A stretch of 64,000 nt of DNA, taken from the NCBI GenBank assembly GCA_026552975.1, contig JAPMTR010000063.1, positions 1 to 64,000 on the forward strand. The letters run 5' to 3'. Numbering within the stretch: position 1 is the stretch's first letter; each line of letters begins with the position of its first letter. Below, piece after piece: positions 1 to 64,000 of the stretch. The DNA is from Candidatus Methanoperedens sp. Its GTDB lineage: Archaea; Halobacteriota; Methanosarcinia; Methanosarcinales; Methanoperedenaceae. The translations under genes and the position numbers were made by a program. The notes under the pieces were generated by a model, which saw only the letters and a list, made by a program, of their open reading frames with translations, was not told the origin of the DNA and did no database searches.

Positions 1-174
1 ATCTTTTTCAGTCATTGTAGTTATTATATATAACTACTAATACTTAAATGTTATTCACTTTAATCTGTTGAAAAAATGGGCTTTGTCCGAAAGTCATGTT
101 ATATGCAATTTTCAATTATACTGATTTTATAATACATATAAGTAAGGCAACGAACAATTATAGATTGATCAAAC

Positions 175-1518
175 ATGGAACATTCAGGATTTAATGAATT
201 AAAATTATCAAAAGATATACAAAAAGCAATTACAGATATGGGGTTTGAGGAAGCTACACCGATCCAGGCACAATCTATTCCACTTATGCTCGAAGGAAAG
301 GATGTCATCGGACAGGCGCAAACAGGTACAGGAAAGACCGCAGCATTCGGCATTGCAGCTATTGAGAAGGTCGATCCGAAAAACCTGTCAGTTCAAGCCG
401 TAATTTTATGTCCCACAAGGGAACTTGCCATCCAGGTTTCAGAAGAGCTGAAAAAACTTTCAAAATATAAAAGAGGGATTGAGATCCTTCCTGTTTACGG
501 GGGGCAGCCCATTGACCGCCAGATAAGGGCATTAAAGAAAGGTGTCCAGATCATTATTGGAACACCCGGGCGTGTCATGGATCATATGGAACGCAGGACC
601 TTGAAACTGGAAAGTGTGAAAATGATGGTCCTTGATGAAGCAGATGAGATGCTTGATATGGGTTTCAGGGAAGATATTGAACACATAATGAAGAAGATCC
701 CCCTGGAAAGACAGACCATTCTTTTCTCTGCAACCATGTCAAGAGCTATTCTTGACCTGACTAAAAAATACCAGAAAAAGCCCCAGATGATCAAACTGGA
801 ACATAAGGAAATGACAGTTCCTGAAGTAGAACAATTTTATTATGAAGTTAAATCCCAGTTAAAACCAGAGGTACTTTCGCGTTTGATCGACATTAATGAT
901 ATAAAACTGTCACTTGTGTTCTGTAATACGAAAAGACGGGTGGACGAACTGGTCGATATATTAAAATCAAGGGGATATCTTGCTGACGGGCTTCACGGGG
1001 ACCTGCAGCAAAGACAAAGAGACATCGTCATGTCAAAATTCAGGAAAAAAGAGATCGAGATCCTTGTGGCGACCGATGTAGCAGCCCGCGGGATCGATGT
1101 TGGGGATATTGAGGCAGTATTTAATTATGACATTCCTGCAGATGATGAAAATTATGTCCACAGGATCGGAAGGACAGCAAGAGCTGGGAAGGGAGGACGA
1201 GCAATTAATTTTGTAACTGGAAGGGAAATTTACAGGATCAGACAGATCCAGCAATTTACAAAATCCAGGATCATTCCCCAAAAAATTCCTTCTGTAAGTG
1301 ATATCGAAGAGATCAAGACGAATTTGCTGCTTGATAAAGTTAAAGGTATCATGGATACAGGACATCTTGGAGAATATATTAATATGGTTGAACAACTCAC
1401 CAGGGAAGATTATACTACTCTTGAGGTTGCATCTGCTCTGTTGAAGATGGTTATGGGAGAAAGAGGAAAGGAAGAAAAGGTCAAAAAAGATAATTCTTTT
1501 AATAAAAAATTCAATTAA
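175..1518 (+). CDS. DEAD-box ATP-dependent RNA helicase
   Basis: Unwinds or remodels RNA using ATP; such single-domain-pair helicases act in ribosome assembly and cold adaptation. The 447 aa protein shows the Q motif (residues 23-36), Walker A AQTGTGKT (48-55), PTREL (80-84), DEAD (154-157) and SAT (185-187). The second RecA domain ends with HRIGRTARAGKGG. After that comes a short C-terminal region of about 80 aa ending in a basic, Asn/Lys-rich tail. The ATG start lies about 35 nt downstream of a TATA-like stretch (126-140). The gene is monocistronic and ends at a strong hairpin shared with the convergent glycosyltransferase gene. The family call is secure; the substrate RNA is unknown. Confidence 0.96.
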   Translation: MEHSGFNELKLSKDIQKAITDMGFEEATPIQAQSIPLMLEGKDVIGQAQTGTGKTAAFGIAAIEKVDPKNLSVQAVILCPTRELAIQVSEELKKLSKYKRGIEILPVYGGQPIDRQIRALKKGVQIIIGTPGRVMDHMERRTLKLESVKMMVLDEADEMLDMGFREDIEHIMKKIPLERQTILFSATMSRAILDLTKKYQKKPQMIKLEHKEMTVPEVEQFYYEVKSQLKPEVLSRLIDINDIKLSLVFCNTKRRVDELVDILKSRGYLADGLHGDLQQRQRDIVMSKFRKKEIEILVATDVAARGIDVGDIEAVFNYDIPADDENYVHRIGRTARAGKGGRAINFVTGREIYRIRQIQQFTKSRIIPQKIPSVSDIEEIKTNLLLDKVKGIMDTGHLGEYINMVEQLTREDYTTLEVASALLKMVMGERGKEEKVKKDNSFNKKFN

Positions 1519-1528
1519 CTCATTTGAT

Positions 1529-1559
1529 AACCATGCGTATCGTTTTTATACGCATGGTT
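1529..1559. terminator. Bidirectional hairpin between convergent genes
   Basis: A perfect 12-bp inverted repeat (AACCATGCGTAT / ATACGCATGGTT) surrounds a 7-nt loop containing five T residues. It begins 10 nt after the helicase stop codon and touches the stop codon of the opposing glycosyltransferase gene. It is well placed to end both transcripts. The structure is seen directly; the function is inferred. Confidence 0.7.
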
Positions 1560-2251
1560 TACATTTCGACAATATATTTCCACAAAAAACCGGGACGCCA
1601 CCCAAGATCGTTAAAGAAAATTGCCAGGGTGAAGGCAATTGTCAATGTGATCTTGCCTTTTTTCAAATACCTCCTGGATGATGTCAGAATCTTTCTATCG
1701 ACCTGCATGAGCCTTCCATATTTCTTTGCTTTCCTGCATATCTCAACATCTTCAAGAAATGGGATCTCATCATATCCACCTATCTTCTGGAAAAATTCTT
1801 TTTTTATAAATATTCCATAGTCCCCAAAAAACACCTGAGTCAAGCCTGCCCTGATATTTCCCAGGTAGCTCTGGAATTTCAAGAAAAGATCGGGGTCAGA
1901 GAATGCCTGTTTGAAACCTCCTCCTGCAATATTATGTTCAGAGATAACTTTCTCGATGATAATCAATGCATCTTTTTCGAGAACACAATCAACATGAAGA
2001 AAAAGGAAAATTCCACCATGCGCTATTTTTGCACCCCTATTCATCTGGACAGCTCTTCCACGCCCTGATACAAGCGAAATGAGTTGGTGATTGAAGATGT
2101 CAATACAATTTTGTATTTCTTCAACGGTACTATCGCTGCTTCCACCATCCACTATGATGAGTTCAAAATCCCCATCCAGCGATCCAATATGTGAAATAAA
2201 TGGTTTTATGTTCTTTTCTTCATTGAATACCGGGGTTATTATGGATATCAT
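1559..2251 (-). CDS. Family 2 glycosyltransferase
   Basis: Transfers a sugar from a nucleotide-sugar donor to a lipid or protein acceptor at the cytoplasmic face of the membrane. The 230 aa protein has a typical GT-A start (MISIITPVFNEEKNI), the first acidic site IIVDGGSSD near residue 35, the DxD-like element FLHVDCV near residue 82, and the late motif FLEDVEICRKAKK near residue 167. A hydrophobic C-terminal stretch suggests membrane association. It resembles the small glycosyltransferases often seen in archaeal surface-glycan biosynthesis. The gene stands alone and is convergent with the helicase gene, so its substrate cannot be deduced from context. Confidence 0.9.
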   Translation of the reverse strand: MISIITPVFNEEKNIKPFISHIGSLDGDFELIIVDGGSSDSTVEEIQNCIDIFNHQLISLVSGRGRAVQMNRGAKIAHGGIFLFLHVDCVLEKDALIIIEKVISEHNIAGGGFKQAFSDPDLFLKFQSYLGNIRAGLTQVFFGDYGIFIKKEFFQKIGGYDEIPFLEDVEICRKAKKYGRLMQVDRKILTSSRRYLKKGKITLTIAFTLAIFFNDLGWRPGFLWKYIVEM

Positions 2252-2318
2252 ATCTCGAATGATCTCATAACAGTATGTCAGAAATGTTCATATATATTGA
2301 GGTAAAATTCTTACCATT

Positions 2319-2984
2319 GTGGGATATTTAAAAATTGATCAAGATAAGGTGATGACAGCAGGCAACGGCATTCTTATCCTGGGTATCGCCTGGCTCTTAT
2401 TCTGGCTTGGCCCTGCTTTTTTTCTTTTCAGAGAAGATCCCAGGTGGGGTCATAATTTTGCCATTCCTTTAACTTTTATTGCCGTAGGCCTGGCTTCAAA
2501 CACAAGGATCATTTCGTGCCAGTTAGTAGCAGTCACCAGCGCTTTTATCATCGTACCCACACTTTTGTCCTACTGGTCATGGGCGGTTGCCACAATGATA
2601 ACTGGGGGGCTTCTGATACTCTTTGTGATCCTGTATTTTATTGAAACAAAGAGAGGATCGGAACTGGTAGTTCCAAACCCGCGATTAAGAGCGTGGCTTA
2701 AGATCCATCTTTTGACATTTGCTTACCTGGGTCTTGCCCACATGCCCCTTATTTTCTATCTGGTAAGGTGGACAAACCCGGGCTCTTTCACTGAATTTCT
2801 TCCTCTTGAACATGAAATATCCACAAGTATCTTCAATGCCATGCTTATACCCCTGGTCATCCTTGCCATTATGGAAAGATTCGTAAAGAATATTGGAGGT
2901 TTTCAGATCGCAAAGGCAGGATTTATCTGGGTCGTTCTGATGATAATTATTCCTCTGTTTTCCATTAATGTTCTTGGACAGTGA
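2319..2984 (+). CDS. Polytopic membrane protein of unknown function
   Basis: The 221 aa protein is very hydrophobic with roughly six membrane segments; I do not recognise the family with certainty. Visible segments lie near residues 18-36, 46-62, 68-86, 88-106, 126-146 and 197-216, linked by short loops. The extracytoplasmic or loop regions hold Trp/Pro-rich stretches and a few His residues (HLLTF, AHMPL). A GTG at 2319 opens the frame; an in-frame ATG at 2352 directly follows an AGGTG-like sequence and is an alternative start. A TATA-like element lies near 2290, so the GTG could be leaderless. No operon partner is visible. Confidence 0.7.
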   Translation: MGYLKIDQDKVMTAGNGILILGIAWLLFWLGPAFFLFREDPRWGHNFAIPLTFIAVGLASNTRIISCQLVAVTSAFIIVPTLLSYWSWAVATMITGGLLILFVILYFIETKRGSELVVPNPRLRAWLKIHLLTFAYLGLAHMPLIFYLVRWTNPGSFTEFLPLEHEISTSIFNAMLIPLVILAIMERFVKNIGGFQIAKAGFIWVVLMIIIPLFSINVLGQ

Positions 2985-3082
2985 TTTTAAGCCACCTTGC
3001 GAAATAAACATAAAGAATAATGAAGAACATATGAAGAATATATGAAGATGAACATCTTAAATATACAGCGGAGTGTTCCTGA

Positions 3083-4183
3083 ATGAATGAAAAAGATCCG
3101 ATAATAATGTATGGATGCTTTCATCCAGACCACACAGAAGAAATTAAATATTTTGAAGAATGCAAGGTCTATACCGTCCAGATAGAATCAAACCTGGCCT
3201 GCCCCCAGGGGTGCCTTTATTGTTATGCTTCCTCAGAAGATACACAGGTAAAAGAACTTTCGAAAAAAGACATCCTGGCGATAATTGATTCAGCCGCAAA
3301 AATGGAAGTAAGGGTTATTGACTGGCTGGGCGGGGATCCCCTTGTCAGAAAAGACTGGTATGAGTTAATGAAGTACGTCATGGATAAAGGCTTGAAGAAC
3401 AATATCTGGACAAGCGGGATCCCTCTTCAAAATAAAGAAGTGGCAAAAAATGCAGTCGAGGTGTCTGAAGGCGGTTTCATTTCAGTGCATCTTGACAGCA
3501 TGGACAAAGAGATCTATGGTAAGCTCCATTCAGGAGATCCTGTAAAGAAGATAAAAGCAATTTTAAAAGGAGTGGATAATGTCCAGTCCTGTGGGAAAAG
3601 CCCTGAAAATATGATAAATTGTATCACATTCTCAAAACTGCTTGCCGGGGAAGATGTTAAGAGAACTTCGGGGTATTTTTTCAAGGAAAAAGGAATGAGA
3701 ACCTGCCTCACCCAGATGTGCAGGACAGGTCTGGCTCTTGATCATCCTGAATGGATACCAAGCATCAAGGATATAAAAAGCGCATGTGAAAAAAGAGATG
3801 AATTTAATGATCAAAGTTTCGGTCTTTCGATAAGCACTATGGATACGACCAAATTCTATTGCGGAGGGATAATTTGTGTGACCATTGATGGGGATGTTAC
3901 TCCGTGTTCCGTCATCAGGAAAGGGTTTGGAAATATACATGATATGAACCTTGAAAAGATCATGGAACTATATGGGAACGAACTTCTGTTCGCTCAACTG
4001 CGTGATCCATCTAAAATTAAAGGACACTGCGGCAGCTGTGATAACAATTCAGTATGCTGGGGCTGCAGGGCAACGGCTTATTATGAAAGAGGTGACATGC
4101 TCGCGCCTGATCCTCTGTGTTTTATCAATCCTGAGAATAATGCAAGTCTAGGAGCTGATAAGATTGGAAGGAATGATCAATGA
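3083..4183 (+). CDS. Radical SAM protein with SPASM-like C-terminus
   Basis: The radical SAM cluster motif CPQGCLYC appears near residues 40-47, followed by the glycine-rich LGGDP segment that binds SAM. The C-terminal third is rich in cysteine, including CGGIICV, CGSCDNNSVCWGC and a last Cys near the end, as expected for auxiliary 4Fe-4S clusters of SPASM/twitch proteins. Such enzymes modify peptides, proteins or cofactors. The stop overlaps the start of the next gene by 4 nt (ATGA), so it is translationally coupled to a methyltransferase. The substrate is unknown; no small precursor peptide gene was seen directly beside it. Confidence 0.88.
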   Translation: MNEKDPIIMYGCFHPDHTEEIKYFEECKVYTVQIESNLACPQGCLYCYASSEDTQVKELSKKDILAIIDSAAKMEVRVIDWLGGDPLVRKDWYELMKYVMDKGLKNNIWTSGIPLQNKEVAKNAVEVSEGGFISVHLDSMDKEIYGKLHSGDPVKKIKAILKGVDNVQSCGKSPENMINCITFSKLLAGEDVKRTSGYFFKEKGMRTCLTQMCRTGLALDHPEWIPSIKDIKSACEKRDEFNDQSFGLSISTMDTTKFYCGGIICVTIDGDVTPCSVIRKGFGNIHDMNLEKIMELYGNELLFAQLRDPSKIKGHCGSCDNNSVCWGCRATAYYERGDMLAPDPLCFINPENNASLGADKIGRNDQ

Positions 4184-4989
4184 ATAAGAATAATGAATGT
4201 AAAAGACTGGACTTTACCATCGGGGATGTCAATGAAATATACGAAGGGCCGGTCGGTCAATTGTGGGAAGCATTGATGGGAGAACAAATACACGTAGGCG
4301 GGGAAAAAGAGACCGAAATTCTTGCCAGAAAGGCCGGAATCCACCAATCTTCATCAGTCCTGGACGTATGCAGCGCACTTGGGGGACCTGCGCGTCATCT
4401 GGCGAGAAAGTATGGGTGCAGGGTCACAGGACTTGATGCGACCGGTAAAATGGTGAACGAAGCAGTTTCAAGGACACAAAAGGATGGACTTTCCGAACTT
4501 GTCAGTTTCAGGCTGGGGAACGCTCTGGATATCCCTTTTCATGCAGGTACTTTTGACATCGTCTGGGGGCAGGATGCCTGGTGCTATATTACAGATAAAG
4601 AAAGGTTGTTAAGGGAGGCAAACAGGGTTTTGAGACCCGGGGGAGTTATTGCTTTTACTGACTGGATACAGACCGGGAAAATGATGGATAAAGAATGTGA
4701 GGAACTCAACACTTTTATGTCTTTTCCGTATCTGGAAACTCTGGGTGGATATGAGAAAATCTTGAAGGACAACAGTTTTGTGATCATCGAGAAAGAGGAT
4801 ATGAGCATCGATTTTGCCCGCCACTGCCATATTTACCAGGATAAACTCAGGAACGAATTGAAAGATGGTATTATTTCCAATTATGGAAAAGAATTGTACG
4901 GGGCAGCTGATGATGGGCTTAATAAATGGGTTGTGGCCGCTGATGAAGGAAAAGTGGGACGTGCAAGACTCATTGGAAAAAAGATATAA
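4180..4989 (+). CDS. Class I SAM-dependent methyltransferase
   Basis: The 269 aa protein has the Rossmann-type methyltransferase core: motif I SVLDVCSALGGPARHLA near residues 65-81, an acidic motif II (TGLDAT), motif post-II (WGQDAWCYI) and motif LLREANRVLRPGGV. The overall pattern resembles the sarcosine/dimethylglycine and sterol-type methyltransferase branch. It overlaps the radical SAM gene by four bases and is followed after 18 nt by a TfoX-like gene, giving a probable three- or four-gene operon. The coupling suggests that both enzymes act on the same molecule, but this is inference. Confidence 0.88.
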   Translation: MNKNNECKRLDFTIGDVNEIYEGPVGQLWEALMGEQIHVGGEKETEILARKAGIHQSSSVLDVCSALGGPARHLARKYGCRVTGLDATGKMVNEAVSRTQKDGLSELVSFRLGNALDIPFHAGTFDIVWGQDAWCYITDKERLLREANRVLRPGGVIAFTDWIQTGKMMDKECEELNTFMSFPYLETLGGYEKILKDNSFVIIEKEDMSIDFARHCHIYQDKLRNELKDGIISNYGKELYGAADDGLNKWVVAADEGKVGRARLIGKKI

Positions 4990-5007
4990 AAGGAGTCATG
5001 GAAAATA

Positions 5008-5364
5008 ATGGCATGGAAAAAACCAAGTGAGGAGTTGGGCAAATTCCTTGATAAGAAAATATCATCGTTAGATGTTCAGAAAAAGAAGATGTTCGGATGC
5101 CCTGTATATTTTGCAAATGATAATATGTTAGCTGGAGTTTTCGAGAACGATATTTTCCTTCGATTTTCAGAACAGGACAGAGAAAAAATAATATCAGAGA
5201 ATGATGAGGTTATGCCTTTTGAACCAATGAAGGGCCGTGTCATGAAAGAATACCTCGTTCTGCCTGATTCCCTGTATAATGATCCTGAAAAATTCCAGGA
5301 ATTGCTTGGCAGTTCTTATGAATATGTATTATCATTACCACCGAAACAGAAAAAGAAGAAGTAA
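5008..5364 (+). CDS. TfoX N-terminal domain protein
   Basis: The 118 aa protein matches the stand-alone TfoX N-terminal fold: KKMFGCPVYFANDNMLAGVFENDIFLRF-type strand pattern around residues 28-55, the conserved PMKGRVMKEYLVLP segment near 74-87, and a lysine-rich tail (KQKKKK). In bacteria the domain occurs in competence regulators, but single-domain forms in archaea have no settled role. It has an AAGGAG ribosome site 8-10 nt before the start region and follows the methyltransferase closely, so it is probably co-transcribed with the radical SAM pair. Confidence 0.85.
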   Translation: MAWKKPSEELGKFLDKKISSLDVQKKKMFGCPVYFANDNMLAGVFENDIFLRFSEQDREKIISENDEVMPFEPMKGRVMKEYLVLPDSLYNDPEKFQELLGSSYEYVLSLPPKQKKKK

Positions 5365-5418
5365 AACCAGAAAATAATATACAAATATTAAAATATATAT
5401 AAAATTGAGGAATGAACC

Positions 5419-5928
5419 ATGGAAGTCTTAGAAGCATTAAGAACAAGAAGATCGATACGAAAATATACAAGAGATGATGTGCCAGATAGCGATATCAGAA
5501 TTATCCTTGAAGCCGGGATGAGCGGCCCATCGGCAGTTAACTCCCAGCCATGGCATTTCATAGTTATAACAAGCAGATCCATTCTCAATGAAATACCAAA
5601 AGCAAGTCTGTATGCTCAGATGGCAAAAGATGCTGCTATTGCCATAGTAATATGTGGAGATCCAGCGCTTGATAAAATCCCCTTATTCTGGCAGCAGGAT
5701 TGCTGTATCGCAGCCCAGAACATACTTCTTGCGGCTCATTCTCTTGGCTACGGAGCCGTATGGACTGCTGCATATCCGTTGGAGGATAGGGTTTTGAATC
5801 TTCAAAAACTCCTGGGTATTCCATCAAACATCATTCCCCTTGCCGTTATTCCAATAGGAAGACCGGCTGAAAAAATGAAGGGAGATAAACCGTATCTGGA
5901 AGAACGGGTTCATCTGGATGGATGGTAA
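5419..5928 (+). CDS. Nitroreductase-family FMN oxidoreductase
   Basis: The 169 aa protein begins with the conserved RRSIRKY FMN phosphate-binding element and has GPSAVNSQPWHFIVI (residues 34-48) and GYGAVWTAAYP (near 113), which form the flavin pocket. It is a minimal-length member of the family that reduces nitro compounds, quinones or flavins with NAD(P)H, or carries out dehydrogenations. A TATA-like AATATATATAAA lies near 5390, and a TGAGG ribosome site precedes the ATG, so it has its own promoter although it follows the radical SAM group on the same strand. The physiological substrate is unknown. Confidence 0.93.
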   Translation: MEVLEALRTRRSIRKYTRDDVPDSDIRIILEAGMSGPSAVNSQPWHFIVITSRSILNEIPKASLYAQMAKDAAIAIVICGDPALDKIPLFWQQDCCIAAQNILLAAHSLGYGAVWTAAYPLEDRVLNLQKLLGIPSNIIPLAVIPIGRPAEKMKGDKPYLEERVHLDGW

Positions 5929-6389
5929 GATCCAACTTCTCCATATGGACTCCCAAATAGAATTGTTTTTTACTGAATAAATAATTGACCAAATTTTTCA
6001 ATCAGTCCAGTAAATTATAGGCAAGAACCTTTCATTTCTTTCCTGCATATGTTCCGGTCTTTCATTTATTTTGTCAGTTATTCTTTCAGTCTTTCGTTCT
6101 GTCCTGTCACCAATCATTTTATTTTTGCTTTGATTCATGATTAGTATTCCTTTTGATTTCAAAACCATATATATATTCTGACACTTTTTTGAGTTTTTTT
6201 TCATTTTTAAAAGTACAATAAAGTTTATAATAATGTTTAAAAGTATATGGATATATTTAATAAGATAATAAACGTAGGTATTCCTTTAAATTCAATAGAA
6301 GGATGATCATGTAGAAATGTTGCAGTTTGTCTTATTTTCGGCACATAGATTCAGTAAATTATTAATGGCAAGACATTAATTTGCTATAA
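5929..6389. other. AT-rich intergenic region with a weak small ORF
   Basis: About 460 bases separate the nitroreductase gene from the truncated hydrolase gene. The only open frame of note is on the minus strand (6204 to 5998, 68 codons; a shorter 46-codon version starts at an internal ATG). It encodes a very charged Arg/Glu/Lys-rich chain with RTERKTERITDKINERPEH and no family resemblance. The rest is AT-rich with several TATA-like tracts near 6230-6270. The region could be a remnant of the missing 5' part of the following gene, but no coding similarity is visible. Confidence 0.4.
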
Positions 6390-7010
6390 TTGTGGGAATA
6401 TAATGAAACAAACTATCAGAAATTTAATCTCCGGTGGGGACTGAACGACCAGGTAAGAAGCATGGCAGATATAACTGCACGCGAAGGGTATGTGGTTTTT
6501 GCTATCGATCTATTCAATGGTAATGTAGCTACAACGATTAAACAGGCTCAGGCCAATTATCAAAATACTCCCAATAATGAAACCATTCCGAAGATGAAGG
6601 CTGCAGTAAAGTATCTGCGAAATTTAACGAACGTGAACTCAAATAAGATCGGCTCATTGGGCTGGTGTTATGGCGGCGGTCAGTCATTCCAGCTGGGAAT
6701 AAATGATGACATACAGGCAACGGTAATATATTATGGCCAGGTTTCGACAGATAAGGCCATTCTCAAGAAAATGAAGCAGCCAGTCCTGGGATTATTCGGT
6801 GTTGAAGATACGAGCATCCAGGTTAAAGATATCCGAGATTTCGAAAGGATCTTGAAAGAACAGGGAACAAATGTTAATATCACTATTTATGAAGGAGCTG
6901 GTCATGCTTTTTCAAATCCTACTAATACCCAGGCTTTTAGAAAGGAGCAGGCCATCGATGCATGGAATAAGACCCTTGGATTCCTGGAGCTTAACCTGAA
7001 AGGCAAATAG
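6390..7010 (+). CDS. Dienelactone hydrolase family protein, N-terminus missing
   Basis: The alpha/beta-hydrolase core is clear: RWGLNDQVRSMAD followed by GYVVFAIDLF, the nucleophile elbow GWCYGGGQS (Cys), VEDTSI (Asp) and the final GAGHAFSNP (His), so the Cys-Asp-His triad of dienelactone hydrolases is intact. Family members normally carry 30-60 further N-terminal residues ending in a conserved HEWWGLND-type segment, and secreted archaeal forms add a lipoprotein signal. Here similarity begins only at RWGLND. The frame opens with a TTG immediately after an in-frame TAA. The 5' end therefore looks lost by rearrangement; it may be a decaying gene or may still make a short protein. Confidence 0.7.
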   Translation: MWEYNETNYQKFNLRWGLNDQVRSMADITAREGYVVFAIDLFNGNVATTIKQAQANYQNTPNNETIPKMKAAVKYLRNLTNVNSNKIGSLGWCYGGGQSFQLGINDDIQATVIYYGQVSTDKAILKKMKQPVLGLFGVEDTSIQVKDIRDFERILKEQGTNVNITIYEGAGHAFSNPTNTQAFRKEQAIDAWNKTLGFLELNLKGK

Positions 7011-7020
7011 GGGAAGGATC

Positions 7021-7173
7021 ATGATACCTAAAACCTATTTCTTCTTTTGTTCTTTATTATTTATCGGTGTTCTAATTTCAGGATGTACAGAAAAAACACA
7101 AAATGAAACGATCATTAATGATTCTGTAGTTCCAGAATATTCACCAGCCGTTGATCTTGCAATAAAAGAATAG
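7021..7173 (+). CDS. Short lipoprotein, probably a truncated gene
   Basis: This 50-codon frame begins with an ATG 10 nt after the hydrolase stop codon, behind a GGGAAGG ribosome site. It has a basic/hydrophobic signal sequence (residues 4-20) and the lipobox LISGC, giving a lipidated Cys at residue 21. The mature part is only 30 residues, polar, and ends at TAG with no domain. It looks like the start of a larger exported protein that has been cut off. Since the preceding hydrolase lacks exactly such a start, the two may be pieces of related tandem genes, which is inference. Confidence 0.5.
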   Translation: MIPKTYFFFCSLLFIGVLISGCTEKTQNETIINDSVVPEYSPAVDLAIKE

Positions 7174-7197
7174 CTGGCCCAAAGGAAGTTTGAGACT

Positions 7198-8010
7198 TCA
7201 ATAACGTATATACTTGCCTGTATCTTTCAAATATTTCCCGATCAAAAGACCTGCTACTACCCCGCTTAAGTGCGCACTGCGTGCTATGAGGTCGCCGCTT
7301 GAACCGATGAATAAAAGGTCAAGCAACGCAAAAAATATTAATGCATAGGTAATTTTCATCGGGATAAAATAAAGATAGACAATGATTTCTGGTGCAAGAA
7401 TTGCCAGGCATGCGAATATTCCAAAGAGTGCGCCGCTTGCACCTATAGCTGATCCATTCGTTCCAAGGACAAAAAGAGTCCAGAAAGAATAACCCAGTGC
7501 TGCAACTAATCCTGAAATAAAATAAATGAAAAGGAACTTTTTCCCCCCGACCCGACGCTCAAGTTCAGGCCCAAAGAAGAAAAGGAACATCATATTGAAA
7601 AGAAGATGTATCCCGTCGGCATGGAGAAACATGTGACTGATCAGGATCCAGGGGCGGGTAATTATATCAGATGCGACGAGGGCGAAATAAGAAAAATAAA
7701 TGTATTTTCCTATAATGTTCTGGATAACAAAAGATAAGAGACAAATTATCAGGATGGTTAATGAGTAATTACTTGTAATTACTGTTCCAATATGTTTTAT
7801 ATTCCTGATGATAGGGTCAGGTCTTTTTCTTATTACATTGTCTTGTTTATATACAATTCCCGTTTCGATCGCCCTGGCTTTGTATGCAGAAAGACCTGAA
7901 CAACTATGCGATTCAGGAAGCCTGTGACTATAACAAAAAGAGCCTCCGCAGAATTTGCATGTGAATGGCATCGGATCCTTGAAACCGCAGTAAAAGCATT
8001 CTTTTGTCAT
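7198..8010 (-). CDS. Rhomboid intramembrane serine protease with AN1-type zinc finger
   Basis: The N-terminal 45 residues form an AN1-like zinc finger (CFYCG, CKFCGGSFCYSH, then HSC). A linker and the first membrane helix follow, and then the six-helix rhomboid core. The catalytic serine is in GASGALFG (near residue 190), the HxxxN-type element is in HADGIHLLFNMMFLF (near 130), and the catalytic His is in ARSAHLSGVVAGLLIG near the C-terminus. The enzyme cleaves membrane helices within the bilayer. Combination of an AN1 finger with rhomboid is known in archaea and may recruit protein substrates. The gene is co-directional with the alcohol dehydrogenase upstream (14-nt gap). Confidence 0.93.
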   Translation of the reverse strand: MTKECFYCGFKDPMPFTCKFCGGSFCYSHRLPESHSCSGLSAYKARAIETGIVYKQDNVIRKRPDPIIRNIKHIGTVITSNYSLTILIICLLSFVIQNIIGKYIYFSYFALVASDIITRPWILISHMFLHADGIHLLFNMMFLFFFGPELERRVGGKKFLFIYFISGLVAALGYSFWTLFVLGTNGSAIGASGALFGIFACLAILAPEIIVYLYFIPMKITYALIFFALLDLLFIGSSGDLIARSAHLSGVVAGLLIGKYLKDTGKYIRY

Positions 8011-8024
8011 TATTCTTCCTTATG

Positions 8025-9002
8025 TTATGGTACGACTACAACCTTCAAAGAGTTTCCTGCCCCACCGGCGATCTTAAATCCTTTCTGGATATCTTCCAGC
8101 TTTACCCTGTCTGTGATCATATCTCTAACATTTATCGTTCTGTTCTTTATCAATTCAAGCGCTTCCTTCAGATCAACAGGAGCTGCGCCGTAACTGGAAA
8201 CAATGCTTAATTCATTTCTCCAGAAATCTTCGACAGGGATCAGGATATTTTTATTCGGGATGGCAAAAAGCATAATTCTCCCTTTCCGGTCAATATACCT
8301 AAAAGCCGCCTCAAAAGCAGGCATCGCCCCTGTGCACATAATGATCCGGTCAGCTTTTATACCTAATTCTTCATTCGCATTAAATACTTCATCTGCGCCG
8401 AATTCCCTGGCCTTATCCAGCCTGAATTCATTGATATCAGTAGCAATGACCCTTGCTTTTTTCGATCTTGCCACGGCAATGTTTAGAAGACCCGATATCC
8501 CTGAGCCCATCACAAGAACGGTATGACCTTCCCGTACATCGATCATCCTCTGCGCCCTGACAACGCATGCGAGCGGTTCGATCATTGTCCCCTCTTCATA
8601 AGTAACATTTTCAGGAAGGAGATATGTCCCATTGTCCACATTTATTTCCGGGATCCTTATATATTCGCTAAATCCACCCGGATCGTAATTTCCTTTATGC
8701 AACGTCTCACACGCCGTGTGGTTCCCGGATAGGCAATGCTTACATGTATTGCAGGGAACATGGTGGCTTACAAAAACCCTTTCCCCGACCTTGAATTTGT
8801 CAGATTTTGAATCTACGACCTCACCTGTCATCTCATGACCCAGGATGCGCGGAGCTTTCTTGATCCTGTACCATTCCATAAGATCTGTTCCGCAAATGCC
8901 AGAGGCTTTCATTTTGACAAGGATCTCCCCAATTATTAATTGAGGTTCAGGCCTTTCCTCTATCCTGATGTCGTTATTATTGTAATATACAGCTGTTTTC
9001 AT
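8025..9002 (-). CDS. Zinc-dependent medium-chain alcohol dehydrogenase
   Basis: The 325 aa MDR-family protein shows the catalytic zinc ligands (GICGTD near residue 37, GHEMTGEV near 54, and the later Glu in MIEPLACVVRA), a structural zinc site (CNTCKHCLSGNHTAC) and the NAD-binding GSGISGLLNIAVA. It resembles sorbitol/threonine-dehydrogenase-like polyol oxidoreductases. It begins 2 nt after the aldolase gene stop, so the two are almost certainly one transcript. Together they could oxidise or reduce a sugar phosphate or polyol made by the aldolase. The exact substrate cannot be read from sequence. Confidence 0.92.
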   Translation of the reverse strand: MKTAVYYNNNDIRIEERPEPQLIIGEILVKMKASGICGTDLMEWYRIKKAPRILGHEMTGEVVDSKSDKFKVGERVFVSHHVPCNTCKHCLSGNHTACETLHKGNYDPGGFSEYIRIPEINVDNGTYLLPENVTYEEGTMIEPLACVVRAQRMIDVREGHTVLVMGSGISGLLNIAVARSKKARVIATDINEFRLDKAREFGADEVFNANEELGIKADRIIMCTGAMPAFEAAFRYIDRKGRIMLFAIPNKNILIPVEDFWRNELSIVSSYGAAPVDLKEALELIKNRTINVRDMITDRVKLEDIQKGFKIAGGAGNSLKVVVVP

Positions 9003-9004
9003 GT

Positions 9005-9784
9005 TTATTTTGAGCTTTTATATATCTCAAAAGCCTCATTCACCGGCTTTTTATCATGAACTATCGCCCTTACTGCTTTTATCATGCCAACAGGACGATC
9101 GCTCTGGAATATATTGCGTCCCATATCCACACCAATAGCCCCATTGGACACTGCGTCATATGCCATTTGCAGCGCCTCCAGTTCAGGCAGTTTCTTACCG
9201 CCAGCGATAACCACAGGGACATTGCCGCAGGCTTCTACGACTTTCCTGAAATCCTCGGTATAATATGTTTTGATGATATGTGCGCCGATCTCAACGCATA
9301 TCCTTGAGGCAAGACCAAGATATCGTGCATTTCTGACCATTTCTTTACCTACGGCTGTTACTGCAAGCACAGGGATACCGTATTTTTCTCCCTCATCCAC
9401 TAGTTTTGAGAGATTTTGTATCGTTTCTTTTTCGAATTCTCCTCCTACATATACTGAACAGGTGATAGCAGATGCGTTTATTCGAATTGCATCATCGATG
9501 CATGTCGTTATTACCTCATTGGACAATTCCTTGAGGATGCTTATCCCACCTGAAACCCGCAAAATTATAGGAATATCAGCAGCCGGGTCGATCCAGTTCC
9601 TGATGGCTCCTCTTGTAATCATTAAAGCATCAGCATACGGCAGCAATGGTTCAACAGTTTCGCTAAGGTTTGATAACCCGGTCGTTGGGCCCTGGAAATA
9701 TCCATGATCAACAGCAAGCATTACGCAGCGCCCTGTTTTAGGTTTAATTATTCGTGAGATCCTGTTCTTCATTCCCCAGTTCAT
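9005..9784 (-). CDS. LsrF-like class I aldolase/thiolase
   Basis: The 259 aa TIM-barrel protein matches the DeoC/LacD/FbaB superfamily and in particular the LsrF pattern: NWGMKNRISRI, VMLAVDHGYFQGPTTG, RVSGGISILKELSNE, the catalytic-lysine segment IIKTYYTEDF, IAGGKKLPELEALQMAYDA and GVDMGRNIFQSDRPVGM. Bacterial LsrF cleaves phosphorylated autoinducer-2, but no Lsr transporter or kinase is nearby. An archaeal sugar-phosphate or aromatic-amino-acid precursor role is just as possible. The protein lacks roughly 30 N-terminal residues present in E. coli LsrF, yet the core is complete. It sits directly upstream of the alcohol dehydrogenase. Confidence 0.9.
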   Translation of the reverse strand: MNWGMKNRISRIIKPKTGRCVMLAVDHGYFQGPTTGLSNLSETVEPLLPYADALMITRGAIRNWIDPAADIPIILRVSGGISILKELSNEVITTCIDDAIRINASAITCSVYVGGEFEKETIQNLSKLVDEGEKYGIPVLAVTAVGKEMVRNARYLGLASRICVEIGAHIIKTYYTEDFRKVVEACGNVPVVIAGGKKLPELEALQMAYDAVSNGAIGVDMGRNIFQSDRPVGMIKAVRAIVHDKKPVNEAFEIYKSSK

Positions 9785-9800
9785 TTTAATTTTCCTCCTA

Positions 9801-10019
9801 TTATTTGTCAGGTCTTAAAAGCAAATAACCTTTTTCGATGAGCCAGTGATGGAATTCATATGTTGTATGCAGGCATTTCTCCTGGCATATTCCCCTCAGT
9901 TCTGTATAGTCAGAAGAGTCCTGGGCTTTCCTATTCATGATAATCTGCACAGGACACTGGATGTCGTTACAGTACTCTCTTCGTTTATATTCTACGAATC
10001 CTTCGTTTGGCACAATCAC
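9801..10019 (-). CDS. Small conserved archaeal protein, function unknown
   Basis: A 72 aa soluble protein starting at GTG. It has three or four Cys residues (REYCND, QCPVQ, CQEKC) followed by HTTYEFHHWLIEKGY, so a small metal- or cluster-binding fold is possible. The sequence looks like a conserved small protein of Methanosarcinales rather than a random frame, judging by its compact ordered pattern and ribosome-site-compatible position. It ends 16 nt before the aldolase start and is likely the first gene of the aldolase-dehydrogenase transcript. No function can be assigned. Confidence 0.65.
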   Translation of the reverse strand: MIVPNEGFVEYKRREYCNDIQCPVQIIMNRKAQDSSDYTELRGICQEKCLHTTYEFHHWLIEKGYLLLRPDK

Positions 10020-10159
10020 AAAGATGTTTCTGGATACTTAAAATTTTCGTACGGTCGGGTTTCAAAAAATTTTATGTGTCGGACTGCGTTCATTTGCTTT
10101 CATCTGCGGTTTTTTTTCCCAATACCAAAAGATCCTGTCTCCACTTAAGGTCTTAATAT

Positions 10160-11287
10160 TCAGTTTTCAGTTACCAGTCCTGCGATATCATCCCCGACAT
10201 CTGAGGTGGTATTTGAGCCGCCCATGTCGTATGTCTTCACTTTACCGTTTACGATATTTTTCTCGATCGATTTTACGATATTGGCGGAAGCTTCTTTCTC
10301 ACCGATCTGATCTAGCAGCAGCGCCCCTGCCCAGATTGTTGCTATTGGATTTACTTTATTCAATCCTTTATACCTGGGTGCGCTTCCGTGGATAGGTTCG
10401 AACATGCTTGTCCCTTCAGGATTGATGTTCCCGCCCGGGGCAAGACCAAGACCTCCCTGGATCATAGCGCCAAGGTCTGTGATTATGTCGCCAAACATAT
10501 TGGGGGAGACCACTACATCGAAAAATTCAGGGTTTTTCACAAACCACATGGTCACAGCGTCAACATAGTTGAAATCCGTCTTAACTTTTGGATATTTGCC
10601 TGCGATAGACGTGAATTCTTCACGCCAGAAGCCATAGATATCTGAAAGTACATTTGCTTTATCAACTGATGAGAGATGTTTGCCCCTGTTATTTGCAAGC
10701 TCAAATGCATATTTTATGACCCTGCGGGTGCCCTCTTTGCTGATCAGGCCAAGCTGGTAACCGATCTCCTCGCTATCGGATGTAATGTCAAGATCGAATT
10801 TTACATTATACATATTCCTTGCGACTTCAAGTGTATTCTTACTTTTTCCTTTTTTAGCGCGGCCGCCAATACCGATATAAAAATCTTCAGTATTCTCTCT
10901 CACTACGACGAAATCAATATCCTTTGCAGTTTTATCCTTAAGCGGTGTCCATACCCCTTCAAGCAGTTTTACCGGGCGAAGGTTGACATATTGATCAAAA
11001 TAGAACCTGATATTCAGGAGAATTCCTTTTTCGAGTATTCCCGGTTTGATCCTGTCATCCCCTATTGAACCGAAATAGATCGCCCTGTAAGCTGAGAGCT
11101 CCTTGAGGGTATCTTCAGAGATCAATTCTCCAGTTTCAAGATAATGGTCAGCCCCATGTGGATATTCGACCCAGTCTATATCAAAACCGAATTTTTCACC
11201 AGCAGCTTCAAGGACTTTTCGTCCTTCTCTTATTATTTCAGGACCGATGCCGTCTCCAGGTATCACAGGGATCTTGTATTGTGTCAT
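10160..11287 (-). CDS. Isocitrate/isopropylmalate dehydrogenase family protein
   Basis: The 375 aa protein is an NAD(P)-dependent beta-hydroxyacid oxidative decarboxylase. It shows the conserved start [13 protein letters not shown], the substrate-binding arginine element [23 protein letters not shown], the tyrosine/lysine region, the metal aspartates in [14 protein letters not shown], and [12 protein letters not shown]. The ALLE/SxN elements that separate isocitrate from isopropylmalate enzymes look unusual ([18 protein letters not shown]), closer to the tartrate/D-malate dehydrogenase-like subgroup. The substrate is therefore left open. The gene is divergent from bioY, and its promoter shares that 150-bp intergenic region. 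Confidence 0.88.
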
Positions 11288-11396
11288 ATAATTTCCTCTA
11301 TTTTATTAGATTATACTCGTGTTTTTTCTCTCTAAATTCCCTTTCAGGATATTAAATTAACTAAAGTGGGGGGAATGGGCGATGATTTTATATGGA

Positions 11397-11427
11397 TTGT
11401 TTACCAAATTGAAAAAAAAGTTAACAA
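11397..11427 (+). promoter_or_regulatory. BirA-like biotin operator overlapping the bioY promoter
   Basis: TTGTTTACC and AGTTAACAA form an inverted pair separated by 13 nt. This is close to the BirA box (TTGTAAACC, about 14-15 nt, GGTTTACAA) known from bacteria and some archaea. It begins just after a TATA-like TTTTATATGG (11386-11395) and covers the expected transcription start of bioY, a suitable place for repression. The match is imperfect at one base on the right arm and is one base short in spacing. Confidence 0.55.
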
Positions 11428-11437
11428 TAGGTGAAAT

Positions 11438-12070
11438 ATGTCAGAATTCGCAAACGGTTTCAAGGATATTTTTTTAAAGTACGAATCCGCCAAAAGTGAT
11501 TTTTTCAAATGGCGGTCTGAATCGAACATGGTGAATAAACTCCTGCTGGCTCTTAGTTTTGCCTGCCTGACAGGTCTCCTCGCCCAATTAAGGTTTTATC
11601 TCCCCTACACGCCAGTTCCGGTCACAGGACAGGTTTTTGCTGTCCTCCTTTGCGGTGTCGTACTTGGAAAATGGTATGGGGGAGCAAGTCAGGGATTATA
11701 TGCAGCAATAGGCGCAGCCGGAGTTCCCTGGTTTACGGATGGAAAAGCAGGTCTTGAGATATTAACAGGTGTAACCGGGGGTTACATTCTGGGATTCATT
11801 GCTGCCTCTTTGGTAATAGGCTGGTTCACTGACTCATATTTAAGATCAAGGAGTTTTGCAGGCATTCTAGGTATAATGATTCTTGGTATTATGTTAATTT
11901 ATGTTTTCGGTGTAGTGCAGTTATGGCTCGTTCTTGGGGTAAATGCCGATAAAGCAATCCAACTGGGCGCTTTGCCGTTCATAGGCGTAGATATCTACAA
12001 GGCATTGATCGCTTCTGCTATGGCTTTAGCGATTCTGCCGGGAAAAACCTCTGGATCTTCAAAGAATTGA
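11438..12070 (+). CDS. bioY: BioY biotin-uptake membrane protein
   Basis: The 210 aa protein is the substrate-binding membrane subunit of biotin ECF uptake. Recognisable segments are RFYLPYTPVPVTGQVFAVLL, LGKWYGGASQGLYAAIGAAGVPWF and the ILTGVTGGYILGFIAAS loop/helix that is diagnostic of BioY; about six membrane helices are visible. The N-terminus carries about 30 extra charged residues before the first helix. AGGTGA lies 3-8 nt before the ATG. It is followed after 4 nt by a nicotinate phosphoribosyltransferase gene. A BirA-like operator upstream implies biotin-responsive control. Confidence 0.93.
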   Translation: MSEFANGFKDIFLKYESAKSDFFKWRSESNMVNKLLLALSFACLTGLLAQLRFYLPYTPVPVTGQVFAVLLCGVVLGKWYGGASQGLYAAIGAAGVPWFTDGKAGLEILTGVTGGYILGFIAASLVIGWFTDSYLRSRSFAGILGIMILGIMLIYVFGVVQLWLVLGVNADKAIQLGALPFIGVDIYKALIASAMALAILPGKTSGSSKN

Positions 12071-12074
12071 TCCT

Positions 12075-13436
12075 ATGTCCGAAGCCCTCAGAACCGACCT
12101 CTACCAGCTAACAATGATGCAGGCCTACTGGAAGTCAGGTCACAATCCCGAAGCAACATTTGATTATTTCGTCCGGAAGATCCCATCAGGCCCCTACCTG
12201 GTAACAGCAGGATTAAATTTTTTCCTCGATTACATAGAGAACCTTCGATTTGAGGATGACGATATAAAATACCTGGAAACACAGGGATTTGATCACGAAT
12301 TTCTTTTCTACCTGCGCAATTTCACCTTCACAGGCGACATATTCGCAATGCTCGAAGGAAGCATCGCCTTTCCGATCGAACCCATTATAAGGGTAACAGC
12401 CCCCATAATGGAGGCCCAGCTTATCGAAACATTTCTTTTAAATAAGATGAATTTCTCATCGCTCATAGCTACTAAAGCCTCGCGCATCGTTCATGCAGCA
12501 AAAGGAAGATCCATCGCAGAGTTCGGATTGCGCCGCGCGCAGGGAGACGGATATCTTGAAGCCACCCGCGCCACCTACATTGGAGGCTGTGCTTCAACAT
12601 CTAATGTGATGGCAGGCAAGATTCTTGGCATCCCGGTATCAGGAACAATGGCGCATTCATTTGTAACAAGTTTTGATCATGAGATAGACTCCTATCGCGC
12701 CTATGCGGATGTATTTCCAAAGCGTTGCTTCCTCCTTATTGACACCTATGATACCATTGAAGGCGCCAGGAAGGCTGTAATTGTGGGAAAAGAGCTTGAG
12801 GAAAGGGGAGAAAAACTTCTGGGCGTGAGGCTTGACAGCGGTGATCTGTGTGAGCTTTCAAAGCAGGTCAGGAGAATACTTGATGAAGCCGGTCTTTCTT
12901 ATGTGAAAATAGTGGCCAGCGGCGACCTCAATGAATGGAAAATAGAAGAGCTGATAGATCATGGAGCAAGGATCGACATGTTCGGAGTGGGCACAGAACT
13001 CATAACCGGGCGCCCCAATCCTGCGCTTGATGGGATATACAAGCTTTCTGATGTTGTTGAGCAAGGTGAACATTTACCAAAAATGAAGCTCTCTGAAGAA
13101 ACTGTGAAATCCACCCTTCCAGGAAAGAAAAAGGTCTGGCGCGTGATCGAGAAGGGAATTTTTGTTAAGGACATCATATCACTGGATGATGAAATCATGG
13201 ATAATGCGAAGCCTTTATTGGAACAGATCGTGAAAAATGGCCGTATCATTTGTAAAAGACCATCCCTTGATATGATCAGGCAAAGGGCTGCCCTGGATTT
13301 AGCGAGTCTTGTGGATAAATACAAAAAATTAGATCAGGCTGCGGTGTATCCTGTCGAGTTCAGCCAGAAATTGGCCGATCTTCGAGAAAGTATTGTTGAA
13401 AAAATAAAAAGAGATGAGATAACTGGAAAATCATGA
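12075..13436 (+). CDS. pncB: Nicotinate phosphoribosyltransferase
   Basis: Converts nicotinate and PRPP to nicotinate mononucleotide in NAD salvage. The 453 aa protein shows the family start LRTDLYQLTMMQAYW, the FDYFVRKIP strand, the EFGLRRAQG segment, GTMAHSFV with the catalytic His, VRLDSGDL and GVGTELITG of the phosphate-binding region. It is near the usual length for the archaeal/Gram-positive clade. Only 4 nt separate it from bioY, so two vitamin-acquisition functions (biotin uptake and niacin salvage) are probably co-expressed. Confidence 0.94.
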   Translation: MSEALRTDLYQLTMMQAYWKSGHNPEATFDYFVRKIPSGPYLVTAGLNFFLDYIENLRFEDDDIKYLETQGFDHEFLFYLRNFTFTGDIFAMLEGSIAFPIEPIIRVTAPIMEAQLIETFLLNKMNFSSLIATKASRIVHAAKGRSIAEFGLRRAQGDGYLEATRATYIGGCASTSNVMAGKILGIPVSGTMAHSFVTSFDHEIDSYRAYADVFPKRCFLLIDTYDTIEGARKAVIVGKELEERGEKLLGVRLDSGDLCELSKQVRRILDEAGLSYVKIVASGDLNEWKIEELIDHGARIDMFGVGTELITGRPNPALDGIYKLSDVVEQGEHLPKMKLSEETVKSTLPGKKKVWRVIEKGIFVKDIISLDDEIMDNAKPLLEQIVKNGRIICKRPSLDMIRQRAALDLASLVDKYKKLDQAAVYPVEFSQKLADLRESIVEKIKRDEITGKS

Positions 13437-13449
13437 TTATCATGGCTTC

Positions 13450-16400
13450 CTATTTCTTTAGTCTCCAGATATAAATCCCAGATAAACATATTATTGTCAG
13501 GATCGATCCAAAACCAGGGTTCTTATTTGTTGTTTCCACTTGTTCTATTGATGAAGTGGATTGTTTTGAAGGGATAGGGTCATCAAGGGACACAGGAACT
13601 ACCTCCTGCCTTTCAGTTTCTCTTTGATTGTCAACCCCATAATTCTTTAAGGGCATTTTTTCGGTTCCTATTATGGCAAAATTTGAAAATACCTGTGTAA
13701 ATGCATCATAATAAGTAAACTCATCATCTTTTGAAAATTCATTTGTTTCAAGATATTCCCAATCGCTTTTATTCCATTGTACCATTCGAATGCTTTCAAA
13801 ATTCTTTTCTTTTATCCATGTATTTAATACCCTGAATCGTATTGTGCCTTTTTTGATATTTCTTGGTGAATTAAAACTTGATGTTCCAGCCCATATATTC
13901 ATACTCTTATATATAATTCCCGGCGGTCCTGTCGTGACCATTGTGGAAGTATTCCTGAGGACTTCAACGCTTGTCGTAATCTCACCAAAGTTAACATGTC
14001 CGATAATGTTTACGAACACTACAGGATTGCTGCTATTGGTAAAACTGTATGAAGTAACTTTATCTTTATAGATCAACCTGTCATATTTCTCGGTCACTTC
14101 GATGTTGGAATATTTTTCTCCAGATGCACCACCACCTCCGCCTCCACCCCCACCACCTCCGCTACCCTGAGATTGAATAACTGGAGCAACATATAAATCA
14201 CCAGTTATTGTAAATTCACTGAGGCAGGTTAAATTTGCCCAAACAAAATTATTATCTGTATCAACACCGGCATCATTTACATAAGGATAAGAGCCTGAGC
14301 CTGTGAGTTTATCCCAACCTGATGATGAAATATTCCATCTGGAAAGACGAAGTGAGCTTTCTACATAAGAAACTACTTCTTCATCAGTGTAATTCACTCT
14401 TATGATCACATATGATAAATTTGTCCTGAGGCTTTCGCTTGCATTCACAAATACAAAGATCTCAGGATGCATGACAGATGGAACAATTGAAGTCATGTTT
14501 AATGTTGATCTGGATATGTTGATGGTTCCATTACTGGAATTAATTAGGTTCAAGAGAAGAGAAGTATTTGAATATGTACCAGTGTATGTTTCTGTTATTC
14601 CCCCGGGAATATTTACCATATATTTTGTCATGTAGGTTGCAATAAAATAAGTTATTTGAGAACTGTTCCTATTGCCTGTCGTATCATTTGCAAAGATCGT
14701 AACATTATATCGTCCGTATTGAGTTGTGTCTGTAAAATTCTTATAAAAATGACTATAACCCTCTTGAGATAAATTAAAATCAATGGATGAACCATTTGGA
14801 TATGTAACACGCGCGAACAGTTCGCTCTTGTTCACCAGGGAGACGCTATCAGAAGAAGTGATATTCGCGGTGATATTAATTGAATCTGTAAGGTTTATGA
14901 ATGCAGATGAAACAGAAAGGTCACTTACAAGAGGCGGTGTGTTGTCGATCGAAATATTGATCTGAGTGCTGTTATTGACATTATTCGATAGATCGTATGC
15001 TGTTACATTTAATTGATATATTCCGTCAATGGCTTCTATAGTTACATTGCCTTTCCAGTATCCTTCAAAATACGTCAAGTTAATTTTAGACACAGAATTA
15101 TTTATCGCGGATACATTAACACTTGCATTCTTGACCCCATAGTTGTCAGATATAGTAATATTAAAAGTAACTATGGAGCCATTCTTTGCCGCCTGAGACG
15201 ATTGGTATTCTGTCGGATTAACTATTACTGAGGGTGAATCGGTAATAAACATAGTGGCATTGTAAGCATCGATCCTTCCCCAGCCATAAATATTATCTTT
15301 TCCAGGAGTTCCAAGGTCAAGCGACGTATTTGCCAGGATATTTTTAATCTTTAAAGGGGTTAAAGTAATATTATGATGTCTGGCATTCTGTAGCATCAGG
15401 GCAACAGTGCCTGAAACATGTGGTGTTGCCATGGATGTTCCAGAAAAGGATATATATCCAAAAGTAAGATAATCCAATGAAGTAATATCATAACCATGAG
15501 CTACGACGCCATGATCGAGCATAGCACTACCTCTACCTGAAAAGTATGTAATAGTATCACTACTATAAACAGCTCCAACAGCTATGGTCCCACTTATACA
15601 ACCCGGGGAAGAAACTCCGCCAGGATCATTTCCTGATGCTCCTGCAACAACTATTCCGGCACTGATGGCGTTATTTATGGCTGCTGTCAATGCTAAGTTA
15701 TCATTATCACAATTTGTTGTTGTCCAGGTTTTGGCTGTACCAATACTCATACTAATAATATCTGCCTGGTTTTCGATCGACCATTCTATTGCAGATATGA
15801 CATCACTTGAATCACCATCGCCTTGAAAATTTAAGACTTTAGCTCCAAATAAACTAACATTAGGAGCCACCCCCGTAGTTATCCCACCAGCCCCATTCCC
15901 GCCAACCGTTCCTGCAACATGTGTCCCATGACCGTTATCGTCATATGGTGAACTTAGATTACCGATAAAATCAATCCATTTTATTACCCTGCCTGAAATA
16001 TCAGGATGAGTTGCATAAATACCTGTATCAATAACTGAGACGTTAATTCCAGTTCCGTCAATGCCCATTTGCCATGCTTGCATTGCTTTTATTCTTTTGA
16101 TATCATTAGTTGCCGCATCGATCTGTCCCCGCGAAACCTGCGCTGAATGATCTTCGAATATATAAACTTTCGAATCAAGTTCAATTCTTTCTACATCTTC
16201 TCTTGTCGAAAGCTGTTCTATAACTTCGGGTGATGCGTCTACTGCGATCGCATTTACAATCCAGAATTGTTTTATTTTATCCGCTTTATTTCTTTTTTTT
16301 TCTTCATTCAACAAAACTACAATGTTTTTTTGATTAACTATGGATATATCCTTTAAATTGGGTACACCATTGGCTTTAGAGAGCGTCTGAAAAGAAGATC

Positions 16401-16572
16401 TATCTTTTAGCATAACGATTATTTTAATTCTATCTTTCTCAAGAATTTTGGATTTAACGTCCATAGAGGTTTTATCCGTGACGGCATTTACATTCGTTAA
16501 TAGGATACTTGAAAAATATATCAAAAAAACAATTCTGGCAAGAATCGATCTATTTGTTTTCATAAATTTCAT
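13450..16572 (-). CDS. Secreted S8 subtilisin-like protease with PGF-CTERM anchor
   Basis: A 1040 aa exported protease. A signal peptide spans about residues 7-30 and is followed by an I9-like prodomain. The catalytic domain has Asp in SVIDTGIYATHPD, His in NGHGTHVAGTVGG and Ser in GTSMATPHVSG. Next come Ig/PKD-like Thr/Asn-rich repeats with many N-glycosylation sequons, a linker of 11 glycines, and a PGF-pre-PGF domain (EKYSNIEVTEKYDRLIYKD onward). The C-terminus has a PGF motif, a hydrophobic helix and basic WRLKK end, matching archaeosortase sorting signals. It probably acts at the cell surface. The gene is monocistronic and convergent with pncB. Confidence 0.94.
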   Translation of the reverse strand: MKFMKTNRSILARIVFLIYFSSILLTNVNAVTDKTSMDVKSKILEKDRIKIIVMLKDRSSFQTLSKANGVPNLKDISIVNQKNIVVLLNEEKKRNKADKIKQFWIVNAIAVDASPEVIEQLSTREDVERIELDSKVYIFEDHSAQVSRGQIDAATNDIKRIKAMQAWQMGIDGTGINVSVIDTGIYATHPDISGRVIKWIDFIGNLSSPYDDNGHGTHVAGTVGGNGAGGITTGVAPNVSLFGAKVLNFQGDGDSSDVISAIEWSIENQADIISMSIGTAKTWTTTNCDNDNLALTAAINNAISAGIVVAGASGNDPGGVSSPGCISGTIAVGAVYSSDTITYFSGRGSAMLDHGVVAHGYDITSLDYLTFGYISFSGTSMATPHVSGTVALMLQNARHHNITLTPLKIKNILANTSLDLGTPGKDNIYGWGRIDAYNATMFITDSPSVIVNPTEYQSSQAAKNGSIVTFNITISDNYGVKNASVNVSAINNSVSKINLTYFEGYWKGNVTIEAIDGIYQLNVTAYDLSNNVNNSTQINISIDNTPPLVSDLSVSSAFINLTDSINITANITSSDSVSLVNKSELFARVTYPNGSSIDFNLSQEGYSHFYKNFTDTTQYGRYNVTIFANDTTGNRNSSQITYFIATYMTKYMVNIPGGITETYTGTYSNTSLLLNLINSSNGTINISRSTLNMTSIVPSVMHPEIFVFVNASESLRTNLSYVIIRVNYTDEEVVSYVESSLRLSRWNISSSGWDKLTGSGSYPYVNDAGVDTDNNFVWANLTCLSEFTITGDLYVAPVIQSQGSGGGGGGGGGGGASGEKYSNIEVTEKYDRLIYKDKVTSYSFTNSSNPVVFVNIIGHVNFGEITTSVEVLRNTSTMVTTGPPGIIYKSMNIWAGTSSFNSPRNIKKGTIRFRVLNTWIKEKNFESIRMVQWNKSDWEYLETNEFSKDDEFTYYDAFTQVFSNFAIIGTEKMPLKNYGVDNQRETERQEVVPVSLDDPIPSKQSTSSIEQVETTNKNPGFGSILTIICLSGIYIWRLKK

Positions 16573-16592
16573 GTTCCATTTAATCTTACATT

Positions 16593-16871
16593 ATGATTAT
16601 ACTAATAATAATACCTTTGCCGGTAATCGACGAACGATACACGTCAAAGAAATGTTACGTTTGTGGAAAGAAGCATGACATGCCTCTCTGGAAACGTACT
16701 ATGGAATGTGATTGCGGGAACGTGATTGATAGGGGTAGAAATAGTGCTATCTTTATAATGTTACGGTTTCTATCACAAAATGCCATGTGGACTGGCTATC
16801 AGCAATTTGTTGATAATCTACGAAAAACAGGGCTGATGCTCCCTAAACAGGAGGGATCAGCATACTCGTAG
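16593..16871 (+). pseudogene. TnpB C-terminal remnant of an IS200/IS605-type element
   Basis: Only the last quarter of a TnpB RNA-guided nuclease remains. The zinc-ribbon CYVCGKK ... CDCG and the adjacent IDRGRNSA, equivalent to the third RuvC acidic motif DRDxNSA, are recognisable. They are followed by the family-like C-terminal tail NLRKTGLMLP. The RuvC I/II region and bridge helix are absent, so it cannot cleave DNA. The ATG is incidental; similarity starts at about base 16618. A GC-rich hairpin typical of the element's right end lies directly downstream. Confidence 0.8.
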
Positions 16872-16875
16872 GAAG

Positions 16876-16904
16876 CCCCAGCCCGAAAGGGTGGGGTAGT
16901 TCAC
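16876..16904 (+). ncRNA. Right-end hairpin / omega-RNA-like end of the TnpB remnant
   Basis: CCCCA-G-CCC-GAAA-GGG-TGGGG forms a stable GAAA-tetraloop hairpin followed by TAGTTCAC. IS200/IS605 elements end this way after tnpB, and the same stretch forms the scaffold end of the guide RNA. Because tnpB is broken here, the structure is most likely a relic. The hairpin is seen directly; the RNA role is inferred. Confidence 0.55.
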
Positions 16905-16976
16905 CTGTCAACTTCCCCGTGGACAAAAATGCAAAGTAAGCGATATCTTTATACTATAGTAATTCATATTATTGTA

Positions 16977-16993
16977 TGTAAGTAAAACTTACA
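16977..16993. promoter_or_regulatory. 17-bp palindrome upstream of the PepSY gene
   Basis: TGTAAGTAAAACTTACA is a perfect inverted repeat of 7 bp around 3 bases, 31 nt before the PepSY gene ATG and about 25 nt downstream of a TATA-like CTTTATACTA. It thus overlaps the probable transcription start. The nearby ArsR-type regulator gene (17828) is a plausible binding protein. Confidence 0.5.
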
Positions 16994-17023
16994 CATGAAA
17001 GTAACAATATAAGGTGATAAAAA

Positions 17024-17755
17024 ATGAACAATAAAACAATACTTGTCGTGGCAGCGATCATCGTCGTCCTGGGAGCAGGTTATGCTCTTGCCGGATCAGG
17101 CCATTTCTGGAACCTGATGGGCAGCTACGGAAATGGTAACAGCATGATGGGTAGCTATGGGAACGGTAATGGTATGATGGGTAGCTACGGAAACGGTAAT
17201 GGCATGATGGGGGAAGTGAATGGATTTGAGGGCGAAGGTATGTGTGGAGTCGCAAGTCCAGAAACAGGAACAAATGCAGCCCCCATAACCATCAATGAAG
17301 CCAGGACATCAGTAGAGAAGTACCTTGCAGGGACAGGCAATACTGATCTTGAGATTGCAGAGGTTTTGCAATTTGAAAAGAACTATTATGCAGGAATTAA
17401 GGAAAAAAGCACAGGAAAATATGCATTCGAATTGCTCGTGAATAAAAATACAGGCGCAGTTTATCCTGAAATGGGTCCGAATATGATGTGGAATGCAAAA
17501 TACGGGCACATGAGCAATACAGGGGCAATAGATACAGTCACAGAAGAACAGGCTCTTAAGGTAGCGCAGGAATATCTTGATAAGAACAAACCTGGATCAA
17601 AAGTAAATAGTGCCGACACGTTCTATGGCTATTACACTATGGAAGTGACAGAAAATAACACGATAACCGGAATGCTCAGCGTTAACAGCAACACTGGTGC
17701 GGTGTGGTATCATACATGGCATGGCGCATTTGAGAAGCTGCTTGAAGTTAATTGA
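17024..17755 (+). CDS. Exported PepSY-domain protein with Met/Gly/Asn repeats
   Basis: The 243 aa protein has an N-terminal membrane/signal segment (residues 5-24) and then three tandem 10-residue units of MMGSYGNGNG type, each ending with paired methionines. A region with PepSY-like architecture follows, with two copies: ITINEARTSVEKYLAG...YAFELLVNKNTGAVYPEMGP and TEEQALKVAQEYLDKN...GMLSVNSNTGAVWYHTWHG. It is probably anchored outside the membrane. The Met-rich repeat could bind Cu(I), and one late His pair (YHTWHG) is also a candidate metal site. It has its own promoter with a palindromic operator. The role is unknown. Confidence 0.8.
   Translation: MNNKTILVVAAIIVVLGAGYALAGSGHFWNLMGSYGNGNSMMGSYGNGNGMMGSYGNGNGMMGEVNGFEGEGMCGVASPETGTNAAPITINEARTSVEKYLAGTGNTDLEIAEVLQFEKNYYAGIKEKSTGKYAFELLVNKNTGAVYPEMGPNMMWNAKYGHMSNTGAIDTVTEEQALKVAQEYLDKNKPGSKVNSADTFYGYYTMEVTENNTITGMLSVNSNTGAVWYHTWHGAFEKLLEVN
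17114..17209 (+). repeat. 30-bp tandem coding repeat (three units)
   Basis: Three near-identical 30-bp units (starting at 17114, 17144 and 17174) encode LMGSYGNGNS, MMGSYGNGNG and MMGSYGNGNG, and the next MMG begins a fourth. The in-frame length lets the copy number expand or contract without breaking the gene. Confidence 0.85.
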
Positions 17756-17827
17756 ACTTCAAGTCATTTCCCAAATAAAATTTACTTTATTTTAAATATG
17801 TTAAAAACCTTTTAGTTATCCGGTGAA

Positions 17828-18130
17828 ATGGTGGATAAGAAATCCCTTGCAGAATTATTAAATGCACTTGGAAATGAGCACAGTCTCAAAATACTCGCTA
17901 TCCTTTCAGGATGCGAATGTTATGTATCAGAGCTTGCCAGGGATGTTGGGATATCACGTCCGCTTTTGTACCTGCACCTTAAGAAACTTGAGAACGCAGG
18001 TCTTGTCGAAAGTGAAATACGGCATTTTGAAGAACCGCCCTATACAAAAAAATTTTACAAAGCAAAGAATTTTGAATTAATACTTTCATTAGATAAAATA
18101 AGGGAAATTGTAAATACTGGAGGAAAATAA
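17828..18130 (+). CDS. ArsR-family winged-helix regulator
   Basis: The 100 aa protein is a compact winged helix: ALGNEHSLKILAILSGCECYVSELARDVGISRPLLYLHLKKLENAGLVES covers helices 1-3 and the recognition helix, followed by a wing with FEEPPYTKKFYKA. Two Cys residues (GCECYV) at the end of helix 2 could sense metal or thiol state. It is the first gene of an operon with a small membrane protein (stop/start overlap TAATG) and a protein disulfide oxidoreductase, so a redox- or metal-responsive role is likely. Confidence 0.9.
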   Translation: MVDKKSLAELLNALGNEHSLKILAILSGCECYVSELARDVGISRPLLYLHLKKLENAGLVESEIRHFEEPPYTKKFYKAKNFELILSLDKIREIVNTGGK

Positions 18131-18315
18131 TGGCAGAAAATATGATGGATGCAATGCTGGGAGCAAATTCGCAATGGGCTACATATACTTTGATAATAGT
18201 AGTGATCATTTTTGGTATGATCTCACTTTACCTGGGTTATATGATCCTCACAGAACTGAGGGAATCAAGAAAGTCGCTTGAGAGAGTTGAAAAACTTCTA
18301 AAGACCGTAGAGTGA
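18130..18315 (+). CDS. Small single-pass membrane protein
   Basis: A 61 aa protein whose ATG overlaps the regulator stop codon by one base. Residues 18-41 form one membrane helix, and residues 43-60 (LRESRKSLERVEKLLKTV) form a charged amphipathic helix that could be a coiled coil. No family is recognised. Tight coupling between a regulator and a disulfide oxidoreductase suggests a membrane tether or partner for one of them, which is inference. Confidence 0.7.
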   Translation: MAENMMDAMLGANSQWATYTLIIVVIIFGMISLYLGYMILTELRESRKSLERVEKLLKTVE

Positions 18316-18319
18316 TATT

Positions 18320-18982
18320 ATGGTTCTCCAGGATAGCGATAAAGAGATAATCCAAAAGAAATTCGTGGGGCTTTCGGGAGTTGTGAAACTTATGGTTTTC
18401 ACGCAGGAGCTTGAATGCCATTTCTGCAAGGAAACGCGGGAACTTGCGCTTGACCTAGGTACTTTGTCCTCAAAAATCAAAGTAAAAATATATGATCTGG
18501 TAAATGATGTCAATGAAGTAGAGGAATACAGGATAAAAAAAATACCTGCAATAGCGATAATCGGGGAATCGGATTTCGGGATCAGGTATTTTGGCCTCCC
18601 TTCAGGCTATGAACTCGGGACTATGATAGATACGATCATCGATGTTTCAAAGGGCAAAACAAAATTATTGGATCCAGTAAAAGAAAAGCTTGCACAAATA
18701 AAAAAGGCTGTTCATTTACAGGTTTTCGTATCTCCAACCTGTCCATACTGCCCCCAGGCGGCAAGGATCGCACATCAGTTCGCGATCGAAAATGAGAACA
18801 TAACATCTGATGTAATAGAAATGATGGAATTTCCGCATCTGGTCCAGAGATACAGTGTGATGAGCGTTCCTCATATAGTTATCAATGAGGACACATCATT
18901 TGTGGGTGCACATCCGGCTGAGATCTTCATAGATCAGATAAACCTGGCTCTCAAATCCAGTTACAATCCGATGTATTCTTAA
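18320..18982 (+). CDS. Protein disulfide oxidoreductase (two glutaredoxin-like folds)
   Basis: The 220 aa protein has the archaeal PDO layout of two thioredoxin folds in tandem. The first has active site CHFC near residue 34 with cis-Pro segment KKIPAIAI. The second has CPYC near 139 with SVPHIVI. Such enzymes form, reduce and shuffle disulfides in the cytoplasm and act as a thioredoxin-reductase or FTR partner. It begins 4 nt after the small membrane protein and ends the operon led by the ArsR regulator. Confidence 0.92.
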   Translation: MVLQDSDKEIIQKKFVGLSGVVKLMVFTQELECHFCKETRELALDLGTLSSKIKVKIYDLVNDVNEVEEYRIKKIPAIAIIGESDFGIRYFGLPSGYELGTMIDTIIDVSKGKTKLLDPVKEKLAQIKKAVHLQVFVSPTCPYCPQAARIAHQFAIENENITSDVIEMMEFPHLVQRYSVMSVPHIVINEDTSFVGAHPAEIFIDQINLALKSSYNPMYS

Positions 18983-19033
18983 TACCACTTTTTGTGTATT
19001 GAAAATCATTTATGAATCAACAAAAGACAAATC

Positions 19034-19480
19034 CTATTTGCCAATATCTTCAAACCACAGCTTTTGGTTTTTCTTAATGAAATCCTGCATCATCGTGATG
19101 CATTCATTATTGTCAAGATTTATTACTTCAACTCCATGCTGTTTCATAAATTTTTCACAGCCTTCAAATGTTCTGGATTCACCGACAATTACTTTCCTGA
19201 TCCCGAACTGGACAACTGCTCCCCCGCAAAGGTAACAAGGCATTAACGTAGAATAAAGAACCGTATCCTTATAATTCCCGACCCTTCCTGCATTTCTCAA
19301 ACAATCGATCTCTGCATGCGCCATAGGGTCATTCTTCTGGACTCGCTGGTTGTGACCAAGCCCTATTATTTTTCCATCTTTGACAAGAACGGAACCGATC
19401 GGTATTCCTCCCTGAGCTTTACTCTTTTTAGCCTCCTGGATCGCTGCCTCTATAAATTCATCCATATTTGATATACCCAA
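19034..19480 (-). CDS. Cytosine deaminase-like zinc deaminase
   Basis: The 148 aa protein is a member of the cytidine/deoxycytidylate deaminase fold. It shows the catalytic HAEIDCL (His ligand and Glu proton shuttle) and PCYLCGGAV (two Cys ligands). Beyond the motif, the arrangement GIPIGSVLV near the start, VVQFGIRKVIVGE, and the C-terminal MQDFIKKNQKLWFEDIGK closely follows yeast-type cytosine deaminase, so pyrimidine base salvage is the most likely role. A guanine/tRNA-adenosine deaminase is less likely. The gene lies just downstream of a decayed peptidase gene on the same strand. Confidence 0.85.
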   Translation of the reverse strand: MGISNMDEFIEAAIQEAKKSKAQGGIPIGSVLVKDGKIIGLGHNQRVQKNDPMAHAEIDCLRNAGRVGNYKDTVLYSTLMPCYLCGGAVVQFGIRKVIVGESRTFEGCEKFMKQHGVEVINLDNNECITMMQDFIKKNQKLWFEDIGK

Positions 19481-19498
19481 TTAATTATTTGTTTCATA

Positions 19499-19826
19499 TC
19501 AGAAGAATTTATCCACTGTTTCTATTGCCCTAACAATAAGATTTACACTAACTCCTGCTGGTATGCCTTCGCGGCAAAGATGAATTATGGAAGCATCTGT
19601 TTGCCCGCGTGAACCCACTTTTAGTTCCTCCAGTTGTCGTAAAATAGATAAAACCTTTATCATCAACATATTTTGCCATAAGACCGATCTCATCCATATG
19701 CGCAGCCAGCATCAATGAGGGTGAACCGCCATTTTTTGTAGCGATGAGATTTCCCATATTGTCGATCCTGATATGGTCAACGAATTGCCGGATCTCCTTT
19801 TCAATGATCTTCCTGATGTTACGCAA
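19499..19826 (-). pseudogene. Decayed M42-family aminopeptidase
   Basis: Two reading frames hold pieces of one M42 metallopeptidase. From 19826 the N-terminal piece reads IRIDNMGNLIATKNG and MLAAHMDEIGLMAKYVDDKGFI, carrying the first metal-binding His/Asp. After a frame change near 19620, the second piece contains a C-terminal segment (GQTDASIIHLCREGIPAG), where the family has the last catalytic region. Some 200 residues between them are missing, as is the extreme N-terminus. The product cannot be active; this is a deletion plus frameshift relic. Confidence 0.85.
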
Positions 19827-19843
19827 AGTATATATACAATATT

Positions 19844-19878
19844 CACTAACTTAAGGTTAGTAACCTCAAGTCACTAAC
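19844..19878. promoter_or_regulatory. Nested palindrome and repeats at the heat-shock regulator promoter
   Basis: AGGTTAGTAACCT (19854-19866) is a 13-bp palindrome with a single central base, flanked symmetrically by two direct CACTAAC copies (19844-19850 and 19872-19878). GTATATATAC just upstream (19829-19838) serves as a TATA box, so the palindrome covers the expected start site. The GGGGTGA ribosome site and ATG of the regulator follow. This looks like an autoregulatory operator. Confidence 0.65.
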
Positions 19879-19896
19879 TCGGGGTGAAGCACAAAC

Positions 19897-20526
19897 ATGG
19901 AATCAGCACAACTACTAGACATCCTCGGGAACGAGAACCGAAGGAAGATCCTGCATCTCCTGGCAAGCCGCCCATGTTATATGAGCGAGATAGCAGAACG
20001 GCTTGACGTAGGCGCAAAAGCGATCCTTGGACATCTTGAGCTCCTTGAGCGTGCTGGCATGATCGAAGCGAATGTTGATGAACAGCGGCGCAAATACTTC
20101 CATATAACAGATAACCTCCGTCTTGAGGTCTTCGTGTCGCCTTATTCATTCGAGGTTGAGATAACAAATGTTGTGGTTTTGCCCCCGCAACAAAATATCC
20201 CGACCAGCCAGGCGGTCAAAGGTTTAAGGTCGCTTTACAGCAATATCCAGGAACTTGTTGAACAAAGACATAAAGTTATGCAGGAGTATCAGGACATCCA
20301 GGGAAATATCACCCGGATGATGGGATATTGCATGGATGTTATAGAAGAAGTCTCAGATGATCATATCGAGGCCGAGATACTCTATGCACTTATAAAAGGT
20401 CCCATGACAAAGAGAGTGCTTTCCATGCAGCTTGGAATACCCGAATATGTGCTTGAGAGATATATTGAAAAAATGGAACAAAAAAAAGTACTGAAAAGAG
20501 AAGCAAATAATTATATAATAGGCTAG
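19897..20526 (+). CDS. Phr-like heat-shock transcription regulator (ArsR-type HTH)
   Basis: The 209 aa protein begins with a winged helix (LLDILGNENRRKILHLLASRPCYMSEIAERLDVGAKAILGHLELLERAGMIE type layout, residues 5-55), strikingly like the Pyrococcus heat-shock regulator Phr in sequence order and length. A middle linker and a C-terminal helical region (residues 110-165, coiled-coil-like) may mediate dimerisation. It is followed on the same strand by Hsp20 and Cdc48 genes, the same functions Phr represses in Pyrococcus. A palindromic operator upstream suggests self-repression. Assignment to Phr is by pattern, not proven. Confidence 0.85.
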   Translation: MESAQLLDILGNENRRKILHLLASRPCYMSEIAERLDVGAKAILGHLELLERAGMIEANVDEQRRKYFHITDNLRLEVFVSPYSFEVEITNVVVLPPQQNIPTSQAVKGLRSLYSNIQELVEQRHKVMQEYQDIQGNITRMMGYCMDVIEEVSDDHIEAEILYALIKGPMTKRVLSMQLGIPEYVLERYIEKMEQKKVLKREANNYIIG

Positions 20527-20565
20527 AAAATATAAATATATACAAAAAATACACAGAGGAAAAAT

Positions 20566-21060
20566 ATGTTCAAAGACTGGAAACGAGCTGATAAGGGATT
20601 TTTCAATGGATTTGAAAAAGAGATGGAACAGATAAATGACATTATGACAAACATGATGCGATCAGTGGGAACAGAGCCGCAGGTATATGGTTTCAGTATG
20701 CAGGTGGGTCCTGATGGAGTTCCTCACATTGAACGCTTCGGAAATATTGTGCCTGTAGGCAAGGACAGCGATGTCAGGGAACCGTTCACAAGTTCAATGA
20801 TCGATGAAAAGAATAATGAATTCAATATAACGGCTGAAATGCCAGGGATAAACAAAGAAGAGATCGAACTGAACGCGACCGAAAATGAAGTTGTCATCAA
20901 GGCGAACAGCGCTACCAGGAAATATTACAAGTTCATACCTGCGGCAAGTCCTATAGACCCTGAGAGCGCAAATGCAAAATATAACAACGGGGTCCTTGAA
21001 GTTACTTTTAAATTGAAAGATTCGAATCAACCAAAAGGAAAGAGCATAAAGATCGAATAA
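20566..21060 (+). CDS. hsp20: Small heat-shock protein Hsp20
   Basis: The 164 aa protein is an ATP-independent holdase chaperone. The alpha-crystallin domain covers roughly residues 78-158, with ITAEMPGINKEEIELNATENEVVIKA as its first half and the closing NGVLEVTFKL motif. The N-terminal 75 residues hold the Met/Phe-rich arm (NDIMTNMMRSVG). A strong TATA box (TATAAATATATA near 20531) sits about 35 nt before the ATG, with AGAGGA as ribosome site. It lies between the Phr-like regulator and cdc48 and is probably heat induced. Confidence 0.95.
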   Translation: MFKDWKRADKGFFNGFEKEMEQINDIMTNMMRSVGTEPQVYGFSMQVGPDGVPHIERFGNIVPVGKDSDVREPFTSSMIDEKNNEFNITAEMPGINKEEIELNATENEVVIKANSATRKYYKFIPAASPIDPESANAKYNNGVLEVTFKLKDSNQPKGKSIKIE

Positions 21061-21121
21061 GAAACAACTGAATAATAAACCACAGATTTAAAAAGCTTCA
21101 AAAAAAAATTAGACTGGAATT

Positions 21122-23305
21122 ATGGATAAAAAAGAAAAGACCATAACCCTCAAGGTGATTGAGGCAAAATCCTATGATGCGGGGCGAGGTATTGCCAGGA
21201 TAGACCCGGAGATAGCCTATGACCTGGGATTACAGACTGGAGATGTCATAGGTATCGAAGGCGCAAAAAGAACAGCAGCTCTTGTCTGGCCGGGATATCC
21301 TGAGGACAGCAATACGGGTTTGATCCGTATCGACGGGACAGTCAGGCGAAATGCCGGTGCGAGTATCGATGATAAGGTGCAGATCAGAAAGATCCATACT
21401 GCGCCCGCGGAAAAGATACTTTTTTCACCCACACAGTCTTTAAAGATACAGGGCGGGGAGGCATATCTTGCTCATAACCTGGAAGGACGGGTCATAACGC
21501 GCGGGGATATCGTTGAATTAAACATCATGGGACGTCGCGTGGATCTTGTGGTAGTTTCAATAAAACCTATTTCTGATTCTGTAATTATCGGGGGGAGCAC
21601 GGTTATTGAGATCAGTGATAAACCTGCAAAACAGATGCCTTCTATTCCCAGGGTCTCCTATGAAGATATAGGTGGACTCACTGATGAAGTTAAGAAAGTG
21701 CGGGAGATGATCGAGCTTCCTTTGCGACATCCTGAGTTATTTGAGCGCCTGGGGGTTGAGGCGCCAAAAGGGGTTCTCCTGCATGGCCCTCCTGGCACTG
21801 GAAAGACCCTTCTTGCAAAAGCCCTTGCTTCAGAAACAAATGCAAATTTCATAACCCTGAGCGGTCCTGAAATAATGAGTAAATTCTATGGTGAATCTGA
21901 AGAAAAACTGCGGGATATTTTCCAGCAGGCTGAGGATAATGCGCCAAGTATCATACTGATAGATGAAATAGACAGCATCGCACCAAAGCGGGAAGAAGTC
22001 ACTGGAGAAGTGGAACGGCGTATTGTGGCACAGCTGCTTGCTGTAATGGATGGCCTTAAAGCGCGCGGAAAAGTAGTGGTGATCGGAGCCACGAACAGGC
22101 CAAACGCTATTGACCCGGCGCTTCGAAGACCCGGAAGGTTTGACCGTGAGATCGAGATCGCAGTACCTGGAAGGAAAGCGCGATTTGAGATCATGCAGAT
22201 CCATACGAGAGGAATGCCCATCGCCAATGATGTGAATCTTGACAGGGTCGCAGACCTGACGCATGGTTTTGTAGGGGCGGATCTGGCTGCGCTCACTCGT
22301 GAGGCCGCCATGAACTCTATCCGGCGTTTGCTGCCTGAGCTTGACCTTGAAGTCCAGAGCATCCCTTCAGATGTATTGAACAGGTTGATGGTCACAGGAG
22401 AAGATTTCAGGAATGCCCTTCGTGAAATGACGCCATCTGCGCTTCGAGAAGTATTCATTGAATGCCCGGATATTCACTGGAACGATATTGGAGGGCTTCT
22501 TGAGGCAAAACAGGAATTAAAAGAAGCAGTCGAATGGCCTATGAAATATCCCATGCTTTTCGAGCAGGGGGGCGCCAGGCCGCCAAAAGGGATACTTTTG
22601 TATGGCCCTCCCGGTACGGGAAAGACCATGCTTGCAAAAGCAGTTGCCACGGAAAGCGATGCGAATTTTATCAGCATAAAAGGGCCTGAATTCATGAGCA
22701 AATGGGTTGGGGAGAGTGAAAAAGCGGTCCGTGAAACCTTCAGGAAGGCAAAACAGGCAGCACCCTGCATAATCTTCTTTGATGAGATCGATTCCATCGC
22801 CCCAACGCGCGGTGCAGGGTCGGATTCCCATGTGACAGAAAGGGTGATCAGCCAGATGCTTTCCGAGATCGATGGGCTTGAAGAGCTTCATAGTATCACG
22901 GTAATAGCTGCGACCAACAGGCCTGATATCATTGACCCTGCTCTTTTGCGTCCGGGAAGGATCGACCGTTTGATCTATGTGATGCCGCCTGACAGGGATT
23001 CAAGATTTGATATATTCAAAGTCCACACAGCAAAGACGCCTCTTGATGTCGATGTTGACCTTGAAACGCTTGCCGATGATACAGGAGATTTTACAGGTGC
23101 TGATATTGCATCTGTCTGTAATGAAGCCACTATACTTGCGATAAGGGAATATGTGACCTCAGGCAAACCTACTGATGATGATTCAATCAAGCAATTGAAA
23201 GTTGGATATCATAATTACAGGGATGCCATGACCAGAGTGAAGCCATATTCCAAGAAGGAACTGGAGAAATACAAGAAGATCTCGGAGAATTTTATTTACC
23301 AGTAA
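21122..23305 (+). CDS. cdc48: Cdc48/VAT-type AAA+ ATPase
   Basis: A 727 aa hexameric unfoldase that extracts and unfolds proteins for the proteasome. It has an N-domain (residues 1-180, double-psi barrel then a four-stranded part) and two AAA modules. D1 has Walker A GPPGTGKT (near 221) and Walker [15 protein letters not shown]2 has GPPGTGKT (near 498) and [14 protein letters not shown]. Arginine-finger regions ([10 protein letters not shown] and [10 protein letters not shown]) are present. The C-terminus ends in [12 protein letters not shown], lacking a long HbYX-like extension but ending in a hydrophobic-Tyr. It follows hsp20 by 60 nt. Confidence 0.97.
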
Positions 23306-23313
23306 AATTCTCC
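23284..23313. terminator. Hairpin across the cdc48 stop codon
   Basis: GGAGAATTTTA and TAAAATTCTCC form an 11-bp perfect inverted repeat around an 8-nt loop; the cdc48 stop codon is within the right arm. It lies between convergent genes and 23 nt before the FBPase stop, so it may limit read-through both ways. Confidence 0.6.
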
Positions 23314-23336
23314 AACATGAGAGAGAAGGAGCTTTT

Positions 23337-24194
23337 TTATCCAGATTGACTTTCGGCAATCATCTTCTCTATCAGCCTGATCTCTTTTTTTCCGCCCGCA
23401 TAGATTGGCGTAATATCGTCTATCGCCGTGGGCTTCATCTCAAGGATATCAGTTCGTCCATTACTTATCGCACCGCCAGCATCTGTTATTATCTTTCCGA
23501 TGGGATTTGCTTCAAAAAGCAGTCGCAGCTTTCCTTTTTCTTTTCCTGCATAACCCGGATATGTGAACACTCCACCTTTATGGAGTATCTGGTGCATGTC
23601 TGCAACGAATGAACCGCTAAAGCGCAGTTTATAGCCCTCATTTTCAAGTTCCTCGATGAATTTTGCATGGGCAGGCAGGTAATCTTTGCGAAGAGCGCCG
23701 GGTGCGTATAATTTGGCATCAGGTATCCGAATATCCTGTGCTGTCAGGTTGAACTCACCTTTTTCATCCATCACAAAGTCGCAAACACCATTACCCGCAG
23801 ATAATGTGAGCGTTGTAAGCGGGCCATAAAGAATATACATAGCAGCGATCATATTTTTGCCCTTATCAAGAACATTTCCTGGATATATCCCTATAATTGT
23901 CCCCACCGCAAGGTTCACGTCGATCAACGAAGAACCATCAAGAGGATCGATCACGACCCCGAACTGGTTTTTTGGATTTTCGATCTCAATAATGACGGGC
24001 TGTTCTTCTGTGGCGATATAACGCACCAGCCTGGTTTTCTTTAATCCTTTGATCAGGACATCGTCAGCCCACTTATCCAGTGCCATCTGTTCTTCGCCGT
24101 ACATATTTCTCGTCCCCGCCTTATCCTGGCTTTTCAAGAACCCGCTCTTTATTGTCTTTCCCTGTTCTGCCAGGAAAAGGATTAACTCTGACAA
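23337..24194 (-). CDS. fbp: Class I-type fructose-1,6-bisphosphatase
   Basis: Hydrolyses fructose-1,6-bisphosphate in gluconeogenesis. Conserved metal/substrate motifs are [34 protein letters not shown] and [24 protein letters not shown], then IYAGG near the end. The only standard start, TTG at 24194, gives 285 aa, but the frame stays open upstream to a stop at 24257. It encodes a plausible leader ([17 protein letters not shown]). An AGGAG site (24249-24253) lies 9 nt before an in-frame ATT at 24239. The true start may therefore be this ATT, adding 15 residues. Confidence 0.93.
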
Positions 24195-24354
24195 TCTCGG
24201 ATCCGTGTTTTTTTGTAAAAGGAAATCTTTAAGATAAATACTCTCACGCTCCTGTTAGTTATTCATTCTTTATAAGTAACTTCTTCTTGTTATTTTAGTA
24301 CTTAAGTACTTAAGCTATACGAAATCCTCTCGAATTTTCGACAAAACTTTCCAT

Positions 24355-24999
24355 TCATAATTCAAATCCAGCGATAAACTCTTTTAACTTAGCATGGTTC
24401 GCAAGTACCATATCCGCATCTTTTAACAATTCAGCTTTCACATACGTGGGAATGGCGATGCAGTACAAACCTGCACGTTTTGCAGATTCCACTCCAAGTG
24501 GTGCATTTTCAATGACGATACATTCGTTTTTTGAGACCTTTAGCATCTCAACAGCTTTTAAATATGGCTCAGGAGATGGCTTTCCTTCCTTTACATCGTT
24601 CCCGGAGACAATGGCCGAAAATGTTCCTGGAAAGAACCTTTCGATCAGATCAATTACCACTGCCCTGTCAGAACCAGATGCAACCCCAAAAAGACATTTA
24701 TCTTTCAAGGAATTTATACAATCGTATATCCCCTCAAAAACAGTCACCCTGTTGATCTTTTTAAAGATCTCCTGTTTTTTTTTGGCAAGAATTATGTAAT
24801 CCTCAGGTTCAGGTGACCTGCCTGCTTTTTTAAAAACCAGATCAATTATCCCGACATGGTTTGAGCCCTCGAATTCGTATAGCTCTTCACGGCTGATATT
24901 TATACCCACATCTTTGAAAACTGATCTCCATGCATCCACATGATATGGCATGGAATCGACAAGGATGCCATCCATGTCAAAGATCACAGCTTTTAACAT
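24355..24999 (-). CDS. HAD-superfamily phosphatase/phosphoglucomutase-like
   Basis: The protein has HAD motif I FDMDGILVDS at the N-terminus, motif II VASGSD, motif III lysine in VKEGKPSPEPYL and motif IV VIENAPLGVESAKRAG, with an alpha-helical cap between residues 15 and 85. The pattern fits beta-phosphoglucomutase-like or 2-deoxyglucose-6-phosphatase-like enzymes. I chose the ATG at 24999 because the earlier ATG (25023) would overlap the upstream regulator, while 24999 starts just after its stop. The two are probably co-transcribed. The substrate is a sugar phosphate, not further definable. Confidence 0.9.
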   Translation of the reverse strand: MLKAVIFDMDGILVDSMPYHVDAWRSVFKDVGINISREELYEFEGSNHVGIIDLVFKKAGRSPEPEDYIILAKKKQEIFKKINRVTVFEGIYDCINSLKDKCLFGVASGSDRAVVIDLIERFFPGTFSAIVSGNDVKEGKPSPEPYLKAVEMLKVSKNECIVIENAPLGVESAKRAGLYCIAIPTYVKAELLKDADMVLANHAKLKEFIAGFEL

Positions 25000-25000
25000 T

Positions 25001-25522
25001 TTACCCCATCTTTTTTGCAGCAAGCTCGATCGCTTCGATCAGACTATCTTTTGGCATTATCGAAGTAACAGGGATGCGCAGGATCTTCTCGACAGTGGTG
25101 CTTACGATTGGAGCGCAAACGAGTGCTTTTGCGCCATCTCGCTCTGCTTTTACTGCAGCGATAATGGCTTCTTCCATTGATGTAGCAGAATATTCCCTGA
25201 TAGTAAGAAGCCTGCCTCCAACTTTTAATTTTTTCTCTGTAATAAAATCAAGAACAGGACGGGCTGCTATGACCGCGATAAAATCATGTTTCATTGTTCC
25301 TTCTATCTTTCGAAGTACAACAACGATTTGCCGCAGGGTCTTGATATTTGGTTCTCTCTGTCCGGATAATAATTTATATAATGTGCTTGCAGGGATTTGT
25401 GACCTCTGACTAAAATCAGCGGCTGTCAAACGAAGTTCTTCTTTTAATATTCTCTGGAATTCCTTTATAAAGGCTTCATCTGATTCCATTGCTGCACGTA
25501 TCAGTTCTTCTGATGTCATCAC
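25001..25522 (-). CDS. XRE-type HTH regulator with ligand-like C-terminal domain
   Basis: The 173 aa protein has a Cro/CI-like helix-turn-helix at residues 35-72 (FSQRSQIPASTLYKLLSGQREPNIKTLRQ). It is followed by a domain of about 85 residues (HDFIAVIAARPVLDF to the end) resembling the archaeal COG1709-type regulators. That domain looks like an alpha/beta small-molecule sensor (ALVCAPIVSTTVEKILRIPVTSIMP). It leads a two-gene transcript with the HAD phosphatase. The target and ligand are unknown. Confidence 0.85.
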   Translation of the reverse strand: MMTSEELIRAAMESDEAFIKEFQRILKEELRLTAADFSQRSQIPASTLYKLLSGQREPNIKTLRQIVVVLRKIEGTMKHDFIAVIAARPVLDFITEKKLKVGGRLLTIREYSATSMEEAIIAAVKAERDGAKALVCAPIVSTTVEKILRIPVTSIMPKDSLIEAIELAAKKMG

Positions 25523-25660
25523 GATCGTATAGTGGCTATTTAATATTATACGTTTGGGTCAATCGAAAATATTATGAGGTTTTGCAGCAATTCTTTTCCC
25601 GCGATCCCGGAAAATCAGGCGGAGTTATTATATACTTTAAATACATAAAATTAAACTGTT

Positions 25661-26497
25661 ATGAAAGTTGAATTTCCAACAGAATTGAAAAAACTTGAGA
25701 CTGAGTTAAAACTCCGTGGCTTTTCAAGACAGACATCAAAGATGTATCTTTTCTATAATCGCAAGTTCCTAGAATTTATTAAGAAAGATCCCAAAGAGAT
25801 AACGGATGATGACATAAAAGAGTTCCTTGCATCCAAGATTTCAGATGATTCGCTATCAAATTCCTCGGTCGCGCTTATAAAAGCAGCACTGAAATTTTTC
25901 TACACAGAAATGCTTGGGAAAAACATGTCCATGATAAAAACGCCAAAAGCATCAAAAAAGCTCCCTGTGGTACTGACACATAAAGAGATTAAAGATCTTA
26001 TCAATAATACTGAAAACATAAAGCACAGGCTCTTAATTGAACTTCTCTATTCCACCGGACTTCGGCTTTCAGAATGCATCAACCTGCAATATTCTGACCT
26101 TGATCTGAATGACGGCACAGGTTGGGTACGTCTTGGAAAAGGTGCAAAAGACAGGATATTTATTGTCTCTGAAATATTCAAGAAAGACCTTCTAGACTAC
26201 ATTGTAAAAACAAATACAGATGGAAAAGGTTATGTTTTTTCGATAAAAGGTAGGAAAATGTCATCAAGCGGTATCCAGCGTGCGATAAAAATCTCCGCCC
26301 AGCGCGCTGGCATCGACAAACCTGTACACGTACACACGCTGCGTCATTCTTTCGCAACGCATCTTCTTGAGAACGGCGTGGATATAAGGAAAATCCAGAA
26401 GCTTCTGGGACACTCCAATTTGCAGACCACTCAGATATATACGCAGGTTTCAAACGAGGAGATTAAAAAGATCAAAAGCCCACTGGATATGCTGTAA
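25661..26497 (+). CDS. XerA-like tyrosine recombinase
   Basis: The 278 aa protein is an integrase of the Xer type. It has an N-terminal SAM-like core-binding domain (residues 5-95) and a catalytic domain with Arg in STGLRLSECINL, the beta-hairpin Lys in LGKGAKDR, the HTLRHSFATHLL box, LLGHSNLQTTQIY with the second His and the Tyr nucleophile. Its length fits chromosome-dimer resolving XerA or a small mobile-element integrase. The 3'-terminal 39 bp recur 1.4 kb downstream beyond a DUF4143 ATPase, so this locus has taken part in recombination. Confidence 0.93.
   Translation: MKVEFPTELKKLETELKLRGFSRQTSKMYLFYNRKFLEFIKKDPKEITDDDIKEFLASKISDDSLSNSSVALIKAALKFFYTEMLGKNMSMIKTPKASKKLPVVLTHKEIKDLINNTENIKHRLLIELLYSTGLRLSECINLQYSDLDLNDGTGWVRLGKGAKDRIFIVSEIFKKDLLDYIVKTNTDGKGYVFSIKGRKMSSSGIQRAIKISAQRAGIDKPVHVHTLRHSFATHLLENGVDIRKIQKLLGHSNLQTTQIYTQVSNEEIKKIKSPLDML
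26459..26497 (+). repeat. Recombinase 3'-end repeat, left copy
   Basis: The last 13 codons of the recombinase gene (from a GAG at 26459 to the TAA) are repeated at 27888-27926 with 33 of 39 bases identical, and the reading frame and stop codon are kept. The pair brackets the tandem-repeat array and the DUF4143 ATPase gene. Confidence 0.8.
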
Positions 26498-26561
26498 TGC
26501 TTTAATTGGACTTGTATATCCATTCACCCCGCATTTTTCAATAAATTATGATCACATTTTA

Positions 26562-26671
26562 TTTTTAGTATAACTTTTATTAAACTATATATTATTTTTA
26601 GTATAACTTTTATTAAACTATATATTATTTTTAGTATAACTTTTATTAAACTATAATTTATTTTTAGTAAA
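26562..26671. repeat. 33-bp AT-rich tandem repeat (3.3 copies)
   Basis: Units starting with TTTTTAGTATAACTTTTAT begin at 26562, 26595, 26628 and, truncated after about 10 matching bases, 26661. The period is exactly 33 bp, and the three full copies are nearly identical. The array is about 90% A+T and occupies the region between the recombinase and the ATPase start at 26703. It has no spacer variation, so it is not CRISPR. An iteron-like binding site, a promoter array or a recombination site is possible. Confidence 0.85.
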
Positions 26672-26702
26672 TATTATATACTTAAGATACCAATTACTCA
26701 CT

Positions 26703-27875
26703 ATGTATGTTGAAAGAGAGATCAATGAACATTTTAAGAAAGTTGCTAATATTTATAATATAATAGCTGTTGTAGGGGCGCGACAGGCAGGAAAGACGAC
26801 ATTTCTTAAAGAGAAAGCTAAGGAGTTCAACTCTTCATATTTATTTTTTGATGATCCGGATGTGAGGGGACTATTTAATGATGATATTAAAAAATTTGAA
26901 ATACAATATCTTGAAAACCATAATGTGACCGTGCTTGATGAAGTTCAGTATTGCAAAGATGCCGGTATCAAGCTGAAATATCTCGCAGATAAAGGCAAGA
27001 AGATATGGATCACATCATCTTCCGAGATCATTTTGGGGACTGAAATACTATCATATCTTGTAGGTAGGGTTTCTATCATCCGGCTTTACCCTTTTTCTCT
27101 CAGGGAATTTCTCCTTGCAAAGGGCCAGAAGGAAGTGACACATAGCATTCTTGAAAGAAGTATCTGGGAGCACATCACATATGGCGGTTATCCCAGAGTT
27201 GTTATGAATAATGATACTGAGATCAAAAAGATAATTCTTAAAGATCTGTATGATACTATGGTCTTAAAGGATGTGGCAATGACTTTTTCCATTGAAGATA
27301 TTAGAACTCTTGAAGTTTTGATAAAATACCTCTCTGTGAATGTCGGGGGTATTGTTTCTTATGAAAATATTTCAAGAGATATAAAGATCTCATTCCAGAC
27401 TCTAAAAAAATATCTGGATGCGCTTGAGAAAAGTTATGTAATTATAAGGTTATCACCATTTTATACAAATAAAACCAAAGAGATAACAAAGCAGCCCAAA
27501 ATATATTTTGTGGATACAGGATTGAGAAATGTTATCGCTAAATCTTTTCCCCCAGAAATGAATGGTTTGCTATTTGAGAATTACATTCTTCTTGAATTGA
27601 TCAAAATGGGTTTTTCTCCAAAATACTGGAGAACAAAATCTAAAACTGAAGTGGATTTTCTGATCGAAAAAGAGAACATCACAATTCCTATTGAGGTGAA
27701 AATAAATGCAGAGGTAGGAAATGTCAAAAGGAGCATGCGTTCTTTCATTGATTATTATAGACCTGATAAAGCAATTGTTGTGGCTTATAAATGCAAAAAA
27801 GGTGAAATGAATATTGAAGGATGCACTGTTATTTTTACAGATGTTCAAGGAATGAGGGACATTTTACTTCTATGA
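26703..27875 (+). CDS. AAA ATPase with DUF4143 domain
   Basis: The 390 aa protein has Walker A VVGARQAGKTT near residue 25, Walker B VTVLDEVQY near 80 and a sensor region (IWITSSSE). A winged-helix-like middle (VGGIVSYENISRDIKISFQTLKKYLDAL) follows. The DUF4143 end contains KTEVDFLIEKENITIPIEVK, a PD-(D/E)XK-nuclease-like E...D...ExK arrangement. Such proteins are abundant in archaea, move readily and have no settled role. The coding region is AT-rich, preceded by a 33-bp repeat array and followed by a duplicate of the recombinase end, suggesting acquisition as a cassette. Confidence 0.92.
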   Translation: MYVEREINEHFKKVANIYNIIAVVGARQAGKTTFLKEKAKEFNSSYLFFDDPDVRGLFNDDIKKFEIQYLENHNVTVLDEVQYCKDAGIKLKYLADKGKKIWITSSSEIILGTEILSYLVGRVSIIRLYPFSLREFLLAKGQKEVTHSILERSIWEHITYGGYPRVVMNNDTEIKKIILKDLYDTMVLKDVAMTFSIEDIRTLEVLIKYLSVNVGGIVSYENISRDIKISFQTLKKYLDALEKSYVIIRLSPFYTNKTKEITKQPKIYFVDTGLRNVIAKSFPPEMNGLLFENYILLELIKMGFSPKYWRTKSKTEVDFLIEKENITIPIEVKINAEVGNVKRSMRSFIDYYRPDKAIVVAYKCKKGEMNIEGCTVIFTDVQGMRDILLL

Positions 27876-27887
27876 AGATATATAGGA

Positions 27888-27926
27888 GAAATAAAAAAGA
27901 TCAAGAGCCGGCTGGATATGCTTTAA
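27888..27926 (+). pseudogene. Recombinase 3'-end fragment (right copy of repeat)
   Basis: This stretch translates to EIKKIKSRLDMLstop, versus EIKKIKSPLDMLstop in the intact recombinase gene ending at 26497. It is a 3' relic of a second, slightly diverged recombinase gene or a duplicated attachment region. It starts 13 nt after the ATPase stop codon. The rest up to the GTPase gene (27927-28117) holds no gene, only a TATA-like sequence near 28028. Confidence 0.75.
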
Positions 27927-28117
27927 TTTTATGAGTAAGATAGGAGCAGACATGAGATAGGATGTGATTTTGTTAGGAGTGATATAAACATTTTTTATCT
28001 GCTCATACTTATGATAATCATAAAGGTATATAAGGATTTATCTATCTAAAATTAACATAATGATGAAAACCCCACCATACCACTCCTTATTTCCTATCAT
28101 GCATATTAGGACATAGA

Positions 28118-28891
28118 ATGACAAGCTACAAAGTAATGGTAAAGGATGTAATTAAACAGGCAGATGTCCTTCTTGAGATCATAGATGCACGATTTCCGGA
28201 AGAGACAAGAAACCACGAGGTTGAGCGTGATGTGGCGCGTTCAAAAAAGCCTCTGATAATAGTTATTAACAAATGTGATCTCGTATCAAGGGAAATACTT
28301 GAAGAAACAAAATCACGACTGTCAAAGATCGCTCCCACTGTATTTGTGTCAAGCAGGGATGGATTCGGAAAAACAATGTTAAGGCATATGATACTTATAA
28401 ACGCCGGCATAAAAGGACGTGATATCCTGGTGGGAACTCTTGGATATCCAAATACAGGAAAATCCTCGGTTGTCAATGCCGTATCCGGGAGGCACTCGGC
28501 CCCCACCTCGCCAATATCCGGTCATACAAAGGGAGTACAAATTGTGAAGGCAGGATCGCGTATAAGGTTTATCGATACTCCGGGAGTGATACCCTTTGGC
28601 GAGAACGACCAGTATTTGCAGGGCATTCTGGGGGTGAAAAGTGCATCACATCTGGAGGACCCCATTGGCGTTGCATTGAAAATAATTGAGAAAATGTGCA
28701 AGGAAAACAAAACTGCCCTTGAATCCTTCTATAAAGTAACAATTGAGGGGTCTGACCCCAATGATGCGCTTTTACTCATTGGGCGACAGTGCAACTTCCT
28801 CCAGAAGAAAGGTGAAATTGATGAATCACGCACTGCCATGAAGATCATCGACGACTGGCAAAAAGGGGCCATTATGAATGAATCACCTTGA
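28118..28891 (+). CDS. Circularly permuted YlqF/RbgA-type GTPase
   Basis: The 257 aa protein has GTPase motifs in permuted order: G4 INKCDL near residue 50, then G5-like VSSRDG, then G1 GYPNTGKSSV (near 110), the switch region and G3 DTPGV near 150. Such proteins assist large-subunit ribosome assembly in bacteria, eukaryotes and archaea. The N-terminal VLLEIIDARFPEETRN is the usual lead-in of the family. The 3' end overlaps the convergent YwbE-like gene by 20 nt. Confidence 0.92.
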   Translation: MTSYKVMVKDVIKQADVLLEIIDARFPEETRNHEVERDVARSKKPLIIVINKCDLVSREILEETKSRLSKIAPTVFVSSRDGFGKTMLRHMILINAGIKGRDILVGTLGYPNTGKSSVVNAVSGRHSAPTSPISGHTKGVQIVKAGSRIRFIDTPGVIPFGENDQYLQGILGVKSASHLEDPIGVALKIIEKMCKENKTALESFYKVTIEGSDPNDALLLIGRQCNFLQKKGEIDESRTAMKIIDDWQKGAIMNESP

Positions 28892-29075
28892 CACGTCCAA
28901 CTTTGCCATCCATCAATTCAACTTTTATTCCGTTAGGATGAAATGATGAATTGGTAAGGATCCTTTTCACAATACCTCGTGTAATTTTTCCACTCCTTTG
29001 ATCCTGTTTCAAAACGATCCCCACACTTATTCCTGGTTTGATATTTTCGCGGTTGGTACCTTTTTCCATAGTCAA
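28872..29075 (-). CDS. YwbE-family small protein (DUF2196)
   Basis: The 67 aa protein matches the YwbE family: RENIKPGISVGIVLKQDQRSG, TRGIVKRILTNSS, HPNGIKVELMDGKVGRV, a small beta-barrel-like fold of KOW/SH3 appearance. Its function is not established; the fold suggests RNA or ribosome binding. It overlaps the end of the GTPase gene on the other strand, and the IS607 element begins just beyond its start. Two in-frame ATGs (29075, 29069) could initiate. Confidence 0.9.
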   Translation of the reverse strand: MTMEKGTNRENIKPGISVGIVLKQDQRSGKITRGIVKRILTNSSFHPNGIKVELMDGKVGRVKVIHS

Positions 29076-29128
29076 ATATTAATTCCTGGTTAGGCTATGA
29101 AAACCATTAACAGTATCCAAGTTTCCAT

Positions 29129-30388
29129 TCATAAGGTATCACTCCTTATTGGGTGTAGCCCTACACCCTCTATTCCTTTTGCAAATGCATCAGGAATTGC
29201 TTTTCTGATTATGTTGTAAGCACCATTGACATCTGAATTCATGACCGTTCCATTTGCTGACCTGAAAAGACCTCTTGAGAACCTTACACCTTTGTATTTC
29301 TCTTGATGGCAGATAGGTTCTGAATCAAGGAAAGAACATTTTGAAGTATGGGATTCCTGTTGAAGTTTAACCGTTATGCCTTCCGCTTCTGCTTTGTATT
29401 GAAGCATTTCGATTAACTTGTAATGAGGAATTTGCACGAAATTCTGATTATTCCTCTTTCCCATATTGGCTTCTTGTTTCCAATTATCATTTTTACCAAT
29501 TACTATCGTCCCAATGTTATTTTCAAGGCAATAGTTAATGGTATATCTGGAAATCTTATGCATTGTATCCTTGATCTTATAATTTCGCTTTGAATTCAGT
29601 TGGGACATTCTTGTTCCAAACTTAATCCCCTGCTTATCATAAATGGATTGCAGTAGTGCTTTTTCTTTATTATAGAACTGATTCATTGATTTTAAAATAC
29701 CGCCTTTAATAATAATTGGTATTTCACCAATATTATTTGCAATAGTTACGACATTTCTTAATCCAAGATCAATGCCTATAATTCTGTTTGAATTAACTCT
29801 TTTTGAATACCAGCGTTTGTTTATTTCACCTTCTTCCGATAATGTTTCATAAACTATTTCACAAATGTAACCTATGCCTTTTGGTATTACCCGGACTTCG
29901 CATAGCTTCGTATTGTCTGGAAGTCTTGTTTTGATTTTCAATGGTAATTTCTTTGTGAATGTAAGGTAATGGTCTTTTATTGAAACCTGTTGATTTGTGA
30001 AGATGAGAATTGCTTCTCCATCTTTCGGTTTGTATTGTGGGGGCTTTGGTTCGCCCAAGAACCTATCTGGATTGTTGGAATATTCCTTTAACGCATTCCA
30101 GTATGATTTCCATGATCTATCAAGGACTTTAAGCAATTGTTGTGCTGATTGTGCATTTAATCCTTTGAAATTCTCAGAGGTTTTCATTGTTCCTGCAAGA
30201 ACATTGTACCCCGGTATTTTTTCTTTTGGTTCTTCTGGATGATGTTTGTTATGGAAATACGCCTGTCGCATTGGGTATAATGATTCATTCCACAAATTCT
30301 TCGCTAAATGGCATAGAACACTAAGTTCGTCCGTACCGTCTATTTGGATTTGCTCCGTTCTAATCAATTGCATCTGTGGAAACCTCAA
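29129..30388 (-). CDS. tnpB: TnpB RNA-guided endonuclease of the IS607 element
   Basis: The 419 aa protein has an N-terminal helical/OrfB domain and the RuvC-like nuclease: IGIDLGLRNVVTIANN (first Asp), TIVIGKNDNWKQE in the position of the Glu-containing strand, and SANGTVMNSDVNGAYNI (third Asp in the DVNGAYN motif). The zinc-finger region is the reduced form typical of this branch (SKCSFLDSEPICHQEKYKGVRFSRGLFR). All three acidic positions appear intact, so it may be active. TnpB cuts DNA beside a short target motif with an omega RNA made from the element's end, favouring element retention. Confidence 0.93.
   Translation of the reverse strand: MRFPQMQLIRTEQIQIDGTDELSVLCHLAKNLWNESLYPMRQAYFHNKHHPEEPKEKIPGYNVLAGTMKTSENFKGLNAQSAQQLLKVLDRSWKSYWNALKEYSNNPDRFLGEPKPPQYKPKDGEAILIFTNQQVSIKDHYLTFTKKLPLKIKTRLPDNTKLCEVRVIPKGIGYICEIVYETLSEEGEINKRWYSKRVNSNRIIGIDLGLRNVVTIANNIGEIPIIIKGGILKSMNQFYNKEKALLQSIYDKQGIKFGTRMSQLNSKRNYKIKDTMHKISRYTINYCLENNIGTIVIGKNDNWKQEANMGKRNNQNFVQIPHYKLIEMLQYKAEAEGITVKLQQESHTSKCSFLDSEPICHQEKYKGVRFSRGLFRSANGTVMNSDVNGAYNIIRKAIPDAFAKGIEGVGLHPIRSDTL
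29151..29168 (-). ncRNA. Hairpin at the IS607 tnpB 3' end, omega-RNA candidate
   Basis: GGGTGTAG and CTACACCC form a perfect 8-bp stem with a 2-base turn inside the last codons of tnpB. TnpB guide RNAs overlap the tnpB 3' end and use such hairpins as scaffold, with the guide sequence running past the element end. Here that would read towards 29080-29120. The structure is seen; the RNA is inferred. Confidence 0.45.
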
Positions 30389-30956
30389 TGTGTTTGTTGT
30401 TCTTCCGTTTGCTATAAAGTTTCATTGAATAACAATGAAGCAAAGACACTATTTCCTCAAATATTTCTTCGGAATCAAGTTTAGCGTTTCCAATTTCTGA
30501 AACAACTACTATCTCTGTCCCGTATTGTTTGAATAAATATGAAAACAACTCAAATCCAATACGGCTTAATCGGTCTTTATAGGCAATTATTACTTTTTCA
30601 ACTTTATGATTAATGATCTCATCCAGCATCACAAAGAAGTCTTTTCTCTTATCAAATGAAATGCCAGAGGCTACATCTGAATAAATAGCATTCAATTGAT
30701 TTCCGTTACTAAAACACCATGATTTTAAGAAGTCTATTTGATTTTCGAGGTCTTTTTTTTGCTTTGAAGTGCTTACTCTTGCGTAAATTATAACCTTGCG
30801 TTTGATGTCTTTATTCAATATTTTATAAACATCCTCTTCATTGTAATTGTAATATTTATTTGGTTGAACTTCAATTCTTATTGTTCCGTTTGAAACGTAA
30901 CGTGTAAGAGTATTCCTTGAAATTCTTAGTAAATTCAATACTTCTTTGGCTTTCAT
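30360..30956 (-). CDS. tnpA: IS607 serine recombinase (transposase TnpA)
   Basis: The 198 aa protein has an N-terminal MerR-like helix-turn-helix (KAKEVLNLLRISRNTLTRYVSNG). A serine-resolvase catalytic domain follows: IIYARVSTSKQKKDLENQ holds the catalytic Ser, and VIIAYKDRLSRIGFELF holds the conserved YKDRLSR. DNA-binding first and catalysis second is the hallmark order of IS607 TnpA. Its 3' end overlaps tnpB by 29 nt, giving translational coupling. The length is normal, so it seems intact. Confidence 0.95.
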   Translation of the reverse strand: MKAKEVLNLLRISRNTLTRYVSNGTIRIEVQPNKYYNYNEEDVYKILNKDIKRKVIIYARVSTSKQKKDLENQIDFLKSWCFSNGNQLNAIYSDVASGISFDKRKDFFVMLDEIINHKVEKVIIAYKDRLSRIGFELFSYLFKQYGTEIVVVSEIGNAKLDSEEIFEEIVSLLHCYSMKLYSKRKNNKHIEVSTDAID

Positions 30957-31034
30957 GTTGGTTATGATATTATATGGTGATACTAATGCATATAGTTACC
31001 AGAATAACGGACTATATGAATATGCTCAATATAC

Positions 31035-33692
31035 TCACCACTTAGGGTCATTGGGAACAATATTGAATTTGATCTCGTTGCTGCCTGACGCTTTTATGCG
31101 AAGCTCTCCACTTTTTGCATACGGGTACAACCACCAGAAGTAACCTGTATCAGGGGGGTTGAGGCCAACATGTGGTTTGAGAGGATTAAGCACAACGGGA
31201 ATGACCAGGGAAGAGCCGGGAGCAACGCATGGGAGTGAGACATATCTGTGCTCAAAGACACGGTAAGATCCACCAGCTTTAAGGTCAAGCGTTTCGATAT
31301 CCTTTGCCAGGTAGGACGGATGATATGGTTTGTAACCCGGGAAATCACCAGACATCGTGGCGTACGCATCAACCGAAACGCCTCCCCCATTGCACTCCCC
31401 GGGCTGGTCGTTCTTGCTTCGAATCACGTTCAAAGTCACAACTGGCATCTGGGGGCCATCAGGCTGGACAGGCACACCTTCAGGCAGCCAATTAAATATA
31501 CCGGCGTATGATTTCTGGGTCTCAGTCAGCCCTTTTTTAATACCCTTCTTGATCTCTTCTTTGGGATCAAAACCTGCCACTTTGGCTGCATCAAGCGCTT
31601 CTTGCGGGACTGGTGAGTTCGCTATGGCCTGTTCGGCAAGATAGTCAAGCCCCTGGTCTTCCAGTTCAGCAAAATTTGGGAGACTGGGCGGTACTCCCAT
31701 CGAGGTAAGTGCAACATCCATCCCTGTGCTCAGGACAGATTCAAGACAGCTTTTCTTACATACTTCAGAAACACCTGGTATCGCACCCAGCCCATCTGCG
31801 ACAAAACCAACGGCAGTATTTTTAGCAGAATCGTAAGCTTTTGATACCCAGTTAATTGCGTCCTGGAAGAAATCAGCAATGTCAGTGATACAGGCTGAAG
31901 GGTCGCTCCAACCGCATCCTTTAGGTGGATCGGGCTGGCAAATTATATCGCCCTTAAAGTATTTATGATTCAATAAACTTGAAGCTGAATAACCGTTCGT
32001 CTCTGGAGAAATATGGGACGGATCCCCAGGAGCATTGTAGTGTTTTGGTGCCCATTGACCTGTGCTGTCTTCAGTAACAATGAAACAGCTCTCGCTTTTC
32101 TTTGGCCGAAGGAGGCCGTGATAGGAGAGGACTTCGACATCCCATTTGGCGTCTGGCTTTCCAGGCACGGGGGCAGGAAGTTTAAAGTCAGTACCGCCAG
32201 TGTTTATCTGGGATGACCATGATATCTTTACTGAATTAGAGGGATTTCCGGCGGGTTTTCCATTCTTGTCCAGGAGCACGATGCGGAAATAAAACGTAGT
32301 AGGAAGTAACACATTACCTTTTGATTGTACATAGTTTCCCAGAGATGTCCTGGTTGATCCTAACGGAATTACTTCGATAATTTTGGTCATTTCACCGGAC
32401 TTAGCCCCGCCACTTAACAGGTTCCCTGCATACTGCACGGTCGTCTTTGCACCATTGCCAATGCTCTTGAAAAATGCCTGGATTGAATCAATTCCTTTCT
32501 GGGTAAAGCTTTTCTTGACCTGGGGTTGCGGCGGTAAAAGATCTGATATGTCCACTGTGAACGTGCATGTAGCGCAGGTCTGGTCTATATCCCATGTCGT
32601 AATAAGACCTTGCGGTGACATGGGATCATTGTTGATATCTGTTGGCATGGGGAAGTAAGAAGCCTGCAATTTTAATGCCTGTACTCCTTTTAATTCTGTT
32701 TCAACTTTAAAAGGAACTTTTTTGGCATTGGCATATCCTTCGATCGTGATCTCCTTCATCCAGTTTAGCATTTCACCATTTGCTATAGTTGAGGGATTTG
32801 TCCATAGCTGGGTCTTTCCTGCCCTGACAGCGTTGATATTTAGCTTCCTGCCCGGCAGCCAGTAAGCCTGAGATGTATCGCTCAATGTACATCCTGGATC
32901 TTGCGAGATGACAAGAACTTTATAAACTGTTTCGCCCTGTATCTTGGATACGTCCATGGCAAATGACCCGGTTTGTCCTGGAACCTGAACTGCAGGAACC
33001 GTGAATGAAGACGAGCCAGGCTTTGCATTGACGGGATCGAATCGTGCCTGAACTTTTCCGGTAGAGGGGCTGCAACCGATTATGCTGATAGTTACCTGAT
33101 CGGATGTCATGACCGATCTTGAAGGAACGGAAGGAGAAGGAGCGGGAGATGATGAAGGTACAATTGTGGGACTTGCCGTCCTTGAAGGTATTGCAGTTGT
33201 AATTACTCGAGGTTCAGATGTTGCTGCTGGTATGGGAGTAGCCACAGGTGAAGGGGCAGGAGTTACGGAACGAGTGGGAATAAGGGTTGGCGCATTAAAG
33301 GTGAAAATTGAACTGGCCTCCAGGCTGATCTGAGATCTTCCTGATGGACAGGATGCACTGGAAGTTACGGTCACCCTGATACTCTGGCCAGCATCACCGC
33401 GGAGAGTAAAGCTGCCACTTAAAATCCCTGACCTGTCGATCGTGGCAGTGCCTGCTATACCTGTGCCACTTACGATCGCATCCCCGGCTGGGGCAAGGCC
33501 GGAATCGCACAACCAGCCTCTGCCGTTGAGGGTTCCACTTACGGACGGCGAATCACCCATGGAGGGATCAAGTATCAGATCGGCTGCCTGAACATTCGCA
33601 ACAAGAACGAGTATGATCAGGAAAAACTCTGAAATATGCGAAATATGCCTTTTTGCTGTTCCATATCTATCCTGTGCCACACGAATGGTCAT
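31035..33692 (-). CDS. Large secreted protein of unknown function
   Basis: The 885 aa protein has a signal sequence (residues 17-37, ending near VQAADL) and then a beta-rich domain. A Pro/Thr/Ser-rich stalk of about 60 residues follows (around 135-195; TPAPSPVATPIPAAT). Several more beta-rich domains come next, including one beginning ISIIGCSPSTGKVQARF. There is a Cys-rich middle (CQPDPPKGCGWSDPSACI; CKKSC) and a helical stretch near 640-720. The C-terminal domain ends in beta strands with no membrane anchor or sorting motif. I do not recognise the family. It shares strand and neighbourhood with a lipoprotein and a multicopper oxidase, so a surface role is likely. Confidence 0.75.
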   Translation of the reverse strand: MTIRVAQDRYGTAKRHISHISEFFLIILVLVANVQAADLILDPSMGDSPSVSGTLNGRGWLCDSGLAPAGDAIVSGTGIAGTATIDRSGILSGSFTLRGDAGQSIRVTVTSSASCPSGRSQISLEASSIFTFNAPTLIPTRSVTPAPSPVATPIPAATSEPRVITTAIPSRTASPTIVPSSSPAPSPSVPSRSVMTSDQVTISIIGCSPSTGKVQARFDPVNAKPGSSSFTVPAVQVPGQTGSFAMDVSKIQGETVYKVLVISQDPGCTLSDTSQAYWLPGRKLNINAVRAGKTQLWTNPSTIANGEMLNWMKEITIEGYANAKKVPFKVETELKGVQALKLQASYFPMPTDINNDPMSPQGLITTWDIDQTCATCTFTVDISDLLPPQPQVKKSFTQKGIDSIQAFFKSIGNGAKTTVQYAGNLLSGGAKSGEMTKIIEVIPLGSTRTSLGNYVQSKGNVLLPTTFYFRIVLLDKNGKPAGNPSNSVKISWSSQINTGGTDFKLPAPVPGKPDAKWDVEVLSYHGLLRPKKSESCFIVTEDSTGQWAPKHYNAPGDPSHISPETNGYSASSLLNHKYFKGDIICQPDPPKGCGWSDPSACITDIADFFQDAINWVSKAYDSAKNTAVGFVADGLGAIPGVSEVCKKSCLESVLSTGMDVALTSMGVPPSLPNFAELEDQGLDYLAEQAIANSPVPQEALDAAKVAGFDPKEEIKKGIKKGLTETQKSYAGIFNWLPEGVPVQPDGPQMPVVTLNVIRSKNDQPGECNGGGVSVDAYATMSGDFPGYKPYHPSYLAKDIETLDLKAGGSYRVFEHRYVSLPCVAPGSSLVIPVVLNPLKPHVGLNPPDTGYFWWLYPYAKSGELRIKASGSNEIKFNIVPNDPKW

Positions 33693-33771
33693 GCCACGTT
33701 ATTCTCCTGATTTATCTACAACTCCCTAGCCAGGTTTATTGTCAGGAAATTTCTTTGCTATGGGATCTCTA

Positions 33772-34473
33772 TCACTTTACAACTACATTATCCCCATACA
33801 GATTTATATACGGCCATCCTTTTCCAAGACTTATTGATATCTCAGACGGCTGGCTGAAGTTCCCGGTCCTCACATATACGATCTTTCCGCTCTGTCCTCC
33901 AGACCGGCTATAGAATAATCGCAGGTCTTTGACATCATTTCCTGAATAAGTAATAACCTGGTAGGTAAATGGATTATTCAGATCTACGACCGTATTATTG
34001 CTCATAGATATTGTGAAATCACCCAGGAACAGAGATTCATTATCCAGGCTTCCGGGATTACCTTCATCCTGCGTCATTTTAATTTCTCCACCTGTCCCGT
34101 TTATCTTGAGGGCTTTGCCATATTCAGTATTTACGATCATGGTCTTAAGATCACCTGTTATCGTGGGATTTTCAAACATCTTAAGGGGATTTCCATCTCC
34201 ATCTAGCATCAACGGGACGGCAAGATCGATCTTTTGACCTGATGAAATATATATTGAAGCTGAGGATGAGGAATTGGATGGGCCAAAGGTATGGATTTTG
34301 TTTTTCGCCTCTTCAAGATAATTATTTAATGTGATCGGAGTTTGAGTTTGGGCGGTGGCAGTGGGTGTTGGTTGGGCTGTTCCCTGCGGTGTTGGATTTA
34401 CACAGCCCGATATAATTAATAAAGACACAGCTAGAACAAGAACTATTAAATTACTATAATTTTTATTGATCAT
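33772..34473 (-). CDS. Lipoprotein of unknown function
   Basis: The 233 aa protein has a signal sequence with lipobox LIISGC (Cys near residue 23) and a Thr/Pro/Gln-rich linker (TPQGTAQPTPTATAQTQTP). It ends in a soluble beta-rich domain resembling nothing I can name; it contains DKT-like strands, several N-glycosylation sequons and no Cys. It is exported and probably lipid anchored. It lies 79 nt upstream of the large secreted-protein gene and 91 nt downstream of the multicopper oxidase gene, all on one strand. Confidence 0.75.
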   Translation of the reverse strand: MINKNYSNLIVLVLAVSLLIISGCVNPTPQGTAQPTPTATAQTQTPITLNNYLEEAKNKIHTFGPSNSSSSASIYISSGQKIDLAVPLMLDGDGNPLKMFENPTITGDLKTMIVNTEYGKALKINGTGGEIKMTQDEGNPGSLDNESLFLGDFTISMSNNTVVDLNNPFTYQVITYSGNDVKDLRLFYSRSGGQSGKIVYVRTGNFSQPSEISISLGKGWPYINLYGDNVVVK

Positions 34474-34564
34474 TTTGAATCACCAATATTAAGAGCCATT
34501 TTGATATAAAAAAATATGGGCTGCTACTGCAGCCCTTACTTACGATCTATACAGATCTAAGAGT

Positions 34565-37138
34565 TTATACTGTAATACTAATAGTGGTTGTGCCAGTATT
34601 TCCTCTGCTATCTGTGACTGTTGCCGTTACATTGTATGTGCCAGCACTCAATGGAGTGAACGATGCTGTATTGAGTAGTCCGGATGTTACAACAACTGCT
34701 GCACCAACTGGATCAGTTACTGCCCATGCTATTGTTCCGGTCAAACCAGGGGCATATGTTGGGGTACCTGTCAAAGTGATGGCCACATTCACACCGCCTG
34801 GGAGTGTGTTGGTTATACCCACAGTCGGAGCTGCTGTCGTTGCCGGTGTCACAAAGTACGGTCTCATCATCTCATTGTCCTCATGGTCAATGATATGGCA
34901 GTGCCAGACATATCCATGGCTTCCTGCTGGGCTTGGATTGAATGGATAGTACAGGTTCGGACCAGCGATCGGTTTATCAAGTGGTGCAAAGCGCAGTGCA
35001 ATGCGTGTGACCTGACCGGGGAGACAAACCACAGTATCCTTCCATCCTCTTTCGTTCTGGTTTGGTGGCAGTATCGGACTGGCCACTCCGGCAGTGTTCA
35101 AGAATGGTGAGACTGCTGGATTTCCACCTATATAACCATCAGCGTTTGGTGTTCCATAAGCATTGGGTGGACCGTATTCAGGGATCCAAGCTGTTGCGCC
35201 TAGAACTTTAGCGGCGAAAGCTGCGTCATAAGCTGCCTGATAGCCCACAGCATCCAATACCTGTCTGTTCATGAGCTGGAACTGTACAAGGTGCAGATGC
35301 ATCGGGTGAGCATCAACGGTGAGATTTACGATCTCCCATATTTCTGTGGTACCTTCTGTTACATTTTCAGTACTATAAGGTCCTGGATTTGGTCCGGGAT
35401 TGATCTGTGTCGAACCTGGCAATAGACCAATCAAAGTCGCAGGTGTATTTCTTGTATCATATTGCATTCCATCCCATTTGGTGTTATTGAGCAACATCTC
35501 AAGAGGCATGGGTATACCACCTGGTGATAGCGGGTTCAGCCATTCATTCAAGGTAAGGGATCTCTTTACTGTAGGAACAACACCTGGAGTAAGTACCCCT
35601 GTCGTTGGGTTCACGAGCCTGACGATCACATTTGTACCTGTTCTCAGTGCAGTTTTCTTTGAGGGATCGAAAGTAGTATCCCAATTTGCTGGGACTTTCT
35701 TGGGTGCAGTTCCAATTCTAAACTCCAAAATCTGGTCTGTTGTACCTCTTACCACAGGTAATCCTGCAGGATAGGGTGTTGCAGCATTATTATTTACAAC
35801 GACTTTAATTATTTTAGTCTGGTCTGATAATTTGAAGAAATCAACAATCACGTCCGCTCGTTCACCGGGAGCAAGAAGGAGATTGTTAACCTTTACCGGG
35901 AAGTCAAGGAGACCGCCGTCAGTACCGATCTGCCAGAAATCTACTTTTGACCTGAGATTATAGAAGCGGGCATTCGATCCATTGACGAATCTCAATCGAT
36001 ATCTTCTTGGTTCAACATTCAAATAGGGCCATGTCTTTCCATTCACAACAATGGCATCACCGAAGAATTCAGGTACCCAGAATGGATGTTCCGGGTTTAC
36101 GCCAACATCGGGGAAAAGTAACTGTCCCTTATCGTCAAACATCCTGTCCTGAATCGCTATCTCAATTTCATATGGTCCGGTCGGTAATGGCGGAGCTACT
36201 GCTGCTTCGAGGTTATCTCTTATAAAATAGAATGCTGCCAAACCTGCATGAACATTAAGACGTGTTGCTCCAAGGGCATGGTCATGGAAGAAAAGTGTTG
36301 TACTTTCCTGGACATTGGGATATGTATATGTAGCTCCGGTAGCGGAAGCACCTGGATCTGAATAATACGATGGACCCTGTGGGTGGGGAGCAGGTACAGG
36401 TACCCCTGTCACTGGGTCTAATGGTTGATTTGTAAACCATGCATCTGGTCCTCCATCGATCGTTGCAGGGACTTCTCCACCATGCAGGTGGACTACTGTT
36501 GGTACATATGATCCAGAATATGGTAGCATAGTCATTCCATTTCCATCAGTATCCGCTCTATGTAATGTCTGGTCCACTGTCAGGGTTTTATACAGATCAG
36601 CATTTAATTTATTGTCATAGATCATCTGAGTTGGAGTGCCTTTGGTTACTTCAACTGTCCTTGCTGGATAAAATTTGACATTATTGATATTATATGCCCA
36701 GAGATTTGTCAAATTAGCAGCTCCAGCAGCCAGGGGAGTTCCTGTCGAAAGTACCTGCTGTTTATGGATCTCCATTGAAACATTAATAGAGGGTGCTGAC
36801 ACCCTGGGAACATTAAATGGAAAACTCCCTGGTTGTCCAGTAAACCCAGGAACTGTTATTCCACCGGCTGGCCCAAAAACAGGCAGCGGATCAACATACT
36901 TGGGGATAGTTGTTGCCAATAAGGGTGTTTGTGGAACCTGGGTGGAAGCAAGAGCTTCGTCTATCATCCTGAGGCTACCCAATGATAACGCCCCTGCTGT
37001 CAGAGCCCCCATCTTTAAGAATGATCGCCTGCTCACTCTCATAAAATTGTTCTTTCGTAATTCAACTGAATTTGTGAAATTTTCTTTATCCGTTTCATCC
37101 ATATTCAAGTTTTTCACTCCGGTATTTCCAATTTTCAA
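34565..37138 (-). CDS. Tat-exported multicopper oxidase
   Basis: The 857 aa protein has a twin-arginine signal (SRRSFLKMGALTAGALSLG) preceded by a 32-residue N-extension; the inner ATG at Met-33 may be the real start. All four copper-binding boxes are present: VVHLHGG, FFHDHALG, HPMHLHLVQF and HGYVWHCHIIDHEDNEMM (HCH for type 1/type 3 sites plus axial Met). A bacterial-Ig/PKD-like domain of about 90 residues (after TPATTAAPTVG) closes the protein. Such enzymes oxidise metals (Mn, Fe, Cu) or organics. In anaerobic methane oxidisers they have been linked to metal-dependent extracellular electron flow. Substrate unknown. Confidence 0.95.
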   Translation of the reverse strand: MKIGNTGVKNLNMDETDKENFTNSVELRKNNFMRVSRRSFLKMGALTAGALSLGSLRMIDEALASTQVPQTPLLATTIPKYVDPLPVFGPAGGITVPGFTGQPGSFPFNVPRVSAPSINVSMEIHKQQVLSTGTPLAAGAANLTNLWAYNINNVKFYPARTVEVTKGTPTQMIYDNKLNADLYKTLTVDQTLHRADTDGNGMTMLPYSGSYVPTVVHLHGGEVPATIDGGPDAWFTNQPLDPVTGVPVPAPHPQGPSYYSDPGASATGATYTYPNVQESTTLFFHDHALGATRLNVHAGLAAFYFIRDNLEAAVAPPLPTGPYEIEIAIQDRMFDDKGQLLFPDVGVNPEHPFWVPEFFGDAIVVNGKTWPYLNVEPRRYRLRFVNGSNARFYNLRSKVDFWQIGTDGGLLDFPVKVNNLLLAPGERADVIVDFFKLSDQTKIIKVVVNNNAATPYPAGLPVVRGTTDQILEFRIGTAPKKVPANWDTTFDPSKKTALRTGTNVIVRLVNPTTGVLTPGVVPTVKRSLTLNEWLNPLSPGGIPMPLEMLLNNTKWDGMQYDTRNTPATLIGLLPGSTQINPGPNPGPYSTENVTEGTTEIWEIVNLTVDAHPMHLHLVQFQLMNRQVLDAVGYQAAYDAAFAAKVLGATAWIPEYGPPNAYGTPNADGYIGGNPAVSPFLNTAGVASPILPPNQNERGWKDTVVCLPGQVTRIALRFAPLDKPIAGPNLYYPFNPSPAGSHGYVWHCHIIDHEDNEMMRPYFVTPATTAAPTVGITNTLPGGVNVAITLTGTPTYAPGLTGTIAWAVTDPVGAAVVVTSGLLNTASFTPLSAGTYNVTATVTDSRGNTGTTTISITV

Positions 37139-37275
37139 ATTGTTATATCACTATTAATGATACTAGATTTAATACGCAATATTAAGATATATATTTATCG
37201 ATCACGAACTATATAATTATAATTGTAATCATCACACGCATGTAAAAAAATAACTACTGTATAAAACCTATCTCT

Positions 37276-37773
37276 TCATTTCATCCTGAACTTCTCGAAT
37301 CGCTCTTTCTTTGCCCTGCATATAGGACATAGATCAGGCGCCTCGTCTCGTGCGCATAGATACCCGCATACCTGGCATCTGTAAACTTCTACCATTTCTC
37401 CACCTCCTGCTCCTTTCTGTTCATTGATCGCTGGATAACCCTTTATGGAATATTCCCGGGGCCGCCTCTCTGGCACTGGCTCATGGGGCTTTCTCCCTGA
37501 GATCCATTCATCATTTACATACAGCGTGCACAGGCAGCATCCGAATTCGGCCAGATCAGCGTCACGGTAATTGCACGGGCAGATGATATCCATATCCTTA
37601 GAAAGTGTTCCGCTTGAGAGGCGGCAGGGACAAGACGGATAACCATATCTTTGTTCATTGTCCCACATTCCCTGAAGGATGTCCTGTATTTCAAGCTTAT
37701 CCGGATTGAATTTATAGCCTTCCTCCCGGGCTATTTTCTTCATTGAATCATACATCTCTTCTATTGTTCTCAT
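37276..37773 (-). CDS. Ferredoxin:thioredoxin reductase catalytic subunit with rubredoxin-like tail
   Basis: The 165 aa protein carries the FTR cluster/disulfide motifs: CPC near residue 48, a second CPC near 65, and a final CLC (in FGCCLCTLYV). The usual CHC is replaced by CLC, removing the His beside the active-site disulfide. The C-terminal 45 residues are a rubredoxin-like zinc/iron knuckle (CQVCGY ... CPICRAK). The protein uses ferredoxin electrons to reduce thiols. It overlaps the glutaredoxin gene by 4 nt and is last in a twelve-gene run beginning at 43868. Confidence 0.92.
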   Translation of the reverse strand: MRTIEEMYDSMKKIAREEGYKFNPDKLEIQDILQGMWDNEQRYGYPSCPCRLSSGTLSKDMDIICPCNYRDADLAEFGCCLCTLYVNDEWISGRKPHEPVPERRPREYSIKGYPAINEQKGAGGGEMVEVYRCQVCGYLCARDEAPDLCPICRAKKERFEKFRMK

Positions 37774-38027
37774 AAGCCAAGAGCCTCTTTCATTTTATCT
37801 TCATGGAACCCTATAATAACTTTTTTTCCAATGATGATCGTGGGAAATCTCCTGCTATCGCTTTCCTCCAGCATTTGCGATAGAACATCCTCTCTTTCGG
37901 TTCCCTCTAATTTATCAACATCCACATAATCGTATTCGATATTATTCTCTTTCAAAAATCGTTTCGCTGCGCTGCAATGAACGCATGTGCTTAACGTGTA
38001 AAGCTTTGGTTTAATATTCATTGTCAT
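37770..38027 (-). CDS. Glutaredoxin-like protein
   Basis: The 85 aa protein is a NrdH/glutaredoxin-type thiol carrier with active site CVHC near residue 15, a hydrophobic beta strand pattern and the cis-Pro segment RRFPTIIIGKKVIIGF. It probably accepts electrons from the adjacent FTR. Four-base overlaps on both sides couple it to the FTR gene and to porB. The pairing of a dithiol carrier with FTR and a ferredoxin-reducing enzyme gives a complete electron path within one operon, which is inference from gene order. Confidence 0.92.
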   Translation of the reverse strand: MTMNIKPKLYTLSTCVHCSAAKRFLKENNIEYDYVDVDKLEGTEREDVLSQMLEESDSRRFPTIIIGKKVIIGFHEDKMKEALGL

Positions 38028-38986
38028 GGTCCGTGCATCTCCCTGTGTTCTTCAGTGATAGCATGACGTTCATCGTGGGGCGCAATTTCGCAGACGTCGG
38101 GCGCGCCTTTTTCGCGGTAATGGAGGTTCCATTTTTTGCATACCCACATCTGGAGCTTATTTACATCTTCCTCGCTCATATGCCTGAACCGTCCCTGCAT
38201 ATTGAGATAATCCTTCACGGATCTCATCTTGCCTGGTTTGTAAGTGACCTTCTTTTCCCCATTCTCTACTTCATAAAGCGTCCACATCCCGCTTTCAACT
38301 GCTCTTTTTGTGACCTCGACTGTTTTTGAAGGATCCATCTTCCAGCCCGGGATGCATGGGGTGAACATATGCAGGAAACGGAATCCTTTCATATTTTTCG
38401 CTTTCTCGACCTTTCGTATGAAATCAAGAGGATGGCCTATCGAAAGTGTCGCATAATAAGGAACTTCATGAGCAACGACGATATCCCCCAGGTTTTTCTT
38501 GAACCGCTGATTCCCCTGGATCTTTGAACCCACAGGTGTGGTCGTTGTCCATGCGCCAAATGGAGTCCCTCCGCTTCTCTGGATACCTGTGTTCATATAG
38601 GCTTCATTATCAAGGCAGATATATATGACATCTTCGTTTCGCTCTGCTGCCCCTGACATGCTCTGAAGTCCAATGTCATATGTTCCGCCATCTCCGGCAA
38701 ATCCAACAACTGTCACTTTTTTCCCTTTCTTTTCAAAAGCTGCCTGCATCCCGGTTAGACATGCGCCGGTATTTTCAAAAGCAGTATGGAAGAAGGGGAC
38801 TTTCCAGGCGCCATACGGAAAAGTTGTCCCAAACACTACAGCGCAGCTGGCCGGCACATAAACAGCCGTATCTTTCCCGAGAACTCTTATCGCGTTCCTG
38901 ATAGAAAGTGCCACCCCGCAACCCGGACATGCAGTGTGGCCTGATGTGAATAGATTAACATCAGAAAGTTCTTTTATCTTTATCAT
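38024..38986 (-). CDS. porB: Pyruvate:ferredoxin oxidoreductase beta subunit
   Basis: The 320 aa TPP-binding subunit has the cluster-ligand pair CPGCGV near residue 20, VVFGTTFPYGAWKVP, the TPP diphosphate/Mg site GFAGDGGTYDIGLQ and NEAYMNTGIQRSGGTP, and FTPCIPGW with a further cluster cysteine. It ends in a His/Glu-rich tail (HDERHAITEEHREMHG). With the alpha and fused gamma-delta subunits it oxidises pyruvate or a related 2-oxoacid to acyl-CoA and CO2, giving reduced ferredoxin, or runs in reverse for carbon fixation. It overlaps porA by 4 nt. Confidence 0.94.
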   Translation of the reverse strand: MIKIKELSDVNLFTSGHTACPGCGVALSIRNAIRVLGKDTAVYVPASCAVVFGTTFPYGAWKVPFFHTAFENTGACLTGMQAAFEKKGKKVTVVGFAGDGGTYDIGLQSMSGAAERNEDVIYICLDNEAYMNTGIQRSGGTPFGAWTTTTPVGSKIQGNQRFKKNLGDIVVAHEVPYYATLSIGHPLDFIRKVEKAKNMKGFRFLHMFTPCIPGWKMDPSKTVEVTKRAVESGMWTLYEVENGEKKVTYKPGKMRSVKDYLNMQGRFRHMSEEDVNKLQMWVCKKWNLHYREKGAPDVCEIAPHDERHAITEEHREMHGP

Positions 38987-40155
38987 ACTGTTTCACCCCG
39001 TGTGTTGTGCCAGTTTACCTCTTTTACTTTTTCACCTTTTGCAGCCCTGGAGGTCAATTCGAACATCTTGAATATCTGTTCTTCTGTAACATCCCGCCCC
39101 CCAAGTCCTGCTAGATGGTTTATTACAGGTATCGTCATGCCAAAAAGCGCTGATCTGACCTCATTATAGACCGGGCCGCCTCCATGATATGATATCGAGC
39201 GGTCAAAAACACCAAGAGCGTCAAGGTTTGAAGCTAATTTTTTCAGATCCTCGCAAGGGAACGGCCTGAAAAACCGAAGTTTTATAATGCCTACTTTTTC
39301 ACCCTTCTGCCGCAGTTCATCCACGACTTCACGGGAGGTACTTGTTACTGTCCCCATTGTTATAAGCGCGATCTTTGCGTCATCCATCCTGTAGGTGTCC
39401 ACAAGACCGCCGTAATCCCTCCCGAATTTTTGCGCAAATTCAGTATTTACTTCCCTGATCACATCTTTTGCACACTCAAAAGCCCCGACTGTCTGCCTTC
39501 GCAATTCCATAATATACTCAGCAGGCATAAACGTCCCGATCATGGCTGGTCTTTCTGGATCAAGAACAATATCAGGTTCGTAAGGTGCAAGTAACGAATC
39601 AACATCCTCCTGGGACGGGATATCAACTGGTTCAACTGTATGCGTAAGCACAAAACCATCAAGACAGGGCATAACAGGTAAAAGTACACGTTTATCCTCA
39701 GCGATCCTGAAAGACTGGATTATCATGTCAAGAGCTTCCTGGTTATCTTCTACATAGAGCTGCAGCCACCCGGAATCGCGAGCGCCCATTGAATCATTAT
39801 ACTCACACCAGATGCCTGGAGGACCTCCAAGAGTGCGGCTGGCATTTGCCATTACCACAGGAAGACGAAGGGGAGCTATAGCATAAAGCATCTCATGCAT
39901 GAATGCCAGTCCCTGGGAAGAGGTTGCAGTAAAAACCCTTGCACCTGCGGCTGATGCTCCGGCTGCTGCGCTCATGACGCTGTGCTCAGATTCCATGGTA
40001 AGGAATTTTGTATCCAGTTCCCCGTTATTTACAAAATCAGCGATATGTTCTATTATGAGCGTCTGGGGGGTTATAGGAAAGGCTGGCACGACGTCAACGC
40101 GGCACAGTTTTGCCCCGATCGCAACGGCATGATCACCAGTTATTACTTTCTTCAT
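38983..40155 (-). CDS. porA: Pyruvate:ferredoxin oxidoreductase alpha subunit
   Basis: The protein binds the substrate/TPP pyrimidine. Visible landmarks are [52 protein letters not shown] and [13 protein letters not shown], with a Rossmann-like C-terminal half ([26 protein letters not shown]). I chose the ATG at 40155 ([12 protein letters not shown]), which overlaps the gamma-delta gene stop by 4 nt as ATGA. An ATG at 40194 would extend into that gene by 13 residues. It is part of the same transcript. Confidence 0.94.
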
Positions 40156-41051
40156 GATCGCGCCCTCGTCATTTTTATAGCATCGACAGGGCATTCATTG
40201 GCGCATATGCCACATCCCTTGCAGTAATCATAATTTGTCATCAGGTCGCCCCGGTCAGATATCCTGATAATTGTTCCTTCAGGGCAATAGAACCAGCACA
40301 GAAGACACATCGTACACTTTTCTTTATTCCTCAAAGGACGAAATGTCGCCCAGCCAGAAACTTTATTTTCAATAAAACTGCCAGGACCTATAAGACCAGC
40401 TTGTGTTTTACCTTCAATAAGAGCGCCACCTATCGGAATATCCTGGTACGCAGGCAGCCATTGTTTTTTTGACTCAAGTTTTTTAATTCCCCTGCTTGTC
40501 CCTATAATGGTCTTTTCATAAGCCATCCTTGCAGCAAGGGCATTTCGCTCCCCTGCCCTTTCACCCAGCTTCCCGCCAAATTTCTCCTTAATAGAGCTTT
40601 CCAGGGATTCGATAGTAATAAGTCCGGTGGCCTTTGCAAATGCTCCAAGGATCGCGGTATTTGTGATCGGGGCCTTAAGTATTTCAAGTGCTATGGACGT
40701 TGCATTGACCGTAGCTGTTCGAAAGCTTATCCCGAGGTCAATGTCATCCGGATCTTCTTTTGAATTAATAATTACCATGCCGTCTGGTTTTAATCCTGAA
40801 ACGACATCTATGGTATCAAGAAGAGAATCGTCAAGCACTATCACACAATCAGGTGCATAGACCTGCGTTTTACTGTATATTTTTTTTGCATCTATCCGCG
40901 TAAATGCAAGGACAGGCGCACCACGGCGTTCAGCGCCAAAAAAAGGAAAGGCTACAGCATAATTATCTTCATTTACTGCAGCCTCTGCGAGAGTCTGGGC
41001 AGCCATGACCGCACCCTGACCGCCTCTGCCATGGAACCTGACCTCGAACAT
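40152..41051 (-). CDS. Fused gamma-delta subunit of pyruvate:ferredoxin oxidoreductase
   Basis: The 299 aa protein joins a gamma domain (residues 1-180; [20 protein letters not shown] at the start) to a ferredoxin-like delta domain. The delta domain has two 4Fe-4S motifs: [14 protein letters not shown] and [15 protein letters not shown]. The linker includes [16 protein letters not shown] typical of PorD. The fusion puts the electron exit clusters on one chain. Neighbours are porA downstream and a DUF2180 gene 5 nt upstream. Confidence 0.93.
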
Positions 41052-41056
41052 CCCGT

Positions 41057-41278
41057 TCAGTCACTGCCTCCGGGAATAACAATAGTTGCACAGTCATCGC
41101 ATAAGAATCTTGGAAGACCTTTCTTAAGCATTTTCACAGGTACAGGAAAGCCTCCTTCCCATATTGGAAGATCTACCCTTTTTGCGTGATCCATGCACAA
41201 TCCTTTGCCGCACATTATACACAGGGAAACTGCCTCTTTTTTTGCGTTGCTTACAGCGCAATCATAACATCTCAACAT
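41057..41278 (-). CDS. DUF2180 Cys-rich zinc-binding protein (copy 2)
   Basis: The protein has Cys pairs [20 protein letters not shown] and FLCDDC, a treble-clef/zinc-ribbon arrangement typical of DUF2180 archaeal proteins. The ATG at 41278 starts exactly at the family beginning MLRCYDC with a GGTGAT ribosome site; an ATG at 41308 would overlap the preceding copy. Function is not known, though the family occurs in methanogen-type archaea. It is adjacent to a second copy and upstream of porGD. Confidence 0.85.
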
Positions 41279-41282
41279 AGTA

Positions 41283-41495
41283 TCACCAGTTCTCCTTAAG
41301 GGCTTCATGACATGGGGGGCACATTATTCGTTTCAGGTTCTCCACATCTTTTTCAAGTCTTACAGGATAATCTCCTTTCCAGACAGGTGTTTCCTCATAG
41401 TTCGCATGTTCCATGCAAACGCCCATTCCACATACGATACATGCTGCCACTGCATCAGTATCTTTTCCCATTTTAGCGCAAACATAACATTTCAT
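41283..41495 (-). CDS. DUF2180 Cys-rich zinc-binding protein (copy 1)
   Basis: This copy has the same pattern (MKCYVC, ACIVCGMGVCMEH, IMCPPC) and about 40% resemblance to the next gene, so the pair arose by tandem duplication. I take the ATG at 41495 because AAGGAGA lies about 8 nt before it, inside the end region of the upstream mcrC-like gene; the earlier ATG at 41516 would overlap that gene. Its product may bind zinc or iron and act as a small redox-sensitive adapter, but this is a guess. Confidence 0.85.
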   Translation of the reverse strand: MKCYVCAKMGKDTDAVAACIVCGMGVCMEHANYEETPVWKGDYPVRLEKDVENLKRIMCPPCHEALKENW

Positions 41496-41502
41496 ATTGT
41501 TT

Positions 41503-42186
41503 TCATTCTCCTTCACTTGCCATTAATCCTTCATTTATTAACAGATCGCTTCTGACCGCATGTATCGATTCTATTTTTTCACTCAGGATCTGGCGTATGA
41601 CTTTTGCCAGTTCATTTAATTTGATCCTGGAACAGGTCTCACCGCGTGTTATACCGCTTACGATACCAACTACAGTGCCTTCTGTTTCTGGATTCCTGGG
41701 CTTTACGAATTTAGTTTTTATACCGGATTTTGCGAAATCCTCAAAATCAATTGGATATTCACAGGCAACGACCGCGGGGATGTTAATATATTTTAACATC
41801 TTCTTGGTTTTTGAAATGATATGAGAATTTACATTTCCCATATTCAATAGAACGATCTTATGCCGGGCTATCTGTTCGATCTCTTTTGCGGTTATCCCGA
41901 AATTCGCCCCATATCCTTTTGAGATATTGGAGGCTCCCACATCATCCATCGGAATGCCGGCGCCTGCTTCAAGAACTAATACGCTTACCTGTATGCTTTC
42001 CCTGCGCAGGCCCTGTGTGATCTCACAGACTGGTTTTGTGATATGTCTTCTTCCTGGCGTCATTGCTATAGCAACAACATCAGGTCTTGCGGCTTCTGAC
42101 AGGGTACCGCGCTGGGCAAGACCTCCGCCTCTGCCCATGCCCATGGTCTCCCTGCAGTCCACTAATTGCGTCTCCCTTCCGAACAT
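41503..42186 (-). CDS. mcrC: McrC-family protein (methyl-coenzyme M reductase accessory)
   Basis: The 227 aa protein matches McrC throughout: VDCRETMGMGRGGGLAQRGT, VAIAMTPGRRHITKPVCEIT, VLVLEAGAGIPMDD, the GITAKEIEQIARHKIVLL segment and PIDFEDFAKSGIKTKFVKPR, then GIVSGITRGETC. McrC is part of the activation complex that returns methyl-coenzyme M reductase to the Ni(I) state. In methanogens it usually lies inside the mcr operon; here it is in a redox/oxidative-stress run. Cys residues (VDCRE, PVCEIT, ACEYP, TCSRI) may be thiol sensitive. It could be the sole McrC or a paralogue. Confidence 0.9.
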   Translation of the reverse strand: MFGRETQLVDCRETMGMGRGGGLAQRGTLSEAARPDVVAIAMTPGRRHITKPVCEITQGLRRESIQVSVLVLEAGAGIPMDDVGASNISKGYGANFGITAKEIEQIARHKIVLLNMGNVNSHIISKTKKMLKYINIPAVVACEYPIDFEDFAKSGIKTKFVKPRNPETEGTVVGIVSGITRGETCSRIKLNELAKVIRQILSEKIESIHAVRSDLLINEGLMASEGE

Positions 42187-42188
42187 AT

Positions 42189-42608
42189 CTATTTCTTTAT
42201 TGAAAGTGTGTTTTCCCAGGTATCAGCGTGACCTTCTTCATCCGAAAGAATTTCCTCAAGCATAAGCCTGGTCGTGGGGTCATTTTCCTCGATGGCAAGC
42301 TTGATGTGTTCTTTGTATTGCTTGATGGCCGCATTCTCTTTTGCCAGGTCGTCCTGAATCATTTTCTTAAGATCTCCGCCTTCAACGATAGGTTCAGGTT
42401 TCTTTACCGGGGTACCGCCAAGATAGACGATGCGTTCACCGAGCTTCTCAGCATGTCCCATCTCATCCTTTGCTGTTGATTTAAAGATCTCAAGGATAGC
42501 CGGGCTTTCCATTCCTTCTCCCTCATAATGGTGTTTCATATACTGTATGATCGCGGCCAATTCGCCTTCCCTGTCTTTATTCAATGCATCTATTATTTTC
42601 TGGCTCAT
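42189..42608 (-). CDS. Bacterioferritin-like four-helix protein
   Basis: A ferritin-like diiron four-helix bundle. Helix 1 has EGELAAIIQYMKHHYEG, helix 2 STAKDEMGHAEKLGERIVYLGG, helix 3 DLAKENAAIKQYKEHIKLA and helix 4 MLEEILSDEEGHADTWE, giving the Glu and ExxH ligands. It probably stores iron or removes peroxide. The ATG at 42608 has a GGAGA ribosome site 5 nt before it. It ends 2 nt before mcrC, so the two are tightly coupled. Confidence 0.9.
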   Translation of the reverse strand: MSQKIIDALNKDREGELAAIIQYMKHHYEGEGMESPAILEIFKSTAKDEMGHAEKLGERIVYLGGTPVKKPEPIVEGGDLKKMIQDDLAKENAAIKQYKEHIKLAIEENDPTTRLMLEEILSDEEGHADTWENTLSIKK

Positions 42609-42639
42609 TGTATTCTCCAATTTTATTTTTCAGCAGTTA

Positions 42640-43050
42640 TTATTTTCTTTTTCCGCCCATGCAGCCATGACCATGACCGCCCCCATGACCGCACTGTTCT
42701 TCATTTCCATCGATCATTTTAAGGGCTTTCCTGCATATTGCAACTCCAGGGGCACCGGAAGTTATAAAAATTACATTCATTGTTTCCATTATTTCTTCTT
42801 TTGTCGCACCATGGTTAAGGGCACTTCTCATCTGTGATTCACAGCATGCTTCACATCTTTGTGATGCCATTATTGCAAGTGCCATCAGGACTTTTACTTT
42901 TCCGGAAAGGGCTCCATCTTCCTGGATGCCGTCATCGCATTTCTTATAATGCTGGAACATTTCCGGATTCATTTCACTCATCATGTTCATGATCTCGGGG
43001 GTAAATCCCATCTTGCCTTCAATACTGTCCATTACTTTTTTTGGTTCCAT
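42640..43050 (-). CDS. AhpD-like carboxymuconolactone decarboxylase family protein
   Basis: The 136 aa protein has the AhpD-type signature MALAIMASQRCEACCESQMRSALNHGATKEEIMETM with a CxxC redox pair (residues around 66-69) and the GAT segment. AhpD-like proteins are peroxidase-partner disulfide reductases. The C-terminus is a short His/Gly/Cys-rich tail (CGHGGGHGHGCMGGKRK) that could bind nickel, zinc or iron. The GGAGAATAAAC ribosome site is clear. It lies between the rubrerythrin-like and bacterioferritin-like genes of the operon. Confidence 0.9.
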   Translation of the reverse strand: MEPKKVMDSIEGKMGFTPEIMNMMSEMNPEMFQHYKKCDDGIQEDGALSGKVKVLMALAIMASQRCEACCESQMRSALNHGATKEEIMETMNVIFITSGAPGVAICRKALKMIDGNEEQCGHGGGHGHGCMGGKRK

Positions 43051-43086
43051 GTTTATTCTCCTGTATTATATTTGTTTAAAGTTGAT

Positions 43087-43467
43087 TTAATCATTTTCCT
43101 GTAATCTGGATAAAATATTCTTGATCCCTTCTTTATGTTTGGTCTCATCTTTTAAAGATTCTTCAAAAAACTGGAAAGCTTCATCATTTCCTTCAGTAAA
43201 AGCTATTTTTGCAGCGCGAGCTTTATCCTTTTCTGCTTTCATCTCACCTGCAAGCATATTGACGAGATTTGTCTTTGTGTCCTTTACCTTTCCTAACAGA
43301 GATGCAAATTGGACCGCGTGGGATGCTTCTTCCATTGCGACGTCAAATAAATAATTCGCGATCTCAAGATGTCCCTCTTCATCTGCCTTTTTTGACATTG
43401 CCAGATATAATGCAATATCATTGGATTCTGATTCAAACGTTTTTTCCATTATTTCAATTATTTGCAA
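43087..43467 (-). CDS. Rubrerythrin-like ferritin-fold protein
   Basis: The 126 aa protein is a four-helix ferritin-like domain without a rubredoxin tail. It shows FESESNDIALYLAMSKKADEEGH, VAMEEASHAVQFASLL, and EESLKDETKHKEGIK, with ExxH motifs for a diiron site. Such proteins reduce peroxide using rubredoxin or similar carriers. The start is a TTG with a GAGG ribosome site 6 nt before it; an ATG at 43449 is an alternative. It is the second gene of the run led by DUF302. Confidence 0.85.
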   Translation of the reverse strand: MQIIEIMEKTFESESNDIALYLAMSKKADEEGHLEIANYLFDVAMEEASHAVQFASLLGKVKDTKTNLVNMLAGEMKAEKDKARAAKIAFTEGNDEAFQFFEESLKDETKHKEGIKNILSRLQEND

Positions 43468-43475
43468 TTTAACCT

Positions 43476-43868
43476 CTATTGAAGGTCAATTACTTTTACA
43501 AGACCTTCTTCTGCTTCCCTGGCAAGTTTGCTGAGCTTATCATAACCAGGAAGTGAACTTGCCGTGCTTAAAGCCACGGTTGGTTTATATAGTGATATCT
43601 TTGTTTTTCCTTTATCGGAATAAACGATTATCTTGCAGGGAAGGATCATCCCGATCTGTTTATTTATCGAAAGTCCCTGATGTGCAAGACCAGGACTGCA
43701 AACATCAAGAATTATATAATCGTCAGATTCAATATTTAACTTTTCTGCCATGATCTTTTTTACATCAATGACACTCAAAACGCCCCATTTGTTCGCTTTC
43801 AGGTCTTCTGTCAGCTTCTCGACAGCGGATTTTACGTTTAGTTTTGTTTCTTTTGTGTAATCTAACAT
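43476..43868 (-). CDS. DUF302 protein, first gene of the redox run
   Basis: The protein is a DUF302 domain: an alpha/beta fold with VLSVIDVKKIMAEKLN, the central YIILDVCSPGLAHQGLSINKQIGMILPCKIIVYSD and the ending SLPGYDKLSKLAREAEEGLVKVI. The paired Cys (DVCSP, LPCKI) could bind metal or sense redox state. The ATG at 43868 with GGAGG ahead of it fits the promoter (TTATAAAA at 43907-43914) better than the ATG at 43892. It probably heads the twelve-gene transcript down to 37276. Function unknown. Confidence 0.85.
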   Translation of the reverse strand: MLDYTKETKLNVKSAVEKLTEDLKANKWGVLSVIDVKKIMAEKLNIESDDYIILDVCSPGLAHQGLSINKQIGMILPCKIIVYSDKGKTKISLYKPTVALSTASSLPGYDKLSKLAREAEEGLVKVIDLQ

Positions 43869-43905
43869 CACTTTCCGCCTCCGTACCTTCAAATGTCTTT
43901 CAAGT

Positions 43906-43916
43906 GTTATAAAAGA
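43906..43916 (-). promoter_or_regulatory. TATA-like promoter of the redox gene run
   Basis: On the minus strand TCTTTTATAAC (43906-43916) is a TATA box about 40 nt before the DUF302 start, giving an expected transcription start near 43880. It is the only clear promoter before the twelve co-directional genes, although internal promoters cannot be excluded. Confidence 0.45.
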
Positions 43917-43999
43917 TGTGGTTGAGTTTGTCTTTTTTTTTGCAGATGGATTTTATTCCAATAATCTATTATGCATTGCTGACATTTAACCTCTAAAAT

Positions 44000-44824
44000 A
44001 TGATCCGTCTTGGAAAGATCGCTTTTGCCAATTGTGATTTTCCTTATTATGCCCTGGAAAATGGAAAAGTAGACTCAAATAATATCGAAATCAAAGAAGC
44101 TCATCCAGTTGAACTTGCTCGAATGCTCTCAAATGATGAATTAGACATAAGCCCTATTTCTTCGATCATGTATGCGAAACGCAATGATCTTCTCATACTG
44201 CCTGGCCTATCGATAACCTCAAATGATTTTACAAAGAGCGTACTGATATGTTCGAAAGGAAAATTAGACCTTTCCGATTTTGAAGGAAAAACGCTATGCA
44301 TTCCTGAGACCACAGCAAGTTCTGCAACTCTTATCAAGATAATATTATGGATAAAAGGGATAAATGTGAATATAAGGCAATGTCCGGGGACAGATATTGA
44401 CAGGATGCTAAAACAGGGAGATGCAGCTCTTTTGATCGGGGACAGCGCCATCCATGCCATAGGAAAATACCAGATCGTCGCTGACCTTGGAAATGTCTGG
44501 AAAAGTTTGACAGGAAAAAAAATGGTTTATGCTCTCTGGGTAGTGGGGAAAAAATATGCAACGAAGCATCCGGATAAAGTGAGATATGCACTAGAAAAAC
44601 TGAAGAGTTCAAAAAATTACGCATATAACCATATAGGACAGATCGCTAATTCCATAGGAAAACAAAAAAACATAGACTGCAGTTTCATGAAAGATTACCT
44701 GCATACATTAAATTATGATCTGGATAAAGAGAGTGTAGAGAGTCTTGAACTTTATTTCAAGTATGCGAAAGAGTGCGGGATCGTGGGAGATGTATCATTA
44801 AGATTTTTCGATAATTATAAGTGA
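44000..44824 (+). CDS. mqnA: Chorismate dehydratase MqnA
   Basis: Makes 3-enolpyruvyl-benzoate from chorismate, the first step of the futalosine route to menaquinone. The 274 aa periplasmic-binding-like fold begins RLGKIAFANCDFPYYALENG and has DISPISSIMYAKRND near residue 50, KTLCIPETTASSATL near 95, LLIGDSAIHA near 145 and VYALWVVGKKYA near 175. Methane-oxidising Methanoperedens-type archaea are reported to use menaquinone, unlike most methanogens. The downstream cupredoxin gene is separated by 22 nt; mqnC is 2.6 kb further. Confidence 0.88.
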   Translation: MIRLGKIAFANCDFPYYALENGKVDSNNIEIKEAHPVELARMLSNDELDISPISSIMYAKRNDLLILPGLSITSNDFTKSVLICSKGKLDLSDFEGKTLCIPETTASSATLIKIILWIKGINVNIRQCPGTDIDRMLKQGDAALLIGDSAIHAIGKYQIVADLGNVWKSLTGKKMVYALWVVGKKYATKHPDKVRYALEKLKSSKNYAYNHIGQIANSIGKQKNIDCSFMKDYLHTLNYDLDKESVESLELYFKYAKECGIVGDVSLRFFDNYK

Positions 44825-44846
44825 TACTGTACGAATATTAAAACTA

Positions 44847-45248
44847 ATGGACAGTCGAAGGGTCGTATTATTGTTAGTTTTTATCCTGGTCATTCCCATT
44901 TCAGGATGTATCGATGAAGATTCCGAACAGGTTCCTGTAGTCAAGACCACAGCGCCAGTTCCTGTGCAGACAACAGTAAAGGCATTTCCCCTTCCAGACC
45001 ATCAAACAGTCTATGTTATTATAAAAGGAACGGAATTCAATCCTCCTGAATATGAAATCGTAAAAGGTACGGCAGTGAAATGGACTAATCAGGATAGTGG
45101 TCTTTATGTTGTGAATGTCAATGGTTCTAAGTCTCCTCCACTTAACAAAAAGGATTCCTGGAATTATACATTCAATGAAATTGGTATATTTGAATATTCA
45201 TGTGACCTCCATCCTTCGATGCCACATGGTCGGATAACAGTAATATAA
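44847..45248 (+). CDS. Cupredoxin-domain lipoprotein with altered copper site
   Basis: The 133 aa protein has a signal with lipobox ISGC (Cys-21), a Pro/Thr/Val-rich linker and a plastocyanin-like domain (GTEFNPPEYEIVKG ... YSCDLHPSMPHGRITVI). The C-terminal Cys-x2-His-x2... Met copper ligands (CDLHPSM) are intact. The N-terminal His of type-1 sites, normally in a segment like DSAPHTV, is a Tyr (DSGLYVV). It may thus bind copper differently or be an electron carrier with modified potential. It sits between mqnA and the MarC-like gene. Confidence 0.88.
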   Translation: MDSRRVVLLLVFILVIPISGCIDEDSEQVPVVKTTAPVPVQTTVKAFPLPDHQTVYVIIKGTEFNPPEYEIVKGTAVKWTNQDSGLYVVNVNGSKSPPLNKKDSWNYTFNEIGIFEYSCDLHPSMPHGRITVI

Positions 45249-45311
45249 GTTGAAAAGAAATCCTTCAATATTTCAGAAAGATTCAATAGCTTTTAAAGAA
45301 ATCTTATAACA

Positions 45312-45971
45312 ATGCCATCTGACCTTACCTTCTTTGTTTCAGTTTTTTCCGCGATCTTTTCGATCGTAAACCCTGTCAGCGGAGTAATGGCTTTTATTTC
45401 GATAACATCCCGTATGAAAACAGAAGACAGGATTTATGTGGCAGAGCGTTCATCAATAATCGCCTGTGTCATTGCGATACTATTTTCCATATCAGGGATT
45501 TTCATACTTGATTTTTTCAGTATAACTGTGGACTCCCTTCGAGTGGCTGGCGGCATATTGCTTTTCCTTGTTGCCGTAGATATGCTTTTTGCAAGAACTA
45601 CAAGAGAGAGCATTACATCCGAGGAATTATCTGATGCTGTCCAGAGGGAAAATGTGTCCATATTCCCCATGGCTATGCCCATGCTTACAGGACCTGGAGC
45701 AATAACCACAATTATTTTATATGTTCAAAAAGGATCGGATGAATTTGCCATAAACCCAAATACTGTTAATTTGCTCGTAATTGCCGCAATTCTTTTAACA
45801 TTTGTAATTACTTTCCTCATTTTCAGGTTCTCGGATTATTTTTCAAGAGTAGTGGGAATGACCGGAATAATGGTAATGACAAGACTCATGGGGCTTTTCC
45901 TGGGGGCAATAGCTGTCGGATTTATTTCTGACGGGATCTGGAATATTTATAGATTGAAGTTGCTGGGTTGA
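45312..45971 (+). CDS. MarC-family integral membrane protein
   Basis: The 219 aa protein has six membrane helices and family landmarks: FSIVNPVSGVMAFISIT near residues 17-33, LRVAGGILLFLVAVDML near 75-91, and PMAMPMLTGPGAITTIILY near 118-136. The second half ends MTRLMGLFLGAIAVGFI. MarC proteins are NhaA/LIV-E-like putative transporters of unknown substrate. Same strand as its neighbours, with 64 nt after the cupredoxin and 9 nt before the pteroate-synthase-like gene. Confidence 0.9.
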   Translation: MPSDLTFFVSVFSAIFSIVNPVSGVMAFISITSRMKTEDRIYVAERSSIIACVIAILFSISGIFILDFFSITVDSLRVAGGILLFLVAVDMLFARTTRESITSEELSDAVQRENVSIFPMAMPMLTGPGAITTIILYVQKGSDEFAINPNTVNLLVIAAILLTFVITFLIFRFSDYFSRVVGMTGIMVMTRLMGLFLGAIAVGFISDGIWNIYRLKLLG

Positions 45972-45980
45972 TATGAATAA

Positions 45981-47480
45981 ATGAAGATCCTTGTAGTCAC
46001 AGGGAAACTTGCAGAAGATAATGTAAGAAGATCAGTTCAGGATAAAGCAGATGTTCTTGTTCTTAATATAGAGGTAGCGGCATTTACAACTCCCGCACTT
46101 CTTAGAAGATCTTTGTCTGGAAATAAATATGACCTTATTTTCGTTCCAGGCATGACGGGAAATGATTTTTCAGGACTTGAAAAAGAGCTCGGGATTTCGA
46201 TAAGACTTGGACCCAAGCATGCTGTTGATCTTGGTTTTGTAATATCGTTCGCAGGCAGCCTGGAATTTTCAACGAAGATCCCGGCATGTGAACTTTTAAC
46301 CCAAAGAAAGCGTTCAAACGCGGTAGACAGAGTAATCGAACTTGAAAAAATTGCGATCTCATCAATGATCACAGGATCAGTAAAAATAGGCGGTAATTCC
46401 CGCATGAAAGTAATGGCTGAAATCGTGAATTCCGGGAATCTTGAAAAGAACGACCTTGTGAATAAGTTAATTTATTATGTGGAAAGCGGCGCAGATATTA
46501 TTGATCTTGGAATGTCACTTGATACTTCCAGGACGGGAGTTATGAATGCCGTCAATATCGCAAGGTCTGTGACAGATATCCCGATAAGTGTTGATACCCT
46601 TGAACCTGATCTGCTAAATGCAGCTGTGGATGCTGGAATTGACATTGTCCTTAGTATTAACTCAAAAAATATCGAAAATGTTAAAGACAAACTCAATAAG
46701 AACTCCACGATCCCTGTCATAATCCCGGATCGATCAGATGATCTTGAAAGTCTGTTCAATAATATGGAATTAGCCCGAAGTTGCGGTATAAAAAATATAA
46801 TCGCCGATCCTGTGCTTGAACCAGCTGGTCATGGTCTTTCAAGTTCCATAAGCAGATACTGTGAATTCAGGGAACGAGACAAAAACACCCCACTTTTTTT
46901 TGGGGTTGGGAATGTAACTGAACTCATCGATGCTGATACTATCGGAGTAAATTCCATTCTTGCAGGGATCGCAATGGAGTTTGACGCAAATATCTTATTT
47001 ACTCCTGAATTCAGTCAGAAAGCCTGCGGCAGCGTTTCAGAATTAAGGACAGCTTCGACTATGATGATGCTTGCCAGGGACAGAGGAAGCGCCCCTAAAG
47101 ACCTGGGGATCGATATGCTGGAAATAAAGGAGAAAAGGCGGCGGGAATATGGGAAACTCCCGGATGCTTTTATAGAGGCCAGAGGCAGTGATAAATGGCA
47201 TCTTGATCCTTCCGGATGCTTCAAGATAGAACTTACTGATCATGAGGTTCGAAATGGCAAGTTATATCCTGGAAAAATAATGGTGCGAAATAATAATATG
47301 AAGACCGATTCGATCAACAATGTTATTGCAGGTTCAAACGCAAAGGATATCCTCGATACTATTATTGAGTGTGGGCTTATTTCACGACTTGACCACGCCG
47401 CTTATCTGGGCAGGGAACTTATGAAGGCAGAACTTGCTTTGAAATTCAAGAGGAGCTATTCGCAGGATGACAAATTTTGA
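45981..47480 (+). CDS. Dihydropteroate synthase-related protein
   Basis: The 499 aa protein has a distinct N-terminal domain of about 130 residues and then a DHPS-like TIM barrel: SGADIIDLGMSLDTSR near 175-190, DIPISVDTLEPDLLNAAVDAG, IIPDRSDDL and the region IADPVLEPAGHG. The C-terminal domain (residues 410-499) is special to the archaeal DHPS-related family (TIGR00284 type). Its substrate is probably a pterin of the methanopterin/methylotrophic pathway but has not been fixed. The last 14 nt overlap mqnC, so the two are translated from one message. Confidence 0.9.
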   Translation: MKILVVTGKLAEDNVRRSVQDKADVLVLNIEVAAFTTPALLRRSLSGNKYDLIFVPGMTGNDFSGLEKELGISIRLGPKHAVDLGFVISFAGSLEFSTKIPACELLTQRKRSNAVDRVIELEKIAISSMITGSVKIGGNSRMKVMAEIVNSGNLEKNDLVNKLIYYVESGADIIDLGMSLDTSRTGVMNAVNIARSVTDIPISVDTLEPDLLNAAVDAGIDIVLSINSKNIENVKDKLNKNSTIPVIIPDRSDDLESLFNNMELARSCGIKNIIADPVLEPAGHGLSSSISRYCEFRERDKNTPLFFGVGNVTELIDADTIGVNSILAGIAMEFDANILFTPEFSQKACGSVSELRTASTMMMLARDRGSAPKDLGIDMLEIKEKRRREYGKLPDAFIEARGSDKWHLDPSGCFKIELTDHEVRNGKLYPGKIMVRNNNMKTDSINNVIAGSNAKDILDTIIECGLISRLDHAAYLGRELMKAELALKFKRSYSQDDKF

Positions 47481-48561
47481 TCTGATCAAGAACTTCGGGG
47501 ATGATCCTGAAATAATCGAAATTCTTAACAGGGCATTGAATAATGGATCGCTTGATGTTGATGATGGAATAAAGATCCTGGAATGTAATGATCTTAATTT
47601 GTTAGGCTCTGCAGCAGATACTTTGCGAAAAAGAAGCGCAGGTGACACTGTAACCTTTGTTATCGATCGCAATATAAATTATACGAATGTCTGCACCTCA
47701 AAATGTAAATTCTGTGCTTTTTACAGGGAAGCCGATGCAAAAGATGCTTATGTTTTGAGCATTCCTGAGATACTGGGGAAGGTTGATGAGGCTGTTAAAT
47801 TGGGAGCTACCCAGATACTTATCCAGGGCGGATTGAACCCTGATATTACAATTGAATATTATGAAAAGATGTTAAGTGAAGTCAAAAAAAAGTTCAAAGT
47901 GCAGATGCATGCTTTCTCACCGCCTGAGATCGTGCATATCTCAAAATTATATGGAGCAAGTCTAAAAGAAACGATATCGCGTCTTCAAGAGTCAGGTCTT
48001 GATTCCATACCAGGCGGTGGGGCCGAGATCCTTGATGACAGAGTTAGGGGTTCTATATCACCCGAAAAGATCGGATGGAAAAAATGGGGAGAGGTCATGC
48101 TTACAGCCCATTCCCTGGGGATACCGACAACTGCAACAATGGTATTCGGGCATGAGGAGACATTGGAAGAAAGGGTCAGACATATAATCAGAATTCGAGA
48201 CATGCAGGAAAAATATCATGGATTTACTGCTTTCATACCATGGTCATTCCAGTCTGAAAATACTTTACTTAAGGGCAACTCAACAGGGATAGATTATCTC
48301 AAGATGGTGGCATTGTCGAGGATACTCCTGAATGGCTCAATAAAGAACATACAGGCATCCTGGGTGACCCAGGGCATAGATGTGGCGCAAATGGCCTTAT
48401 ATTATGGTGCGAACGACCTTGGAGGAACAATGATCGAAGAAAATGTGGTACGAGCAGCAGGTGTGCCTTTTCACAGCAAGAGTGTGGATGAATTTGTCCA
48501 TATTGCAAAGAAAATAGGGCGCATGGTGGCAAAAAGGGATACTTTATATAATATTCTTTAA
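47467..48561 (+). CDS. mqnC: Cyclic dehypoxanthinyl futalosine synthase MqnC
   Basis: The 364 aa radical SAM enzyme has the cluster motif CTSKCKFCAFY near residue 77. It shows ATQILIQGGLNPD near 120, the family-specific GGGAEILDDRVRGSISPEK near 185 and MVFGHEETLEERVRHI, and GFTAFIPWSFQSENT near 260. It catalyses the ring closure in the futalosine pathway. The ATG lies inside the upstream gene. Together with mqnA it makes a menaquinone route likely; other steps (mqnB, D, E) are not in this window. Distinguishable from CofH by GGGAEIL and W-S-F-Q. Confidence 0.92.
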   Translation: MTNFDLIKNFGDDPEIIEILNRALNNGSLDVDDGIKILECNDLNLLGSAADTLRKRSAGDTVTFVIDRNINYTNVCTSKCKFCAFYREADAKDAYVLSIPEILGKVDEAVKLGATQILIQGGLNPDITIEYYEKMLSEVKKKFKVQMHAFSPPEIVHISKLYGASLKETISRLQESGLDSIPGGGAEILDDRVRGSISPEKIGWKKWGEVMLTAHSLGIPTTATMVFGHEETLEERVRHIIRIRDMQEKYHGFTAFIPWSFQSENTLLKGNSTGIDYLKMVALSRILLNGSIKNIQASWVTQGIDVAQMALYYGANDLGGTMIEENVVRAAGVPFHSKSVDEFVHIAKKIGRMVAKRDTLYNIL

Positions 48562-48674
48562 AGTAATTAATTATATGATTAGATGTTCAGGGGAGAAATA
48601 TTTATTAATATGTTGTTTTATTTGAGTGCTCGAGGAAAAACGGGTAATTAGTATAGTCAGTTAATGGATATAAA

Positions 48675-48815
48675 ATGTTAGAAACATCGAAGGAGAGAGC
48701 GGAGCTATTGAAAAAGGGATTCGCTGGTAAAAAAATTGAAGAGCTTTATTTAGTGAATAATAAATTTAAAATAGTTGCATTTCCCAGGATAATGGGTTTC
48801 ATTCGATCCGAATAG
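48675..48815 (+). CDS. Small protein, 46 aa, unknown function
   Basis: ATG at 48675 opens a 46-codon frame, MLETSKERAELLKKGF then GKKIEELYLVNNKFKIVAFP, an amphipathic helix followed by a strand. The pattern resembles short KGF-T/A-GK-IEELYL-type proteins of Methanosarcinales that I recall only loosely. It has no clear ribosome site, and the rest of the 268-bp gap is empty. It could be leaderless: TATAAAATG directly precedes it, too close for a TATA box. Doubtful but coding-like. Confidence 0.4.
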   Translation: MLETSKERAELLKKGFAGKKIEELYLVNNKFKIVAFPRIMGFIRSE

Positions 48816-48829
48816 TTGGTTAACTGGAT

Positions 48830-49816
48830 TTACTCTTTTACGTCATTTTCAAGTATCTCGTCCATTTTCAAGTCATCCCATTTTCTCTCACCCAAAACAA
48901 CTTCAAATTCACGCGGAGTGAGGATGGGAACATGAAATCTTTCGGCATCATCAATAGTGATCCTGGGACATGCTGTATTGACATAAGCATCGACTTTGAA
49001 GGCGATCAATTGATCAGGCGTTATAAGATCCATCATAATAAGATGAGCTTTTTTTTTGCGCTCTCTTGCCATCCCTGCAAGCCTGTTCGCAAGCTCTATA
49101 CGGTTCTGGCCACTTTTTGTGGAAACAATTATGCCAAAGACCTCTGAGTTTATCGCTTTTGCCATGTATCCACCTCGCTTTCTCAGGAATTTTTCCGTCA
49201 AGATTTCAGCAGCAGTATTTAAATAAGGGTCAGCGGCAATTACTTTTTTTCCCGTTGCGATTGCCACCCCCAGAGGATGGAATATTCCACTTCCGATGTA
49301 GAGATATTCTTCTCGATCAATATTCGCTGCCGTGAAATTACATCCAAGTATCTGCCCTGGATAGCTTACTCTCATATCTCCTTTTTCAGCGGTTGCTTCT
49401 ATGCCCTTTTCTTTAAGGAATTTTATGACTTCATGTAATTTATGGGCATGCTGCACAGTGGTTATGAGTCCGATGTCGCCGGTACTCAAGAGTGGAAGAG
49501 CTGTCCTGATACATGGCAGGATGTTAGCATTGGATCTGGCTTCGATAAACACAACATTATCAAATCTTCCCATCTTTGAATGCCCGAAATGGAACATGAT
49601 GTCAACATTTCCCGCAAGATTTGTATCGATATCGCATGCTCCAAAACAGGGATTGCCTGAAATAATAACGCTTGCACCCGTTCCTTTTTCTATATCATAT
49701 GCAATGTTAACCGCTTTTCTTTTAAAACCTTCTGGAAACTGGAGCCCGATAATCTTATAGTTTTTTGACTTAATGATATCAATGATGTTATCCAGATCAA
49801 AATCGAACTCACTCAT
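48830..49816 (-). CDS. dph2: Diphthamide biosynthesis enzyme Dph2
   Basis: The 328 aa protein uses a non-classical radical SAM chemistry to add 3-amino-3-carboxypropyl to the histidine of elongation factor 2. The three cluster cysteines fit C57/C61 ([10 protein letters not shown]), C159 (ILGCNFTA) and C283 (NTACPRI). N- and C-terminal Rossmann-like halves follow the archaeal homodimeric enzyme. The gene ends a two-gene run with the S4/methyltransferase gene (1-nt spacing) on the minus strand. Confidence 0.93.
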
Positions 49817-50464
49817 TTATAATTTCCTCGCTATGACATATGCTTCCTGTTTTTTTGCCTCTAACACTTGCTGGATCTTAAATCCCATCAAGATGAGCTT
49901 TGAAAGAATAGGCTCTATTTCATTTTTTTTTGGTAGCTTCAAAACCTGAAGCATTCTTCCTTCCTTTTTTAATAAAGGAAATACATTCTCAAGCGCTTTT
50001 ATGGAAGATAAAGGGCTTACTGTAATGTCAAGGAGTAGTACATCATACACTTCCTTTCCAGGGGTCATGGTGAACACATCGGTAAATTCAACCGTGATCT
50101 TTTTATTCTCATAAGCGATCTTTTCAAGTTCTGGCCTGAACTCCTGACTAAACTCGATACCATGCACACAAGATGCGATCTCGCTGGAAAATAACAGGAA
50201 ACCACCAGCACTTGATCCAATATCAAGAACATGATCTCCATTATGGATCAAATTTGTCTTTTCCTGGACTTCTTTTAGTTTCCAGTAGCCTGCAGGTTTA
50301 TCAAGGCCTGACGATATTTCTATATTATCAGAATATCCAACATCAAAAGACGGTTTTGTTATTGTCTTATTATTTACCCTGACATGCCCTTCCATAATTG
50401 CCCGTTTAGCCCTGCCCCGGGAGCCAAGATTGCCAATTTCTACCAGATGTGAGTCAAGCCTCAT
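49817..50464 (-). CDS. S4-domain rRNA methyltransferase (TlyA/FtsJ-like)
   Basis: An S4 RNA-binding domain (DSHLVEIGNLGSRGRAKRAIMEGHVRVNN) precedes a Rossmann methyltransferase with LDIGSSAGGFLLFSSE near residue 90 and VYDVLLLDITVSPLSS for the second motif. The order S4-FtsJ fits TlyA-type 2'-O-methyltransferases acting on rRNA, but a tRNA substrate is possible. I start at the ATG at 50464 (MRLDSH, the usual S4 beginning); the earlier ATG adds 10 unlike residues. It is co-transcribed with dph2. Confidence 0.88.
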   Translation of the reverse strand: MRLDSHLVEIGNLGSRGRAKRAIMEGHVRVNNKTITKPSFDVGYSDNIEISSGLDKPAGYWKLKEVQEKTNLIHNGDHVLDIGSSAGGFLLFSSEIASCVHGIEFSQEFRPELEKIAYENKKITVEFTDVFTMTPGKEVYDVLLLDITVSPLSSIKALENVFPLLKKEGRMLQVLKLPKKNEIEPILSKLILMGFKIQQVLEAKKQEAYVIARKL

Positions 50465-50529
50465 TATACACTTATTATGACTATGCAAACGCATATATCT
50501 AAGAGTTTCCCTATGTGACTGGGATTTAC

Positions 50530-51402
50530 ATGGATCTAGTAATTTATTTCAACGGGAAATTTGTGCCAAAACAGGAGGCAAGAACATCTATATTTGACCA
50601 TGGTTTCTTATATGGAGATGGAGTTTTTGAGGGAATAAGAGCATACAATGGACGTATTTTCAGGTTAGATGACCATCTTGAAAGGCTATATGATTCAGCA
50701 AAAGCGATCGATCTTAAGATACCTCTTTCAAGAGACGAAATGAAAAAAGCCATTATCGAAACATTAAAGAAAAACAACCTGAAGGATGCCTATATACGCC
50801 CCATCGTTTCAAGGGGTGACGGGGATCTGGGGCTTGATCCAAGGAAATGTCCAATGCCAAATATTTTCATCATTACTCAGGAATGGGGTGCAATGTACGG
50901 AGACCTTTATGAAAAAGGGCTTACCGCTATTACAGTCGGCGTTCGCAGAAATGCGCCTGAAGCAATGCCGCCCAATATAAAATCATTAAATTACCTGAAT
51001 AACATACTGGCAAAGATCGAAGCAAATGCAAAAGGCGGGGATGAAGCGATCATGTTCGATGTGCATGGAAATGTTTCTGAAGGTTCAGGGGACAATATAT
51101 TCGTTATCAAGAATGGCCGTATCATCACTCCCCCGACCCTGAACAACCTTCGCGGGATCACAAGGGCGGCAGCGATAGAACTTGCTAGAAAAAAAGGAAT
51201 AGAAGTTAATGAAACGAATATGGGTATGTTCGATATGTATACTGCCGATGAAGTGTTCGTTACAGGGACAGCTGCTGAGATCGCACCCATAACTAAGATC
51301 GACGGTCGATCCATCGCAGACGGAAAACCCGGTAAGGTCACAAAAATGCTTATGTCAGATTTCAAGGAATTGACCAAAATAGATGGAACTCTTATTGTTT
51401 GA
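50530..51402 (+). CDS. ilvE: Branched-chain amino acid aminotransferase
   Basis: The class IV PLP aminotransferase reads [13 protein letters not shown]-like at the start, [20 protein letters not shown] near 25, [15 protein letters not shown], the catalytic-lysine segment [16 protein letters not shown] near 150, [13 protein letters not shown] and [20 protein letters not shown]. It transfers amino groups between glutamate and valine, leucine or isoleucine keto acids. I use the ATG at 50530, which fits a leaderless or short-leader transcript from a TATA-like CATATATCTAAG near 50491; an upstream in-frame start codon (50515) adds five residues. Monocistronic. Confidence 0.93.
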
Positions 51403-51449
51403 TTATAAAAGAAAAGCAATTCCTGGATATGAGTAAATTTTAAATAAAA

Positions 51450-51471
51450 ACACGGATAAGTTTTTCCGTGT
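51450..51471. terminator. Hairpin after ilvE
   Basis: ACACGGA and TCCGTGT form a 7-bp stem with an 8-nt T-rich loop, 48 nt after the ilvE stop codon and followed by CTGCTTTTATAAAATATT. It is placed between the convergent ilvE and a small minus-strand gene. Confidence 0.5.
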
Positions 51472-51492
51472 CTGCTTTTATAAAATATTATT

Positions 51493-51699
51493 TTATATTT
51501 CCCTTACGATATGAATATTTGAGAACGGGATATAATGTTTCTTCCCGGCATTTTCGCCTTCAAGCGGGAAAAATACAAGATATTGCTCACTATGTTTTAT
51601 TTCAATTATATTTGAACTTGTGATCCACCGGTCAAATGTTGTTTTCCCATCACAATCTACATACCTTCTGGATTCAATCATATATTTTCGTTCAGTCAT
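51493..51699 (-). CDS. Small protein of unknown function, 68 aa
   Basis: The 68 aa protein is soluble and beta-rich (RKYMIESRRYVDCDGKTTF, SEQYLVFFPLEG, HYIPFSNIHIVREI), resembling a small SH3- or PH-like domain. GGAGGAAAAC immediately precedes the ATG, and no membrane segment is seen. I do not recognise the family. It is isolated between ilvE and the first metal-transport operon. Confidence 0.6.
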   Translation of the reverse strand: MTERKYMIESRRYVDCDGKTTFDRWITSSNIIEIKHSEQYLVFFPLEGENAGKKHYIPFSNIHIVREI

Positions 51700-51800
51700 T
51701 GTTTTCCTCCATTGCTACATTCTGATATTATTCTATTTCAATCTTACTGAAGCCATTTGAAAAACTTTTTTTTTTGAAAAGGTATCAGATAATTAAACGA

Positions 51801-52610
51801 TCAAGAAATCATCAAATGCACGATAGTTATAATTATCAAAGTGACAACTAAAAGGATAATATCTGCAACATGAAGTTTTTTCCTGCCTATATAAACGCTT
51901 GTGTCAACATTGTAACCTCTGCATAACATACTCTGGTATGTCCTTTCCCCCTGCTCATATGAACGTATGAATAATGAACTGATGGTAAAACCAATCTGTT
52001 CAAGTATCCACTTTCGCGGGATCTTCTTATTCCATATTTCAAAACATCGGGTTTTCTGCGCGGTTCGTATCCTTCCCAGCATATACCAGAATACAAATAG
52101 ATAGCGTACCATCATAGTGAACAATAGTGCCATTACCTTTGGAAGCCCAAGACGCCTGGCAGATGCTACAAGTTCGCTCATGGGAGTTGTGGATGAAAGA
52201 AGGATCAATGAACTTATGCATACGATGAATTTAGAAAATAATATGGCCCCATATAACAGGCCTTCACGTGTGATTTCAATGCCCATGGGCATAATATAAA
52301 GAATGGAAAAATCCTGCATGAACGGCTGTTTTATAAAAGGCTGAAGGATCGAGATGCCAAGACCAAAAGGGATAGCTATCGAAAATCTTGCAACGATATG
52401 TGATATTTCAAGTTTTGAAAAAAGCATAAGGATCAGGAGATATACTTCCAGGATCGCAAGCTTTGACAGATCAAGAGGGTCCAGACGTCCAAGAGACACT
52501 GCATAAACTGTTATCATGAGTGTAACGAGTATCTTGATCCTTCCATCAATACCATGTATTGGTGATTTCTTATATGTTTCACGCTCAAGTTCCGTAAGGG
52601 AAATGTGCAT
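51801..52610 (-). CDS. cbiQ: ECF transporter T component CbiQ (operon 1)
   Basis: The 269 aa energy-coupling transmembrane protein has about five helices (KILVTLMITVYAVSL, ILLSSTTPMSELVASARRLGLPK, ...). It also has the family coupling motifs containing conserved Ala-Arg-Gly-like turns (SYEQGERTYQSMLCRGYN), which contact the ATPase. It follows cbiO by a single base. With the CbiM-PDGLE fusion and CbiO it makes a full Ni/Co uptake unit, operon 1. The metal is not determined by this subunit. Confidence 0.93.
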   Translation of the reverse strand: MHISLTELERETYKKSPIHGIDGRIKILVTLMITVYAVSLGRLDPLDLSKLAILEVYLLILMLFSKLEISHIVARFSIAIPFGLGISILQPFIKQPFMQDFSILYIMPMGIEITREGLLYGAILFSKFIVCISSLILLSSTTPMSELVASARRLGLPKVMALLFTMMVRYLFVFWYMLGRIRTAQKTRCFEIWNKKIPRKWILEQIGFTISSLFIRSYEQGERTYQSMLCRGYNVDTSVYIGRKKLHVADIILLVVTLIIITIVHLMIS

Positions 52611-52611
52611 G

Positions 52612-53436
52612 CTACTTCACTATCCTTAACAATTCATCCCTTGCTTCTTCAAGGGTGAATTTAACTCCCACAGGAACGCCTTCTTCCTGGAGCATCTCAA
52701 GAAGCTGTGCCACCATGGGGAGACGAAGATGGGTCTTCTTTATAAGATCAGGGGATGAGAAGATCTCAAGAGGAGTTCCATCGCCTATGATCTTACCCAT
52801 GGACATTATGCAAACCCTGTCAGCAAGCATTGGTACAATGTCAACTTCATGGGTTGATACGATAGTTGTTATTCCCAGATACCTGTTCATGCCATTGATA
52901 AGCTTTATTAAGCGCATGGCCCCTCCTGGATCCAGGCCTGCTGTCGGTTCGTCAAGTACAAGTACTTCGGGTCTCATGGCAAGAATACCTGCGATAGCAA
53001 CCTTCTTTTTCTCTCCTGTGCTGAGGTGATGCGGTGCTCTCTCTTCAAAACCAGTAAGTCTTACGGTCTCAAGTGATTCACTTACCCGCTTTTCTATCTC
53101 TTCCATACTTAAACCAAGGTTCATAGGCCCAAATGCAACATCCTGTTTCACGGTGGGAGCAAATATCTGGTCATCTGGATCCTGGAACACAAGGCCCACG
53201 GTCTTCCTGACCTCGATGATATTATCGTTGCTTATCGGCTTTCCTTTTATCAGGATCTCGCCACCTGATGGTTTTAGTATCCCGTTAAAATGTTTGAACA
53301 GTGTGGACTTACCTGCACCGTTTGCTCCGATTATTGCTATGCGCTCTCCTGGTTTGGCTTTAAAATTAATACCGTCAAGACCTTTTATCTTCCCCCTGTA
53401 TATATGAGTTAGATCCCTTGTTTCAATTATATTCAT
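52612..53436 (-). CDS. cbiO: ECF transporter ATPase CbiO (operon 1)
   Basis: The 274 aa ATPase has Walker A GANGAGKSTLF near residue 37, the Q-loop in VFQDPDDQIFAPTVKQDVAFG near 86, signature LSTGEKKKVAIAG near 140, Walker B VLVLDEPTAGLDPGG near 158 and the H-loop STHEVDIV. The C-terminal 50 residues have the Ni/Co-type DLIKKTHLRLPMVAQL element. Adjacent genes are cbiM (1-nt gap) and cbiQ. Confidence 0.95.
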   Translation of the reverse strand: MNIIETRDLTHIYRGKIKGLDGINFKAKPGERIAIIGANGAGKSTLFKHFNGILKPSGGEILIKGKPISNDNIIEVRKTVGLVFQDPDDQIFAPTVKQDVAFGPMNLGLSMEEIEKRVSESLETVRLTGFEERAPHHLSTGEKKKVAIAGILAMRPEVLVLDEPTAGLDPGGAMRLIKLINGMNRYLGITTIVSTHEVDIVPMLADRVCIMSMGKIIGDGTPLEIFSSPDLIKKTHLRLPMVAQLLEMLQEEGVPVGVKFTLEEARDELLRIVK

Positions 53437-53437
53437 G

Positions 53438-54364
53438 TTATCCTTTTTTTACGACTCTCGTAATTGTGAACCACAATATCGATATAAAAACCAATCCAAC
53501 AAGGATAGCGCCCACTTCACCGGCTTTTCCCATACCCGGTATCGAATAGTCTGAAAATAAGATTGTCATGCTACTTCCCAGATTTTCTTTTATAACGATG
53601 CCTGCTGTTCGTTCAAGCCCATCAGGATCCCCTGAGGCAAGGAAAGGAGCAGCCAGGGCAAGTCCCAATAAAGCGATAATACCAATAGCTACGACACTGG
53701 CTGTACTTTCTTTCTTATATGAATCCTGGTTTACTATATCAGGCCTGGATTTTATTATTGCGCTAAATACAATTATTGTTATAAATCCCTCACCAATTCC
53801 CGCAATGCCCTGGAATAACCCCATTAGAAGAACGCCCTGCTTGAGTGGAAACGTGCCTGCAAGCCACAGTTCAAAGGAAAGCGCGATCGCAGGCAGGATC
53901 ATGCTTATCCAGGCACCTGCGAACATTGCGATCGGATGCTTTAATTTGAGTTTGCTAAAACCGATAAACGAATAATAACCCATGAATCCCCCTATTATTC
54001 CCATGTTAAGGATATTCGCACCCATGACCGTGATCCCGCCATCCCCGAAAAGGGACTGCACTGCAAGCACCATGGTTATTAGAAGAACAGCTGCCCAGGG
54101 ACTTCCAAATATAATTGCAGTAAGCGCTGCGCCGACCACATGCCAGCTTACACCAGTGAGCATGGGCAGAGGGATTAGAAGGTTAGCTGCTATGTTTATT
54201 GTCTGGAGTACGAATATTCCGGCGGCAAGAACGCCAAATAACGGGAGCATATTCTCATGAATGCCGCTTTTTGCCCACTGAACTGCTCTTGCTATGAAGA
54301 AAATCGCTATTATCCAGTATATTGCTGCCTGATCAAGGGGAATGAATGAGTCGGGAATATGCAT
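53438..54364 (-). CDS. cbiM: Ni/Co ECF substrate-binding protein CbiM fused to PDGLE domain
   Basis: The protein begins MHIPDSFIPLDQAA, in which the N-terminal Met-His is a metal ligand in this family, and has GVSWHVVGAALTAIIFGSPWAA with the second His region. The C-terminal 90 residues contain SGDPDGLERTAG, the PDGLE/CbiN-like membrane domain, ending in one helix. I start at ATG 54364 because only this gives the Met-His end and fits a TATA-like sequence near 54425-54433; an ATG at 54427 would bury it. MHIPD suggests nickel preference, which is inference. Confidence 0.93.
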   Translation of the reverse strand: MHIPDSFIPLDQAAIYWIIAIFFIARAVQWAKSGIHENMLPLFGVLAAGIFVLQTINIAANLLIPLPMLTGVSWHVVGAALTAIIFGSPWAAVLLITMVLAVQSLFGDGGITVMGANILNMGIIGGFMGYYSFIGFSKLKLKHPIAMFAGAWISMILPAIALSFELWLAGTFPLKQGVLLMGLFQGIAGIGEGFITIIVFSAIIKSRPDIVNQDSYKKESTASVVAIGIIALLGLALAAPFLASGDPDGLERTAGIVIKENLGSSMTILFSDYSIPGMGKAGEVGAILVGLVFISILWFTITRVVKKG

Positions 54365-54526
54365 GTTATTTACCTTCTTATCAATATTTCGAAATCGTTT
54401 TATTTTAATTAGTATATAGTTATACACTTTTATAATATATCATATCTTTTATGCTACTAAAATCAAATTCTGTAGCAAAAGTGTGAATAATCATTAAGGT
54501 TTAAATAAGTTGCGGTTTTGCGCAGG

Positions 54527-54544
54527 TTTGGGGTATACCCAAAA
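54527..54544. promoter_or_regulatory. 18-bp palindrome before the DtxR-like gene
   Basis: TTTGGGGTATACCCAAAA has a 10-bp perfect core GGGTATACCC. It lies 32 nt before the regulator ATG and after a TTTAAATA box (54500-54507), so it covers the expected start site. A further half-site AATACCCAT follows at 54558. It sits in the divergent region between operons 1 and 2 and may control both. Confidence 0.6.
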
Positions 54545-54576
54545 ATTATTTAACCTGAATACCCATATCGTAATTT

Positions 54577-55029
54577 ATGAGAGGTATTGATGGTCTTGAA
54601 TTAAGCCCGAAGAAAAGTGAATATCTGAAGTATATAAGAGAAAAAGGGGGTATAGTACATACAACAGATATTTCCCAGCATTTTAACCTTGATCCGTCCA
54701 CCATAACCAAAACTATCCAGGAAATGTCATCAACAGACCTCATCGAGCATATTCCTTACCGGGGAGTTAGATTAACGACCAGGGGTAAGGAGTTTGCAGA
54801 ATTTTTAATCAGGAGGCACAGGATCCTTGAATTGATGTTCTCACATTATGGTCTAACAGCACAGGAAGCCTGTGATGAGGTCTTAAAATTCGAAGGACTT
54901 GTATCCAAGGATGTAATCGATAAGATATGCAATTCCCTGGGTCATCCGGATGCGGGTATATGCGGACAGATCAAACATGACACATGCTGTTGCTGCCCTC
55001 AGGACAATATCTGGAGCTTAAAAGGATGA
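54577..55029 (+). CDS. DtxR/MntR-like metal-dependent regulator
   Basis: The 150 aa protein has a winged helix (SPKKSEYLKYIREKGGIVHTTDISQHFNLDPSTITKTIQEMSSTDLIEHIPYRGVRLTTRGKE) and then a DtxR-type dimerisation region (HRILELMFSHYGLTAQEACDEVLKFEGLVSKDVIDKICNSLGHP). There are Glu/His/Cys metal ligands and a last segment with clustered cysteines (CGQIKHDTCCCCPQ). The last four bases overlap cbiQ-2, so the regulator is the first gene of operon 2 and may sense nickel or cobalt. The tetra-Cys cluster is unusual for the family. Confidence 0.88.
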   Translation: MRGIDGLELSPKKSEYLKYIREKGGIVHTTDISQHFNLDPSTITKTIQEMSSTDLIEHIPYRGVRLTTRGKEFAEFLIRRHRILELMFSHYGLTAQEACDEVLKFEGLVSKDVIDKICNSLGHPDAGICGQIKHDTCCCCPQDNIWSLKG

Positions 55030-55832
55030 GCGAACTGTCTCCCCATATTCCGGATATCGATCTTATCACATTCTATAGTGAAAAAGGCACCTCAGTATTC
55101 TCAAAGATAAGCCCATGGACAAAGGCGTTCATGCTGGTTCTTATTATACTCTTCATTTCCATAGTCAAAAGCCTTATTCTGATAATGTGCCTTTACCTTG
55201 TGGTACTGGCATTATATGGTTTATCCGGATTGCCCATTAAAAAATTGTTCCAGTGGTATGCCATGCCAGTTACATTTGTCCTTTCACTGCTGTTAATAGT
55301 GATATGGAATGAACCTGGAGTTCCAATATTTTCCCTGGGTGTGCCACAATTCTCACTCACCCTGACAGACAATGGACTGCTTTTGCTGCTTACACTTATT
55401 TTTAAATCGTTAACGTCGGTCACTTATTCATTATTTTTCCTTATGACCACAAGGTACGATCATTTCTCTGCGATGATATACCGGGTATTTCCAGCTCCGA
55501 TAGACCAGATATTTCTCATGTCGTACAGGTTCATCTTTATGACATTGAAAATGATCGAATCTATGATAAAAGCACTAAGGTCGAGGGGAGGAGGGCTTTT
55601 AAAAAGTGCGCGAAGGCAGGGCAAGATGTTTGCCGAGGTGTTTGCCCTGACCATGATCCGATCCTATGATAGAGCAGAGAGGGTCAATAAGGCCATGGAG
55701 GCACGGGGATTTAATGGAAAATATGTTGCAGCGACAAGAATACCTCCCATAGGCCAGGTTGAATACCTGACAATGCTTGTGGCGGCTGGTATGATGATAT
55801 ACCTGGTATGGTTAGCAAAATTGCCTTTTTAA
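55026..55832 (+). CDS. cbiQ: ECF transporter T component CbiQ (operon 2)
   Basis: The protein has about five hydrophobic helices and the coupling motif RAERVNKAMEARGFNGKY near the C-terminus. The ATG at 55026 overlaps the regulator stop as ATGA. An earlier in-frame codon (54984) lies inside the regulator gene. It is followed by cbiO (13 nt), cbiM and a PDGLE-like gene, making operon 2. The sequence differs strongly from the other two CbiQ proteins, so it is not a recent copy. Confidence 0.92.
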   Translation: MSELSPHIPDIDLITFYSEKGTSVFSKISPWTKAFMLVLIILFISIVKSLILIMCLYLVVLALYGLSGLPIKKLFQWYAMPVTFVLSLLLIVIWNEPGVPIFSLGVPQFSLTLTDNGLLLLLTLIFKSLTSVTYSLFFLMTTRYDHFSAMIYRVFPAPIDQIFLMSYRFIFMTLKMIESMIKALRSRGGGLLKSARRQGKMFAEVFALTMIRSYDRAERVNKAMEARGFNGKYVAATRIPPIGQVEYLTMLVAAGMMIYLVWLAKLPF

Positions 55833-55844
55833 TGAGGGATCAGA

Positions 55845-56738
55845 TTGAAAACATTACAACAAATTCATAAAGAACAGGCCTGTGATTACTGTGAACACGA
55901 AGGAAGAGAGCTCATACATGTGGATTGTGCAAGCCATGTATATCCTGACGGGAGCGTGGGCATACACGAAATGTGCTTCCGGGTGCTTGAAAAAGAGATC
56001 GTGGCATTATGCGGCCCTAACGGGTCAGGTAAATCAACGCTTCTTGAACATTTGAACGGATTACTTCGACCCAGCAGCGGTAACGTCATAGTCATGGGAA
56101 AAAAACTTGATCTTAGTCACATTGACATCTGGAGAGATGTAGGCATAGTGTTCCAGAAGTCGGATGACCAGCTTTTTGCTCCTACTGTACTGGACGATGT
56201 TATGTTTGGCCCCATAAATATGGGGATGAGCATCGAACAGGCAAGAATGCTGGCCCTGGATGCCTTAACAACTGTCGGCGCTGTAAAACTGTCAGATAAA
56301 ATGCCTGGTTATCTGAGCGGGGGCCAGAAACGGCTTGTCTGCATAGCCGGTGTCCTTGCCATGAAGCCAAAGGCTATCGCCATGGATGAACCTACATCGG
56401 ATCTTGATCCATTGCACGCGGAAATGGTGGAAAATATCATCCTTAACCTGAAAAACGAACATGGCCTCAGTATCGTGATAGCGACGCATGACATGGATAT
56501 GGCTGCCAGGATCGCAGATCGTGTCTGTATTGTAAAAGATGGATCTATTATCGTAGAAGGAAAACCTTCGTCGATATTCTATGATAAAGAACTCCTGGAA
56601 AAGTCTGGATTACGGCAGCCAAAAGTCATACAAATATATGAAAGAATTTCAAAGAACCTTGACAGGGTCAAGGATAAAAACCCGCTGACTATTGATGAAC
56701 TTGTGAAAACCATTGAATTAGTTACAGCGGCAGGATAG
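55845..56738 (+). CDS. cbiO: ECF transporter ATPase CbiO (operon 2)
   Basis: The 297 aa ATPase has Walker A GPNGSGKSTLLEHLNG near residue 61, VFQKSDDQLFAPTVLDDVMFG, signature LSGGQKRLVCIAG, Walker B AIAMDEPTSDLDP and TSDLDP followed by IATHDMDMA. About 30 extra residues at the N-terminus contain a Cys-x2-Cys-His-rich patch (ACDYCEHEGRELIHVDCASH) before the normal strand. The start is TTG at 55845 with GAGG seven bases upstream. The Cys/His patch may bind metal and tune activity. Gap to cbiM is 12 nt. Confidence 0.92.
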   Translation: MKTLQQIHKEQACDYCEHEGRELIHVDCASHVYPDGSVGIHEMCFRVLEKEIVALCGPNGSGKSTLLEHLNGLLRPSSGNVIVMGKKLDLSHIDIWRDVGIVFQKSDDQLFAPTVLDDVMFGPINMGMSIEQARMLALDALTTVGAVKLSDKMPGYLSGGQKRLVCIAGVLAMKPKAIAMDEPTSDLDPLHAEMVENIILNLKNEHGLSIVIATHDMDMAARIADRVCIVKDGSIIVEGKPSSIFYDKELLEKSGLRQPKVIQIYERISKNLDRVKDKNPLTIDELVKTIELVTAAG

Positions 56739-56750
56739 TAGGAGGAATAG

Positions 56751-57419
56751 ATGGCACACATACATCTCCCTGATGGGACTTTTTCTATTCAATGGGTCAT
56801 TACATGGTGGATCATAGCTTTCATGATTCTGGCTTTTTGTCTGTACTGGTTAAAAAAGGTAAAAAAGATCGATAATAAAAAAATTACGATGGCTTCGATG
56901 TTGACCGCCGCCTCTTTTGCAATATTCCAGATAAACATACCCCTGTTCGGCGGCGTTCATATGAACCTGACCCCGCTTATCGGGATAATTGCAGGACCTG
57001 CGATCGGTGGTATTATTGTATTTATCGTAAACATATTAACTGCTGCTACCGGTCACGGCGGCTGGGGACTTATCGGTGCTAACATGGTTGTTAACATGAC
57101 TGAAGTAATGGTTGCATACAGCGTATATAAATGGCTTGGAAAGATGAATCTGGATACGTTCTCAAAAGCCGGTATTGGAACCATGCTCGGACTTCTTCTG
57201 GGCAACATTGCAATGATCTTGATCATTCTTATTTCAGGCATCCAGGGCGTTGACCAGGATATCAGGACAATCCTCTATGGCCTTTTCCTCATTGCAGCGG
57301 TCAATATGGGTATGGCGATCATTGAGTCTTTCATTACGGGGTATGTGGTATCCTATATTAAGAAGGTCAGACCGGATATGCTTGGCGAGGTGATGCCTGT
57401 TGGATCAAGAACAAAATAA
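56751..57419 (+). CDS. cbiM: Ni/Co ECF substrate-binding protein CbiM (operon 2)
   Basis: The 222 aa protein starts MAHIHLPDGTFSIQW, with an extra Ala between Met and the usual His. After Met removal the N-terminus would be Ala-His, keeping the X-His arrangement needed for metal binding. The second ligand region is in GGVHMNLTPLIGIIAGP, followed by GHGGWGLIGANMVVNMTEV. Six or seven helices are visible. A 20-nt overlap with the next gene couples translation. Confidence 0.93.
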   Translation: MAHIHLPDGTFSIQWVITWWIIAFMILAFCLYWLKKVKKIDNKKITMASMLTAASFAIFQINIPLFGGVHMNLTPLIGIIAGPAIGGIIVFIVNILTAATGHGGWGLIGANMVVNMTEVMVAYSVYKWLGKMNLDTFSKAGIGTMLGLLLGNIAMILIILISGIQGVDQDIRTILYGLFLIAAVNMGMAIIESFITGYVVSYIKKVRPDMLGEVMPVGSRTK

Positions 57420-57690
57420 TAAGAAGGGGATAATTATATTTATTGGGCTGGCGCTGGTATTTCTGGTCCTTGGCCTTGTTGCTTATAAGGCGTCAGGAGA
57501 TAAAGGAATAGAAGAACGTTTTTCAAATGCTTTAGGGATATATGGCGAGTCAGAAAGCGCAGGAAAGGAAATTTTTGGCTTTAAGCTGGAGGGCGACCCA
57601 ACGTCTTATGTGGTCATATTGGCATTGATCCTGGCCGCAACAGCATTGTCATATATATATATAGATATAAACATCGAACGTCCTCTTTGA
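57400..57690 (+). CDS. CbiN/PDGLE-like small membrane protein (operon 2)
   Basis: The 96 aa protein has two membrane helices (residues 9-27 and 71-90) flanking an extracytoplasmic loop (KASGDKGIEERFSNALGIYGE). The loop resembles the PDGLE element of NikN/CbiN partners in degenerate form. Its ATG lies 20 nt inside cbiM, as is usual for CbiM-CbiN pairs. It likely stabilises or loads the metal on CbiM in operon 2. Confidence 0.85.
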   Translation: MDQEQNNKKGIIIFIGLALVFLVLGLVAYKASGDKGIEERFSNALGIYGESESAGKEIFGFKLEGDPTSYVVILALILAATALSYIYIDINIERPL

Positions 57691-57770
57691 AGTGACATCT
57701 CCGGAAACAACTTATCACCAGATCACGTTAGCATTGAACTGGTACGACTCAAAACCAAACCTTACAGGAT

Positions 57771-58193
57771 TCACAGATCTTCACCTGGCTTTATAGTTGT
57801 CAGCTTCACATTCTTTACACCCTTAAGAGCGATGATCTTCTCAGCAATGCTTTTTATCTCTTTTCCATCCCCATGGAGTAAAATGACTTCCATACATTCA
57901 TCATGGCTTATGTGAACGTGGACGGCTGATCGTGTAATACTTGTGAAATCATGTTCTATGTCCTGAAGGGCAGATAAAAGACCACGCTGTGAATGATCAT
58001 ACGTCATGGATAATATACCAATTCTGTCACCCTGGACTTCGCTCATCCAGTCATAATATCGTATATATCCTCGTATTGCATCGCGTATACCCTCTGAACG
58101 GGATGAATAGCCTCTTTTTGTTATGATCTCATCAAATTTTACAAGAAGGTTCTCTGGAAGAGAAACTCCGATCCTTGATAGGTCTTGCTCCAT
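57771..58193 (-). CDS. nikR: Nickel-responsive regulator NikR
   Basis: A ribbon-helix-helix DNA-binding part (LSRIGVSLPENLLVKFDEIITKRGYSSRSEGIRDAIR) is joined to an ACT-like nickel domain with the ligand set HVHISHDECME (two His, then His and Cys), characteristic of square-planar nickel. The length is normal. The ATG at 58193 (MEQDLSRIGV) is preferred to one six codons earlier. It is convergent with operon 2 and 2.3 kb from operon 3, so it probably controls nickel uptake genes nearby. Confidence 0.95.
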   Translation of the reverse strand: MEQDLSRIGVSLPENLLVKFDEIITKRGYSSRSEGIRDAIRGYIRYYDWMSEVQGDRIGILSMTYDHSQRGLLSALQDIEHDFTSITRSAVHVHISHDECMEVILLHGDGKEIKSIAEKIIALKGVKNVKLTTIKPGEDL

Positions 58194-58408
58194 AAATGTC
58201 TCCTTTATCAAGAATTGTAATTGTAGAGTATAATCTTTTGCATTTTTTTCACAGAATGGGGAAGGATATCATTCCCTCACGATCCTGGATGTCATGTATC
58301 CGAAACTTGCACCCGGGGAACAAAAACTCCTCGCCATGCGGATACCCTGTAGCGACGCCATTGACTAGAATTGAATGTGCGCGGGGTAGATAATCCCCCA
58401 CCTCCTAA

Positions 58409-59143
58409 TTATAAAAACCGGTATAAAAAGAAGCTCGCAAATAAACCGACGAGGATCGCAATAGCGAAACTGAGTAGAGTTCCGATTAAAACATACTCTC
58501 CAACTTTCCTCGATTCATTGAATCTGAAAATTGATTTTGCTGCCACCAATAAACCTATCGCCCCAAATTGTTGTAAAAGTACAAAAGTAAGAATTAAGAA
58601 GCGTTCCAACCAGCCAATCCATCTTCCGGCCGTATCTAAACTTTCATCTTTAGGACAAATATTTTCGCTATCTACTCTCCACTTTTCTGTTAATTTGCTG
58701 ATAAATTTACTACTTGGCCAGAGTATGATGAGATAAGCTGCTATAATTGTCCATATTTTTATCCCTGGCAGAAGAATTTGCACAAAGGCATCCATCTTTT
58801 CTCGTCCTGGATTAATGATCACTATCCAGATAAACAGGAAGATAACAAAATGCGCAAGCTGATCTATTAAAAATGACCGGATATTATCTTTAGACTTTAT
58901 TTTTACGCCATCTATCAAAATGTGTGTGATAGCGACAAAAATAAGAATCCATATATTACCCCACAATCCAGAAGCAAAATATGCCAGTGAACCAGCAATT
59001 ATCCCATGTATATATAGATGTTTCGAGTGCCAGCCAAACTTAAATCTCTGGTTTACCCACGAATCACTTTGAAATACAAAATCACTAAGTAGATGCGCAA
59101 TTATTAAACGGATCAATAGTGAGAGTTCCATTTGAGTGATCAT
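58409..59143 (-). CDS. DUF3307 membrane protein
   Basis: The 244 aa protein has about six helices. The N-terminal half, IRLIIAHLLSDFVFQSDSWVNQRF, HLYIHGIIAGSLAYFA and ITHILIDGVKIKSKD, HFVIFLFIWIVI fits DUF3307, whose conserved His/Asp residues suggest a metal or catalytic site in the membrane. The C-terminal half has another pair of helices. It is the downstream partner of a SatD-like gene (28 nt apart). This pair recurs in unrelated genomes, but its role is unknown. Confidence 0.88.
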   Translation of the reverse strand: MITQMELSLLIRLIIAHLLSDFVFQSDSWVNQRFKFGWHSKHLYIHGIIAGSLAYFASGLWGNIWILIFVAITHILIDGVKIKSKDNIRSFLIDQLAHFVIFLFIWIVIINPGREKMDAFVQILLPGIKIWTIIAAYLIILWPSSKFISKLTEKWRVDSENICPKDESLDTAGRWIGWLERFLILTFVLLQQFGAIGLLVAAKSIFRFNESRKVGEYVLIGTLLSFAIAILVGLFASFFLYRFL

Positions 59144-59171
59144 TATAAGTCCTTACCATTCTTTTTCATGA

Positions 59172-59840
59172 TTATAAGACTCCAACCTTATCCAGTATGA
59201 TTTTTTTAAAACGCTCTAAAAATATCTCGACTGCCAAATAGCCACCGGTTTTTAAACGCTGGGATAATGCTGACTGGCTAATTTTCAGGATTTTAGCGAT
59301 TCGTTCTTGCGTTTGTTTTGAACTCTGGATATGATATAAAATTGCTTCAGCCTGTTCCTTTGTCCATCGTTGAATTAGCGTTTCAAGTAGTACACACTCC
59401 ACCTCTAATTCTTCATTTATCTCATACCATGGTGTCCTTATGATTATATTTTGTTCGCCTTTTTTCATCTTGTCAAGTTCCGGACCCGAATTTCTAAAAG
59501 CTTCACCGTCACCCTCACCCACTTGATCCCTGGGCAGATAATCAATAGTTCCTATGCCAATGGCAATCCTGGTATCCAGAAATGTTCGTTCCTCAATAAA
59601 TCTGGATCGTAAACTTGCGCGAATAATTAATGAAGTTTTAAGAGCTTCCTCAGGCCTTGCTAATACTCCCTGAAAGCTATCCCCCCTAAAAACGGAAAAG
59701 GGTGATACAATTATATCAGGTGAGATTTCCTGAAATGATCCTTTGAGATTTGAAATAAGTTCCTCTCGTTGTTGTTTCCTGAATCTTGAAGAACCGATCA
59801 AATCGCCAGTTAGAACCGCATAAACTTTTCCTGTTTCCAT
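59172..59840 (-). CDS. SatD-family protein with C-terminal HTH
   Basis: The 222 aa protein begins VYAVLTGDLIGSSRFRKQQRE, has FRGDSFQGVLARPEEALKTSLIIRASLR and TRIAIGIGTIDYLP, the SatD core, which looks like a nucleotidyl-cyclase-type alpha/beta fold. The C-terminal 70 residues contain QERIAKILKISQSALSQRLKTGGYLA, a clear helix-turn-helix. So it may sense a signal and bind DNA. It forms an operon with the DUF3307 gene behind duplicated palindromes. Confidence 0.85.
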   Translation of the reverse strand: METGKVYAVLTGDLIGSSRFRKQQREELISNLKGSFQEISPDIIVSPFSVFRGDSFQGVLARPEEALKTSLIIRASLRSRFIEERTFLDTRIAIGIGTIDYLPRDQVGEGDGEAFRNSGPELDKMKKGEQNIIIRTPWYEINEELEVECVLLETLIQRWTKEQAEAILYHIQSSKQTQERIAKILKISQSALSQRLKTGGYLAVEIFLERFKKIILDKVGVL

Positions 59841-59852
59841 AGATATACCGTT

Positions 59853-59901
59853 TATAAGGCTATAACCTTATAATAATACAATATAAGTCTATGTCCTTAT
59901 A
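59853..59901. promoter_or_regulatory. Two copies of a 20-bp palindrome (tandem operator)
   Basis: TATAAGGCTATAACCTTATA (59853-59872) and TATAAGTCTATGTCCTTATA (59882-59901) are two 20-bp inverted repeats with the same 6-base spacer, centred 29 bp apart. They lie just before the SatD start and 59 bp before the divergent ArsR/DUF4430 start. Either the SatD HTH or the ArsR protein could bind. The arrangement suits cooperative repression. Confidence 0.7.
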
Positions 59902-59959
59902 TTAATCTTTCTGTAATAACATAAAGTACTTATCATTTCGAGTCACGATTGTTACTCAT

Positions 59960-60466
59960 ATGAGCAATGATCTATTCAAAGCGCTGAGCAGTACAACCCG
60001 CTTAAAAATGCTAAGGATCCTGGCGAAAAATGAAATGCACATTGCAGGACTTGCAAGGGAGCTGGATCTTTCAAATCCGGTTGTGGCAAGGCATGTTAAC
60101 ATTTTAGAAACAGCCGGCTTGATCGAGAGAAAAAAATTTGGCAAAACACATGTACTCAGGAGCAGAATAGAAAATATAGATAAACTTATGAACTCACTTG
60201 CTGACACCTGCGAAGTGAATGTGCCAAAGGGAGCAAGTATTCTTGAAGCTTTGAAAAAGGTGTCAGGGGTGGAAGTAAAGGAAGTCAGGGACAAGGAATT
60301 TGTCATCTCGATCGATGGTGAGCAGGGTTTCTATATGTATGAAGTGAATGGAAAACCGCCTGATACGACTGTTCAAGATTTCAAGATCGAAAAAGATTCT
60401 ACCATAGAATGGAAAAAACTGGTGCCTGTGACTCGAAAAAGAATAATCGTAAAAATTGATACATAG
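59960..60466 (+). CDS. ArsR-type HTH protein fused to DUF4430-like domain
   Basis: The 168 aa protein has an ArsR-like winged helix (ALSSTTRLKMLRILAKNEMHIAGLARELDLSNPVVARHVNILETAGLIERKK) and a C-terminal domain of about 70 residues with GFYMYEVNGKPPDTTVQDF. That part resembles DUF4430, a domain found in extracellular cobalamin/metal-uptake proteins such as intrinsic-factor-like binders. This would be a cytoplasmic regulator whose sensor domain derives from a corrinoid-binding fold. It directly precedes operon 3 (cbiMNQO), so a cobalt/B12-type signal is plausible. Confidence 0.8.
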   Translation: MSNDLFKALSSTTRLKMLRILAKNEMHIAGLARELDLSNPVVARHVNILETAGLIERKKFGKTHVLRSRIENIDKLMNSLADTCEVNVPKGASILEALKKVSGVEVKEVRDKEFVISIDGEQGFYMYEVNGKPPDTTVQDFKIEKDSTIEWKKLVPVTRKRIIVKIDT

Positions 60467-60471
60467 TCATC

Positions 60472-60489
60472 ATTACCCATTCAGGTAAT
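60472..60489. promoter_or_regulatory. 18-bp inverted repeat before operon 3
   Basis: ATTACC-CATTCA-GGTAAT is a perfect 6-6-6 inverted repeat just after the regulator stop codon and 60 nt before the operon 3 CbiM start. It could be an operator or a short terminator. Its 6-base spacer matches that of the SatD-side palindromes, although the arm sequence differs. Confidence 0.45.
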
Positions 60490-60549
60490 AATTGGAATCC
60501 AAAACCACAGGTTCTTTTGTGACCTGATGCATGAAACGTCTGATTTAGC

Positions 60550-61227
60550 ATGCATATAATGGAAGGATTTTTACCACTGATCTGGGTGATTTTTTGGTAT
60601 GCCCTTTCCACCCCCTTTATTATCTATGGAGTATGGAAACTGAAAAAAGTCATGAGTGAACACCCCGAATCAAAACCCATGCTTGCAGTGGCAGGAGCTT
60701 TTGCGTTTGTGCTGTCATCGCTGAAGATCCCTTCAGTTACCGGCAGTTCTTCCCACCCCACAGGAACGGGCTTTGGAGCTATCATGTTCGGGCCTGCCAT
60801 TACATCCGTGATGAGCGCTATAGTCCTGTTATACCAGGCATTGCTGCTGGCGCATGGCGGTATTACCACACTTGGCGCAAACATTTTTTCTATGGGAATT
60901 GTTGGGCCTTTTGTAGCATATTTTGTCTATAACGCTCTTCGAAGCATTGCAGGATTCAATATTGCAGTGTTTACAGCAGCCACACTTGGAGACCTGGCAA
61001 CCTATGTCACAACGTCCTTCCAGCTTGCCCTGGCATTTCCTGCCCCTGTAGGGGGGGTCATGAGATCATTTATTGGATTTTCGGGTATTTTTGCACTAAC
61101 ACAGGTTCCCCTTGCCATAATTGAAGGACTTGTCACAATGCTTCTTTTTAAGTATCTCCTGGAATTGAAACCAGATGTGTTCCGGATCTTCCATATCGAA
61201 GATAAAGCTACATCAACGGAGCCATAG
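60550..61227 (+). CDS. cbiM: Cobalt ECF substrate-binding protein CbiM (operon 3)
   Basis: The 225 aa protein has the typical cobalt-type start [16 protein letters not shown] and the region [23 protein letters not shown] with the second His, both textbook CbiM signatures, plus [18 protein letters not shown]. Six to seven helices are visible. It is followed without gap by CbiN (stop 61227, start 61228), CbiQ and CbiO, making the complete cbiMNQO operon 3. Cobalt is the likely substrate by resemblance to classical CbiM. Confidence 0.95.
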
Positions 61228-61533
61228 ATGTCTGAGCTGAGAAGACTCACCCTGATCGTTGTTATTTTAATTGCCATTATTGGGTTTTTGACCGCTTTTG
61301 TGCCGCACATGATCGGTATCATGCCGCAATGGGGAGGAGCCGATGCTGCTGCTGTAACCAAAATAGGTGAGATAAGTGGTTATAAACCCTGGTTTTCACC
61401 ACTCTGGCAGCCGCCAAGCGGAGAAATTGAAACATTTTTATTCTCAGTTCAGGCAGCTATCGGGGCAGCAATAATTGGATATATAGCAGGTCTGTACACG
61501 GGCAGGAAAGAGGCAAAAAGAGGGCAGCCATGA
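61228..61533 (+). CDS. cbiN: Cobalt transport accessory protein CbiN (operon 3)
   Basis: The 101 aa protein has two helices with an extracytoplasmic loop containing PQWGGADAAAVTKIGEISGYKPWFSPLWQPPSGEIET, which is the CbiN hallmark: the PSGEIE and GADA patches near the CbiM contact. It begins directly after cbiM and overlaps cbiQ by 4 nt. CbiN is needed for metal insertion into CbiM. Confidence 0.95.
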   Translation: MSELRRLTLIVVILIAIIGFLTAFVPHMIGIMPQWGGADAAAVTKIGEISGYKPWFSPLWQPPSGEIETFLFSVQAAIGAAIIGYIAGLYTGRKEAKRGQP

Positions 61534-62324
61534 TCAGTTCGACCATTGATACTATAGCCCATACGAACAGGCTGAGGCATGTTGATACACGATTGAAGAT
61601 CATCTTTGCATTGGCGACACTGATTATTACGGTAGCTTCGACATCCCCTATCCCCCCATTTTTAGCTTTTATCACAGCAACCGGCCTGATACTGTTTGCA
61701 GCAAAAATACCATTCAGAACTTATTTTTTACTTCTGTTAACACCGCTTTTCTTTGGGCTTGTAAGCCTGTTGCTAATGTCTTTGTTTTTTGGCTATTCAC
61801 AAAGCCCTTTGTATTCGTTTGAAATAATATCCCATACTTTTGTGATCCAGGAAGAGGGAGCCAATATGGGACTGCTTGTGGCATCAAGAACTATTGCGGC
61901 CTCTGCGTGTCTTTTCTTTCTGGCGCTTACCACCCCAATGACAGAACTGTTCAGTGGATTAAAATGGCTAAGAATTCCTGATGTCGTGATAGAACTTGCC
62001 ATGATAATTTACCGCTATATCTTTGTGTTCATAGAAGAAGCGCAACTCATGCTTCTGGCTTCCCGGATGAGAGGGGAAGGTGATTTTCGCGCAAAAATAG
62101 AAGTCTTTTCAATGCTTGCAAGCACGCTTTTCCTTCGTTCCATATATCAGGGCGATAAATTATTTATAGCCATGAACTCCCGCTGCTATGAAGGTGAAAC
62201 AAACAGCCTTTGCTACCAGGAAAAAAGTTCAAGAATAGGCATCAGACCACTCTTTTCGATCTTAATATTTGAATTTGCTTTTGCTTATGTAACGATCATG
62301 ACACAAAACATGACATTGATCTGA
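61530..62324 (+). CDS. cbiQ: ECF transporter T component CbiQ (operon 3)
   Basis: The 264 aa protein has about six helices: ATLIITVASTSPIPPF, YFLLLLTPLFFGLVSLLLMSLFF, LTTPMTELFSGLKWLRIPDV and others. The C-terminal coupling region has IYQGDKLFIAMNSRCYEGETN, where CbiQ proteins have Ala-Arg-Gly-like turns that contact CbiO. It starts with a 4-nt overlap after cbiN and is 10 nt from cbiO. Confidence 0.93.
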   Translation: MISSTIDTIAHTNRLRHVDTRLKIIFALATLIITVASTSPIPPFLAFITATGLILFAAKIPFRTYFLLLLTPLFFGLVSLLLMSLFFGYSQSPLYSFEIISHTFVIQEEGANMGLLVASRTIAASACLFFLALTTPMTELFSGLKWLRIPDVVIELAMIIYRYIFVFIEEAQLMLLASRMRGEGDFRAKIEVFSMLASTLFLRSIYQGDKLFIAMNSRCYEGETNSLCYQEKSSRIGIRPLFSILIFEFAFAYVTIMTQNMTLI

Positions 62325-62334
62325 AGGGAAAAAT

Positions 62335-63711
62335 ATGAAGATCATCGAAGCTCAAAACCTGGTATATAAATATCCCGATGGGACAAAAGCTCTGGATGAT
62401 ATTGATTTCTCAGTTGATAAAGGAAGCATTACCGCTATCATGGGACAAAATGGCGCGGGCAAATCCACTCTTTTTCTTCACCTGAACGCTACCTTAAGAC
62501 CCATTCAGGGCACTTTGTATCTAAAAGGAGAAGCTTTCGCTTACGATAAGAAAGGTTTGCATAATATTCGCCGCACTGTGGGAATGGTGTTCCAGAACCC
62601 CAACGACCAGCTCCTTGCGCCCACGGTAAGACAGGATATTGCTTTTGGTCCTAAAAACCTGAAACTTCCGGATCCAGAGATAAAACAGAGGGTAAATGAA
62701 GCCCTGCGCCTAGTAGGGATGGAAGCTTATGCCGATAAACCCCCGCATTTCCTCAGCGGTGGACAGAAAAAGCGTGTGGCTATCGCAGGTGTGATCGCCA
62801 TGAAGCCTGAGATAATCGTTCTGGATGAACCCACAGCCGGGCTTGATCCGCAGGGTTGCTCGGAAATCATAGATATCCTTGATGAGTTAAATGCTGAAGG
62901 CAAGACTATTATATTTTCTACGCATGATGTTGACCTTGCGGCCAAATGGGCAGACAGCATATATGTCCTTCATGAAGGAAGGATCAAAAGGCAGGGTGTG
63001 CCATCTCAAATATTTGCCGACCATGCTATGATTTCTCAGACAGGGCTTAGACTTCCAGCCTTTGTGCAAACTTTCCGTGAGTTGAAGTTAAGGGGCATAT
63101 CCGGAAGTGATTCACCGCTCACCATGCTGAATTTTGTTGAATCGGTATCAAAACCTTTCGATGTTCTTAAGGTGAGATGCGCGATCGCCGGGACAGATGT
63201 GCACTCAGGGGAAACAGTGGGAATGGTTATGAAAAACGGGACTCTGTATACTAAAAGAATTGAGACAGACATGAATACTGATAACCCTGGCACCAGTACT
63301 ACTGCCATGGGAAAGGTAATGCATGATGCCAGGGCTGGCGAGGATATTGTGGTCAGTGAAATGACAGGAACACTTACATCAAATACCGGGGATATCCATA
63401 TCGTGCCCATCCCGAGGATAATAGAAGGAGGTTCAAGAGCAGTTGATCTTGAAGCTATACATGCAATAATATCAACGCCTGGCCCGAAAAAAATAGGGGC
63501 TATGGGCACATCTGCAAAAGTGGTTGTTAGAAAAGCAGGTATTAAGTGCGATTTTGAGGTGGATGTGATCCAATCAAGCATCCTTGCAGCCCTGAGGGGG
63601 CAAAATGTTGTGGTGTTTGCAACAGGCGGTATGGTTGATCGTGTTATTCAGAAAATTGAATGTAATAATAAGCAGGGTGGACAGCAGATCAAATATTCGA
63701 GCCTGCCCTGA
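62335..63711 (+). CDS. cbiO: ECF transporter ATPase CbiO with long C-terminal extension (operon 3)
   Basis: The 458 aa protein has a normal ATPase (Walker A GQNGAGKSTLF near 37, VFQNPNDQLLAPTVRQDIAFG, signature LSGGQKKRVAIAG, Walker B IIVLDEPTAGLDPQG, H-loop STHDVDLA) of about 275 residues. About 180 further residues are rich in beta strands and GD/TG turns (DTDVHSGETVGMVMKNGTLYTKRI-like), ending GGMVDRVIQKIECNN. Ordinary CbiO proteins stop near 280. The tail may be a regulatory or scaffold domain; no frameshift or fused gene boundary is visible. Confidence 0.9.
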   Translation: MKIIEAQNLVYKYPDGTKALDDIDFSVDKGSITAIMGQNGAGKSTLFLHLNATLRPIQGTLYLKGEAFAYDKKGLHNIRRTVGMVFQNPNDQLLAPTVRQDIAFGPKNLKLPDPEIKQRVNEALRLVGMEAYADKPPHFLSGGQKKRVAIAGVIAMKPEIIVLDEPTAGLDPQGCSEIIDILDELNAEGKTIIFSTHDVDLAAKWADSIYVLHEGRIKRQGVPSQIFADHAMISQTGLRLPAFVQTFRELKLRGISGSDSPLTMLNFVESVSKPFDVLKVRCAIAGTDVHSGETVGMVMKNGTLYTKRIETDMNTDNPGTSTTAMGKVMHDARAGEDIVVSEMTGTLTSNTGDIHIVPIPRIIEGGSRAVDLEAIHAIISTPGPKKIGAMGTSAKVVVRKAGIKCDFEVDVIQSSILAALRGQNVVVFATGGMVDRVIQKIECNNKQGGQQIKYSSLP

Positions 63712-63719
63712 AGATATTG

Positions 63720-63764
63720 TCATTAGTAATATGAATTTACACCTATTTTTTTCATTACTAATGA
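63720..63764. terminator. Hairpin between operon 3 and hmgA
   Basis: TCATTAGTAAT and ATTACTAATGA make an 11-bp perfect inverted repeat with a 23-nt T-rich loop, 8 nt after the cbiO stop codon and 20 nt from the end of the opposing hmgA gene. A bidirectional terminator is likely. Confidence 0.55.
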
Positions 63765-63784
63765 TGGCTGCTTGATATCTAAGA

Positions 63785-64000
63785 TCATCTTCCAAGCGTT
63801 GCATGTGCTTTTGCCAGGTGCCTGGCTGCAAGCGCCCCGACAAGTGAGATCTCACCTGCAAGAACTGCTGCTGCAATTATCTCGGCAAGTTTTTTTGAAT
63901 TTGCACCCGGCGGCTCTCCTGCTCCTGCAACGCCAAGCATTTTCAGGCATTCCTGTTGTGTCCCGATCCGGGTCCCACCGCCTACTGTCCCGACATTGAG
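63785..64000 (-). CDS. hmgA: HMG-CoA reductase, C-terminal part (cut by window edge)
   Basis: The last 71 codons of HMG-CoA reductase are present; the rest lies beyond the window. The reading frame begins [20 protein letters not shown] at the window end and continues [40 protein letters not shown], then [10 protein letters not shown] and TGA. The [10 protein letters not shown] and LAGEISL motifs and the catalytic-helix His are typical of class I enzymes. It makes mevalonate for archaeal isoprenoid lipids. Confidence 0.93.

Follow-up and report, generated by a model that had tools for sequence, protein, structure and literature searches.

Two copies of the end of one gene stand on either side of another in the DNA analysed here, a 64,000-nucleotide stretch (the window) that is part of a single 114-kb contig (G000:C117). 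The first is the end of an intact tyrosine recombinase gene, xerA, whose product is the chromosome-resolving recombinase of this archaeon, and the second lies beyond the neighbouring ATPase gene (Table 1). How did this arrangement arise? A preliminary description had offered two answers, a cassette that integrates at the recombinase 3′-end and the scar left when two recombinase genes recombined. The second fits the results given below, since the 3′-ends diverge in the way of two distinct xerA alleles, and comparable loci free of the ATPase exist; the first is not supported. The contents of the insert were as had been described, with a 33-bp repeat array and the ATPase lying between the copies. 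The array is AT-rich and comprises 3.4 copies of its period with a 97% match. The ATPase was the only ORF between the two 39-bp copies, and the insert encoded no integrase or transposase. A search of positions 24000–31000 for Rfam RNAs found none.

Table 1. Features of the xerA–ATPase locus in the window, and the loci at which a gene–ATPase–relic arrangement was resolved.
Locus	Feature	Position (bp)	Strand	Remarks
Window	Rearrangement breakpoint just left of the xerA promoter	25568–25586		Homology to the G017 HTH-gene flank stops at ~25567
Window	xerA promoter segment	25587–25660	+	Common to G030 and G004
Window	xerA, intact XerA tyrosine recombinase, 278 aa	25661–26497	+	Allele groups with those of G004/G030 and not with that of sister G017
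Window	Copy 1, final 39 bp of intact xerA	26459–26497	+	
Window	Operator-like array	26559–26669	+	33-bp period; half-sites akin to AGTTTAAnnnTAGT and ACTAnnnTTAAACT in alternation
Window	TATA-like box	near 26673		Directly adjoined by the last array half-site
Window	PDC-S01-type ATPase, AAA_14 then DUF4143	26703–27875	+	Walker A GARQAGKT, Walker B LDEVQ
Window	DUF4143 part of the ATPase			PD-(D/E)XK-like motif E..EVDF..PIEVK
Window	Copy 2, 3′-end relic of a second xerA allele	27888–27926	+	EIKKIKSRLDML*
Window	Native downstream flank of the displaced xerA	27928–28066	+	74% identity to the sequence after xerA in G017
Window	GTPase gene, native xerA neighbour	28118–28891	+	Also downstream of xerA in G017 and G016
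Window	Resolved scar at xerA			
L176	Resolved scar at aspS			
L172	Resolved scar at a hexapeptide acyltransferase gene			
L101	Resolved scar at a HIT gene			
L115	Resolved scar at a HAD gene			

Alignment of the two copies confirmed the reported recurrence (33/39 identities). Copy 2 begins 13 bp past the ATPase stop codon and, as had also been noted, keeps the codon frame of xerA. The homology stops essentially at the stop codon; a 10-mer, TGCTTTAATT, is shared after the first stop, possibly by chance, as TGTTATAA occupies the corresponding position in relatives. Searching same-genus genomes with the xerA 3′-end pattern (up to 3 mismatches) gave matches in 27 of them, two in G000 and exactly one in each of the 26 others, while the reversed control pattern had 0 matches in same-genus genomes. 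Local alignment of the two flanks scored 53.5, higher than all 272 mismatched-flank controls (maximum 34.5). On the pattern counts and the flank score, the repeat is therefore above chance.

Five of the six differences between the 39-mers are at third codon positions, and 33/39 falls within the range seen between species for this part of xerA (29–36 of 39). The same bias was found at two further loci flanked by such repeats, L101 (7/8) and L176 (3/3), giving a pooled value of 15/17 for the three (hand-computed p ~5e-6 against one third). By their substitutions the two 39-mers behave as two xerA alleles, the relic being too short, at 39 bp, for placement in a tree. A simple target-site duplication as the sole cause was rejected because the copies diverge like alleles; the same picture could arise if a long target duplication had preceded an exchange of alleles.

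The preliminary description had proposed looking in relatives for an empty site, and comparable loci were found. In G016 the GTPase gene directly follows xerA, and in G017 xerA is followed by the GTPase gene with a different spacer of 0.9 kb; neither of these two nearest comparable loci carries the ATPase. Trees of CDC48 and of the GTPase (100/99 and 100/100, respectively) showed G017 to be the sister genome of G000. Copy 2 and the flank that follows it are collinear with the 3′-end of the G017 xerA and its downstream sequence, so that copy 2, on the far side of the ATPase, stands where the native xerA would end.

The intact G000 xerA grouped with those of G004 and G030 (100/99), and its grouping with G017 was rejected (p-AU 2e-6). 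Its identities to G030 (88%) and to sister G017 (76%) had at first suggested that it is clearly foreign. The tree revealed an allele of a different type in G017, and alleles in G004 and G030 that do not sit where their own clade would place them. The view that the intact G000 xerA is clearly foreign was consequently dropped; since the G004/G030 alleles are themselves out of place, it may be the native allele. Elsewhere in the genus, genomes that are 93–95% alike in CDC48 may share just ~74% in xerA; G018 and G019 are 94.6% alike in CDC48 and 73.6% alike in xerA. Judging from these comparisons, xerA alleles are evidently exchanged within the genus.

The best reading of the locus, to which we assign a probability of about 0.6, is horizontal acquisition in which one allele replaced another and one junction was illegitimate, leaving the 3′-end of the displaced gene behind. 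An ATPase gene of the PDC-S01/DUF4143 type, solitary and equipped with its own promoter and operator array, would have arrived by horizontal transfer together with the preceding xerA allele. Homologous recombination with the resident locus would have anchored one end of the incoming DNA, in or upstream of xerA; at its other end we infer an illegitimate join inside the resident xerA, 39 bp before the gene end. The outcome would be an intact xerA and the ATPase, followed, ahead of the GTPase gene, by a harmless relic comprising the 13 terminal codons of the xerA that was displaced. No donor of the acquired DNA was found. Remnants of displaced effector/immunity genes at Vibrio cholerae T6SS loci, and orphan Rhs 3′-ends, have been attributed to homology-facilitated illegitimate recombination (PMC5361080). 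The likeness lies in an upstream homologous anchor, new cargo and the 3′-part of a displaced gene shifted downstream (PMC5361080), whereas the loci of the window type are archaeal, carry a single ATPase as cargo, and keep intact their anchor, which is an ordinary gene such as xerA, aspS, HIT or HAD.

The anatomy is also compatible with two successive events, in which a second xerA–ATPase block entered beside the resident xerA and the resident was then eroded to its last 39 bp. The 5′-side of xerA bears on this. In the other genomes examined (L040–L050), arrays of a CCGTWACGG palindrome with a period of 26–27 bp lie near xerA, and strict matches to such arrays are rare elsewhere; they are a possible XerA-linked cis site. 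The sole strict match in G000 is on a different contig, C61 (L159, 9893 bp–10147 bp), in a context that corresponds to the sequence preceding xerA in G030 but without xerA. With this part of the former xerA locus now on C61 and the window xerA promoter joined to the flank of an HTH gene, a chromosomal rearrangement has its breakpoint at the xerA block too, as a two-event history could have it. Such a history, though, requires a deletion that halted within 13 bp of the ATPase stop codon, and the same end state at several unrelated loci favours a one-step route; we regard it as quite improbable.

That end state was encountered repeatedly. Comparison of the left and right flanks of ORFs of at least 200 aa revealed strong direct repeats around 7/48 PDC-S01/DUF4143 ORFs versus 7/533 others (Fisher p 3.8e-5), an approximately tenfold enrichment in a sample that mixes genomes and search methods. 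At the threshold applied, the other 41 of the 48 DUF4143 genes had no flanking repeat, and three of the seven repeat-flanked ORFs outside the family were xerA loci bordered by short repeat arrays. Detailed analysis resolved five cases (Table 1), each with an intact gene, an ATPase in either orientation and then a 3′ relic of the same gene. All five combine foreign cargo and an intact allele with a relic of another allele beyond. At a further site, L183 (1170 bp–6045 bp), three consecutive DUF4143 ATPases are interspersed with recurring fragments of the same sequences, an apparent case of repeated acquisition at one site.

The origin of the two copies was tested for one HAD gene, in G021. Grouping of the intact copy with that of the sister genome G011 was rejected (p-AU 0.0009), the relic fell in a clade including G011, G016 and G018, and the two were not sisters (p-AU 0.03). 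These tree placements mark the intact copy as foreign and the relic as native. An early table of HAD identities had suggested the opposite copy to be native and was superseded by the tree with its AU test.

The preferred reading, allele replacement with one illegitimate junction, would make the recurring gene–ATPase–relic pattern a product of transfer, and the pattern points to repeatable swapping of such genes into archaeal genomes. If the scar is general, displaced 3′ relics offer a fingerprint for insertion sites, donors and the direction of transfer. The recurrence also bears on whether the assembly could have joined the xerA alleles of two strains, G000 being a metagenome-assembled genome in 121 contigs. 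An artefact of this kind is hardly credible, given that the G017-like native flank follows copy 2 within one 114-kb contig and that the same layout recurs in independent assemblies.

Analysis of the ATPase revealed matches to PF13173 (AAA_14, E 2.4e-27) and PF13635 (DUF4143, E 3.5e-37) in Pfam and to the PADLOC candidate defence family PDC-S01 (E 1.5e-79), which makes it a member of this family by sequence. The Walker motifs are intact (GARQAGKTT and LDEVQY), with G25, G30, K31, T32, D79 and E80 invariant across 19 sequences. The E..EVDF..PIEVK motif is invariant in close relatives and presumably marks a PD-(D/E)XK nuclease-like domain. The predicted model was confident (pLDDT 90.6) and its best fold matches were the archaeal AAA+ ATPases 2fna and 2qen; a search by sequence found no related solved structure. 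A role in antiviral defence is a candidate function of the protein. PMC12988326 reports PDC-S01 to be a single-gene family that is abundant in archaea, ranks fourth in frequency among prokaryotic defence families and has undergone many cross-domain transfers; it describes experimental validation as pending for most PDCs. The operator array and the neighbour-gene 3′ relics are not among the family features described in the part of that source consulted here.

The nearest ATPase orthologue within the genus (77% amino acid identity) is encoded by G011, at the 3′-end of a DUF62 gene and followed by queA. In several relatives queA comes directly after DUF62, and G002 retains an array-like remnant there without the ATPase. 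A deeper sample of 392 genomes of the phylum contained the ATPase in G000 only at E ≤ 1e-110. Relatives with 53–72% identity occur sporadically in records of Thermoplasmata, Pacearchaeota, Nanoarchaeota, Nanohaloarchaea, Aenigmatarchaeota and Hydrothermarchaeota. Upstream of these relatives, the half-sites listed for the window array are found at about −48, −64, −81 and −97 from the start codon, adjoining a TATA box near −30, with 68 observed compared to 4.1 in shuffled sequence. From this distribution the ATPase evidently moves as a single gene, scattered sporadically across archaeal phyla and accompanied by its own dyad array beside the TATA box. Since the gene stands alone in unrelated hosts, the protein most likely to bind the array is the ATPase itself, which may regulate its own expression through it. 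An operator array conserved across phyla gives this uncharacterised ATPase a DNA partner that can be tested.

These distributions speak against the cassette interpretation in the preliminary description, and against a more specific form of it in which XerA or another tyrosine recombinase would have inserted a cassette at the xerA 3′-end, with the 39-mers as attL and attR. Direct repeats that overlap a gene 3′-end are typical of tyrosine-integrase attachment sites, and a recombinase gene is adjacent. Elements of tyrosine integrases, including the archaeal suicidal (SSV-type) integrases, likewise have repeats overlapping a gene 3′-end and leave the gene intact (PMC8371274). They differ from the window insert, which has no integrase or common att core, and from window-type loci generally, where the targets are unrelated and the repeats diverge like alleles, at the 39-mers mainly at synonymous sites. 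Close relatives of the ATPase lie at unrelated genes with unrelated repeats, the G011 orthologue at DUF62 and others at the 3′-ends of aspS, acyltransferase, HIT and HAD genes. A search for other cassettes flanked by the same 39 bp, also suggested earlier, found none, the 26 other genus genomes being without a second copy, and a search of viral contigs found no relative of the window xerA or ATPase. As the G011 orthologue and other relatives sit at other genes and the 39-mer is unduplicated in those 26 genomes, the recombinase is not the target as such and no shared att core was seen. With targets and repeats varying from case to case and an integrase absent, site-specific integration at xerA is disfavoured, and we judge it very unlikely.

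A more active role of the ATPase itself would also account for several of these observations. Its AAA+ and PD-(D/E)XK-like domains, together with the self-specific dyad array, might break or invade gene 3′-ends in a homing- or transposition-like manner, the insertion making the 3′ duplication. The enrichment of repeats around DUF4143 ORFs, the solo gene common to distant archaeal phyla, the cis array kept at a fixed spacing, the ATPases stacked among gene fragments in L183 and the invariant nuclease-like motif are all in keeping with this. The repeats, however, vary widely in length (~30–180 bp) and have no shared ends or terminal repeats, and all well-measured copies diverge by ~8–20%, as alleles do, rather than being identical. 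Cargo other than ATPases shows the same layout too, namely a pair of genes in G019 and a dehydrogenase-like gene in L056. Defence-type genes in any case undergo frequent transfer, which for this family could explain the enrichment. Active movement is on balance unlikely. An extension of this idea, which we hold to be distinctly unlikely, is that PDC-S01/DUF4143 ATPase-nucleases are self-spreading, the product of each subfamily recognising that subfamily's own upstream dyad array and promoting capture of its gene at gene 3′-ends with the neighbouring allele in the manner of a homing-like defence gene.

Several further arrangements were observed. In L230 (3338 bp–4275 bp, G019:C192) a pair of small ORFs replaces the ATPase at a HAD-gene 3′-end, adjoining a HAD 3′ relic and a palindrome that matches the operator of the G021 ATPase. 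Short C-terminal fragments (~30–60 codons, some with stops) found with the XerA query in many genus genomes (L051–L067) were set aside, as they belong to another XerC/D-like recombinase family and were not seen flanking ATPases. Near the GTPase gene, the window encodes a TnpA of the serine-recombinase family (IS607-like) and a TnpB-like gene on the minus strand (29129 bp–30956 bp). In G017 (L017, 1002 bp–2316 bp), an ORF for an HNH endonuclease (118 aa) forms a block with xerA that is also present in L027 (G018) and L022 (G028). This block, common to distant genomes, stops exactly at the xerA stop codon and possibly reflects homing-driven exchange of xerA alleles.

Follow-up and report, generated by a model that had tools for sequence, protein, structure and literature searches.

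A detached mcrC gene within a conserved iron/redox gene block of Methanoperedenaceae

Introduction

Why is the gene for McrC, a protein involved in activating methyl-coenzyme M reductase (MCR), found among iron and redox genes in Candidatus Methanoperedens, and does it encode the ordinary activation subunit or something else? The question was raised by a first-pass annotation of a 64,000-nt stretch of DNA (here called the window). MCR is active only with its nickel in the +1 state, so keeping or restoring that state decides whether methane can be formed or consumed. For Methanoperedens, which uses nitrate or metals, encounters with oxidants are more frequent than for most methanogens. Concrete sites for testing how MCR is protected or restarted in methanotrophic archaea are offered by a new McrC motif and by a conserved link that joins an activation subunit to repair enzymes and to an iron-storage protein already characterised.

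Results

Identity of the protein

The open reading frame was confirmed exactly as first proposed:

41503..42186, minus strand: mcrC, 227 aa, ATG start

Its product scored 288.7 bits against NCBIfam TIGR03264 (methyl-coenzyme M reductase I operon protein C), above the curated equivalog cut-off of 213.5 bits, and also passed PF04609 in the profile search. A phmmer comparison with the McrC of 8s7v gave an E value of 3.8e-65. When the predicted model (AlphaFold; mean pLDDT of 69, a modest confidence, particularly across the tail) was submitted to Foldseek, the best match was the McrC chain 8s7v_I (E 3.8e-19, TMt 0.79), followed by chain H of the same entry, which we take to be Mmp7.

The structure of the activation complex shows which McrC residues hold two of its nitrogenase-like clusters, and that R177 of M. 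maripaludis contacts McrA (PMC12176620). All of them were kept in the window protein: C11 and C54 (FeSII), H48 and H122 (FeSI), plus R181; their M. maripaludis counterparts are C12, C55, H49, H118 and R177, respectively. The four ligands and the R177 equivalent were invariant across the 38 rows of the McrC alignment. On these profile, ligand and fold grounds, the product is a true McrC with the known cluster-holding residues kept, in agreement with the first-pass annotation.

Copy number and phylogeny

The genome (2.57 Mb, 93.6% complete) contained one TIGR03264 match over the cut-off, mcrC on contig C117, and its only other PF04609 match was methanogenesis marker 7, a separate gene on contig C10. 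Methanoperedenaceae genomes with a TIGR03264 match over the cut-off likewise had one each; by sequence, the relatives are Ca. Methanoperedens (ANME-2d), 78 to 94% identical. In a tree of McrC sequences alone, the Methanoperedenaceae proteins formed a single clade (100/100) among the McrC proteins of Methanosarcinales, the mutual order of the other families not being resolved. Since the window protein falls within this single clade, it is the orthologue and not a paralogue.

Position of mcrC relative to the mcr operon

McrA was encoded once in the genome, on contig C95, in the gene order mcrB-D-G-A without mcrC. The usual, though not required, location within mcrBDCGA was thus not found, mcrBDGA lying on C95 and mcrC on C117, which bears out the earlier suspicion that the operon link may have been lost; a search of the genome for mcrBDGA and a second McrC recovered the former and no copy of the latter. 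All intact Methanoperedenaceae mcr loci had the same BDGA order, with no room for mcrC. Just upstream of mcrB and on the same strand lay a gene for DUF2098, a component of the activation complex (G000:C95:12536-12802; L117). Contig C10 carried a cluster in the order A2-mmp3-6-5-15-17-7, encoding A2, Mmp3, Mmp6, Mmp5, Mmp15, Mmp17 and Mmp7, with names assigned from translations and gene order. mcrC, put forward earlier as the main evidence of methane metabolism, is not the only such evidence, the genome also having mcrBDGA, A2 and marker genes.

In ANME-2a/b/c and Methanocella, mcrC was located within mcrBDCGA, and in Methanotrichaceae it was also outside the mcr operon, beside unrelated genes such as that for phosphoglycerate mutase. 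Because of this distribution, the ancestral place of mcrC was probably inside the operon, and the gene would have become detached at least twice. Detachment in the genus Methanoperedens is already published: PMC9081873 places mcrC apart from the mcr operon in Ca. M. nitroreducens (ANME2D_00875) and in ANME-1 (BSM_08630). ANME2D_00875 is presumably the mcrC of our M. nitroreducens locus L017.

Some assemblies of relatives call for separate comment. An mcrA near mcrC in L018 is unsafe as evidence of linkage, consisting of a 127-base contig overlap followed by the 3' end of mcrA. The starts of L018 and L144 (positions 1-201 of each), apparently from the same genome, have their first 127 bases in common, within mcrA, and diverge thereafter, which suggests two mcrA alleles or copies; a transposase lies in the 2.5 kb that separate one of these mcrA 3' ends from the mcrC block downstream of it. 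In the Methanoperedens genome G012 (L118; contigs C72 and C154), a full mcrA (85% identical) is followed by mcrG, in the order A-G; pieces of another mcrA are also present, yet there is one mcrC, and with a contamination estimate of 7% a mixed bin is possible.

The gene block around mcrC

The neighbours of mcrC, all on the same strand, were as follows:

43476..43892, minus strand: DUF302 protein (PF03625), at the upstream edge of the block; kept in 10 of 23 relatives
43087..43467, minus strand: rubrerythrin-like ferritin-fold protein (PF02915)
42640..43050, minus strand: AhpD-like/carboxymuconolactone decarboxylase family protein (PF02627)
42189..42608 (or 42620), minus strand: mini-bacterioferritin (mBfr), orthologue of Mper-mBfr (PDB 9qq4)
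41283..41495, minus strand: DUF2180 protein a (PF09947), with an alternative GTG start at 41516
41057..41278, minus strand: DUF2180 protein b (PF09947)
40152..41051, minus strand: fused PorC-PorD of a 2-oxoacid (probably pyruvate):ferredoxin oxidoreductase (POR)
38983..40155, minus strand: PorA-like subunit
38024..38986, minus strand: PorB-like subunit
37770..38027, minus strand: glutaredoxin (PF00462); kept in 20 of 23 relatives
37276..37773, minus strand: ferredoxin:thioredoxin-reductase (FTR) beta chain fused to a rubredoxin domain, at the downstream edge; kept in 20 of 23 relatives

The block order was therefore rubrerythrin, AhpD-like, mBfr, McrC, two DUF2180 proteins, PorCD-A-B, glutaredoxin and FTR-rubredoxin. 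Its genes (37276 to about 43467) were kept beside mcrC in 17 to 26 of 23 to 26 relatives, whereas those directly outside either edge were kept in 0 to 1 of 17 to 22. Judged by this gene order, the block has sharp edges and is conserved throughout Methanoperedenaceae, in contrast to its flanks, an arrangement that appears to be undescribed. In M. nitroreducens (L016, L017) the block had no POR.

Spacing within the block was short. The claim that mcrC is coupled by 2 nt to a bacterioferritin-like gene was confirmed, and the same 2-nt spacing between mBfr and mcrC was found in most relatives. Two DUF2180 genes follow mcrC in tandem, and whether mcrC overlaps or abuts them, as had been stated, depends on the start codon: in the window, translation from the ATG at 41495 leaves a gap of 7 nt, and the GTG at 41516 gives an overlap of 14 nt. 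Across relatives, the mcrC-DUF2180 spacing was about 8 to -29 nt, again by start codon, and that between DUF2180b and PorCD was 3 to 15 nt. Scans for sigma-70 promoters and terminators gave matches at about chance level.

Tandem DUF2180 pairs were widespread in Methanosarcinales without mcrC. In Methanosarcina an AhpD-like gene followed the pair, and in the one locus examined (L195) a desulfoferrodoxin gene came after it. Because such pairs occur without mcrC, and in Methanosarcina with an AhpD-like gene, mcrC seems to have joined a pre-existing redox module built around DUF2180/AhpD-like genes. No mention of DUF2180 was found in the literature searched.

Three further observations concern the surroundings of the block. 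A short contig (L027:1-1438) has neither DUF2180 gene, and its DUF302, AhpD-like and ferritin genes seem to be shortened and fused to one another, through either an assembly artefact or real decay. Just outside the block, 34565-37138 of the window encodes a large, 857-aa protein that resembles multicopper oxidases and has a PKD domain as well as a twin-arginine signal; its gene does not lie beside mcrC in relatives. At 44000-44824, divergent from the block, is a menaquinone-biosynthesis-type gene (PF02621), found in the same place in one relative only.

The mini-bacterioferritin neighbour

Mper-mBfr is the crystallised mini-bacterioferritin of Ca. M. carboxydivorans (9qq4), which has ferritin activity in vitro and is abundant in BLZ2 biomass (PMC13168243). 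In BLZ2 (L009, 9579 onward), the exact 9qq4 sequence was encoded directly upstream of mcrC. The position of mBfr as immediate upstream neighbour of mcrC appears to be undescribed. In one genus (g2; L028, L030), mBfr was absent altogether, and mcrC with its AhpD-like and DUF2180 neighbours, as well as the McrC tail described below, was retained; mBfr is therefore not essential to the link between mcrC and the block. A second ferritin-like homologue, 45% identical, was present at G000:C91:17165-17554.

A palindrome upstream of mBfr

In most relatives the palindrome TCATTGATNNATCAATGA was present between the AhpD-like gene and mBfr:

42609..42639, minus strand: AhpD-like/mBfr gap, the palindrome site in most relatives; none in the window genome

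Among 34 genomes searched with one mismatch allowed, the palindrome lay 16 to 31 nt (mostly 24) before the mBfr start in 18. The other sites were five with a single mismatch elsewhere and one further exact site (G018) at a contig end, where its position relative to mBfr could not be placed. The reversed control pattern had no sites in the 34 genomes. Compared with its relatives, the window genome has lost the palindrome. An RNA hairpin was not supported, since folding was no better than that of shuffled sequences, and for this reason a putative operator is more likely. A genome-wide stress regulon was not supported either, because there was mainly one site per genome and the window genome had none. 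The palindrome appears to be undescribed.

The C-terminal tail of McrC

The tail carried a motif specific to Methanoperedenaceae:

41524..41562, minus strand: tail motif HAVRSDLLINEGL, McrC residues 209-221

In the alignment, its family consensus, HAVRSDLLIxEGL, was present in all Methanoperedenaceae McrC proteins and absent from all outgroups. Across 27 sequences, the pairwise difference at codon position 2 was 0.043 in the motif, the same as in the core (0.043), compared with 0.24 and 0.29 in the stretches flanking it; codon position 3 varied freely throughout McrC, motif included. Selection therefore acts on the protein sequence of the tail, position 2 being constrained in the motif and position 3 free, and by this codon pattern the motif is under purifying selection.

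The pattern occurred once in the whole genome and, among 200 genomes of the class, once each in 23, all Methanoperedenaceae, at sites coinciding with mcrC; none of the 200 had it outside this family. A search of the motif against the PDB gave no match, and as far as the literature search showed it appears to be undescribed. The tail is most likely a docking site, as a prediction, for a family-specific partner or for a surface of the activation complex. mBfr is an unlikely partner, since genus g2 lacks mBfr and retains the tail.

Discussion

This is the orthologous and sole McrC of the organism, encoded in a redox/iron block and provided with a conserved tail; taken together, the data make it probable that it acts in trans and that its supply is tied to iron and redox state. 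In the Methanoperedenaceae lineage, mcrC left mcrBDCGA, the probable ancestral position, seems to have joined the block and gained the C-terminal motif. McrC has been demonstrated to act in trans in Methanococcus (PMC9584954), and by analogy the Methanoperedens protein would do the same, relaying electrons via its two cluster sites to the nickel of F430 in MCR and working with Mmp7, Mmp17, Mmp3, A2 and DUF2098, all encoded elsewhere in the genome. McrC is predicted to bind MCR with these partners and to support Ni(I) activation. Transcription behind mBfr and ahead of POR may tie McrC supply to iron and redox state, which would allow (re)activation of MCR following oxidative or nitrosative exposure and at times when the 8Fe clusters can be supplied with iron. 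POR could provide reduced ferredoxin to the FTR-rubredoxin/glutaredoxin pair and perhaps, as a suggestion, to activation itself.

From gene context we infer a functional coupling of mcrC to iron/redox management. The earlier proposal that mcrC expression follows a stress/redox programme is supported at the level of gene context, namely the redox/iron neighbours conserved in the family and the Methanosarcina cluster, and the expression programme itself is presumed. The label "stress operon" may be too narrow, as POR belongs to central carbon metabolism. A bolder version, in which MCR activation has been rewired so that McrC comes from an iron/redox-recovery operon under a single-site palindromic operator, with the tail docking a new partner and MCR restarting after oxidants, is put forward tentatively and is open to considerable doubt. 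If true, these nitrate- and metal-respiring methanotrophs could restart MCR after oxidative exposure.

It is rather unlikely that the relocation was neutral, mcrC having landed behind a strong promoter among neighbours functionally unrelated to MCR activation and the order persisting because of the cost of breaking up a polycistronic operon. A redox context is not required for detachment, as mcrC of Methanotrichaceae sits beside unrelated genes, and the action of McrC in trans (PMC9584954) together with the abundance of mBfr in BLZ2 biomass (PMC13168243) would fit such a course. However, nearly all the other genes of the block encode redox, iron or thiol proteins, the edges are sharp and kept family-wide, and genus g2, devoid of mBfr, still has mcrC with the AhpD-like and DUF2180 genes.

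Iron provisioning rather than oxidative repair, with mcrC co-expressed with mBfr because McrC and Mmp7 carry three 8-iron clusters and iron release would be matched to cluster assembly, strikes us as improbable. The 2-nt spacing to mBfr in most relatives, the three [8Fe-9S-C]-type clusters of the activation complex (PMC12176620) and the ferritin activity of mBfr in vitro (PMC13168243) all speak for it, but mcrC remains in the block of genus g2 without mBfr, the rubrerythrin, AhpD-like, glutaredoxin and FTR proteins indicate redox repair, and no cluster-building gene (NifB) was found within the block. Finally, a specialised paralogue, that is, a divergent second McrC that has a role of its own in addition to a normal copy elsewhere in the genome, has the extra C-terminal motif in its favour and is nevertheless extremely improbable and was rejected, the gene being single in this 93.6% complete genome and in each family genome with a match over the cut-off, the tree placing the protein as the family's orthologue, and the other PF04609 match being marker 7.

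Comparison with known systems

The relocated orthologue that we favour can be set against four known systems. The McrC of M. maripaludis (8s7v chain I, PMC12176620) is 52% identical to the window protein over the aligned core and shares its four FeS ligands, the R177 contact and, by Foldseek, its fold; the window protein differs in a wedge loop 5 residues longer (about residues 85-90), in the position of its gene away from the mcr genes and in the extra conserved C-terminal tail. ANME2D_00875 of Ca. M. nitroreducens and BSM_08630 of ANME-1 show the same detachment of mcrC, and the part of PMC9081873 that treats it mentions neither the block, the mBfr neighbour, the tail motif nor the palindrome. 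Mper-mBfr is precisely the protein encoded just upstream of mcrC in BLZ2, although neither mcrC nor an operon is mentioned in its description (PMC13168243). The Methanosarcina cluster (L195) resembles the mcrC block in its tandem DUF2180 and AhpD-like genes and differs in the absence of mcrC and in having a superoxide-reductase-type protein in place of POR.
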